Positions 1 to 33,121 of a stretch of DNA of 33,121 bases are shown here, in pieces. This DNA is from a virus. The stretch spans positions 1 to 33,121 of the IMG/VR virus record IMGVR_UViG_3300033145_001745, one strand, 5' to 3'. The position numbers were made by a program, and so were the translations under genes. Each line of letters opens with the position of its first letter. The stretch's first letter is position 1. The notes under the pieces are model-generated. The model ran no database searches. It was not told the DNA's origin and saw only the letters and a list, made by a program, of their open reading frames with translations.

Positions 1-90
1 TACATCGCGTCCACCCAAGATAGCAAACGACGCCGTGATTGAGGTTTTGCCGGTTCCGCCTTTTCCGGAAATTACAACTATCTCCTTCAT
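1..90 (-). CDS. Host MinD/Mrp-family P-loop ATPase, N-terminal fragment
   Basis: Only the first 30 codons lie in the window. The protein opens with MKEIVVISGKGGTGKT, the deviant Walker A motif of the MinD/ParA/Mrp family. This particular opening is common in the subfamily that carries an inserted ferredoxin domain and sits in operons of anaerobes with iron-molybdenum-cofactor-like proteins; that subfamily assignment is from memory of the family. Its ATG overlaps the TGA of the upstream host frame (ATGA), so the two were co-transcribed. It lies outside the proposed prophage end and shows which chromosome region was hit. Confidence 0.8.
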   Translation of the reverse strand, partial: MKEIVVISGKGGTGKTSITASFAILGGRDV

Positions 91-183
91 GATGCCGCCC
101 TCCATGACTGATCAGGCAGATAATCAATTATTTTATCCAGCTGTGCCTTTAACTCCGGTACTTCGGGATAAAGCAATTTTCCA
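87..183 (-). pseudogene. 3' part of a host gene interrupted by the prophage
   Basis: On the minus strand an open frame (HGKLLYPEVPELK..., ending in TGA at 87..89) runs from the phage boundary into the ATPase gene and overlaps its start by ATGA. If the phage is removed and one TTCCA copy kept, this frame continues into 33086..33121 as ...INDILCGKLLYPEVP.... The function is not recognised. One difficulty is an in-frame TAG in the last five bases of the window on that side. Either the gene begins in an unusual way or those last bases are not true host sequence. Confidence 0.6.
179..183. repeat. 5-bp target-site duplication, right-end copy (TTCCA)
   Basis: TTCCA here directly precedes a TG dinucleotide that I take as the phage right end. 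The same five bases follow the CA that ends the element at 33084..33085. Mu-family transposition makes 5-bp duplications. Five bases alone could match by chance, but the restored reading frame supports it. Confidence 0.6.
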
Positions 184-206
184 TGAGAGTAAAGCCGGGC
201 TGTACC

Positions 207-225
207 ACGCCAAATTAATTTACAT
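207..225 (+). promoter_or_regulatory. Putative transposase-binding site, right end
   Basis: ACGCCAAATTAATTTACAT lies 23 bases inside the proposed right end. It resembles three copies at the other end (GCGCCAAAATATTTTACAT, GCGCCAAATTACAT and an inverted GCGCCACATTAAATTACAT). The shared core is CGCCAMA followed by an AT stretch and TTACAT. Only one clear right-end copy was seen. Any second site would lie inside the reverse transcriptase gene. Confidence 0.55.
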
Positions 226-236
226 TTATGGACAAA

Positions 237-1229
237 TTAAAAGACATATTTTTTTACCCTATCTATCAACTCATAATTACTACCCCGCGACAGATGGCCA
301 ATGATAGATTGAATTCTTTGTTTATAATTTTCAAAATCTATATCACCGCTGCGATATTCATTATCCAGTTTCCTGATATATCGAAGCAATCTCTTCCTCT
401 TTTGACTTTTTATCCTTCGATGAGTTCTATAATTCATATAACCAAGAAATTCAACTCCGGAATCTATTGGCAGTATCCCTGTTTTATTATTTACATTTAT
501 GTTTAAATGCGTATTAATATAGTATTTAATATCCGTTAAAATGGATTTTAATTTAGTCTTATCGTCATCAAATATAAGCATATCGTCCATATATCTAATA
601 TAGCACCTCATTTTCAATTCATGCTTAACATATTGATCTAATTCATTCAGATAGATATTAGCAAATAACTGAGAAGTTAGATTGCCAATCGGTATCCCAA
701 TTTCTGCATCATTAGAATCGATAATATCATCGATCAACCAGATTGTATCATTCCCTATGGTTTTTCTTATTATACGTTTTAAGATGGCATGGTCTATAGA
801 ATCAAAATACTTTTTAATATCTATTTTGAGACAATATCGATTCTGAGGCTTCCGGATAAAATATCGACATCTATTAAGCGCTGCATGAGTTCCTTTGCCT
901 GTCCTGCACGCATAACTATCATATATAAACTGACGATCAAATATCGGTTCTATTATATTATGCAGAGCATGCTGTAACACTCTATCATAAAAAGGCAGTG
1001 ACATTATATGTCGCAGCTTTGGATCATATATATAAAAGTGATTATAATAGCCGGTCCGGTAAGTTCGCCAAATTAATTCATTTTGTAATTCGATAAGTTT
1101 CTCTTCATAATTATGAGAAAATAGTAATACGTCATCTCTAAAACGTTTACCTCTACATGCTTTATAATAAGCATTTAACAGATTATCATAATCATATATT
1201 TTCGCAAGCAAATCTTTACAGTATTTCAT
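237..1229 (-). CDS. DGR reverse transcriptase
   Basis: A 330-residue reverse transcriptase of the group II intron/DGR type. It copies the template-repeat RNA into adenine-mutagenised cDNA that replaces the variable repeat. The catalytic YMDD box is at residues 213-216 (within RYMDDMLIF). The preceding motif, GIPIGNLTSQLFANIYL, is typical of DGR enzymes. The fingers region contains DPKLRHIMSLPFYDRVLQH, and there is no maturase X/HNH extension. It is the last phage gene: its stop is 53 bp from the proposed right end. It follows target, avd and template repeat on the same strand, the same order as in Bordetella phage BPP-1. The ATG lacks a strong Shine-Dalgarno site, so expression may be low. 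Confidence 0.96.
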   Translation of the reverse strand: MKYCKDLLAKIYDYDNLLNAYYKACRGKRFRDDVLLFSHNYEEKLIELQNELIWRTYRTGYYNHFYIYDPKLRHIMSLPFYDRVLQHALHNIIEPIFDRQFIYDSYACRTGKGTHAALNRCRYFIRKPQNRYCLKIDIKKYFDSIDHAILKRIIRKTIGNDTIWLIDDIIDSNDAEIGIPIGNLTSQLFANIYLNELDQYVKHELKMRCYIRYMDDMLIFDDDKTKLKSILTDIKYYINTHLNINVNNKTGILPIDSGVEFLGYMNYRTHRRIKSQKRKRLLRYIRKLDNEYRSGDIDFENYKQRIQSIIGHLSRGSNYELIDRVKKYVF

Positions 1230-1491
1230 TTCACATCTTTAGTTGAGGAGCGCCGGCTTTCGCAACCTATTTACCGGCGATCCCAGTTAACAATTCGAAT
1301 ATCAGTTCTGGATAATGCTCTGATATTAAATCACATGATAATAATGCCTTGACATTATTATTCTTAAAATTCTAAATATCACAGGCGAACCGGACGCCAA
1401 TGTTACTGTTCGCGTTCCACGGATAGTTATTCCAATTCGAGCACCGGGAACCGCAATTCGCGCCATTGCTCCAGTTACCGCCAAAACAGCA
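1230..1491 (-). ncRNA. DGR template RNA region (template repeat plus spacer)
   Basis: This 262-base stretch between the avd stop and the reverse transcriptase start has no gene. It holds the template repeat (1379..1487), then about 149 bases of spacer. In studied DGRs this downstream spacer is part of the RNA that the Avd-RT complex needs for priming. A short hairpin, CGCCGG (1274..1279) pairing with CCGGCG (1251..1256), sits just before the reverse transcriptase gene. The RNA's true ends cannot be read from sequence. Avd and RT gene edges may also belong to it. Confidence 0.75.
1379..1487 (-). repeat. DGR template repeat (TR)
   Basis: This matches the variable repeat at 1858..1966 (offset 479) over 109 bp with 8 differences. 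Seven are at T on the + strand, that is adenine in the template: TR 1403, 1415, 1427, 1430, 1431, 1466 and 1475. One is not: TR 1425, T to G on the coding strand. In the target's frame the TR would encode a chain rich in AAC/AAT asparagine codons, as is usual in DGR templates because each adenine-bearing codon can change widely without making a stop. The TR starts four bases after the avd stop codon. Confidence 0.96.
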
Positions 1492-1824
1492 TTACCCATT
1501 TTTGATCATACCTCCTATGATACGACCAATTTCACTTACTTTTTCATAGATATACATATATTTCTTATTATTAATATAGTGCATATCATGAGCAAGTCGA
1601 ATCAACATCCGGTACTGCTCAAGCATTATGTCGGCATCATAATATATCGGTATTTTATTTCTGCTTTTATTAGCCTTTATTACCGTCCTGTAAAGGTCAT
1701 ACAGGCAGTTCTTAATCTGACTCGTCAGAGCGAATTTCTCGCTCTTCGGAAAATGATTAAGAACCGCCTGCTGATGCAATATTAGGTCATATATCTTCTG
1801 TGCTAATATAAAGCGATCCTTCAA
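1492..1824 (-). CDS. avd: DGR accessory variability determinant, Avd-like
   Basis: A basic 110-residue all-helical protein of the Avd/four-helix-bundle family. It contains the family's HFPKSEKFALTSQI segment (residues about 24-37) and the later YYDADIMLEQYRMLIRLAHDM helix. In BPP-1, Avd forms a pentamer that binds the reverse transcriptase and template RNA and is required for mutagenic homing. The start is TTG, preceded by GGAGG seven bases upstream. The gene begins 23 bases after the target gene's stop and ends just before the template repeat, so target, avd, template and RT are probably one transcript. Confidence 0.92.
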   Translation of the reverse strand: MKDRFILAQKIYDLILHQQAVLNHFPKSEKFALTSQIKNCLYDLYRTVIKANKSRNKIPIYYDADIMLEQYRMLIRLAHDMHYINNKKYMYIYEKVSEIGRIIGGMIKNG

Positions 1825-1847
1825 AACAGACCTCCAGATAACAGATA

Positions 1848-2957
1848 TCAGATACCCTCACAGGCGAACCGGACGCCAATGCTACTGTTCGCGGTCCACG
1901 GATCGCTAAGCCAATTCGAGCACCGGGAACCGCAATTCGCGCCACTGCTCCAGCTACCGCCAAAACGCGCAGCGACCAGCCCATAGGTGTCCTGGGTATA
2001 TAAGGCACCCTTATTCCCGATATTCGCAGACGTGGTCTGATCTTTCCATGACCATATCGTGTCACCCTCGGACTTGTACGACATATCACGACCCCATTGC
2101 CATAGCACGCCACAACAATCTTCTGCGCCAATATCGCTCTGGATACGAGAAGCAGCGGTATTAGTATGTCCGCCGGTTGTGCCGGGATCAGCTGAATCGG
2201 TGATATTAACTTCCTCCGGCGTCCCGAGCGCCATGTCGCCGAATTCCTGATATGATAACAGCCGTTTTCCCCTGGCGCTGGCCACTTCCTGAGCATTCAG
2301 AAATGTACAGGTATAAACACTATTTAACTTCGTAGCGCCGCCCAGCGCCGTCTGAAGCGCCGCGCTCATACTGTTTGCGCCGTCCCAGATCGTGCCTTCA
2401 TAAATCGATTGTCCGTCGGTATTGGTAAGGTAAATATCATACCACAGATTCAGATGTTTCGATTTTACCATTCCGCCCAACTGGCATTCAGTGTCGCCGG
2501 CGATTGCCTTCGCATAACACTGCGGCATATCGTTTAAATGCCAGACCGAATACTGCAATATATCACCGTCCGGCGAATTGTGAAATCCGCCGATCATGCG
2601 ATATTGAGTAATACTGTTATTGGTCCGCCATGTTGCGTCCGGTGCGCTGGCATTTGCGCTAATGATAAACACCGGCGTATTACTGTCGTCATCACAGATA
2701 TAAACATAATAGTCCGTCCCGACCGCCTCGGCGCCTGTATCCAGATCAGTTGTAATATCAAGATCCACATCAGTATCAAGCCAGAACACCTCCGTCCCAA
2801 CCCGGACCGGAAACTTATTCGACCCCTTCACAGTCACCGTCGCGGCGTCTTTGTAAGTAATTAATTTAAGGTGTTTCGGAATATCCATAATCCGGTTCAG
2901 GAAATCCTTGTTAAGCGGATAATTGCTATTGTTTTCAAAAAGTGTTTGATTAGACAT
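1848..2957 (-). CDS. DGR-diversified target protein, C-type-lectin-like phage adhesin
   Basis: A 369-residue protein whose C-terminus is the variable repeat. The C-terminal part (about 210-369) has the hallmarks of the formylglycine-generating-enzyme/C-type-lectin fold used by DGR targets: RLLSYQEFGDMA, then LWQWGRDM, then GGSWSSGANCGSRCSN and a final GVRFACEGI. Variable positions cluster between GGSW and SSIGVRF, the expected ligand face. The N-terminal 200 residues look like a beta-rich attachment domain. It lies at the end of the fibre module, overlaps the preceding small gene by 8 bp and has an AGGAGG site, so it is probably a distal tail receptor-binding protein. The virion location is inferred. 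Confidence 0.93.
   Translation of the reverse strand: MSNQTLFENNSNYPLNKDFLNRIMDIPKHLKLITYKDAATVTVKGSNKFPVRVGTEVFWLDTDVDLDITTDLDTGAEAVGTDYYVYICDDDSNTPVFIISANASAPDATWRTNNSITQYRMIGGFHNSPDGDILQYSVWHLNDMPQCYAKAIAGDTECQLGGMVKSKHLNLWYDIYLTNTDGQSIYEGTIWDGANSMSAALQTALGGATKLNSVYTCTFLNAQEVASARGKRLLSYQEFGDMALGTPEEVNITDSADPGTTGGHTNTAASRIQSDIGAEDCCGVLWQWGRDMSYKSEGDTIWSWKDQTTSANIGNKGALYTQDTYGLVAARFGGSWSSGANCGSRCSNWLSDPWTANSSIGVRFACEGI
1858..1966 (-). repeat. DGR variable repeat (VR) at the 3' end of the target gene
   Basis: The 3' 109 bp of the target gene, ending eight bases before its TGA finishes. Compared with the template, asparagine codons have become Ser, Thr or Leu: AAC to AGC, AAT to AGT, AAT to CTT, AAC to ACC, all adenine changes. 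One TAT to GAT is the exception. The last 24 coding-strand bases before the repeat boundary are identical to the template and include GTTCGCCTGTGA, a candidate initiation of mutagenic homing site. No internal mismatch marks a separate IMH and IMH*. Directionality may therefore be set by flanking bases, which diverge right after TGTGA. Confidence 0.95.
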
Positions 2958-3240
2958 TTTGTACCTCCTGGATCATGGCTTCCACTTCCGAAACCGTCAA
3001 TCCGATTTTGAATATTTTTGCCCCTGGGTTCTCTTTTTCTTCCCAGATCGGTTCAAGCGTCTCTCCTTCGTAGCCAATTTCCCCGTAGCCCTCCGGGTAG
3101 GTTTGTACATCCTCTACGAGAACCGCTTCAGATATAAGATTGTTCAGAACATTCTCTACTGTCGCCGGCTCAATTTCGCCGCGTTTGGCGGCTTTGACGA
3201 GATTAATAGCATCTGTTTTTGAATTAATGTAAGATATCAT
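2950..3240 (-). CDS. Small acidic protein preceding the DGR target
   Basis: A 96-residue acidic protein. It opens with a helical MISYINSKTDAINLVKAAKRGEI and ends with a second helix, LTVSEVEAMIQEVQNV, around a Gly/Tyr/Glu-rich middle. No family is recognised. It has a strong AGGAGG site and its end overlaps the start of the diversified adhesin, implying translational coupling. By position it could be a fibre chaperone or a small linker between tail tip and adhesin. That is only context. Confidence 0.7.
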   Translation of the reverse strand: MISYINSKTDAINLVKAAKRGEIEPATVENVLNNLISEAVLVEDVQTYPEGYGEIGYEGETLEPIWEEKENPGAKIFKIGLTVSEVEAMIQEVQNV

Positions 3241-3258
3241 AACTACCTCCTAATATTT

Positions 3259-4059
3259 TTATGTTGATGTCGGTGTGCCGCAAATACTTCCGTCGCCGCA
3301 ATAGGCGCCGGTCTCTCCGCACATTCTGTTGATATGCTGCACGATATTTGTCAGTCGCACATGATACTCCTGTAAAGTAAGTTCGGACTGAACTATATGT
3401 TTCACCTTGTTTTCAGGATAAGTATCACTATTTAACCCGACTATTGGATAAGCATTCCAGCCGGAATCATCATAATACCAACCTATTTGACTCTCTTTTG
3501 AATTAATCGTCGTCGGTGATCCGAATAAGGGATCTTCATCGATTTCAATTATAAAATGAAAATAGCATGCTCTCCGGACTGGAGGCGGCAGAAAAATTAT
3601 ATCGGGTGTTGCATCATATTGGAATATACCGGCGGATGGATTCATCACGGATGGTCCCGGCGGGCGATGGTCTACAGTCTGGATTTCCGACACTGCAGCA
3701 TCACACTCGTTCCCGGAATTGTCTATAGCGCTAAATCGTACCTTCACATTTGTGAATTCCGTTTCAATCCCAATATCCGCCACCGCGTCCCAGTAAAATG
3801 AATGCTGTTTTCCTACATTATTACAACCCAGCGCCGTCTTGCCGCAGGAACCGCTGTATTCCGACATATCAACCCAGTTGACGCCGCCATCAATGCTATA
3901 TTGCGCCTTAACCAGGTCGGCGGAATTAATCAAATAGGATTGTAGCGCTACAACAATCTCTACGTAAGCTGCCTTTTGCTCAAAACTTACAATCGAGACT
4001 TTTACGTCGGACTCGTTAATCTCAAAATCGAGACTTTTCCCGGTTTTTCCTACTGTCAT
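3259..4059 (-). CDS. Putative tail-tip/fibre protein with Cys-Gly C-terminus
   Basis: A 266-residue beta-rich protein. Residues about 15-125 resemble an immunoglobulin/FN3-like domain (YSIDGGVNW, KVRFSAIDNSGNE). A second beta domain follows (PSAGIFQYDATPDIIF, FHFIIEIDEDP). It ends in the Cys-Gly-rich stretch MCGETGAYCGDGSICGTP. The GAYCG string also occurs in the tiny protein at 13352..13450. It lies between two fibre-module genes with an AGGAAA ribosome site, so a virion tail part is likely. The exact role is not recognised. Confidence 0.65.
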   Translation of the reverse strand: MTVGKTGKSLDFEINESDVKVSIVSFEQKAAYVEIVVALQSYLINSADLVKAQYSIDGGVNWVDMSEYSGSCGKTALGCNNVGKQHSFYWDAVADIGIETEFTNVKVRFSAIDNSGNECDAAVSEIQTVDHRPPGPSVMNPSAGIFQYDATPDIIFLPPPVRRACYFHFIIEIDEDPLFGSPTTINSKESQIGWYYDDSGWNAYPIVGLNSDTYPENKVKHIVQSELTLQEYHVRLTNIVQHINRMCGETGAYCGDGSICGTPTST

Positions 4060-4093
4060 GATTTCCTCATATTCTCCTTATTTCAGTTATTCC

Positions 4094-4279
4094 TTAAAAA
4101 TTATAAGAAAGTAACATAGTATTACCAGCGCCTCGCTGTACTGATACGTTTATAAAATCAGACAAAGCCAGATTATCAGAAAGAATCTTTGTAAAATCCA
4201 CTTTAGTAAGCAGATCATCAGACAAAGCCAGATTATCAGAAAGAATCTTTGTAAAATCCACTTTAGTAAGTATCAGAAA
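4094..4279 (-). pseudogene. Out-of-frame 3' remnant of the repeat-bearing tail gene
   Basis: This frame continues the LSDNLALSDDLLTKVDFTKI repeats of the upstream gene and ends in a plausible C-terminus (FINVSVQRGAGNTMLLSYNF). It is separated from that gene by a 23-bp shortfall in one repeat unit. Adding the missing 23 bases would fuse it to the 4263..4742 gene. It has no start codon or ribosome site of its own at the join, so in this sequence it is probably not translated. Confidence 0.65.
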
Positions 4280-4342
4280 GAATCTTTGTAAAATCCACTT
4301 TAGTAAGCAGATCATCAGACAAAGCCAGATTATCGGAAAGAA
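4157..4342 (-). repeat. 60-bp tandem repeats in a tail gene, with one contracted unit
   Basis: A 60-bp unit (on + it starts ATCAGACAAAGCCAGATTAT) occurs at 4157..4216 and again from 4217. The next unit is cut: after CTTTAGTAAG at 4261..4270 the sequence jumps straight to TATCAGAAAG, lacking 23 bp, then repeats again to about 4342 with small divergence. More degenerate units continue to about 4440. Each encodes about 20 residues of the form LSDNLALSDDLLTKVDFTKI. Copies 1 and 2 are identical, which suggests recent expansion. Confidence 0.9.
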
Positions 4343-4742
4343 TCTTTGTAATTTGTTTTATGATAGAATCAGATAGAGATAAATTATCGGAAAGAACCTT
4401 CGTAGGGTCTTTAGCTATGCTATCGCCCAAATCCAGAGAATCATTTAATTGAACCATAAAAGCGGAATAAATTGTAAAATATGGGCTCCAATCAGATTCT
4501 TCGTTAATATCTTCTATATAAATCCGATAATCCGTACCGGAAGTTAACTCTGTCCCCGGAGTCCAAAGCTTGGAATTCTCATTCAGAAAAACACTATCAA
4601 TAACTTCTACTCGAGTATCTCCTTGCCAAAGACTCAATTCTTCTATGTGATCTGCCCCATAATCCCAAGTGATAGTATATTGAGTACCCTTCTTCCATTC
4701 GGAAACAGATGTCGGATTAGTGATTTCTAAAATATCAGCCAT
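4263..4742 (-). CDS. Tail/fibre protein with LSDNLALSD repeats, truncated by frameshift
   Basis: 159 residues as read. Residues 1-95 form a beta-sandwich-like domain (ITNPTSVSEWKKGTQYTITW, then YRIYIEDINEESDWSPYFTI) of the type found in extracellular adhesins. From about residue 97 the protein turns into repeats (LNDSLDLGDS, LSDNLSLSDS, LSDNLALSDD). It then runs into a frameshift at a contracted repeat and stops at ILSDTY. The natural full-length form probably ended at 4094. The gene overlaps the preceding gene's stop and has AGGATAAA before its ATG. The function is inferred from position in the fibre cluster. Confidence 0.65.
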   Translation of the reverse strand: MADILEITNPTSVSEWKKGTQYTITWDYGADHIEELSLWQGDTRVEVIDSVFLNENSKLWTPGTELTSGTDYRIYIEDINEESDWSPYFTIYSAFMVQLNDSLDLGDSIAKDPTKVLSDNLSLSDSIIKQITKILSDNLALSDDLLTKVDFTKILSDTY

Positions 4743-4743
4743 T

Positions 4744-5310
4744 TTATCCTACGGTAATAGTCCATTCTATGGTTAAGGTATCGACTGATGCTAAAGTTAT
4801 ATCATCCCAAGAAGTAGCATCTGCATATCTCACTGTAAAATTATTACCAGTAGTCTCTATGTTCCATCCTAATTGAGCACCGGTTATTGTCACGGCAAAA
4901 CCAGTGAAAGTACCTGTAATCTTTATCGAAGTTGCTGTTGGTTTAGAAGAAGAACATATCATTGAATAGAACTCTGGAGCAACTTCTAACATAATCCCAT
5001 CTTCTCCTATAGGTGGAGTAAACTGATTAACTGAAAAAAGATTATCTAATGCAAAATCAGAATTAACTAAAAAAATATCATTGACTTTCTCTTTAAGATT
5101 AGCATGAATTGTATTCTTTTTCCATTCACTAATTTCTACTTTCCCGGTTGCGCCTCTATGAACAATAGTTCGGTATTTACCTACTATTCTCAATCTGTCT
5201 TGTTTATTCATAATATTCTCCTTCTCGTTTGGTTTAGTTACATTTTCACAACTGAAAATCATCATTAACATCATCATTAACATCATCATTAAAAAAATCA
5301 ATTTCTTCAT
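4744..5310 (-). CDS. Fibre-module protein with two strong starts: lipoprotein form and cytoplasmic form
   Basis: The long form is 188 residues. It opens with a lipoprotein-like signal (MKKLIF, then nine Met in an MMMLMMMLMM run, then IFSC at residues 18-21), with GGAG six bases before its ATG. A second ATG in frame (5209..5211, MNKQDRLRIV) has an even better AAGGAGAAT site and gives 155 residues lacking the signal. The shared body is beta-rich and ends SVDTLTIEWTITVG, a pattern seen in small phage proteins next to tail fibres. The long form may be a membrane lipoprotein (for example superinfection exclusion) and the short form a virion protein. Both roles are inference. Confidence 0.6.
   Translation of the reverse strand: MKKLIFLMMMLMMMLMMIFSCENVTKPNEKENIMNKQDRLRIVGKYRTIVHRGATGKVEISEWKKNTIHANLKEKVNDIFLVNSDFALDNLFSVNQFTPPIGEDGIMLEVAPEFYSMICSSSKPTATSIKITGTFTGFAVTITGAQLGWNIETTGNNFTVRYADATSWDDITLASVDTLTIEWTITVG
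5257..5292. repeat. 12-bp microsatellite (CATCATCATTAA x3) in a signal peptide
   Basis: Three tandem 12-bp units, the first with one mismatch, encode the Met/Leu run of the lipoprotein-like signal. Because the unit is a multiple of three, slippage would lengthen or shorten the hydrophobic core without breaking the frame. Confidence 0.85.
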
Positions 5311-5321
5311 TTCATTCTCCT

Positions 5322-6356
5322 CTATGAAAAGTTCAGACTCGCCGCACCATAATAAGAATTCCCATCAAAATAAAACGATATTATATCAATTGCATTAGCA
5401 GCATTCGATAATGTCGGCGCACCCCCTCCAACCCATTTTACTGTTGTGGGCCACGTTGCAGTCCTACTCCCTGTTTCATCTTGAACTAATACAAGTAATA
5501 GATTACAAGGCTTTGTAGGTGCAGTAAAAGTGAATGTCTCATTTTGTGCACCAAATGTAAACTTAAATTTGTTACCACGTTTCCAATCAATAGTCGTTGT
5601 CCCGGTGCCAGTTGCAACCTGTTGTGTAAATCCGATTGAATTATTCTGTGCGTCTAATTCACCACCTAATTGAGGTGTAGTGTCTTTTGCAATACTTAGC
5701 GTGTCTATATCAGAATCATTTATTCGTTTCCCTAAACCGCCCAGGGCTTTGCCATTAAATACCTGAAAAAGCGCACATCCTTTTGTATCAACATTTTGCG
5801 CTACCGCTATTAAAATCCTATTTCCACCGATCGAGTTGGCTGCAATTGTTGTCATTTGTAATTCTGTCTCAGATACCTCAGTATCTAAGAATATATATGT
5901 TATTGCAACCATATTTCCTGTGTTACCAGCGCTTATATTATAAACCGTTCCATTTGATAATTTAATATCACCCGAAGTCCAATATACTGTATCATGGTCA
6001 ATTGCATTCAATGTACCGTTACCACCGGCATCAGTTCCGGTTGCTGTGAATATAATTCCAACGGTATTAGCCGAAGCACCAATAGTAGTGAAATCAGAAG
6101 TACCGACTGTTACTATTTTATACCCGCAACCAACAACCAATGAACCATCGTTCACAGTAGCGGGATTAATAGCGGTAAATTGCAAATTATGTGTCCAGCC
6201 TGTAATAGCAGCTGTAATTTTATGTGGATTGTTTGTATCATTTATATGCTCCACTACCTCCGGCGGTGCCTGGGCGTATGGTAATGGTGTACCGTCATTT
6301 TTATCGATCTTTAAAAGACCCGCTACTGATATACATTTATCTATACGTTCGCTCAT
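5322..6356 (-). CDS. Tail fibre protein
   Basis: 344 residues. An N-terminal segment with PPEVVEHINDTNNPHKITAA resembles the NPH...A repeats of phage fibres. Then come a beta-rich middle and a C-terminal block (about 225-344) starting TTPQLGGELDAQNNSIGF and running through WKRGNKFKFTF to TATWPTTVKW. The latter is a frequent phage fibre/virion domain. The gene follows the 373-residue fibre gene with a 2-base gap. No strong ribosome site is visible, so coupling to the upstream gene is likely. Confidence 0.75.
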   Translation of the reverse strand: MSERIDKCISVAGLLKIDKNDGTPLPYAQAPPEVVEHINDTNNPHKITAAITGWTHNLQFTAINPATVNDGSLVVGCGYKIVTVGTSDFTTIGASANTVGIIFTATGTDAGGNGTLNAIDHDTVYWTSGDIKLSNGTVYNISAGNTGNMVAITYIFLDTEVSETELQMTTIAANSIGGNRILIAVAQNVDTKGCALFQVFNGKALGGLGKRINDSDIDTLSIAKDTTPQLGGELDAQNNSIGFTQQVATGTGTTTIDWKRGNKFKFTFGAQNETFTFTAPTKPCNLLLVLVQDETGSRTATWPTTVKWVGGGAPTLSNAANAIDIISFYFDGNSYYGAASLNFS

Positions 6357-6358
6357 AA

Positions 6359-7480
6359 TTATATCGCTGATTTAGTTACGACGACTGCTTTCATCGTTGA
6401 AACACCCGAGGCGTTCTCGTTACTTAATCCAACTACCACCTGATATTTTCCATTTGCGTATGATGAAATATCAATTACTAAATTAATCTCATCCCAGCTT
6501 GTATTTATTGTGTCCACTTTTACTTCTTCCAATCCAGGAATCTTTAGATATGTCCATGCTTTATATGATGCATTGTTTGTTTTCGTAACACATCGCAATC
6601 TTAAATATTTATCTGATGATCCTTTGTAAAATGTCCTTCTATATTTGTCCTGATAGATTGCACCGGTTACTGTATGTTCAAGGGGAAGTTCATCTATATC
6701 GGCATCAGCGGCAGCGATTTCTTGGTCTGCAATTATTTCTTGAACAAATTGTATTTCCGTTGTTCCAGAAATCATTTGAAAATTTCTTGCAACCTGATAA
6801 GCGAGATTTTTAATTGCTTTAATCAAATTAGTAGGATTAGCCTCCGCTAAAGTGGTGCCTTCCCAATCAAAAGCCCCGATTGCCTGATCCAAAGCATCGA
6901 TACTCGCTGTCACTGTTTCTAAATCGGTTACGACATTTTCATCGGTGTATTCACGATTTCCAATATTCGCCTGATCCGCCTTTAGCGCAAGTTCATTATA
7001 TATCTTATCAGCGCTATAGAGTTTCGTCGTATCGCCATTACCAGCGGTATCGTCTATATCCACCTCGAGGCTGCCGTCAACATTCTGCTTCAATCCCGTG
7101 CCCGCTACATCAGCCGCTATCTTGGTCTTATCAATACCACCGTTTTTGACTTTCAAAGTGCTGTCAAATTCAATCGTGGAGTTATCCACGTCGGACTGAA
7201 CAAGTGTATCATAGCCCTCGATCTTGACATTATTTAGTTCGTCAGGTTCAGTCAATCCGGTGCCGAAATCAACCTTGATCTGATACACGCCCGTCGGTAT
7301 ATCACTTATCTCGATCTGATATGTGCCATCGCTATTATTTATGATCCCTGCATTCAGATCTTTGAGTTTCGCGGCACCGGCGCCGGTTGACCACAACTCT
7401 ACCGCAGTTGGATTCGTGACCGGAACTTTATAGCCCAACGTATTTGTTTGCTCGAGTAAAAATGTTTTATACATAGCCAT
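6359..7480 (-). CDS. Tail fibre/baseplate-associated protein
   Basis: 373 residues. Residues 1-90 look like a carboxypeptidase-regulatory or BppU-like beta domain (GTYQIEISDIPTGVYQIKVDFG). The middle is helical and repetitive (VDNSTIEFDSTLKVKNGGIDKTKI, LYSADKIYNELALKADQ, LETVTASIDALDQAIGAF). The C-terminus is a beta-sandwich (LRLRCVTKTNNASYKAWTYL, ANGKYQVVVGLSNENASG). This fibre shaft plus tip arrangement and the position after tail genes support a fibre role. The receptor is unknown. Confidence 0.7.
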   Translation of the reverse strand: MAMYKTFLLEQTNTLGYKVPVTNPTAVELWSTGAGAAKLKDLNAGIINNSDGTYQIEISDIPTGVYQIKVDFGTGLTEPDELNNVKIEGYDTLVQSDVDNSTIEFDSTLKVKNGGIDKTKIAADVAGTGLKQNVDGSLEVDIDDTAGNGDTTKLYSADKIYNELALKADQANIGNREYTDENVVTDLETVTASIDALDQAIGAFDWEGTTLAEANPTNLIKAIKNLAYQVARNFQMISGTTEIQFVQEIIADQEIAAADADIDELPLEHTVTGAIYQDKYRRTFYKGSSDKYLRLRCVTKTNNASYKAWTYLKIPGLEEVKVDTINTSWDEINLVIDISSYANGKYQVVVGLSNENASGVSTMKAVVVTKSAI

Positions 7481-7489
7481 CTTAGCCTC

Positions 7490-7921
7490 CTATAATGTTT
7501 CATTGCCAATCGGCATTTCAAATAGTATATGTGCTGCATACCAGTCATCCGGATTCGGATAGTCACCCATCAAGCGTTTGCCTCTCAGCTTCAATATACA
7601 ATCATCCCTCTGTAACACCGGATTTGGTTTCTGAAAATCTTTGATTAGCACTTCAAAATAGCGTTTTCCTATCTTTTGATATTTTAATTTTTTTGAATTA
7701 ACAAAACCGATAATATCGTCAACCTGTGCCTGAGTCAGATTCACCCATTTATATTCCGCAACCAAACGAAATCCAAATAGCTTCTCCTCTGTTTCACGGT
7801 CGAAATTATCCTTCTGTATTGTCTCCCGCTCGGCATCGAGAGTCAGATCAGCCGGCATCGGTAAAGTCAGGTCTGTCGTGCCATATCTGACAATCGGCTC
7901 ACTATTTATTAATATTCCCAC
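7490..7921 (-). CDS. Putative baseplate/tail-tip protein
   Basis: A 143-residue mixed protein that touches the end of the upstream 501-residue gene and precedes the fibres. It has a charged middle (ERETIQKDNFDRETEEKLFGF), a DUF-like core, LTQAQVDDIIGFVNSKKLKYQKIG, and ends HILFEMPIGNETL. No named family is recognised. Phages of this type often carry a small protein like this at the distal tail, so a structural role is plausible. Confidence 0.6.
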   Translation of the reverse strand: MGILINSEPIVRYGTTDLTLPMPADLTLDAERETIQKDNFDRETEEKLFGFRLVAEYKWVNLTQAQVDDIIGFVNSKKLKYQKIGKRYFEVLIKDFQKPNPVLQRDDCILKLRGKRLMGDYPNPDDWYAAHILFEMPIGNETL

Positions 7922-9426
7922 TATCTATACCACTTCCTATAATTTTCATTCTTCTTCATACACATAACGATCGTCGTATTCTCATCCACAAAATCAAATG
8001 TCACCGCCTGCCCGATCGTGTAATTATTATACATTACATCCGCCATAATCGTGATCCCAAATGTATCACCGATCTCACGAGCGAAAAACTCTATTTTGGT
8101 CTTAATATATTCACCGCTCTGTTCCTGATAATACTTCCTGATATTGCCTTTCAGGATGTCCGACAATATCACCGAATCGGAAATCTCTTTATCAAAACTA
8201 CGATAGATAGTTTCTTCTTGAATATCGATGATTTTAGACCGCCAGGGCGCAATATCAACCGTCGTATAGACCGCCTCCCTGGGATAGAAATGCAGCGTCG
8301 GCAGGCTCTTATTCATCTCTTTTGTAACCCACCATAGTCCATTACTTAGGATCGCCATGTCCCGGACAATATCGATGCATTTCGGATTGGTGTAGCGGTA
8401 ATGAATACTATTAAGAGCGCTATCAAATCGCCCAACCGACCAATTATAAGCCGTTAAAGTCGCGCCGCCCCATATAACGTTTTCCCAAACTTCTCTGATA
8501 ATAAAAAACGGTTTGCCTTTAAAATCTTTCAATCCTTGTATTTCAATAGGAGGTGATCCAACATTATACCCATAAATATCTCTATAGTCATCATACATTT
8601 CTTGATATAATCCATCGGGATATGTCTCATTCATGTCTGGCAACATATTATAAGGTATATCAGCATCTTTTTCGGTATATCCATCTAATGTATCCTTGAA
8701 AGTAATAGTATTGGTATTAGTATTTATTTCGTATATTTTATACCCATAATTTGCTGTATTTCCAGATGGATAGATATATTGAACAATAAAATATAACTTG
8801 CCGTCTTTTTGATATAAATTGCTTTCTAAATCTGTTCTTACACCCGATTTAATTTGAGGTATACGAAAATATTCCCCATCTAACTGCTTCATTATATAGT
8901 GCGCTGTCGTTCCATACCTACTATATGGCGTATTTGAAAATGCATCCGCACTCGCAAAATCGGGAACAAATAATCTCCTGACATGACGCGTTCCGCCGAT
9001 CTCGTTAAAATTCGTTTCGAATAATGTGTTAGATAGCGCCTTGTTAATCGGAACACCATTCACAGATGTGATCACATTATGCGTATATTCACCTTCATCG
9101 TCGGTTTCAAATTGTCCATACGGTAAACAGTCCTTTAGTTGTATTCCATAATTGAGTACAAATACCTCAAGGTAGTAGTTTTTCGGCATACGCTTGATAT
9201 TATCGACAATCCCGGCAAAGCGTATCTCGTCGCCCTGCTTATTGTAAATGATCACTTCGTCGCCCCGCGCCATGCTGTCAAAGGTCCCCTCGAAATTATT
9301 CAATTCTAATTTCAGGCTGGGAATCTCCCAGGAAAACGGATAGTTCTGTTCCGTGCTGATCTTGGCGCCCTCCAGCGGGTGCTTTTCACTCCATCTCCTC
9401 AGATCCTTTAACTGCCAGGTCGCCAT
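7921..9426 (-). CDS. Baseplate hub/tail-tip protein
   Basis: 501 residues, directly after the tape measure with an ATGA overlap. This is the standard place for distal tail and hub proteins. The N-terminal part has the pattern of the gp27/gp44-like hub (SLKLELNNFEGTFDSMARGDEVIIYNKQ..., then IRFAGIVDNIKRM). The C-terminal part (about 400-501) has the DSVILSDILKGNIRKYY...IGQAVTFDF stretch typical of beta-barrel hub domains. The middle 130-330 may be a phage-specific insertion. It probably plugs the tail tube and anchors fibres. Confidence 0.7.
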   Translation of the reverse strand: MATWQLKDLRRWSEKHPLEGAKISTEQNYPFSWEIPSLKLELNNFEGTFDSMARGDEVIIYNKQGDEIRFAGIVDNIKRMPKNYYLEVFVLNYGIQLKDCLPYGQFETDDEGEYTHNVITSVNGVPINKALSNTLFETNFNEIGGTRHVRRLFVPDFASADAFSNTPYSRYGTTAHYIMKQLDGEYFRIPQIKSGVRTDLESNLYQKDGKLYFIVQYIYPSGNTANYGYKIYEINTNTNTITFKDTLDGYTEKDADIPYNMLPDMNETYPDGLYQEMYDDYRDIYGYNVGSPPIEIQGLKDFKGKPFFIIREVWENVIWGGATLTAYNWSVGRFDSALNSIHYRYTNPKCIDIVRDMAILSNGLWWVTKEMNKSLPTLHFYPREAVYTTVDIAPWRSKIIDIQEETIYRSFDKEISDSVILSDILKGNIRKYYQEQSGEYIKTKIEFFAREIGDTFGITIMADVMYNNYTIGQAVTFDFVDENTTIVMCMKKNENYRKWYR

Positions 9427-11660
9427 CAGGTCACTTTCCTTTCAAGCCGGTTCGCCGCCGGTATGATCTGATCTTCATAAAACTTCTGCGCGTCTACATT
9501 CGACGTGATTTTCACCTGTGGCGGCTGATTTACCTTCTCGGCAATAGTATCTAAGCGTCTCTCAAGACGTTCAAAATCATAATCCGGACCGCCCTGAACA
9601 ATAATCGTCCGGGGCTGCATGAGATTGCCGAGATTGTAGCCTCTTTGTAATGCGGAGCGCAGCGCGAGGAGTTCCGGGAGGTTCTGGTGGGTAATACTGG
9701 ATTCGAAAACCACCTCGCGCTTATGTGTTACGCCCGCAATCTGAGACGGATCGCCGTCTCCGGTGTACCCGCCAGTTTGAAATCCTGCCAGTGTTCCGAT
9801 AGATGACAGGTTGCCACTGAATATGAACTTGCCCAGCGATGCGCCGGTCCCGCCGGTAACTACACTGAACAGCGCCCACACCGCCGCCTTGGCCAGTATT
9901 TCCGCTGCGATCTGCTGTATCATTTGACTTACCACGTCACCCCAGGCTTTGATTGCCGATTTGCCCTGCTGCCACTGCGTCACCAGGGCGTCGGCAAAAC
10001 GGTTCGATAATTGATTAGCCAGGTCAACCGCCGCTTCCTGCTGTGCCAGCGTCCGCTTTTGCTCATCGGTAAGTTTCTTTTGCTCTTCCTTTTGCTTCTC
10101 GATCAAGCCGGCGATTTTATCTTCAATTATTAATATCTGTAATTTCTGCTCCAGGTCGGTTTCATCCAGACCGTTCTTGACTTCCGTCCAGAATTTTATC
10201 TCGCTCTGTATCCCACCCCGTTCAGCCAATATGCGATTAATCTCAAACTGCGCCTTGGCCTCAGCCTCAGTAAGTTTAACTTTTTCATCGCCATCAGACG
10301 GCGGAGGCGGGGTCTCAGGCGGTTCAACTCCTCCAAATTCAAGCGCTTTCTTATAAGCCCTGTCATAACTCTGCTGGAGCAGATCGATCTGCTGCTTGAG
10401 TTCTGCCATACGATCTTTAATATGTTTAGCGGCTGCAGCACCGCTGACAGTCTGTTCCTTGTTAATCTTGAATGTGGTATAGATGCCTTTATTGTAATTA
10501 TCCAGGGCAGTCTGATACCCTTCCATCTTTACAGCAATATCGGCGATTTGATCTTTGAATTGAGTTGCTGTTGCTAATGCTATTTGTTGTCGGTAATAAT
10601 CTTCAAGTTTCGTCCTGGCATCACTGATCTTCTGGGCAATATCCCTATATCCATCTTTTTCCTTGTCAAGGTTGCTGAGGTAATTGGGGTATTTTGATTT
10701 TAAGTCATCGATCAATGAGTTCCTGGCCCGCATCTCTTCGGCGCTGAGTTTTTCTTTTGAGGCAAGTTTTAATAACGAATCAGCCAGGCGATCGAATTCA
10801 ATCCGCGCTATCTGGCTTTTTGATTTTATACGCGTGAGTGCATCGCTTTCTTCTTTTGTAGAAGATATCAAATCTGTCAATAACCGCGCAGCCGGACCGA
10901 GTCCCTTCTTGATCCAGTTACCCATTTTTTCGAGGTTATCGCCAATTGCATTAGTCAGTTGTTTGAATGCCGCCGCGTCCGTCTGTCCGACCGCCTCAGC
11001 CATACCGCCGGCGTTTTCTTCGAGTATCTTAATGACCAGCGATGCCTTTTCCATATCAGTTGTGGCGGCTTTGAGTTCGTCTTCATATTTGCGAACGGAT
11101 ATACCCGCCTGCTTCAATCTACCAGCCTGTCCTTCCATTGCCATACCAACGAGTTTAGCGGCGTTCTCCAGACCGATCTGTTCACCGGTGGTTTTGGATG
11201 TCATCGTGGCAATGTCCTGCATCAGTGGCGTCATCTTCTTGATCGTCGCTACTTCAAGGTCGAAGGTTCCCAGCATAGCCATAGCCGACAGCGTTTCTTC
11301 ATCACCGAATTTAGTGATCCGCTGCCGCTCGGCTGCAAGACGTTTCAATGCGGCGATGTTTTCTTCCGTTGCCCGTCCATGTATCCGTAAAGCCGCCGTC
11401 AGACGCGCCTCTGCTTCTTCCTGGGCGTTGGATTTCGTAATCGCCGATTTTATTGTTGTGGTTAACAACCGGTACACCCCATAAACACCGCCAATCATCA
11501 GAGTAAGTTTTTTCAGCGTTGATCCAAATGCCTTTGTCGTTGCATCCAGTTTCCGGCTTCCGGCTTCCGTTTTCCGTTGCTCACTATCGTACTTACGCAG
11601 TTCCGCCGCAGCGTCTTTGCCCTGCACAACTAATTGCAATATGAGTTCACCGATTTTCAC
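9426..11660 (-). CDS. Tail tape measure protein
   Basis: A 744-residue tape measure, whose length sets tail length and which is ejected during infection. It starts MKIGELILQLVVQGKDAAAELRKYD, has coiled-coil segments, a conserved N-terminal third (EAEARLTAALRIHGRATEENI, MLQ-type helices to about residue 260), a long charged helical middle, and a hydrophobic C-terminal region (IAAEILAKAAVWALFSVV, about 575-600) with GFQTGGYTGDGDPSQIAG. The N-terminal TLMIGGVYGVYRLL may be membrane-active. By the usual rule of about 1.5 angstrom per residue the tail would be roughly 110 nm. It follows the tail assembly chaperone. Confidence 0.93.
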   Translation of the reverse strand: MKIGELILQLVVQGKDAAAELRKYDSEQRKTEAGSRKLDATTKAFGSTLKKLTLMIGGVYGVYRLLTTTIKSAITKSNAQEEAEARLTAALRIHGRATEENIAALKRLAAERQRITKFGDEETLSAMAMLGTFDLEVATIKKMTPLMQDIATMTSKTTGEQIGLENAAKLVGMAMEGQAGRLKQAGISVRKYEDELKAATTDMEKASLVIKILEENAGGMAEAVGQTDAAAFKQLTNAIGDNLEKMGNWIKKGLGPAARLLTDLISSTKEESDALTRIKSKSQIARIEFDRLADSLLKLASKEKLSAEEMRARNSLIDDLKSKYPNYLSNLDKEKDGYRDIAQKISDARTKLEDYYRQQIALATATQFKDQIADIAVKMEGYQTALDNYNKGIYTTFKINKEQTVSGAAAAKHIKDRMAELKQQIDLLQQSYDRAYKKALEFGGVEPPETPPPPSDGDEKVKLTEAEAKAQFEINRILAERGGIQSEIKFWTEVKNGLDETDLEQKLQILIIEDKIAGLIEKQKEEQKKLTDEQKRTLAQQEAAVDLANQLSNRFADALVTQWQQGKSAIKAWGDVVSQMIQQIAAEILAKAAVWALFSVVTGGTGASLGKFIFSGNLSSIGTLAGFQTGGYTGDGDPSQIAGVTHKREVVFESSITHQNLPELLALRSALQRGYNLGNLMQPRTIIVQGGPDYDFERLERRLDTIAEKVNQPPQVKITSNVDAQKFYEDQIIPAANRLERKVT

Positions 11661-11677
11661 TTTTCACGTCTCACGAT

Positions 11678-11803
11678 TCACGTTCCTAATGCTATCCAAC
11701 ACAGCGCGTCATAATACTTCACCTTCAAAGCCTTGTCTCTCTTCATGATATCCCCGTTCGAGATGATCCAAACAATTCGCTCAGGCGTAAGCGGGGGGCC
11801 CTC
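11678..11803 (-). other. Probable -1 frameshift extension of the tail assembly chaperone
   Basis: A slippery A AAA AAG heptamer in the correct phase lies at 11803..11809 (minus strand, within a run of eight A). Slipping back one base opens 41 codons (EGPPLTPERIVWIISNGDIM..., ending ALCWIALGT then TGA at 11678..11680). The extension looks protein-like (amphipathic helices) whereas the zero-frame tail (PRLRLSELFGSSRTGIS) does not. The fusion would be 169 residues. Lambda G/GT and many siphophages use the same arrangement just before the tape measure. There is no direct proof of slippage here. Confidence 0.7.
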
Positions 11804-12186
11804 TTTTTTTTCGGCGTCTCTGTCAGGTACGATCCGATTCCGGCGAAGGTGTTCATTAACCCGATCTTGATCTTCGGATAATAGAAAAAAAAACCATCAT
11901 AGATTTCTCTGATGTATTCCGGTGGCATCCGTTTGATATCATCGATCGTTAACTCACAATTAACCGGCTTTAAAAGCGTCTTTAAAAGCGGATAAATCAA
12001 TTCTTGTTCCACCAAGTCATTGAATAGACTTTTAAGATTGCAATTCAGCAAATCTTCGATGCTTGTCACATCGTAATTGGCGAATATTTTCAGCACTTCG
12101 ATTGTCTGCTCGAGATCCAATCTATCCAATTGTGCTGTGATCTTCTTATCGCCGTTTGTCCATGAAAAATTAAATTGCTTTGACAT
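11743..12186 (-). CDS. Tail assembly chaperone (zero-frame product)
   Basis: 147 residues, directly upstream of the tape measure and fitting the gpG position. The start is MSKQFNFSWTNGDKKITAQLDRLDLEQTIEVLKIFANYDV, the body is helical, and the YLTETPKKKRAP segment carries the slip site. It has GGGAGG before its ATG. It is expected to bind the tape measure before tube polymerisation. The zero-frame C-terminus after the AAA AAA AAG run is probably a short alternative ending, with the frameshift product made as a minority form. Confidence 0.75.
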   Translation of the reverse strand: MSKQFNFSWTNGDKKITAQLDRLDLEQTIEVLKIFANYDVTSIEDLLNCNLKSLFNDLVEQELIYPLLKTLLKPVNCELTIDDIKRMPPEYIREIYDGFFFYYPKIKIGLMNTFAGIGSYLTETPKKKRAPRLRLSELFGSSRTGIS

Positions 12187-12207
12187 AAAAACCTCCCTTA
12201 TTGAAAA

Positions 12208-12238
12208 GAGCCGGAGCCCGTCGTCCGGATTCCGGCTC
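12208..12238 (-). terminator. Possible terminator hairpin before the tail genes
   Basis: A perfect 8-bp stem (GAGCCGGA with TCCGGCTC) followed on the minus strand by TTTT lies in the 83-bp gap between the lysis gene and the tail chaperone. The T tract is short, so it may attenuate rather than stop transcription. Confidence 0.45.
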
Positions 12239-12269
12239 CCGTACCTGCTTTAAGTCGGCTGAAAAACCC

Positions 12270-12671
12270 TCAAATAACTATCACGGTCCGGACCCGCAGC
12301 AGAAATTCATCAATCCCCTGCGTCCGAGATATGAATTCATTAAACGCTTTCTTTGAATACGCCACACCATTTTTCATTTTACCGTCTTTTTTCCGCAGCG
12401 GATCAAAGGATTCGCCCAAGATCGTACAGCCCAGGGAATTGTCTTCCCAGTTGCCCCAATGGATCAGAATATGCGTTCTGCCCTTGACATTCGTAACCTC
12501 AAAGGTATTGCCGTACTTTGGCGAATTCACCCGGCGGCAGATGTAATCGCCATCCGGATAGATATAATCATTGTTCTCGACAGTCACGCAAAAGGGAACG
12601 CCTTCGTCTTTCAATACGCCGAATATACCGTCCGGCGTGTCCGCGAGCCGGTGCAGCTGCATCTCTTTCAT
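12270..12671 (-). CDS. DUF5675-family protein, putative lysis enzyme
   Basis: 133 residues of the DUF5675 family, recognised by GVPFCVTVENND (about 25-36), PDGDYICRRVNSPKYGNTFEV and the RTHILIHWGNWEDNSLGCTILG signature (His and Cys, about 66-87). The family occurs widely in phages near holins and resembles L,D-transpeptidase or cell-wall-acting folds, but the chemistry is not established. Here it follows two membrane proteins, with AAGGAG before its ATG, which fits a lysis cassette. No lysozyme or amidase is otherwise visible. Confidence 0.75.
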   Translation of the reverse strand: MKEMQLHRLADTPDGIFGVLKDEGVPFCVTVENNDYIYPDGDYICRRVNSPKYGNTFEVTNVKGRTHILIHWGNWEDNSLGCTILGESFDPLRKKDGKMKNGVAYSKKAFNEFISRTQGIDEFLLRVRTVIVI

Positions 12672-13081
12672 TATTTTGTCTCCTTATTATCGGAGCGCAA
12701 GCCGGTGATAAAAAAGGTAATCGCATTAGAAATCGACTTAACGATCAATACCGTGACGCATTTCAATGCAAGTTTCAATACGCCCTCGACAAACATAATC
12801 AATAGCGGTTCAAGAGTGCTTTCATAGACAATCCCAACCCAACTATTATTTAATTTGTGAGTAACTTTAACACCGGCATTATAAGCCATCCTCTTAGTTG
12901 TAGCGTCCACCCGTGGCTCCAATAATTCAATACTGTCATCAGCCTTATTGATCAGTTTTGTAATCCAATCTTTAATGCCCGTCTTTTTCATTATGAAACC
13001 AATTATCATACTGATAATAGCAACAAATCCACCGGTCTGCAAACCGGTCATGTTTCCAACTAAATTAATAATTCCTAACAT
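12671..13081 (-). CDS. Putative holin/membrane protein of the lysis cassette
   Basis: 136 residues. An N-terminal hydrophobic segment (FVAIISMIIGFIM, about 19-31), a central charged region, and C-terminal hydrophobic helices (LEPLLIMFVEGVLKLALKCVTVLIV, about 90-114, then AITFFITGL). It lies between an XhlA-like protein and the DUF5675 gene, with AGAGAGG before its ATG. A holin role follows from size, membrane helices and neighbours. The sequence itself does not identify a holin family. Confidence 0.55.
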   Translation of the reverse strand: MLGIINLVGNMTGLQTGGFVAIISMIIGFIMKKTGIKDWITKLINKADDSIELLEPRVDATTKRMAYNAGVKVTHKLNNSWVGIVYESTLEPLLIMFVEGVLKLALKCVTVLIVKSISNAITFFITGLRSDNKETK

Positions 13082-13091
13082 AATAACCTCT

Positions 13092-13349
13092 CTAAATAAA
13101 TCGAATTGAAATACTAACGCTAAACATGGTGATCATCAAACCCGTCAACCAGATCAAGATTTTGACCCAGCGCCGGTTCGCCGCTACCCGGCTGTAAATT
13201 CCTGTATCAGGATCAAGTAATTTCTTTTCTATATTTTCAACTCGCTCTGAGATAGACTGAATGCCCTTGATCGTAACGATCTGCAGACCTTTTTGAGTCA
13301 TCTCTTTCGCCAGCTTTTCAGGATCCATATTGAATATTTCGCCGTTCAT
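13092..13349 (-). CDS. XhlA-like membrane-anchored coiled-coil protein
   Basis: 85 residues. An N-terminal cytosolic helix, then a short coiled coil (GIQSISERVENIEKKLLD, about 29-46), then one transmembrane helix at the C-terminus (VKILIWLTGLMITMFSVSISI, about 62-82). This layout resembles haemolysin XhlA/holin-accessory proteins of phages. The next gene is a multi-helix membrane protein, supporting a lysis role. Start could be the second Met (MDPEKL, seven codons in). Confidence 0.6.
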   Translation of the reverse strand: MNGEIFNMDPEKLAKEMTQKGLQIVTIKGIQSISERVENIEKKLLDPDTGIYSRVAANRRWVKILIWLTGLMITMFSVSISIRFI

Positions 13350-13351
13350 TT

Positions 13352-13450
13352 TTATTGCCCGCAGTAAAATATATTACCACAATAAGCGCCCTGATAACCG
13401 CTGTAGATCCAGCGGTATCTCCAGATATGCGCATAATATAATCCGTACAT
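13352..13450 (-). CDS. Tiny Tyr/Gly/Cys-rich protein (32 aa)
   Basis: ATG at 13448..13450 with GAGG seven bases upstream, stop at 13352..13354. The product is rich in Tyr, Trp and Gly and ends with GAYCGNIFYCGQ. The ribosome site and its tight fit between neighbours (10 and 3 bases) argue that it is real. The GAYCG string recurs in the tail-tip protein at 3259..4059. No function is known. Confidence 0.55.
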   Translation of the reverse strand: MYGLYYAHIWRYRWIYSGYQGAYCGNIFYCGQ

Positions 13451-13459
13451 CGTGAACCT

Positions 13460-13753
13460 CTATAGATTATAGGTTATTGCGATTATGTCCGTTGCGGTAG
13501 TGCCAGTCTTGTAAACTTTGCTGACCTTTTCAAACAAGTATGAACCCGACGGCACATTTTTGAATGTCAGGCCCGTTCCGCCGCCTTCCAGGTCAACTTT
13601 TACATCGCCGCCAACGCCGATATACAGCCGTTTGCAGCGCTGGATAGTAGCATCGTTCACCGATATATCCACCGCCGCGCCGGCGCCGCCGGGGCCGAGC
13701 ATATTAATCGCGCCTAATTCGCCATGTTCATTCAGACTGCCTTTCCCTGGCAT
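13460..13753 (-). CDS. Spike-base-like small virion protein
   Basis: 97 residues with the pattern ATIQRCKRLYIGVGGDVKVDL (about 34-54), then LTFKNVPSGSYL, then KTGTTATDIIAITYNL. This resembles the small spike-base/decorating proteins of phages and gene transfer agents (RALYVGTGG...FTNVPAG...TGTTATNIVAL). I chose the second ATG, which overlaps the upstream stop as TGATG and sits six bases from GGAGG. It probably decorates head or tail. Confidence 0.65.
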   Translation of the reverse strand: MPGKGSLNEHGELGAINMLGPGGAGAAVDISVNDATIQRCKRLYIGVGGDVKVDLEGGGTGLTFKNVPSGSYLFEKVSKVYKTGTTATDIIAITYNL

Positions 13754-13911
13754 CATTCACCTCCGCTTTTTTTCTTCGGTTTCTGCTCGCCGGACTTCGG
13801 TTTTTTTTTGACCTTTTTCCAGCCGTAGAATTCCCGCCGGGCAACTTCCGATTCCGAAAAGGATTCAATTTTGCCGCTGACGGATTTCATCCTGATCATC
13901 TTCTCAGACAT
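13753..13911 (-). CDS. Small basic protein (52 aa)
   Basis: ATG at 13909..13911, preceded by AGGAGG, stop at 13753..13755 overlapping the next gene. The first half has SVSGKIESFSESEVARREFYGWKK. The second half is almost all Lys/Pro/Gly (KKPKSGEQKPKKKSGGE). It resembles small proteins next to tail tube genes in some phages, but I do not recognise the family. The tight coupling to both neighbours supports it being expressed. Confidence 0.6.
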   Translation of the reverse strand: MSEKMIRMKSVSGKIESFSESEVARREFYGWKKVKKKPKSGEQKPKKKSGGE

Positions 13912-13919
13912 CACTCCTC

Positions 13920-14369
13920 CTAAGCAGCATTATCACTAAGCGTAAAAAGGCTCGCAAGTGTGTCGCCCTCGATGGTTTTAGACGCTTTGATGACAGTCTT
14001 ATTCCCCTCGATATCCGCCCAGATTTGCTGTGCGTCCGCGATAGTCAACAGCATCCCCGTACCGTTTGCGCCGCCCTTGGAAGTAGTCAGGATCAAGTCA
14101 ACACCGTCGTCAATGTTACTAATGTCTGTATCATCAATTTCATTGATCGGTAGACTGAATTCCAGTTTCGTCGCTTTGACAAACTCAATCTTTTTCTTGT
14201 TTACCAACTCCATCGTTTCAACTTTTTTGATAATATTTAAAACCGCTTTGACATGAGTCGACAGGTCGAGATTAAGTTTATCAACAGGCGCTACATCATC
14301 TCCGTCGGTAATGTTGATATTCAGCGGTCCGTAAAATACTTTTGTTTTTGCTATGGATCTTGCAGCCAT
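13920..14369 (-). CDS. Tail tube-like structural protein, copy 2
   Basis: 149 residues, paralogous to the gene immediately upstream. Both begin MA-RS then a -YGP- segment, share a central TTSKGGANGTG/ASSKGGANGTG motif (about residue 105) and end with an A-KT-EGD-L motif. Both also share the identical leader AGGAGGCTGTTATGGC. Beta-rich with few Trp/Cys, they fit tail tube or virion surface proteins between connector and tape measure genes. Which copy forms the tube cannot be told. Confidence 0.65.
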   Translation of the reverse strand: MAARSIAKTKVFYGPLNINITDGDDVAPVDKLNLDLSTHVKAVLNIIKKVETMELVNKKKIEFVKATKLEFSLPINEIDDTDISNIDDGVDLILTTSKGGANGTGMLLTIADAQQIWADIEGNKTVIKASKTIEGDTLASLFTLSDNAA

Positions 14370-14378
14370 AACAGCCTC

Positions 14379-14819
14379 CTATACGTTATCGGCGATGGTT
14401 ATAATGTCACTCAGGCTGTCGCCTTCGGCAGTCTTACGGGCGATAATCTTGGTCTTAAAACCCTCTGCCTCGGCGTAAACAATGTCGCAATCCGACATTG
14501 TAGCGGTGATCCCCGTGCCGTTGGCGCCGCCCTTGGAAGATGCAATCACAATCTCATCGCCGTCGTCAATCGCCCCGAAATCCGTAGTGTTGAGTTCGTC
14601 GAACAGCAGGCTGAGTTCGGCTTCCTGCGCCTGGGTAAACGGCAACTCCTGCCCGTTCACCAGTTCCTCTTCACTGCGGACCTTTTTGATATTCAGGTTA
14701 TCCAGAACCGGTTTCAGGTCCGGCAAACTCAGGCTTAGTTTTTCCGCGCCGCCGCCGTTAACGGTAACGGTTCCGGGACCGTAGAGTATGTTTGTTAAAT
14801 TCAGACTTCTTGAAGCCAT
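14379..14819 (-). CDS. Tail tube-like structural protein, copy 1
   Basis: 146 residues. MASRSLNLTNILYGPGTVTV opens a beta-rich chain. LPFTQAQEAELSLLFDELNTTDFG (about 58-81) aligns with the equivalent FVKATKLEFSLPINEIDDTD of copy 2, followed by the shared SSKGGANGTG. It arose by tandem duplication that included the ribosome site, and the two have diverged strongly since. Position suggests the major tail tube protein or a partner. Confidence 0.65.
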   Translation of the reverse strand: MASRSLNLTNILYGPGTVTVNGGGAEKLSLSLPDLKPVLDNLNIKKVRSEEELVNGQELPFTQAQEAELSLLFDELNTTDFGAIDDGDEIVIASSKGGANGTGITATMSDCDIVYAEAEGFKTKIIARKTAEGDSLSDIITIADNV

Positions 14820-14828
14820 AACAGCCTC

Positions 14829-15269
14829 CTAAATGGTTTTTTGTTCGTCATAAAACAGGACTGAAAAACGCAGCCGGCAGGCCATTACGGTATTGCCGCC
14901 GATCTTAAATTGCGGATATGCCCGGCTTAAAAGCAGTAATTCCTGTGAGAAGTAATCTTCTTTCAGCCGTTCGACAAACAGATTTACGCGCTCATCAATC
15001 GCCTGATAAACGGTCTTCCGGGCAGCCCTGGTATCGTCGGAGCAATCAGCCAGAATATAAACCTCTGTGATCCGGCGATAAGGTGAAGTTGGGTATTCAT
15101 CCTGAGTAACAGGCTCATCCGTAATGCTGTCGGGATCAATCACAAAACAGGGATAGTCTTCCGAATCGTCAAACGGTTCGTCATGGACCGCTGCGAAAGC
15201 AGCATCTTCACCGACTTTCAGAGCCGCGGCAATCGCCAGTATATCGTCAATCCAGTCCTGAACATTCAC
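14829..15269 (-). CDS. Putative tail terminator/minor tail protein
   Basis: A 146-residue acidic protein. MNVQDWIDDILAIAAAL leads to a beta-alpha core (YPTSPYRRITEVYILADCSDD; ARKTVYQAIDERVNLFVERL) that ends in a beta strand, VMACRLRFSVLFYDEQ. Size, fold pattern and position after the tail-completion gene and before the tail tube genes match tail terminator proteins (Mu gp37, DUF1834, or lambda U type). No diagnostic motif is seen, so this rests mainly on order. Confidence 0.55.
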   Translation of the reverse strand: MNVQDWIDDILAIAAALKVGEDAAFAAVHDEPFDDSEDYPCFVIDPDSITDEPVTQDEYPTSPYRRITEVYILADCSDDTRAARKTVYQAIDERVNLFVERLKEDYFSQELLLLSRAYPQFKIGGNTVMACRLRFSVLFYDEQKTI

Positions 15270-15274
15270 AGCCG

Positions 15275-15763
15275 CTACTCCTTATAAAGTTTACTCACCT
15301 GAGCGCCAATCGACAATGTATCGCCTGCAGGCAGCGCAAGCGTAGCCCGAATTCGTCCATATTTAAATTTAGGCAAATCAGTTATCCTTTTTTCTCCGGT
15401 AGTTGTTTCTGCAGATGCAGCTGTAGAACTTGTTAAGGTGCCGAGCGCTCCATAATTTACCCAATATGTCTGATCATTTGACAGATCAAGTGTAAACGAA
15501 ACATTTGTAGAATCAGTATTCGCTCCTTCGGTTGCCCAAATAATGAAATTAATTTCCTCAGGGTATTGATACTGTCTTCCTTTTGTACCTCTCTCCGAAT
15601 ATGTAAAATCAAAGACATCTGACGTATCGGAACCGGTAGTGATTAATCCGGTCGATGATACGGAACCGCTGTTCCATTTCACCACATTGTAATCCCACAC
15701 CGCGCCAAATACAAGCAATAATGTAAATACCATTATTAACATGATGTTAAATAGTTTCTTCAT
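15275..15763 (-). CDS. Secreted-type beta-rich protein within the head-tail operon
   Basis: 162 residues with a clear signal peptide (MKKLFNIMLIMVFTLLLVFGA, residues 1-21, with cleavage likely near GA-VW). A beta-sandwich-like body follows (FDFTYSERGTKGRQY, SFTLDLSNDQTYWVNYGAL, KYGRIRATLALPAGDTLSIG) that looks like a phage decoration protein. AGGAGG precedes the ATG. A signal peptide on a virion gene is odd, since virions assemble in the cytoplasm. It may be an exported moron, or a virion protein that acquired a leader. Confidence 0.65.
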   Translation of the reverse strand: MKKLFNIMLIMVFTLLLVFGAVWDYNVVKWNSGSVSSTGLITTGSDTSDVFDFTYSERGTKGRQYQYPEEINFIIWATEGANTDSTNVSFTLDLSNDQTYWVNYGALGTLTSSTAASAETTTGEKRITDLPKFKYGRIRATLALPAGDTLSIGAQVSKLYKE

Positions 15764-15781
15764 TGGTCTATCCTCCTGAAT

Positions 15782-16252
15782 TTAAGTTGCTAATTGCATT
15801 TTCAGCCGCTCGGCAACTGTCCGGGCGATCTGATTTTGATACTGTTTGAATACAAAACTGAAAAAAGGTTTTGGCTTGGTCCCAACTTTGGAAATCTTGC
15901 GCCGCACCAGAAAGGTAACTTTCGGAACATCCTTGCCGCGAATGCCTAATTTCCGGATCACCCAGCGCTTGATCGGTCTCACCGGCGGCCAGTGCGGGCG
16001 GGTTCCCTGATGCACAAAAATAGCATACTTAATATTCGTGCCGGTGATTCCCATAATCTTATAAGCCTCACGGCGAACTTCCGACGTAATGGAATTCCGC
16101 AGGTAACCGGTGACATTAATATTGTTTTTCTGGAAATACTCCACAACTTTTCTTTCGATAAGATACATCCCTTCCAGTATCGCACTTTCCGTGGCTGCCA
16201 GTATCCTGCTCATGTTTTCATCAAACGTATTGATATTGGATTTTACGGTCAT
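15782..16252 (-). CDS. HK97 gp10-like tail completion protein
   Basis: 156 residues. The signature is YAIFVHQGTRPHWPPVRPIKRWV (about 76-98), a variant of the HK97 gp10/tail-completion motif, followed by KPKPFFSFVFKQYQNQIARTVAERL, the usual C-terminal helix. It overlaps the upstream connector gene by ATGA. The family joins tail to head or acts in tail closure. Confidence 0.75.
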   Translation of the reverse strand: MTVKSNINTFDENMSRILAATESAILEGMYLIERKVVEYFQKNNINVTGYLRNSITSEVRREAYKIMGITGTNIKYAIFVHQGTRPHWPPVRPIKRWVIRKLGIRGKDVPKVTFLVRRKISKVGTKPKPFFSFVFKQYQNQIARTVAERLKMQLAT

Positions 16253-16734
16253 GAGACAGTCTCCAATACGCTTTCTGTGGGATCACCGATTGCGATTATA
16301 GAAAAACCGCCACCCACATCCAGAATGTCATCCGCCTGAGAGTCCTCATCGGTATCCGGTTCCGGTAGATATTCCGCCAGAAGTTCCATCGCCATTTCCG
16401 CGAAGTGCGCGGAGATGTTTTTCAGTTCATTAAAATCAAGCAGGTCTTGCCGGTTATCTGCAAATCCGGTACTTCCTACTAAGCCGCCGACTTTCCCGGG
16501 CTTCAGGCCCAAAACCGGTATGGCATAATGCAGCGCCATATAGGCTTCAGCCAGCGAACAGCGTGTCTTGCGGTCCGTATCGGTTTCCGCCTCGATGGTC
16601 TCGTACAGCGTGTCGCCCAGTAGAGCGCGAACCCGACGCTCGGCGTTGATCAGATGCTTCACCAACTTCGCCGTGTCCAGATTGGCCGGTAGATTACCGG
16701 CCTGGATGATCTCGCTATTCGTGGTCAGACTCAT
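16249..16734 (-). CDS. Head-tail connector/adaptor-like protein
   Basis: 161 residues, mostly helical at the start. LVKHLINAERRVRALLGDTLYETI (about 24-47) and SLAEAYMALHYAIPVLGLKPG are typical of gp6-like head-tail adaptor/DnaT-like connector proteins, which form a ring under the portal. It is located between capsid genes and the tail-completion gene, three bases after its neighbour. The acidic C-terminal tail is phage-specific. Mu gp36 is the positional equivalent. Confidence 0.6.
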   Translation of the reverse strand: MSLTTNSEIIQAGNLPANLDTAKLVKHLINAERRVRALLGDTLYETIEAETDTDRKTRCSLAEAYMALHYAIPVLGLKPGKVGGLVGSTGFADNRQDLLDFNELKNISAHFAEMAMELLAEYLPEPDTDEDSQADDILDVGGGFSIIAIGDPTESVLETVS

Positions 16735-16737
16735 AAC

Positions 16738-17049
16738 TTATTTCTTCTCCGGCGCCGCTTCTTTCAGTTTCGCGATCTCTTTTTCAAGAGCCTCGATTTT
16801 TTTCTGCTGTTTGGAATTGATCTTCTGCAGGTCAGCGACTTTCTTTTCCAGCGCGGCCTTGGCAATCTCAAGAGCCTTTAACTCATTTACCGGCTTCTCC
16901 GGCTTTTTGTATTTTTCAAAATACGCCCGCAGCCGTTTCGGCAGCACATTGAGTTCTTCTTTGCCGATGATTTCGCCTTTCCGGATCACAGTTCCATCAA
17001 AACGGATTGAGCCTTTGCCAACTAAAACGAATTGTTTTTCTTCTGCCAT
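16738..17049 (-). CDS. Small head protein with coiled coil (Mu gp35-like position)
   Basis: 103 residues. A short beta N-terminus (FVLVGKGSIRFDGTVIRKGEI, about 7-27) is followed by a long basic/acidic coiled coil (LEIAKAALEKKVADLQKINSKQQKKIEALEKEIAKL, about 61-96). GGAGGATGTC precedes the ATG. It directly follows the major capsid gene, where Mu-like phages have gp35-type proteins. The function is not known. Confidence 0.6.
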   Translation of the reverse strand: MAEEKQFVLVGKGSIRFDGTVIRKGEIIGKEELNVLPKRLRAYFEKYKKPEKPVNELKALEIAKAALEKKVADLQKINSKQQKKIEALEKEIAKLKEAAPEKK

Positions 17050-17186
17050 GACATCCTCCCGGATTTTAAATTGCGTTTTAAGGTATTTAACACCTGTTTA
17101 AATTTGATTTTCTCATGCTTTCAAGTACCGGAAATAACGGCGCGTTGGATTTAGCCCTCAGCGCCGCTCTAATCGGGTTTTTTCAA

Positions 17187-18140
17187 TTAAGCCGGCGAAC
17201 CAAGCGCAACGGCGTCCGGTACAAGAATCGTATTATCGAATTCAGCGGTGATGGTCACTTCCACTTTCCGCTGCCGGTTGTAAACATCCCGGCCGATTTC
17301 CATATCTTGCCCGAAACCGGCAACCAGATTCTCTTTCAGGGTTAGCATAATATACTCATTGCCGTCATGGTTCATGCCGAAAACCGGAATTACGTCAATA
17401 TCCAGATATTTATGATACTTTCTATTACCGGCTCCGCCGAACAGAACCAGATCGCCTCCGGCGGTCTGACGGGCGCCGATCTGACGGGCGTAACCGTCAT
17501 TCACATTCGCGCTGACAAAGAATGCCAGTTCGTCGCGCTGATCGCGGTAATCGGAAGGCAGCGCATCCATCATGTCCGGAAAAACTTCACCGACATAATC
17601 CTCACTATTGATCACAACATCATGAACGTCCGCATCAGCCAGGGCTTTTGCCACAAACCCGTCACGACAACGCAGGGCTTTGTTTTTCCGCGTATCAGCC
17701 GCCAGCGAAGTATCGCCGCGGAACAGCGTCATAACAAGGTCCTTACCGTAACGCTTGGCGAAGATCTTATTCAGGTCCTCATTTAGGCTTGTGCCGCGAA
17801 TGTTCTTGCGGAGGTATGAAAAAGTGAGGTCGAATGCCAGCAATACTTCAACCGGGGTTAATGTCTTTTTCGAAATGGTCGGGGTCACGACATCGGCGTC
17901 CGCCGGGGCTGTGCCTTCACTGGCCAGCACCATAGCCGGGTCACCCAGCGCCCAGGGGAATAGTTCCAGGGATTTGACAATGTCGGTTTCTACTCTGATT
18001 TCCTGCAGAACCCCTGTTGCCTCGATAGTCATATCGATGAATTCGCGCACCTGCTGCGGCGAAATCTGACCTTCCATAGATGTCGAAATTGCAGACTTGA
18101 ACAATTCGACAATCTGCTCGTTGGTTAGTGTCTGGTTCAT
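17187..18140 (-). CDS. Major capsid protein (HK97-fold)
   Basis: 317 residues from the ATG with GAAAGGAAATATC before it. A TTG five codons upstream is also in frame but has no site. The chain has an N-terminal helical arm (IVELFKSAISTSMEGQISPQQVREF), a core with LFPWALGDPAM, TPVEVLLAFDLTFSYLRKNIRG and RDELAFFVSANVNDGYARQ, and an A-domain-like FGMNHDGNEYIMLTLKENLVAGFG. It follows the protease/scaffold gene directly and precedes connectors, the standard HK97-type order. The short helical N-terminus could be a delta domain, but no cleavage site is obvious. Confidence 0.85.
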   Translation of the reverse strand: MNQTLTNEQIVELFKSAISTSMEGQISPQQVREFIDMTIEATGVLQEIRVETDIVKSLELFPWALGDPAMVLASEGTAPADADVVTPTISKKTLTPVEVLLAFDLTFSYLRKNIRGTSLNEDLNKIFAKRYGKDLVMTLFRGDTSLAADTRKNKALRCRDGFVAKALADADVHDVVINSEDYVGEVFPDMMDALPSDYRDQRDELAFFVSANVNDGYARQIGARQTAGGDLVLFGGAGNRKYHKYLDIDVIPVFGMNHDGNEYIMLTLKENLVAGFGQDMEIGRDVYNRQRKVEVTITAEFDNTILVPDAVALGSPA

Positions 18141-18177
18141 GATATTTCCTTTCAAAATTTTTTAGATTAAAGGAAGA

Positions 18178-18450
18178 CTAAACTAAAGGAAGACCTTTTT
18201 TGTCTGTCTTCTCAATTTCATTCTCTTTCTCCTGAGCGCTGCCCGGAGTGGCTTTTTCAAGCTTCTCGATCCGTTCAATCACCTCTTTCAAGGTCGGTTC
18301 TGCGGATTCACCTTCGCCTTTCTTAACAGGCGCGGGCTGCGGTTCCGGTTCCGGATCGGCAGGCTTCAGGTTCTTTTTAATTTCCTCAATCGTATTGGCG
18401 ACCGGTTTGATAGCGTCGTCAATCATCTTCTGAATTTCTTTGGTTTCCAT
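18178..18450 (-). CDS. Nested scaffold protein (internal start in the protease gene)
   Basis: Inside the protease gene at codon 291 an ATG (18448..18450) is preceded by AGGAGG at a spacing of five to six bases, a stronger site than that of the full gene. It would give a separate 90-residue protein, METKEIQKMIDDAIKPV..., comprising the acidic/Pro-rich tail and terminal coiled coil. Lambda C/Nu3 and Mu I/Z make scaffold this way from in-frame internal starts, and here the product lies just before the capsid gene. The site is seen directly; the role is inference. Confidence 0.65.
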   Translation of the reverse strand: METKEIQKMIDDAIKPVANTIEEIKKNLKPADPEPEPQPAPVKKGEGESAEPTLKEVIERIEKLEKATPGSAQEKENEIEKTDKKGLPLV

Positions 18451-19320
18451 GTCAGCCTCCTGACTTTTATTAGTGTTAACGCCCTCAGTGAAAGTCTGGA
18501 GGGCTTTCGACAATGTTTGTATCTGCTCAATTATCTCCGGGTTCATCACCGGCTTAATCTCCTTGGCAAGATCAACGGTCTGCAACTTTTCCCGGAACTG
18601 CTCAACCTGAAGGAAAATCTGCTCTTTGGCTTCGTCTTTGGTGATAGTCCCATACTGCATATTGTCCAGTACTTTCCAGATCGAATCCGTCAGGGCGTAA
18701 TAGAGCGCCCAGAGCTGCTCCTTCGCATAATCGGAATTGAAATCTTTCTGTATCTTGGTCTTGAAAAAATTAACAAGATTTTCAAACGCCTTCATGACCG
18801 TCCCCTTTGAACTTTGAACTTTAAAATTTGAACTTTTCTCAACTACTTCCGCCGTCCCCGCCATACTTAGACCTTTGATTTCACCAGACTTGATCAGTGC
18901 CCAGGTCTCGGCGTTCTCAATCTTAATACCTACCGCCCAGGAACCGGTCGGCTCATCACCGAAAAGCGGGTCCCCGGATTTCGTAATCCAGGACTCCGCC
19001 ACAAATCCCTCGTCCGCAACAAAGTCATGCTGCTGGTCCACATTGTTGGTGCGGCCGTTCTTCATAAATTTGTACGCCATTTTCTCAATGGCTTCCGCCG
19101 TGGCAAAATCACCATCTGTATCAACCTCGCCGGGCGAATAGACAATCCCGAAGACCATCTGCTTTTCGTCATCGGTCTTTAAAATTTTGAATGTTTTATT
19201 CAGGGTGAGTTCGCCGGGCTGTTTGGTGGCTTTCCAGATCACAACTTTTTGATTCGCCCCGGCTTTGACCAGACTGATAAAGGTGATATCGGCGTCTAAT
19301 ATTTCTCGTTTCGGTTCCAT
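18178..19320 (-). CDS. XkdF-like prohead serine protease fused to scaffold
   Basis: 380 residues. The N-terminal domain (about 1-165) is the XkdF type of phage protease: FGIVYSPGEVDTDGDFATAEAIEK, QQHDF with His98, GSWAVGIKIENAETW, and GLSMAGTA with Ser152 as the likely nucleophile. A long helical, charged region follows (165-300) and then a Pro/Glu-rich tail with a final coiled coil (PTLKEVIERIEKLEKA). The C-terminal part acts as scaffold. It is the first gene after a strong terminator and its ATG has no clear ribosome site. It processes the prohead during assembly. Confidence 0.85.
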   Translation of the reverse strand: MEPKREILDADITFISLVKAGANQKVVIWKATKQPGELTLNKTFKILKTDDEKQMVFGIVYSPGEVDTDGDFATAEAIEKMAYKFMKNGRTNNVDQQHDFVADEGFVAESWITKSGDPLFGDEPTGSWAVGIKIENAETWALIKSGEIKGLSMAGTAEVVEKSSNFKVQSSKGTVMKAFENLVNFFKTKIQKDFNSDYAKEQLWALYYALTDSIWKVLDNMQYGTITKDEAKEQIFLQVEQFREKLQTVDLAKEIKPVMNPEIIEQIQTLSKALQTFTEGVNTNKSQEADMETKEIQKMIDDAIKPVANTIEEIKKNLKPADPEPEPQPAPVKKGEGESAEPTLKEVIERIEKLEKATPGSAQEKENEIEKTDKKGLPLV

Positions 19321-19375
19321 GACATAATGAAATTGCGGGAAATGTCAATAAAAAAAAAGATACATGACACAATAT

Positions 19376-19404
19376 ATAGTATTTAGGAATACAAAATATT
19401 GTAA
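19376..19404 (-). promoter_or_regulatory. Possible promoter for the late capsid operon
   Basis: On the minus strand TTACAA (19399..19404) and TACTAT (19376..19381) are 17 bp apart, just downstream of the bidirectional terminator and upstream of the protease gene. The match to consensus is weak, and a late activator may be needed. It is proposed mainly because transcription must restart after the terminator. Confidence 0.3.
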
Positions 19405-19410
19405 TATATA

Positions 19411-19441
19411 AAAAAAGCCCCGGCGAATCGGGGCTTTTTTA
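19411..19441. terminator. Bidirectional rho-independent terminator
   Basis: AAGCCCCG (with preceding A run) pairs with CGGGGCTT (with following T run) around the loop GCGAAT. A-rich and T-rich flanks exist on both strands, so it can stop transcription in either direction. It separates the early/packaging operon from the capsid/tail operon. Confidence 0.85.
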
Positions 19442-19520
19442 TTACTTCTACAATAAATCGCTTGAAGTCGTAATCATGAATCACCGCGATCGGTTTATTG
19501 AAATCACAATCGATATATAT
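19420..19520 (-). pseudogene. Degenerate 3' copy of the small gene at 19853..20041
   Basis: Directly after the stop of the 19524 gene and in its frame, the minus strand reads IDCDFNKPIAVIHDYDFKRFIVEVI. This mirrors IDNDFSKPVAVVYDHDFRRFIIESI of the 62-residue gene 340 bp upstream. DNA similarity is visible by eye between about 19450..19515 and 19920..19985. There is no start codon and the copy runs into the terminator stem, so it looks like a leftover of a tandem duplication. Confidence 0.6.
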
Positions 19521-19523
19521 ATA

Positions 19524-19826
19524 TTATAAACCTAACTGCTTTTTCAGTAATTCGGCTTCTTCTTTTATCTCTTTCAAATCTTTGTAAGTCTCTTTGCTTC
19601 GAGCCATTCCAGTTTCTACTTTTTTAATAAATTTATCTGCAATTAAAATCGATTGTTGCACATTAGTTTTGGTGCTTTTTTGCCGTTCGCTTTCTGTTTT
19701 GCTAACTTTATTATATAATCTATCAAATATGTCGTATTTTTTGTTACTTTTTGTTATTTCCATTCCTTTCCATAAAAGCCACATTAAAGCATCTTTTTCG
19801 CTATCTTTAAATTTTAATGTATTCAT
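19524..19826 (-). CDS. Small helical protein of unknown function
   Basis: About 100 residues from ATG 19826; a GTG three codons earlier (19835) is also possible. The chain is helical and charged: ALMWLLWKGMEITKSNKKYDIFDRLYNKV, then KFIKKVETGMARSKETYKDLKEIKEEAELLKKQLGL, a likely coiled coil at the end. It sits between two copies of a small gene in a region between head morphogenesis and protease genes that looks like a cargo insertion. No family is recognised. Confidence 0.6.
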   Translation of the reverse strand: MNTLKFKDSEKDALMWLLWKGMEITKSNKKYDIFDRLYNKVSKTESERQKSTKTNVQQSILIADKFIKKVETGMARSKETYKDLKEIKEEAELLKKQLGL

Positions 19827-19852
19827 ATCGCTCACTAATTTAAGTTATTAAT

Positions 19853-20041
19853 TCAAAGTTTCTCAATCATATCTCTAACCATCTTTTTCAGTTCCGGATC
19901 ATCCTGGATTGATTCAATAATGAACCGCCTAAAATCATGATCATAGACCACCGCCACCGGCTTACTGAAATCATTGTCGATATATATGATATGGATTATA
20001 TACCCTTCAACTGTTTTCGCTGTAGTCTGATATAGCATCAT
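19853..20041 (-). CDS. Small acidic protein with partial duplicate downstream
   Basis: 62 residues starting MMLYQTTAKTVEGYIIHIIYIDND (GAGAGA before the ATG). An upstream start at 20137 would overlap the Zn-ribbon gene deeply and looks unlikely. The core IDNDFSKPVAVVYDHDFRRFIIESIQDDPELKKMV is repeated, degenerate, at 19420..19520. It overlaps the end of the preceding gene by 35 bp. The function is unknown. Confidence 0.5.
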   Translation of the reverse strand: MMLYQTTAKTVEGYIIHIIYIDNDFSKPVAVVYDHDFRRFIIESIQDDPELKKMVRDMIEKL

Positions 20042-20246
20042 TCTCTCTATTTCTACTTCTTTCCACCCAGTCAGGGATCGGGGATTTTTCACCGTTACTA
20101 ATTTTTTCAAGCGACGTGAACCGCAACGAGCATTCACGATTAAGACATTGATATACTCGTATCACCCGTAAAACATCATCAACAACCTCCGACCTGCTAT
20201 CCACGACGGTTAGTTTATTCATCTTACATGACGGACATTTCTTCAT
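20007..20246 (-). CDS. Small zinc-ribbon protein resembling the NrdR N-terminus
   Basis: 79 residues. Residues 1-46 (MKKCPSCK, LTVVDSRSEV, VIRVYQCLNREC, RFTSLEKI) follow the N-terminal zinc ribbon of NrdR (CPxC...VVDSR...RRRxC..C..RFTTYE) with four Cys placed to bind zinc. The ATP-cone that completes NrdR (about 150 residues) is absent. GAGGGG lies before the chosen ATG, one base after the upstream stop. It may bind nucleic acid in phage regulation, like Ogr/Com-type zinc proteins. Binding partner unknown. Confidence 0.65.
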   Translation of the reverse strand: MKKCPSCKMNKLTVVDSRSEVVDDVLRVIRVYQCLNRECSLRFTSLEKISNGEKSPIPDWVERSRNRENDAISDYSENS

Positions 20247-20247
20247 A

Positions 20248-21207
20248 TTACCCCTCACTTACAATCGTTCTCGTCCGGCAGCGAAAATGGTAAGGCGGTA
20301 ACTCCATCCCTGCCGGCAGGTCTTCCGTGGCGACGTCGGCCATCTTCTCCGCGCCGGCGGCTTCGGCAATCTGTTCCGGCGTCCGCCAGGGTGCGATCTC
20401 TTTCACTTCCTCCGGATCGGCGGCATTAATGATCGCGTCCCTCAGACCAACCGCCCGCTCAACTTCAAAGATCCGCCCGTTCATTTCGATACAAATCGGC
20501 GATGTCCGATCATCGATAACGGCCACGATCTCATAGCGTGTGATATTCGCCTTGACATATCCTTCAACCCGCCCCATCTCCCGGCTGCGGGTCACGACAT
20601 GATTCGCAAAACCTTCCCAGTATTGCGAGCCGTATTTCTGTAATTTATCGGACAGTTCCTGTTCGAAAAGTTTCCCTGCTTCGGTCTTACTGAGCCCCTG
20701 CGCGATAATCTCATTGCCGATTTTCTGCACCGATTGATAGAGATTGTTGCCGTAGTTTTCGCCAACCCAGTAGATATTATGCTGATTTAATACCTTCAGC
20801 GCTTTTTTGTCAACCAAATTAAAAGACGCCGTGGCATTTAGAACCTGCTCCTGCCCGGTAGTATAGGATTTGAGGTGAAATTCATATAATGGAGCTCCAA
20901 CTTTAGCAGCGTATTCCGCGCCGAGTTTTGCTTCCAGCGCCGTCTGAACCGCTTCAAGATCGTCGTGATTTATATTTGCCTGCCCGACCAAATTACGGAT
21001 GGCATCCTCAATAGCCTCCTTACTCGAGGGTTCCCATTCCTGCAGGAGAGCGTCCTTCAGTTCCATTACATAGGAATCAAATTCATCGATTTTCAGAATG
21101 CCGACATCTTTCAGAAAAAGGTCTGCCTGGTCCTTCAGCACCGTCAACGGCCCGCAGCACTTCAGGTCATCGGTCTCCCAGTTGTAATTATGCAGATATT
21201 CAGCCAT
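20248..21207 (-). CDS. Mu F-like minor head/head morphogenesis protein
   Basis: 319 residues. The C-terminal half has the SPP1 gp7/Mu F signature: HVVTRSREMGRVEGYVKANI, then YEIVAVIDDRTSPICIEMNGRIFEV (about 225-250), and the closing LPPYHFRCRTRTIV (about 303-316). The N-terminal half is helical. These proteins bind the portal and DNA inside the head and act in packaging and ejection. It sits downstream of the portal as usual, but three small genes separate them. Confidence 0.88.
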   Translation of the reverse strand: MAEYLHNYNWETDDLKCCGPLTVLKDQADLFLKDVGILKIDEFDSYVMELKDALLQEWEPSSKEAIEDAIRNLVGQANINHDDLEAVQTALEAKLGAEYAAKVGAPLYEFHLKSYTTGQEQVLNATASFNLVDKKALKVLNQHNIYWVGENYGNNLYQSVQKIGNEIIAQGLSKTEAGKLFEQELSDKLQKYGSQYWEGFANHVVTRSREMGRVEGYVKANITRYEIVAVIDDRTSPICIEMNGRIFEVERAVGLRDAIINAADPEEVKEIAPWRTPEQIAEAAGAEKMADVATEDLPAGMELPPYHFRCRTRTIVSEG

Positions 21208-21213
21208 CGCTAT

Positions 21214-21441
21214 TTATGCTCTTTGGATTTTTTCAATCAGCCCGGCGATCAGCCACAGCGGCGATGTTATTATGATAGAGGCAAAAAACCCGATCAGCAT
21301 CAACGCCCAAATCGCCAGCCCGGCAAGCGTGCCGAGAAAAGAACCTTTGTAATAATATGCACAACCGTCACAGTTCTCCGGCGACCTGCCGGGGCATCTG
21401 TAACCGTCTTCCGGGCGTAATATACAGTTGGAATTCAACAT
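21214..21441 (-). CDS. Small membrane protein with N-terminal Cys cluster
   Basis: 75 residues. Cys6, Cys16, Cys24 and Cys27 (CILRPEDGYRCPGRSPENCDGC) form a possible metal or disulfide site. Then come one or two transmembrane helices (FLGTLAGLAIWALMLIGFFAS and ITSPLWLIAGLI). AAAGGA precedes the ATG. It is paired with another membrane protein between portal and head genes, so it is probably not structural. No family is recognised. Confidence 0.6.
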   Translation of the reverse strand: MLNSNCILRPEDGYRCPGRSPENCDGCAYYYKGSFLGTLAGLAIWALMLIGFFASIIITSPLWLIAGLIEKIQRA

Positions 21442-21456
21442 AACGTAAGTCCTTTA

Positions 21457-21738
21457 TTAAACATAATTTAAATAGGCTAACCCCAGATAAAGACCAATAC
21501 CCGCGGCGTCCATTACAATATCCATAATGTCCGCGCCCCGAGGATCAAAAACAGATGATAACCATCCCGGCAACTCATATTTAAAACAGGAATACGCATA
21601 ATCCAGAAACTCCCAGTAAATCCCGAACACAAGAACTATTAACCATGACTGAATAACGGTCATCAGAAAATAACAGCCCAGCAGATGTACGGCGCTCCAG
21701 GCGTCGATCCCGCGATTCAATTCGATTTTCTGTGGCAT
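21457..21738 (-). CDS. Small polytopic membrane protein, VanZ/DUF2279-like pattern
   Basis: 93 residues from MPQKIELNRG. This ATG has GAGGAAATC before it, better than the ATG six codons earlier. Hydrophobic helices at about 15-45 are interrupted by the WEFLD motif. The sequence FDPRGADIMDIVMDAAGIGLYLGLAYL gives a second hydrophobic block. The WE..D...D.RG...D...N/A.G pattern resembles VanZ-like/DUF2279 membrane proteins found in phages. The function is not known; lysis or exclusion would fit. Confidence 0.6.
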   Translation of the reverse strand: MPQKIELNRGIDAWSAVHLLGCYFLMTVIQSWLIVLVFGIYWEFLDYAYSCFKYELPGWLSSVFDPRGADIMDIVMDAAGIGLYLGLAYLNYV

Positions 21739-21745
21739 GATTTCC

Positions 21746-21913
21746 TCACTTTTCATTTACGCTTTTAATTATCAGCGAAACGCCCTTGATTTCGCCTCTG
21801 CGGCTGATTTTATAATCCCAGTCATCCACATATTCACCAGGCTTTAATTCCGTTTTAACTGCCTTTTTAAGGGCCTGTAACAGTTCCGATTTGTTCATAT
21901 TTATAATTCTCAT
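21746..21913 (-). CDS. Small protein downstream of the portal gene (55 aa)
   Basis: ATG at 21911..21913 overlaps the portal stop as ATGA, with GAGGCG upstream; a second ATG at 21898 is in frame. The product reads MNKSELLQALKKAVKTELKPGEYVDDWDYKISRRGEIKGVSLIIKS after a short leader. It looks like a helix plus a beta hairpin. Coupling to the portal and a clean stop support it as a real gene. Function unknown. Confidence 0.6.
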   Translation of the reverse strand: MRIINMNKSELLQALKKAVKTELKPGEYVDDWDYKISRRGEIKGVSLIIKSVNEK

Positions 21914-23280
21914 TTTTTCGCCTCTGCTTTCTCTGCGGCTTGAATCGCCTTCCGCAACTTGATTATCTCCGCAACTAAGTTAGATGCCCCGGCATTGATC
22001 TCCGGCACCATAACGCTGACCTTCTTACTCTTAATAATCTCCTGTTGTAACTGCATCAGTTCCCTGGCTTCTCCTGCCGTCAGAACGCCCGCCATTACCA
22101 GGCCCGGAATCGCGCTCCAGAATGAACGATCCTCTTTTGAGGTTGTAATATCAAATTCCCTGAATCTGATCCGGTATGGCCATTCCATCTTTTCCGGAAT
22201 GGTGTTGAACATTTCTTCTATGTCTTCCTTCAGGGGAGCTACCACGGTCTCCTTGAACATTTTCAACTGCCCCTCTAATTCGCCGCCGCCGCCTAACTGC
22301 CCGGCGGCCATGATCCCCACCAGCCGCGGCGGTACGCCGTGAGCGCTGATCACCTCATCCCGCGCCTGCTCACGCAACACCGCATAACTCATGTCACGGC
22401 TTGGCCCGTCGCCCATCAGGTTTTTGGCATCGATTTTTACGTTCTCACCGTCGGGAACCGGAACAAACGCGGCTCTGCCGGCGTTCTTTGTGCCGGTATA
22501 ATTATTTTCTATAAAATCTTTCAGATCCTGTTTCGCTTCTTCCCCCAGTTCCGCGCCGATCATAAAGAAGATCCATTTTAGCATCAGGTCATTTTCGAAC
22601 ATCCGAATATTAAATTCCGCCGCCGAACGGTCCAGCAGCGCCGCGATCATCGCCGGCAGCCACTCCGGCAGTCCGTAGTAATCCGAACGGGGATCGTAAT
22701 TCCGGTAATGAATCATCTCGTTAATATCAGCACCTTTTTTATCCTCACCGAACTTCAAAAATTTCTGCTTCACGGCGCCGTTGATGATCTGATAATAGTA
22801 TTTATTATCATAGCCGGCCCGCATGTTTTTCACCCGTGCATGATACAATTCCGCCGGATTCTGTACCTTATTCCGGACGATCTCCATAAATGTATTACCT
22901 GTCCCCAGATAGTCAATCACCTGTCTGACCGCCAATTTTGAAAAACGGTAATCGGAATTCGGTTTTTTCAACAGGTCACGGAAAGCCCTATATCTTTCAT
23001 CCTGAGGCTCTTTGTCCTTTTCAATCGGCTTTTCATCTTCGCCGATAATATCATAGCCCAGTCCCACGGCGGTGGCAGTCTTCAGACGGATCGCCCGCTG
23101 ATGCCAGGTATTGATTTCAAAGAAGTACATCAGATCCTCAAAATTGAACCGGGGGTTAACATACTCCTTGCGACCGGCTGCCTTTTCGACTGTCTGCTTC
23201 GACATTTTTTGTATCCGTTTACTCACCGGCAAATCGCCGTCGGATTTAAATACCTCAACTTTATCTATTTTTTTAGCCAT
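21910..23280 (-). CDS. Portal protein (HK97/PBSX type)
   Basis: 456 residues. Motifs run in order: YVNPRFNFEDLMYFFEINTWHQRAIRLKTATAVGLGYDI (about 41-79), DYLGTGNTFMEIVRN, the Asp/Tyr loop MIHYRNYDPRSDYYGLPEWLPA, and near the end GGGGELEGQLKMFKETVVAPL, the wing/crown of PBSX-family portals. Mu itself has a DUF935 portal, so the packaging module is of different ancestry. The dodecameric portal is the DNA gate. It lies after the large terminase. Confidence 0.9.
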   Translation of the reverse strand: MAKKIDKVEVFKSDGDLPVSKRIQKMSKQTVEKAAGRKEYVNPRFNFEDLMYFFEINTWHQRAIRLKTATAVGLGYDIIGEDEKPIEKDKEPQDERYRAFRDLLKKPNSDYRFSKLAVRQVIDYLGTGNTFMEIVRNKVQNPAELYHARVKNMRAGYDNKYYYQIINGAVKQKFLKFGEDKKGADINEMIHYRNYDPRSDYYGLPEWLPAMIAALLDRSAAEFNIRMFENDLMLKWIFFMIGAELGEEAKQDLKDFIENNYTGTKNAGRAAFVPVPDGENVKIDAKNLMGDGPSRDMSYAVLREQARDEVISAHGVPPRLVGIMAAGQLGGGGELEGQLKMFKETVVAPLKEDIEEMFNTIPEKMEWPYRIRFREFDITTSKEDRSFWSAIPGLVMAGVLTAGEARELMQLQQEIIKSKKVSVMVPEINAGASNLVAEIIKLRKAIQAAEKAEAKK

Positions 23281-23293
23281 GATTTACCTCGCT

Positions 23294-24799
23294 TTAATAC
23301 ACCTCTACAGATTTAATCGTCCTCATCACAGTCTTTTTATATAGGCTGATTGCACCCTCCAGCGCATCGGGGCCGTCGTTGCCGTCCGGCCATTTGCCGC
23401 CCGGATCGGAAGGCGTGTCCAGCAGTTGCTGTACCAGTAAGTCCTGATCGGAATGCCCTTTCCGAAACCTGATCCGCCCTTTCTCCACATCAGCGCTCAT
23501 GGAAACAATCCGCGCCCATTTATTATCGCCGGATCCGTGATGTACGTTTCGGAACGACATCAGGTAGCCCTTAGTCTGAGCCACCAGTTTAAATGCGTCC
23601 TCCATGAATTCGCCCACGGCGTTCGCTTCGCCGCCGATAACCGCCGGGGGAAACTCTTCATAAATATCGTATATCTTCAGCCCGAACCGGAAAACCGTTG
23701 ACCGCTTAATCCATGCATTGCGAACATAGATAATATTGTTTTTCACATCGATCCCGATTGTAATAATCGCCTTACGGGATTTACCTTTAGTTTTGAAAGA
23801 CGGATCAAAATATGTGAAGGTCAACAGCTGCTTGCCGTCGATCTCATCATTTTTGTAATATCTAATCCAATCCGGTTGAAAGGGGCTGTCGTCGCTCAGG
23901 ATTTTCAGCAGCATTTCCTGATCAAATTCCCGGCTGCCCATATCATCCCGCAGTTTCCAGATATCATCCCATGAATAGGCTTCCCGCCAAGTGCGTTTTT
24001 TTAAGCCTAATTTCGTAATCCTATAAATCGGGATCGATAGAAATACCAATTTGCCTTTTTTAGCGCGCTTGCGCAACTCCTCCAATACCGTGCGCTTGCC
24101 TAACGGCGTTCCTGAATAGAGAATCTGATACCCTTTTTTTGCCATCGCCGGACGCAATACCCGGAAGATGATCCGGATACCGTCTTCCACAATCGCCGGG
24201 TTTTTGACATTCTTATCGTTTTCAAAATCATCCATCAACGCCAGGTCGTAACGGTGACGAATATATTTGCCGCCGCGGATTTTCGACATCCTGCCATAAC
24301 AACGGAACATCGTGCCGCCGGTGGTCACAAACTCATCAATCGCCCAGAGCTGCGACTCCTGCAACCCGAAATCCTCAAGGATCGCCGGATTGCTCTCCAA
24401 CTCGGTTTTAATCGTCAGCGAGAATGTCAGCGCCGCCTGGTCTTCCGTGTCGCTGATCAGGGCGACGAAATGCACCCGCTTATTGAGCGCCTGCCAGATC
24501 GCGTATGCCATATCAATCGTGGACTTACCCCAGCCGCGGAACGCTTCTTTCGCGATTATCATATTAGGATTGTCGGTCAGTATCTGAAAGTAATTCCGAT
24601 GGCCTTTGGAAAAAGGCTCATCGAAATGATGTGACAAATAGGTCTTGAGAAAAAACTCGAACCCCGCTGCGCTGAATTCCGCCTGCTTTTCAAGCCGTTC
24701 CTGCCGATTGCCGGACAGCGGCTCCTGATTGCTCAGAATCTTTTGCAGCAGTTCCTGCGCCCGAATATCATATTGCCGAAGGGTGGTTTTATTAATCAT
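23294..24799 (-). CDS. Terminase large subunit
   Basis: 501 residues. ATPase domain: Walker A at 86-94 (AFRGWGKST), Walker B at about 186-191 (LALMDD), coupling motif near SGT (229-231). Nuclease domain: D332 (YFDPSF), E391 (GGEANAVGE) and D478 (NDGPDALEG), the RNase-H-like catalytic acidic residues. It cuts and pumps phage DNA into the head; Mu-like phages use headful packaging that carries host flanks. ATGA overlap with the upstream gene. Confidence 0.93.
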   Translation of the reverse strand: MINKTTLRQYDIRAQELLQKILSNQEPLSGNRQERLEKQAEFSAAGFEFFLKTYLSHHFDEPFSKGHRNYFQILTDNPNMIIAKEAFRGWGKSTIDMAYAIWQALNKRVHFVALISDTEDQAALTFSLTIKTELESNPAILEDFGLQESQLWAIDEFVTTGGTMFRCYGRMSKIRGGKYIRHRYDLALMDDFENDKNVKNPAIVEDGIRIIFRVLRPAMAKKGYQILYSGTPLGKRTVLEELRKRAKKGKLVFLSIPIYRITKLGLKKRTWREAYSWDDIWKLRDDMGSREFDQEMLLKILSDDSPFQPDWIRYYKNDEIDGKQLLTFTYFDPSFKTKGKSRKAIITIGIDVKNNIIYVRNAWIKRSTVFRFGLKIYDIYEEFPPAVIGGEANAVGEFMEDAFKLVAQTKGYLMSFRNVHHGSGDNKWARIVSMSADVEKGRIRFRKGHSDQDLLVQQLLDTPSDPGGKWPDGNDGPDALEGAISLYKKTVMRTIKSVEVY

Positions 24800-25497
24800 C
24801 TTTTCCGGTGATCGCCTCCATGAAAGTTACCTTCTCTGAATTTCGGTCTCGTTAGAATAAACGGTATATCCAATTCATCACATTGCTGTTTAATATTGCT
24901 GTACCACTTAATTATATACTTTTTAAACGGCATTACCTCCGGACCCGCATATACCCGGTCAATGCCTCTCAGGTCAATGTATTCATCGCCGATGTCCTCT
25001 AACAACGGCTCGAAAAATACACAGCGTTTTGCCTGCACCTGGTTCAATATTGCCAGGCGATCCAAATATTTACGCCGCTCAATGCTGACGCCCAGAATTA
25101 TATTCGGCGCATCCAGTAAAGTATCACCGAAATACTGATCTACAAAAGCCGCCATGCGGTGCGGACGCTTCGTGCAGATTATAAATGTATGTCTTTCATT
25201 TTCAATCATTTGATAAAATTTCCAAACGAGAAAATCAAAAGGCGCTTTCTCATGGAAAGTGTCGCTGAGATTATTTACCATCACAACTCTTGAATTTAAA
25301 CCTGCTCGCAATTCCTCATCATCGTGAACTGTAAATTCAAAACCTGTATTGTATTTTGATTTTGTATTTTTCGTTTTCGAAAGCAAATTGCAGATTTTTT
25401 TCCGGGCTACACAGTTCTTACATGCGTCGCTCACCGGATCGCAGCCAGTGAAGAAATTCCATGTCTTATCGTAATAGTCGTTTTTATACGCGCTCAC
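24796..25497 (-). CDS. DUF5131 (phage Gp37/Gp68) family protein
   Basis: 233 residues. The N-terminus TWNFFTGCDPVSDACKNCVARKKI (about 12-35) matches the family's TWNPVTGC...S.GC.NCYA pattern, with Cys19, Cys26 and Cys29 available for a metal or Fe-S centre. The middle shows SRVVMVNNLSDTFHE, FIICTKRPHRM and NIILGVSIE, also conserved. The usual C-terminal GGESG stretch has become YAGPEVMPF, so this copy is diverged. Function of the family is unknown; the fold is thought to be radical-SAM-like. Overlaps both neighbours by ATGA. Confidence 0.8.
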   Translation of the reverse strand: MSAYKNDYYDKTWNFFTGCDPVSDACKNCVARKKICNLLSKTKNTKSKYNTGFEFTVHDDEELRAGLNSRVVMVNNLSDTFHEKAPFDFLVWKFYQMIENERHTFIICTKRPHRMAAFVDQYFGDTLLDAPNIILGVSIERRKYLDRLAILNQVQAKRCVFFEPLLEDIGDEYIDLRGIDRVYAGPEVMPFKKYIIKWYSNIKQQCDELDIPFILTRPKFREGNFHGGDHRKR

Positions 25498-25844
25498 AAT
25501 GACAACTCCATCTGCATATCCTTATAAAATTTCTCCGGAATTAGATGTTTTAAACTATTTAACCTTTTGTTAATACTGATAATACGACTCTTTAAACTTT
25601 CCGCATATTTCAGTGCCTCTTCCGGTTTGACCGGTATAAAAAAGCCGTTGCTGTTACTGCAAATTACCTGATTCTCTTCCTCAATAATTGCCTTCACGAT
25701 CATCCGCACCTGGACTTCATTGAGCCCCAGTCTTTGCGCAATTGCCGGCGCCTTGATTTCATTGCCTTCGCCCTGATGTGGCGCAATCTGCCTCCAGACC
25801 GCCCGGCGTAATTCAATACTCCCTATGATCGCCCCTTTGCTCAT
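25494..25844 (-). CDS. Winged-helix DNA-binding protein
   Basis: 116 residues. Residues 10-68 fit a winged helix: IELRRAVWRQIAPHQGEG, IKAPAIAQRLGLNEVQVRMIVKAIIEEE (recognition helix about 41-52), QVICSNSNGFFIPVKPEEA as the wing. A C-terminal helical tail follows. Both ends overlap neighbours by ATGA, so expression is tied to packaging genes. It could be a regulator or a packaging accessory factor. I cannot place it further. Confidence 0.65.
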   Translation of the reverse strand: MSKGAIIGSIELRRAVWRQIAPHQGEGNEIKAPAIAQRLGLNEVQVRMIVKAIIEEENQVICSNSNGFFIPVKPEEALKYAESLKSRIISINKRLNSLKHLIPEKFYKDMQMELSL

Positions 25845-26461
25845 TTTATCCCATGCCGTTCAATGCGCCGTTTCAATGTGTAGTATTCCTGCTCCTCTTC
25901 CGGTGGACGGATTTTCTTTTGTTCTAATTCCGCCAGGCGTTTCTCCGCATCAATCTGCCATTGTTCCTTGATTTTCTTCCCAATTTCAATACCTTTACCG
26001 ATATGGCAGTGCAATTCTTCCTCTTTACGCTTCTGCCATTCGGCATTCATCTTATCGAAATACAGCATACCCCACCGACCGGTCTTTTTGCCTTTGTCGG
26101 CGGTTAGAAAATAGTTCAGCGTCCGGATTTTCGGATTCTCACAGCAGGCTTTCCGGATATCATCAATTATAGCCTTCATGCCCAGGGCGTTGATATAATA
26201 TGCAATCTTCTTTTCCTGTTCCTGTGTAATCTTTTCCCGGTACGTATCCGGATAATTCTTCGCCTGTATAAATACCTGTAAAACCCGGTTCACGGCATTG
26301 CGGTATTTTCTCAACAACACATACCCGTCCTCGTTCCAGCGGGACTGCGCATAGGCCCGCACCGCACCCCACTCGCCCCGCTTAATGGATTTCAGGAAGT
26401 GAACCGGCACCCCATAGTATTTTGCGTCTGCTTCAATCCTGTCGTTCCTGTCGTTTAACAT
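25841..26461 (-). CDS. Conserved-looking basic phage protein of unknown function
   Basis: 206 residues from ATG 26461 (AAGGCGAAAAGG upstream). A longer frame exists to 26536 but overlaps the next small gene completely. The N-terminal part has a helical, HTH-like segment (DAKYYGVPVHFLKSIKRGEWGAVRAYAQ), the middle has ALGMKAIIDDIRKACCENPKIRTLNYFLT then GRWGMLYFDKM, and the C-terminus is a charged coiled coil. Position between early and packaging genes suggests a replication or regulatory role. No family is recognised. Confidence 0.55.
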   Translation of the reverse strand: MLNDRNDRIEADAKYYGVPVHFLKSIKRGEWGAVRAYAQSRWNEDGYVLLRKYRNAVNRVLQVFIQAKNYPDTYREKITQEQEKKIAYYINALGMKAIIDDIRKACCENPKIRTLNYFLTADKGKKTGRWGMLYFDKMNAEWQKRKEEELHCHIGKGIEIGKKIKEQWQIDAEKRLAELEQKKIRPPEEEQEYYTLKRRIERHGIK

Positions 26462-26582
26462 GCCTTTTCGCCTTCTTACATAGTTTTTTATACTGTTTGC
26501 GGGTAATACCGAGATCACGGCAAATTTTATTTTCATACTGCCGCTTAGGGTTCGCCGGATTCTTAATAACCTTTACTCTCAT
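26433..26582 (-). CDS. Small basic HTH-like protein (49 aa)
   Basis: ATG at 26580..26582, stop TGA at 26433..26435. Contains YENKICRDLGITRKQYKKLCKKAKRHVKR, resembling a helix-turn-helix with a very basic tail. It fills the otherwise empty gap between the DUF1804-like gene and the next gene and starts two bases after the upstream stop. It overlaps the following gene by 29 bp. A small DNA- or RNA-binding regulator is plausible. Confidence 0.5.
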   Translation of the reverse strand: MRVKVIKNPANPKRQYENKICRDLGITRKQYKKLCKKAKRHVKRQERQD

Positions 26583-26584
26583 CG

Positions 26585-27070
26585 CTAATTATTCTTCCTG
26601 CTGCTGTATTCCGCCCGGGCGTACTCCAGAAAGCCGGGTAGAGTTTTCTGAAACATCTCAAAGGCGTCGGGATCATTAGCCCGTAGATAATGCGCGTAGT
26701 CTTCCATTATCTCCAAAACGAGCCCCAGTTTGTCGCCGGACGGATCCATACGCTCCAGAGTCTTAACCACTTTTGTAATCTTATCCACGGACTTCGGATC
26801 AAGCGTCTGTAGTTTCTGAACGTCCTCATCGAGCATCTTCCGCAGTTTTGCATAGATGCCGATCGCCGACGTGTGATATTTTTCTCTTAATTCATTCCAA
26901 TTGTATTTACTGATCCAGCGATCCAGAGTACGGCGGGAGATGCCCGACCGCTCCGCGATCTCATTTCGGTTCTTTACTCCCTCAATCACGTATAATTTAT
27001 ACGCTGCCGGGTAGGCGGTCACCGCCGCCTTAGTCCTGTATTCTCTGCGTTTTCTGGTTTTCAGTTCCAT
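26585..27070 (-). CDS. DUF1804-like HTH protein, candidate terminase small subunit
   Basis: 161 residues from MELKTRKRR (GAGG six bases upstream; an ATG at 27082 is also in frame). Residues about 18-60 have a resolvase-like HTH: AYKLYVIEGVKNRNEIAERSGISRRTLDRWISKYNW. Helical linkers follow, and a C-terminal EMFQKTLPGFLEYARAEY. DUF1804/DUF3486-type proteins occupy this place in Mu-like phages and are taken as small terminases that bind the packaging site. It overlaps the GemA gene end. Confidence 0.7.
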   Translation of the reverse strand: MELKTRKRREYRTKAAVTAYPAAYKLYVIEGVKNRNEIAERSGISRRTLDRWISKYNWNELREKYHTSAIGIYAKLRKMLDEDVQKLQTLDPKSVDKITKVVKTLERMDPSGDKLGLVLEIMEDYAHYLRANDPDAFEMFQKTLPGFLEYARAEYSSRKNN

Positions 27071-27497
27071 GACTTGCCTCATACTTCTGTAATCGCAGCA
27101 TGCCGCTGATTAGCGCATGCGCTTCCTTAACCGCTAAATCTTTCCAGTGCTTGCCGGTAGTCCGCTTGCTGAATCCGATCAATCGTTTCGGATTGTCCAA
27201 CCAGCCTAATTCCGCCTCTAAGTGCTTGATTTTATAGTACTGTTTATCGGTCATTAAATAGCCTTTTTCATGCCCTTTAACACGGCTTAAATGCGTCTTT
27301 TTACCAAATCCCAGCCGGGTAAACATTTCCATGACCCGATAGAAATCAATATCCGTAAAACGCGGATCAGCGGAACTGCTTTTTCCGGTGATGTCTAAAA
27401 GCATCTGCCGGTAATAAGCGTCTTTTCTAACCTGATCGCCGGGTATGACCTGATTCTTAGCAATGTGCAAAACCGCTTTTTTGTTTCTGTCAATCAT
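27030..27497 (-). CDS. GemA/Mu gp16 family protein (DUF1018)
   Basis: 155 residues from MIDRNKKAVLHIAKNQVIPGD; the ATG follows the previous stop by one base and has GAGGAA upstream. The open frame extends further upstream but that part reads as noise. The signature is AYYRQMLLDITGKSSSADPRF, then LGFGKK, then YLMTDKQYYKIKHLEAELGW, and the closing GKHWKDLAVKEAHALISGML. In Mu, GemA is an early protein that modulates host gene expression, supercoiling and cell division; here only family membership is seen. Confidence 0.85.
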   Translation of the reverse strand: MIDRNKKAVLHIAKNQVIPGDQVRKDAYYRQMLLDITGKSSSADPRFTDIDFYRVMEMFTRLGFGKKTHLSRVKGHEKGYLMTDKQYYKIKHLEAELGWLDNPKRLIGFSKRTTGKHWKDLAVKEAHALISGMLRLQKYEASHGTENQKTQRIQD

Positions 27498-27498
27498 A

Positions 27499-27741
27499 TC
27501 ATTCCTCGATTTTTTCCAGCAATGAGACGCTCGTATGCTCCACGCAAACCACGTTAGCATACTTTCCCAGCGTCCGCATCAGACGAAACACGTGTCCGTC
27601 TTTGTCGCCCTTGAATTTTACCAGGTCACCCGCTTTAACCGGGGTGGAGCCCCCGGCCTGCTTCTCAACAAAACCGGGGGTTTCTGGGCTCATAACATCT
27701 TCTTCATGTTTAATTATATCATCAAGTGTAATATTAACCAT
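27499..27741 (-). CDS. Small early protein with KOW/SH3-like segment
   Basis: 80 residues. An acidic N-terminus is followed by PVKAGDLVKFKGDKDGHVFRLMRTLGKYANVVCVEH, which resembles a small beta-barrel (SH3/KOW-like) fold. It lies just after the tRNA gene and ends one base before the GemA start, so it is in the early operon. The ribosome site GAGGG is far (about 11 bases) from the ATG. Function unknown. Confidence 0.6.
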   Translation of the reverse strand: MVNITLDDIIKHEEDVMSPETPGFVEKQAGGSTPVKAGDLVKFKGDKDGHVFRLMRTLGKYANVVCVEHTSVSLLEKIEE

Positions 27742-27779
27742 GTCTTAACTACCCTCTATTTTACATTTTACATTCTTAG

Positions 27780-27851
27780 TAGCGGAGGCGGGACTCGAAC
27801 CCGCGACCTGTTGGGTATGGGCCAACCGAGCTGCCACTGCTCTACTCCGCA
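27780..27851 (-). tRNA. tRNA(CAU), initiator-like
   Basis: A full cloverleaf of 72 bases: acceptor TGCGGAG/CTCCGCT, D arm GAGC-AGTGGCA-GCTC, anticodon arm GTTGG-CCCATAC-CCAAC, variable AGGTC, T arm GCGGG-TTCGAGT-CCCGC, discriminator A followed by CTA rather than CCA. The anticodon is CAU. Features of bacterial initiator tRNA are an unpaired 1-72 (U-U) and the A11-U24 pair. It lacks the full three G-C run in the anticodon stem (29-41 is U-A), and position 33 is C instead of the near-universal U. It sits nine bases after the DUF3164 stop inside the early operon. Confidence 0.88.
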
Positions 27852-27860
27852 ATTCTTTCA

Positions 27861-28463
27861 TCACATGCTCGAAAAGTTTAGATTAATCGTTTTCCACTGC
27901 CCGGTCTGTTTGTCCCGAACCCGGATATTTACATATTCGCGGGTCCCGACCGTCTCCTGCGCCATACTCATCAACTCCTTAAACTTCGGCCAGGCCGGAT
28001 GCTTGATCTTCAACTCCATCATCCGGTTCATCGCCATCATATCCACGCGACCCTTTTTCTCCAAATTGATCGCCTGACTGAACATCACATACAACTGCTG
28101 TCCGGCTTCGCCGCCCAGATCTTTCGTGATCCCTCTCAGGACTTCCTCAGCCTCAAACCGAATATCGTTCAGGTCCTTTATTTCATGCTTCGAGATTTCG
28201 ATCTGTTTGTCGCGCGTAATGTTCGTCAAAATCAATCCGCCCTTTTTGCCCTTTGCCTCCACGTCCAGGCGTTTGGCTTTAAGCGCCTTATAGGCGTTTA
28301 CCCGCTTGATCAATTTCTCCATCGCCCGCTTCATCTGGCGTTCCAATATCTTGATATCCCGGTGTGTAACTTCAACAATATCATGTTTTTTCAACTTTAA
28401 CGGATCGACCATAGAGCGGGGAATCTCATTCCCCTTATCGTCGATCACTGTTTTTGCATCCAT
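27861..28463 (-). CDS. DUF3164 family early phage protein
   Basis: 200 residues. It opens DDKGNEIPRSMVDPLKLKKHDIV (about 8-30), has a basic helix, then KRLDVEAKGKKGGLILTNITRDKQIEIS and ends VGTREYVNIRVRDKQTGQWKTINL. This is the DUF3164 layout (K-G-GN-TL.. and Y-RVYER) of Mu-like early regions. GGGAGG precedes the ATG. Its role is not known; early expression next to the transposition genes is typical. The tRNA follows directly. Confidence 0.85.
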   Translation of the reverse strand: MDAKTVIDDKGNEIPRSMVDPLKLKKHDIVEVTHRDIKILERQMKRAMEKLIKRVNAYKALKAKRLDVEAKGKKGGLILTNITRDKQIEISKHEIKDLNDIRFEAEEVLRGITKDLGGEAGQQLYVMFSQAINLEKKGRVDMMAMNRMMELKIKHPAWPKFKELMSMAQETVGTREYVNIRVRDKQTGQWKTINLNFSSM

Positions 28464-28479
28464 AACAACCTCCCGTTAT

Positions 28480-29379
28480 TTATTTTAATCCTATGCCTAT
28501 CTTAATGCCTATCTGGATTCGCTCTTCAACCGACAGACGTGCCAGACCGGGCTCCGATGCGTTCTCAAATATATTCGTAAGTTGCCGCAATTCTCCCCGG
28601 CTGTTCACAAAATCCAGCAGGTACTTTGCCATCTTTTTGTTAATCTCAAGATTATATCGTCTTGCGATTAGAAAAACATCATCAATCGTCGGGCGTCCGA
28701 TCCGGCGCTTCAGTGAAATACGGCTGTAGATATAATCATAATTCTCTTTCCTGCTCCGGCCACGTGTCAAAATCTCTTCCAGAATCGGCAACCCCAGAAT
28801 AGCCAGGCCGCACCAGCGGGAATCCCAGATCGTCCGGATTATATCAATCGGCTTGAAATTCAGTTCATCCGCCTGATCAATTATGATCAACTGCGGCTGA
28901 ACTCTCAGCCGGGAAATAATAACATTCAGTTTGTCGTTCAGAGAACCCCGTAACATGGACACATTTGCGCCTACCGCCTTGCCGATATTGAAAAGCAGGG
29001 AATGACTATTCTCTGTGCCGTTAGCCTCGTAATAAGCTACATTCTCATTTGTCTGCGCATAATACCGCGACGTCTCTGTCTTGCCACAGCCGGCATTCGC
29101 CATAATCAGGGCGAAGCGCCGTTTCTCATGTGCCATTTTCAAGACCATCTGAATCGCCGTGAACGCCGTCGTCTTCTCCAACGACTGCCGCTGTTCTCGT
29201 TCCTGATACCACTGTATCAGTTGATTCTGCCGCGACTCAACGTCGCCCGTGTACTTTCCGTTCAAAATCAACGAGATGATCGCCCGGTTAACGCCTGTTT
29301 CCCTCGAGATTTGCCCCTGGGAAATCTGCTCATTCGCCACCATCTCTTTGATTTTTTGAATTTCAATTGGAAGCCCCAT
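28480..29379 (-). CDS. MuB-like AAA+ ATPase, transposition target activator
   Basis: 299 residues. An N-terminal HTH (QISQGQISRETGVNRAIISLILNGKY, about 18-43) is followed by the AAA+ core: Walker A ANAGCGKT (94-101), Walker B LIIIDQADEL (164-173), and the C-terminal helical domain (INKKMAKYLLDFVNSRGELRQLTNIF). MuB polymerises on DNA with ATP, chooses the target and stimulates the transposase. It follows the transposase with a strong AGGAGG site. Confidence 0.95.
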   Translation of the reverse strand: MGLPIEIQKIKEMVANEQISQGQISRETGVNRAIISLILNGKYTGDVESRQNQLIQWYQEREQRQSLEKTTAFTAIQMVLKMAHEKRRFALIMANAGCGKTETSRYYAQTNENVAYYEANGTENSHSLLFNIGKAVGANVSMLRGSLNDKLNVIISRLRVQPQLIIIDQADELNFKPIDIIRTIWDSRWCGLAILGLPILEEILTRGRSRKENYDYIYSRISLKRRIGRPTIDDVFLIARRYNLEINKKMAKYLLDFVNSRGELRQLTNIFENASEPGLARLSVEERIQIGIKIGIGLK

Positions 29380-29394
29380 ACATCCTCCTTCTCC

Positions 29395-31332
29395 TTATGA
29401 TTCAATCATCTGTTTTTCTAACATCTTCCAGACTTCTTCCTGAGTTATATCATCAATCGGAAGCGTTTCATCAAGTTCTTTTTTAATAAGACCTTCTTCT
29501 TTTTTTTGCCTTCCGGGATGTTCCGATTTGATGTATTTTATCTCACCATTCTTTGCAACGATTTCATCATAACGCTCTACGACCTGTTTGATCCATTCAC
29601 GCTGCTTAGCTATTTCTTCGCTAATGATCTCGTTTTTAGCATTAAATGGAACAAACTTAGATACTGTTGCGTCGCAAATATATTCATATTCTTTAAGAAT
29701 AATCGCTTTATTTATATTATCAGGCGATACGGCTATTCTAATATTTTCGCCGATAATGTGATTTAATTTGGGATGTCTGTAAATCCTGTTATTGTAATGA
29801 ACACCATCCCTTTGTACAACCCGACTTTCCCACGGAAGCAATAACATCTCAAGCGCATGTTTGTCAATAGTTTTCGGACGGTAGCCGTGCTGATATGCCT
29901 CTGTCCATACCTGAAGCGGAGAACGTCTATACATTCCGGTGCCTTTATGTTCAGACATATTATATTTATTTATTACTTCAGCAACTACCTTATAGAACTC
30001 GCTGAAAGTAAGCAATTCTCCGTTATCTTTTGCTTTATTTAGTCGATCTTTATCTGCTTCCGTCATAGCGCCGACAATATTTCCCGTATAACCAGGAACA
30101 CCTTTGTTGAGTATTCGCTGATCCAGCGTCTCGAACCAACGCTCGATTGGCTTAGCCTGCGGATTGCGAACAATCGCCTGGCGAGGTTCAATTCCCAATT
30201 CTGTAATGATGCCTTCTATCTCATCACTATTATATCGACGTAATATCTTCCGTAATTTCTGATTCGAATCGTCAATTATCTGTGTGCCGAATTCTTTTAC
30301 ACCCTGCATATATTTCGATAATTCAGGACGACCCCAGTCCGTGTATATCATCTTAGGAATACCATATACCGGACTATCACTCGTCGGGATAATACCACGT
30401 ATCAGCGCGCTCGCTACGGTTTGTGAATTATAATGCTTCGTTATATCAAAGCCAACCAAATACCGGCTCTTAATATCCATCCAGGCAAAACCTTCCGGTC
30501 TGAATATCTGCTTTGTAACATTATCGATAACCCAATGATTGAATCGATGTTGATCACCAACCCATACATCATTCACCTGAAGATCATTGTAATCGCGCAA
30601 TATAGGAGGCGCCATTTTGTTTTTAAGCGCCCAAATGCCTTCATCCCTATACATCCTGAGTGCTGCTTTTTTATCATAACTCTGTATCAATCTCTGAGTG
30701 CTGCGACAGGAACCGACCTTATAACCCAATGGCTCACAATGAGCCTTCGTCTTTTCCCATGCAGATTTTATTGTACTGTGAGGTGTACTGAAATATGTTT
30801 TTAGTAAAACATCAATAGCATATTCATCATATACTCTAAACTTCCCTTTGTCATTGCGTTCATGATGAGCATAATGATCTACGACAGGTCCAACCGTTTT
30901 ATATTTACTCAGGTCGCCCTGGATCGTCCGAACGCTTAACCCGCTGTAATCGCTAAGATATTTATACCATTCTCTTTTTTTATTACGAAACTTAAAAGGT
31001 AAATAAGCAGCCATCCTGGCAATATTCAGACGTTTAATTGCCTGTTCTCTTTTGTGACTATTGCATGGTAATAGGAGTTTTGAATTTGGTAAATAGATTA
31101 ACTCTTTATCGCCGTCCGGATCTTTGGTAATCAACTTAAAATACTTTATCATTCCCTCTGGCGATAACTCCTGAATAGGTATCCGGTATATTACACCACC
31201 GCGCCCGGTATTGGACCGCTCCGCGATTGCGAATATCTTTTCGTCTTTGATTTTTTGCTGTACTGTTCTTTCAGAAATTCCTGTCAGATCAGCATATTCT
31301 TTTGTCGTTAAATATCCGAATCGCTGTGGCAT
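29395..31332 (-). CDS. MuA-like DDE transposase
   Basis: 645 residues. An N-terminal winged-helix part (MPQRFGYLTTKEYADLTGISERTVQ; GRGGVIYRIPIQELSPEGM) binds end sites. More helical DNA-binding segments follow at about 80-230. The RNase-H catalytic core has D260 (WVGDQH), D332 (IYTDWGRPE) and E397 (KPIERWFETL). The C-terminal beta-barrel (VHYNNRIYRHPKLNHIIGE) is followed by a basic helical tail that would contact MuB. The ATG overlaps the previous stop as TAATG. It integrates and replicates the phage. Confidence 0.97.
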   Translation of the reverse strand: MPQRFGYLTTKEYADLTGISERTVQQKIKDEKIFAIAERSNTGRGGVIYRIPIQELSPEGMIKYFKLITKDPDGDKELIYLPNSKLLLPCNSHKREQAIKRLNIARMAAYLPFKFRNKKREWYKYLSDYSGLSVRTIQGDLSKYKTVGPVVDHYAHHERNDKGKFRVYDEYAIDVLLKTYFSTPHSTIKSAWEKTKAHCEPLGYKVGSCRSTQRLIQSYDKKAALRMYRDEGIWALKNKMAPPILRDYNDLQVNDVWVGDQHRFNHWVIDNVTKQIFRPEGFAWMDIKSRYLVGFDITKHYNSQTVASALIRGIIPTSDSPVYGIPKMIYTDWGRPELSKYMQGVKEFGTQIIDDSNQKLRKILRRYNSDEIEGIITELGIEPRQAIVRNPQAKPIERWFETLDQRILNKGVPGYTGNIVGAMTEADKDRLNKAKDNGELLTFSEFYKVVAEVINKYNMSEHKGTGMYRRSPLQVWTEAYQHGYRPKTIDKHALEMLLLPWESRVVQRDGVHYNNRIYRHPKLNHIIGENIRIAVSPDNINKAIILKEYEYICDATVSKFVPFNAKNEIISEEIAKQREWIKQVVERYDEIVAKNGEIKYIKSEHPGRQKKEEGLIKKELDETLPIDDITQEEVWKMLEKQMIES

Positions 31333-31766
31333 TATTTCAGTTTCGCTTTTAGTTCTTTTTCTTTACGATCCAGATCTTCTCGGCTCTTCTGAATGCGCGC
31401 CAGTTCCGCATAGACCATCTCCTCCCGATTCAGGACGCCGACTCCCAGATACTTCGCCATCAACTGGAGTGGCTTGATCGAACCGGTCTCAAGACAAAAG
31501 GCCATAATAAAATCGTTGTGCGGGTGATAATCTTCCTTGCCGACCGATAAGTAATTTGAAAACATCGACTCTGTAATTTCCCGCTGCAGCCGGTGACTGA
31601 TCCGACCGGCTAACGTATATCTGGACTCCGTGACGCTGTCCCTGGTATAATCCCGGGTCACGCAATTGAGACATTCTTTCATCTCAACCTGATAATCAGC
31701 AATGCTTACCTGACTGCCAAAAAGCGACTGCTGATTAATGTCATGACTTTTTGATCTCCTTGACAT
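31332..31766 (-). CDS. Early regulatory-type protein preceding the transposase
   Basis: 144 residues. YTLAGRISHRLQREITESMFSNYLSVGKEDYHPHNDFIMAFCLETGSIKPLQLMAKYLGVGVL matches the small protein often placed before transposases in Mu-like phages (pattern AG.IS..L.R.IT...L..., F.AFC..TG...PL..LA..LG). The C-terminus is a coiled coil (ELARIQKSREDLDRKEKELKAK). It is the first gene of the early operon and a 15-bp palindrome covers its start. A Ner-like role is possible but unproven. Confidence 0.7.
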   Translation of the reverse strand: MSRRSKSHDINQQSLFGSQVSIADYQVEMKECLNCVTRDYTRDSVTESRYTLAGRISHRLQREITESMFSNYLSVGKEDYHPHNDFIMAFCLETGSIKPLQLMAKYLGVGVLNREEMVYAELARIQKSREDLDRKEKELKAKLK

Positions 31767-31776
31767 AACTTATGTC
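31762..31776. promoter_or_regulatory. Palindrome over the first early gene's start
   Basis: GACATAA-C-TTATGTC is a perfect odd palindrome covering the ATG of the early regulator (31764..31766) and its leader. It could be an operator for the repressor or for the early protein itself. Confidence 0.5.
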
Positions 31777-31798
31777 CTATGTTTTTTTTGTTTTGATA

Positions 31799-31827
31799 TT
31801 GATAAAAAAGCGGGGGCTTTGTATAAT
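31799..31827 (+). promoter_or_regulatory. Repressor promoter
   Basis: TTGATA (31799..31804), a 17-bp spacer, then a perfect TATAAT (31822..31827), facing the repressor gene. Transcription would start near 31834, immediately before the hairpin arm at 31837, leaving a leader of about 135 bases. Confidence 0.75.
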
Positions 31828-31836
31828 TAATATAGA

Positions 31837-31905
31837 AAGCCCGCCGGTCCGATACAGTAAGCAATGACAGTCACTTAAGGCGGGTATACCGGGGACGGCG
31901 GGCTT
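31837..31905 (+). ncRNA. Structured leader hairpin of the repressor transcript
   Basis: AAGCCCGCCG (31837..31846) pairs perfectly with CGGCGGGCTT (31896..31905). Further imperfect pairing between 31848..31855 and 31884..31895 extends the stem, leaving a loop of about 28 bases that contains TGACAGTCA. A second GGGCTTT at 31814..31820 could pair alternatively with AAAGCCC at 31836..31842. The following A/T-rich stretch is not a clean U tract. It may be a leader control element, a small RNA or an attenuator. Confidence 0.5.
31865..31873. promoter_or_regulatory. Putative operator 1 (TGACAGTCA)
   Basis: TGACAGTCA is a perfect odd palindrome between the divergent operons. A near-identical copy, one base off, lies at 31929..31937 in inverted arrangement. 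Paired sites like these near a repressor gene are typical operators. Assignment to this repressor is inference. Confidence 0.45.
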
Positions 31906-31928
31906 AAAAATCTTTTTCTTGGTTGAAC

Positions 31929-31937
31929 AGACTGTCA
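31929..31937. promoter_or_regulatory. Putative operator 2 (AGACTGTCA)
   Basis: AGACTGTCA differs by one base from TGACTGTCA, the complement of operator 1, and together with it gives inverted ATGACAGTC...GACTGTCAT 66 bases apart. It lies 31 bases before the repressor start. Confidence 0.4.
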
Positions 31938-31968
31938 TTTGTAACAAATATAACTAACAGAGGTTATT

Positions 31969-32358
31969 TTGTCAAGAAAAAATTCACAAATGAAAGATAT
32001 TTTTGAGATAATCGACGAGATTAAAATCCATCACCAACTAACAAATGACAAAGATGTTGCTGATCTACTGGGTACAAATACAAGTAATTTAGCCAATTGG
32101 AAACGACGAGGAACTGTCCCTTATTTTGAATTAATTCGATATTGTGTTAATAACCAGGTCGATATAAAATCACTGATTTGTAAAGATTATTCATTAAAAG
32201 ATAACGATACGAGTATTGTATCTGAATCAACTCCTGATTATAAAAGTGCTTCAAAGAGAATCGAAATTATAAACAAAATATTAAAAGAACATCCAGAATT
32301 GGAAGAACATATCTTTTATTATCTCAAATCATTATTAACAAAACCTAATAAGTATTAA
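31969..32358 (+). CDS. CI-type phage repressor
   Basis: 129 residues from a TTG start with AGAGG five to six bases upstream (an ATG seven codons in is the fallback). Residues about 8-66 match the CI repressor HTH domain: IIDEIKIHHQLTNDKDVADLLGTNTSNLANWKRRGTVPYFELIRYCVNNQVDIKSLI. The C-terminal half is a short helical tail (KRIEIINKILKEHPELEEHIFYYL), far smaller than the LexA-like peptidase of lambda CI, so it probably dimerises but is not self-cleaved. It faces away from the early operon, as Mu c does. Confidence 0.85.
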   Translation: MSRKNSQMKDIFEIIDEIKIHHQLTNDKDVADLLGTNTSNLANWKRRGTVPYFELIRYCVNNQVDIKSLICKDYSLKDNDTSIVSESTPDYKSASKRIEIINKILKEHPELEEHIFYYLKSLLTKPNKY

Positions 32359-32359
32359 T

Positions 32360-32375
32360 GTACGCGCGCGCGTAC
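32360..32375. repeat. 16-bp alternating purine-pyrimidine palindrome
   Basis: GTACGCGCGCGCGTAC is a perfect palindrome and alternates purine and pyrimidine throughout, a Z-DNA-prone sequence, in an AT-rich surrounding. It lies two bases after the repressor stop and 20 bases before the next start. Confidence 0.8.
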
Positions 32376-32394
32376 GAGAAATCGAGGAGAATTT

Positions 32395-32670
32395 ATGTAT
32401 ATATTTATATGGATTTTATTTGGATTAGCCGCAATGATGATCGCAACCAGTAAAGGCTCAAAGGGTGGTACATGGTTTCTTTTAGGTATATTATTCGGAC
32501 CATTTGCTTTAATAGCATCATTAATGATCACTGGAATAGAGTGTCCGTATTGCAAAAAGAAAATTCACAAAGATGCCTTAATATGCCCTTATTGTAAAAA
32601 AGAATTTAATACAGATAAAGAAAACGATCAGACAATTGAATTTATCAATAAAATTCAAGGTGGAAAATAA
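32395..32670 (+). CDS. Small membrane protein with zinc ribbon
   Basis: 91 residues with GAGGAGAATTT before the ATG. Two N-terminal hydrophobic helices (MYIFIWILFGLAAMMIA and WFLLGILFGPFALIASLMI) are followed by a zinc ribbon, CPYCKKKIHKDALICPYCKKEF (about 50-71). This architecture is common in small bacterial membrane proteins. It is co-directional with the repressor and so likely expressed in the lysogen. That would fit a superinfection-exclusion or moron role, but no function is proven. Confidence 0.75.
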   Translation: MYIFIWILFGLAAMMIATSKGSKGGTWFLLGILFGPFALIASLMITGIECPYCKKKIHKDALICPYCKKEFNTDKENDQTIEFINKIQGGK

Positions 32671-32702
32671 TGATAAAATTTAGTTGCTTAGTCGTTTTCC
32701 GG

Positions 32703-32888
32703 TCTCGACGAAACAATATTTATTTTTACTTGCTTAGTAAAGCGCTACTAACGCATTAATATATTAGTTAAAATTATTGCGTTAGTATTTTTTCTTCTCG
32801 ACGAGGCATAAAATAAAATCATTGCGTTAGTAAAGCACTACTAAGGCATAATTTCCGCCTCATTTTGTCATATCATTTAAACAGTGTT
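32703..32888. repeat. Degenerate ~93-bp tandem duplication in the left end
   Basis: TCTCGACGA at 32703 and 32796 is 93 bp apart. GCTTAGTAAAGC/GCTACTAACGCAT (32732..32756) and GCGTTAGTAAAGC/ACTACTAAGGCAT (32824..32849) are 92 bp apart. Inside each is an inverted repeat TTAGTA...TACTAA. A lone GCGTTAGTA lies at 32779..32787. No gene is visible from 32671 to 33085. Confidence 0.75.
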
Positions 32889-32949
32889 GTTTAAATATTT
32901 ACCGACGGGCAGCGCAATTATTAACGATCATTTAAACACTTTTTAAACA
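32875..32949. repeat. TTTAAACA inverted/direct repeats
   Basis: ATTTAAACA (32875..32883) and TGTTTAAAT (32888..32896) form a perfect hairpin with a 4-base loop. Two more TTTAAACA copies follow at 32931..32938 and 32942..32949. Likely protein-binding sites in the left end or part of an enhancer-like element. Confidence 0.65.
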
Positions 32950-32970
32950 ATATTTACAGCTGTGAGAAAA

Positions 32971-33052
32971 ATGTAATTTAATGTGGCGCAAAACCCCGAA
33001 TATCGCAATTTTCGGCGCCAAAATATTTTACATCACAAGCGCCAAATTACAT
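32971..33052. promoter_or_regulatory. Putative left-end transposase-binding sites (three copies)
   Basis: GCGCCACATTAAATTACAT lies on the minus strand at 32971..32989. GCGCCAAAATATTTTACAT (33015..33033) and GCGCCAAATTACAT (33039..33052) lie on the plus strand. They share the core with the single right-end site at 207..225. Mu has three sites per end, some inverted, so the layout fits. Confidence 0.55.
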
Positions 33053-33085
33053 CATAAATATTTGCAATATCACACAGTTACAGCA

Positions 33086-33090
33086 TTCCA
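33086..33090. repeat. 5-bp target-site duplication, left-end copy (TTCCA)
   Basis: TTCCA follows the CA at 33084..33085 and matches the copy at 179..183 beyond the other end. Confidence 0.6.
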
Positions 33091-33121
33091 CAAAGAATGT
33101 CATTTATTCTGTCGCCCTATA
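33086..33121 (-). pseudogene. Short host flank, upstream part of the interrupted gene
   Basis: On the minus strand GDRINDILCG reads in frame into the host fragment at 87..183 once the phage and one TTCCA are removed. A TAG precedes it in frame within the last five bases of the window. The final ten bases, TCGCCCTATA, equal the end of a common T7 promoter/vector junction, which may explain the stop. Confidence 0.4.

Follow-up and report, generated by a model that had tools for sequence, protein, structure and literature searches.

The window, meaning the whole stretch of DNA analysed here, is the complete IMG/VR record of 33,121 bases. Near its left end it carries a diversity-generating retroelement (DGR) on the minus strand, which runs from the target gene (2957-1848) through Avd (1824-1492) and the template repeat (TR, 1487-1379) to the reverse transcriptase (RT, 1229-237). 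The features referred to below are the following.

1848-2957, minus strand: target gene, Mtd-like tail receptor-binding protein, 369 aa (PF21916, E 8e-16; phrog_11262, E 7e-58; PDB 1yu4, E 1e-22)
1858-1966, minus strand: variable repeat (VR) of 109 nt at the 3' end of the target gene, differing from the TR at 8 positions, 7 of which are TR adenines
1827-1853, minus strand: heptad array directly 3' of the VR, four CTGs at 1851-1849, 1844-1842, 1837-1835 and 1829-1827
1492-1824, minus strand: Avd (accessory variability determinant), 110 aa, TTG start (PF22296, E 5e-28; phrog_3206; NF033474)
1702-1770, minus strand: stem-loop inside the Avd frame, 88-156 nt 3' of the VR (from a fold of 1695-1780)
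1379-1487, minus strand: TR, between Avd and RT, 23 adenines, 9 AAY codons
1230-1378, minus strand: spacer between TR and RT, which should form the 3' part of the DGR RNA; contains an A+T-rich stem-loop tipped by TCAAGG
237-1229, minus strand: DGR reverse transcriptase, 330 aa (phrog_1423, E 1.5e-126; PDB 8ub7, E 4e-55; translation)
28480-29379, minus strand: MuB-like transposition protein (phrog_296, E 1.8e-43)
29395-31332, minus strand: MuA-like transposase (PF02914, PF09299)

The reading frames of RT, Avd and target are all open from start to stop. The RT translation contains YMDD and IGNLTSQ, so the YxDD motif is intact; its structural match, PDB 8ub7, is presumably the RT of BPP-1. For Avd, the matches to PF22296 and NF033474 are both above the cut-off. 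The target protein has the VR at its C-terminus and is related in sequence to Mtd (1yu4 is an Mtd structure). The gene order target-Avd-TR-RT is that of the Bordetella phage BPP-1 (mtd-avd-TR-brt), which also shares with the window an Mtd-type target, the RT, Avd and an adenine-biased TR/VR pair. Sequence identity to BPP-1 is 29% over 96% of the target and 35% for the RT. The window thus holds a DGR in BPP-1 order and, as a DGR, an ordinary new member. An initial annotation had described all parts as intact and in BPP-1 order and the target as a probable tail adhesin. The open frames and the order on the minus strand confirm the former, and the matches to PF21916 and to the Mtd structure identify the latter as an Mtd-type tail receptor-binding protein.

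TR and VR form a direct repeat of 109 nt with 93% identity. Read on the minus strand, 7 of the 8 mismatches fall on the 23 TR adenines (hypergeometric p = 5.7e-5). The only other mismatch is a T to G change (TR 1425 / VR 1904), and 85 of the 86 non-adenine positions are identical. The earlier count over 107 nt, with seven of eight differences at 22 adenines, is reproduced and becomes seven at 23 over the full length. In the target frame, each of the 23 adenines is the first or second base of a codon. Nine TR codons are AAT or AAC, and six of these are altered in the VR. In BPP-1, 18 of 22 mismatches fall on adenines and the two repeats differ near their 3' ends, whereas those of the window are identical over the final 24 nt. 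The nine AAY codons correspond to target residues 335, 338, 341, 348, 350, 351, 355, 357 and 359. By an alignment judged by eye, the columns that vary among the five solved Mtd variants are residues 335, 337, 338, 341, 348, 350, 351, 355, 357, 359 and 360, which include all nine. The proposed location of the variable residues on the ligand face of the adhesin is therefore supported by homology, as a prediction from the sequence.

Besides the MuA- and MuB-like proteins, the window encodes a portal, a Mu F-like head protein, a terminase and a tape-measure protein. At the left end, positions 1-216 (minus strand) resemble a host gene junction, where a frame beginning MKEIVVISGKGGTGKTSI, which we take to be the start of a P-loop ATPase, follows the end of another frame. 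This end suggests an integrated prophage whose right end lies near position 215. A tRNA-Met (CAT) gene is found at 27779-27851 (minus strand), with the MuB-side genes on one side and the head genes on the other. Direct repeats of 37 to 81 nt, spaced by 54-97 nt, occupy positions 4157-4404, where the frames 4094-4315 and 4263-4742 overlap; one unit is apparently shortened, and the repeats could be variable or an assembly effect. The window is a Mu-like virus of bacteria, as initially proposed, and DGRs are already known from Mu-like phages such as BalMu-1 and the hankyphage of Bacteroides, which is described as a transposable Mu-like phage with a DGR (PMC6199706). We rejected the idea that the RT group is Mu-like in general, as Mu-transpos_C was present in just 3 of 34 records, many of which may be fragments. 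The three are the window, BalMu-1 and a prophage of Fervidicella metallireducens (L006 / L111). The latter combines a DGR RT and a Mu-type transposase with an array and a GATA-loop hairpin; a search of this prophage for an A-biased pair detected none.

For comparison we collected 185 RT-bearing loci, in which the window is counted twice; 153 of them contained a biased pair at p < 1e-3. Pairs had to show at least 4 mismatches and an A share of at least 0.7, and named phages were admitted under the same p limit. Loci without a biased pair were dropped (32 of 185 in the first set, 21 of 99 in the second). Removal of the second window copy and of two T-biased loci reduced the 153 to 150 rows, and removal of 6 duplicates left 144; in the second set 7 duplicates were removed. 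A further 71 pairs were fetched with other RTs under a rule fixed in advance. Loci were assigned to the class 'up' when the TR lay within 700 nt 5' of the RT and the VR lay 5' of the TR.

Against the 144 distinct A-biased pairs, preselected for A shares of 0.7 or more, the A share of the window (7/8) is below the median of 1.0, and 122 pairs are higher. The fraction of TR adenines changed (7/23, 0.30; median 0.52) is among the three lowest of the 144. The initial annotation had read the clean adenine bias as a sign of recent homing. The comparison gives this reading no support, as 88 of the 144 related pairs differ solely at adenines. The pattern shows that adenine-specific homing took place in the past but carries no date. 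Relatives of the window at the DNA level were found neither in the phage collection nor, by TR pattern, among viral contigs, searches from which very near records were possibly excluded.

Directly 3' of the VR, the four CTGs of the window follow each other at 7, 7 and 8 nt, the first overlapping the target stop codon. The pattern CTGNNNNCTGNNNNCTG occurs once in the window against an expectation of 0.12. ATCTG repeats at 7-nt steps are found 3' of the VR in the window, in the Bacillus phage BalMu-1 (NC_030945) and in two further loci, L002 and L003. The RTs of these three relatives are 43-48% identical to that of the window (45% for BalMu-1). BalMu-1 resembles the window in being Mu-like and in carrying target, Avd, TR and RT near its right end. 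Unlike the window, it has an imperfect GGTA-loop hairpin after the array, as seen by eye. Its target is annotated as SUMF1/EgtB-like and is outside the 15 records that match the target of the window.

Three or more CTGs chained at 7-8 nt were present in 56 of 100 VR flanks but in only 1 of 100 TR flanks from DGRs with the TR upstream of the RT (0.65 in shuffles). When all 64 trinucleotides were ranked on these 100 VR flanks, CTG came first with 56, followed by ACT with 11. Because Vibrio and Aeromonas phages use TTG as well, we counted YTG rather than CTG. In DGRs of the window's order, 76 of 179 VR flanks have a run of three or more YTGs at 7-8 nt, versus 2 of 179 TR flanks. Per RT cluster this amounts to 20/44 for the VR and 0/44 for the TR (Fisher p 1e-7, kinship being handled by 60% clustering alone). 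The first set alone, in clusters of 60% RT identity, gave 16/30 for the VR and 0/30 for the TR, a count that, like the one for ATC below, was not blind, as the motifs were widened after these sequences had been viewed. Fourteen new clusters without an RT at 60% identity to the first set gave 4 for the VR and 0 for the TR, although one query behind them was itself an array-bearing phage. For a heptad chain of any trinucleotide the figures are 24/44 VR clusters versus 4/44 TR clusters (shuffles 1.8). The scan over spacings has its maximum at 7-8 nt, and self-identity of the VR flanks at lag 7 reaches 0.37 compared with about 0.25 at most other lags. Periodicity is weaker in the TR 3' flanks of 30 RT clusters, with 0.31 at lag 7. 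In many of these 30 clusters the flanks share, by visual inspection, a spacer pattern of CAGAWGT, a stem, an AAGGG tip and CAGTRCA, located within the expected DGR RNA.

The core of the repeat differs between lineages at equal spacing (AATCTG, ACTG, YTTG or ATC), and units vary even inside single arrays. In one clade of eight clusters ATC takes the place of YTG; five of these have chains of three and three have chains of two, at a spacing of 7-9 nt, and the TR flanks of the same clusters give 0-2. One RT cluster, selected on its RT without regard to the motif, offers 44 distinct flanks. Information content there is 1.92 bits for the 12 columns of the CTGs and 0.57 bits for the 13 columns in between, and a YTG chain is present in 40 of the cluster's 45 members. 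When mapped onto the RT tree, the array requires 6 changes, compared with a shuffled mean of 14.7. It fills a clade of 11 clusters to which BalMu-1 belongs, together with loci from genomes of Lachnospiraceae and Selenomonadaceae; the window and L003 sit on separate deep branches. A YTG chain of three is absent from 24 of the 44 clusters, 13 of which have Avd. Among loci with a different gene order, heptad chains, counting every trinucleotide, were present in 8/45 VR and 1/45 TR flanks.

BPP-1 itself, for which homing has been proven, has only a YTG pair and a GAAA-loop hairpin 4 nt past the VR, compared with four CTG heptads and no hairpin in the window. Among BPP-1-like DGRs, a YTG pair at array spacing is found just before the hairpin in 47 of 50 VR ends versus 1 of 50 TR ends. 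In BPP-1, the differences between VR and TR near the 3' end create the first CTG of the pair in the VR and break it in the TR. The pair in this group is only suggestive, since it lies in the coding sequence of one clade, where protein constraint or descent could explain it.

In L078 a further VR, situated upstream of the first at a distance of about 1 kb, is also followed by ATCs at 7 nt and a hairpin, as judged by eye; no other second VR was found in the stretches covered at 178 loci. In phage nd12 (L201, 5701-5830) a VR in the middle of a gene is followed by four TCTs at 7-8 nt in an open frame, possibly an array retained within coding sequence or possibly chance.

Within 2.9 Mb of DGR loci there are 78 chains of four CTGs. 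Flanks of identified VRs account for 53 of them, and 25 lie outside such flanks. Sixteen of the 25 lie on the RT/target strand, at DGR loci that were duplicates of others, where the pair was undetected or where the VR end had been set short. By eye, 15 of these 16 precede a hairpin, the exception being L286, which is like L287 (see below). Where the RT was located (14 of the 16), it lies 679-1663 nt downstream of the end of the array. The remaining nine chains are on the opposite strand and appear unrelated. As a lone finder of remote second VRs the three-CTG pattern was rejected because whole bacterial genomes contain it too often (genomes of 3.1 and 4.4 Mb gave 26 matches in forward and 26-27 in reverse orientation). 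Around three candidate extra places a second VR was sought, and none was found in those stretches. Pairing of the array with the spacer RNA of the same DGR was also rejected, the complementarity being 5.9 nt for own and 5.94 nt for cross comparisons. Altogether, the existence of the array and its conservation across a widespread class of target sites are well supported.

In most cases the array is followed by a GC hairpin (73 of 76, versus 21 of 76 in shuffles). The loop has 4 nt in 62 of the 73 hairpins, and 49 of the 73 begin 0-4 nt past the last YTG. Guo et al. (2011) found a hairpin/cruciform 3' of the VR, in the same place as the array, to be critical in BPP-1 (PMC3240598). For phage DGRs their text gives stems of 7-10 bp, GRNA loops and a distance from the VR of 4-34 bp described as 'quite flexible' (PMC3240598). 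Where an array is present, most of this flexible distance is thus taken up by the array itself. Three arrays lack the hairpin, namely those of the window, of its nearest RT relative L003 and of L287. In the window we searched for a GC-rich hairpin with a 4-nt loop within about 34 nt of the VR, as at the BPP-1 site, and found none after the array; the 78 nt 3' of the VR fold no better than shuffles as DNA (z +0.46). Since the hairpin important in BPP-1 is absent here, the description of this DGR as active-looking needs a caveat. A strong fold is present further downstream at 1695-1780 (DNA -23 kcal/mol, z -6.6; RNA -41.3 kcal/mol, z -7.4; none of 200 shuffles reached values this low), and the stem-loop at 1702-1770 could be a displaced hairpin. 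The spacer between TR and RT (1240-1378) folds with z -3.1 as DNA and -2.4 as RNA, and an AAGG-type tip is common among relatives by eye.

An Avd-like frame near the TR was found in 20 of 20 array clusters versus 13 of 24 other clusters of the window's order (Fisher p 3.5e-4, again with kinship handled by 60% clustering alone). Avd does not bring the array along, since 26 of 45 loci of other gene order have an Avd-like frame but only 8 of 45 have heptads.

The window carries an Avd-type DGR in a Mu-like phage. Based on these observations we propose that its array is probably a recognition or strand-opening element which marks the recipient site for homing. By analogy with BPP-1, the RT-Avd complex would copy the TR RNA with errors at adenines, and the cDNA would replace the VR of the Mtd-like receptor-binding protein, so that up to nine residues of the binding face could vary. 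The YTG triplets at 7-8 nt, which lie past the end of the TR/VR homology, would mark the recipient site. Acting together with the hairpin usually found behind it, the array would help to distinguish the recipient VR from the donor TR. In the window, where the hairpin is missing, homing may be less efficient, may use the array only or may proceed via the stem-loop 88 nt downstream in avd.

Avd is a pentamer, and TRAP is an example of a ring protein that reads spaced triplets. Spaced triplets on one strand together with a pentameric Avd suggest, as a guess, a ring-like reading of single-stranded DNA. We offer it tentatively, as a rather doubtful extension of our proposal, that a ring-shaped oligomer, most simply the Avd pentamer, might read the array as single-stranded DNA, that the array might thereby make the VR and not the TR the recipient, and that some DGRs, the one in the window among them, might use the array with no hairpin.

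The lack of the hairpin could also mean that the DGR of the window is decaying, with homing weak or switched off and the A-biased differences correspondingly old. The small number of changed adenines and the one non-adenine difference fit such a state, and in a BPP-1 repair reporter deletion of the stem-loop caused a severe, though not complete, impairment (PMC12875486). However, the frames of RT, Avd and target are open and TR and VR remain nearly identical outside the adenines. In L003, moreover, an array without a hairpin is accompanied by changes at 11 of 24 adenines, so this state is compatible with activity at some time. We therefore regard decay as unlikely, although it deserves consideration. 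Less probable still is that array and hairpin form a leader of the avd mRNA with a role in translational or transcriptional control, outside the homing target. The array of the window does overlap the likely ribosome-binding site of avd (GGAGG 1835-1831; TTG start 1824), and in Beggiatoaceae TAACTGA heptamers that precede start codons have been suggested to serve as regulator sites (PMC4679880). On the other hand, the BPP-1 hairpin is needed for homing even when avd-TR-brt is supplied on a plasmid (PMC3240598), which bears on the hairpin and not on the array. The second VR of L078 has its own heptads and hairpin, the intervening stretch being unannotated, and the VR of nd12 keeps its triplets although it is located within an open frame 3' of the RT gene, a single case in which chance is possible. 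Finally, that the heptads are a passive spacer produced by repeat slippage and kept merely to set the distance of the hairpin, as the co-occurrence and close abutment of the two might suggest, is very improbable, as slippage would keep the whole unit, whereas the CTGs are kept and the bases between them vary, units differ within one array and lineage cores differ at the same spacing.

How a DGR directs mutations to the VR and not to the TR is not fully understood. A 2026 reconstitution of a DGR in E. coli likewise calls the retrohoming step incompletely understood (PMC12875486). The main text of Guo et al. names no repeated motif in the gap between VR and hairpin (PMC3240598); this refers to the text as distinct from their Figure 5, in which sequences of this kind are displayed. 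A repeated triplet 3' of the VR is not mentioned in the open-access DGR texts consulted, which included PMC3240598, PMC12875486, PMC3521204 (DiGReF) and PMC10743442 (tentaclin), a scope of running text as opposed to figures, supplements and subscription papers. A term search of the text of Roux 2021 (PMC8144416) found no mention of such an element. The Beggiatoaceae heptamers are similar in length to the array units, but occur mostly before start codons, and the text of that paper contains neither 'retro' nor 'reverse transcriptase' (PMC4679880). Among the texts consulted the heptad array seems to be new, and it may mark where the mutation lands.

The array offers a sequence rule for recipient sites, as illustrated by the 15 additional four-CTG chains before hairpins at DGR loci that the TR/VR search had missed, shortened or counted as duplicates (several are copies of each other). 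A motif that stands 3' of the VR and hardly ever of the TR, with its spacing kept across distant phages, is a concrete target for mutagenesis and binding tests. If the array matters for homing, knowing it would aid the construction of DGR-based mutagenesis tools from other phages.
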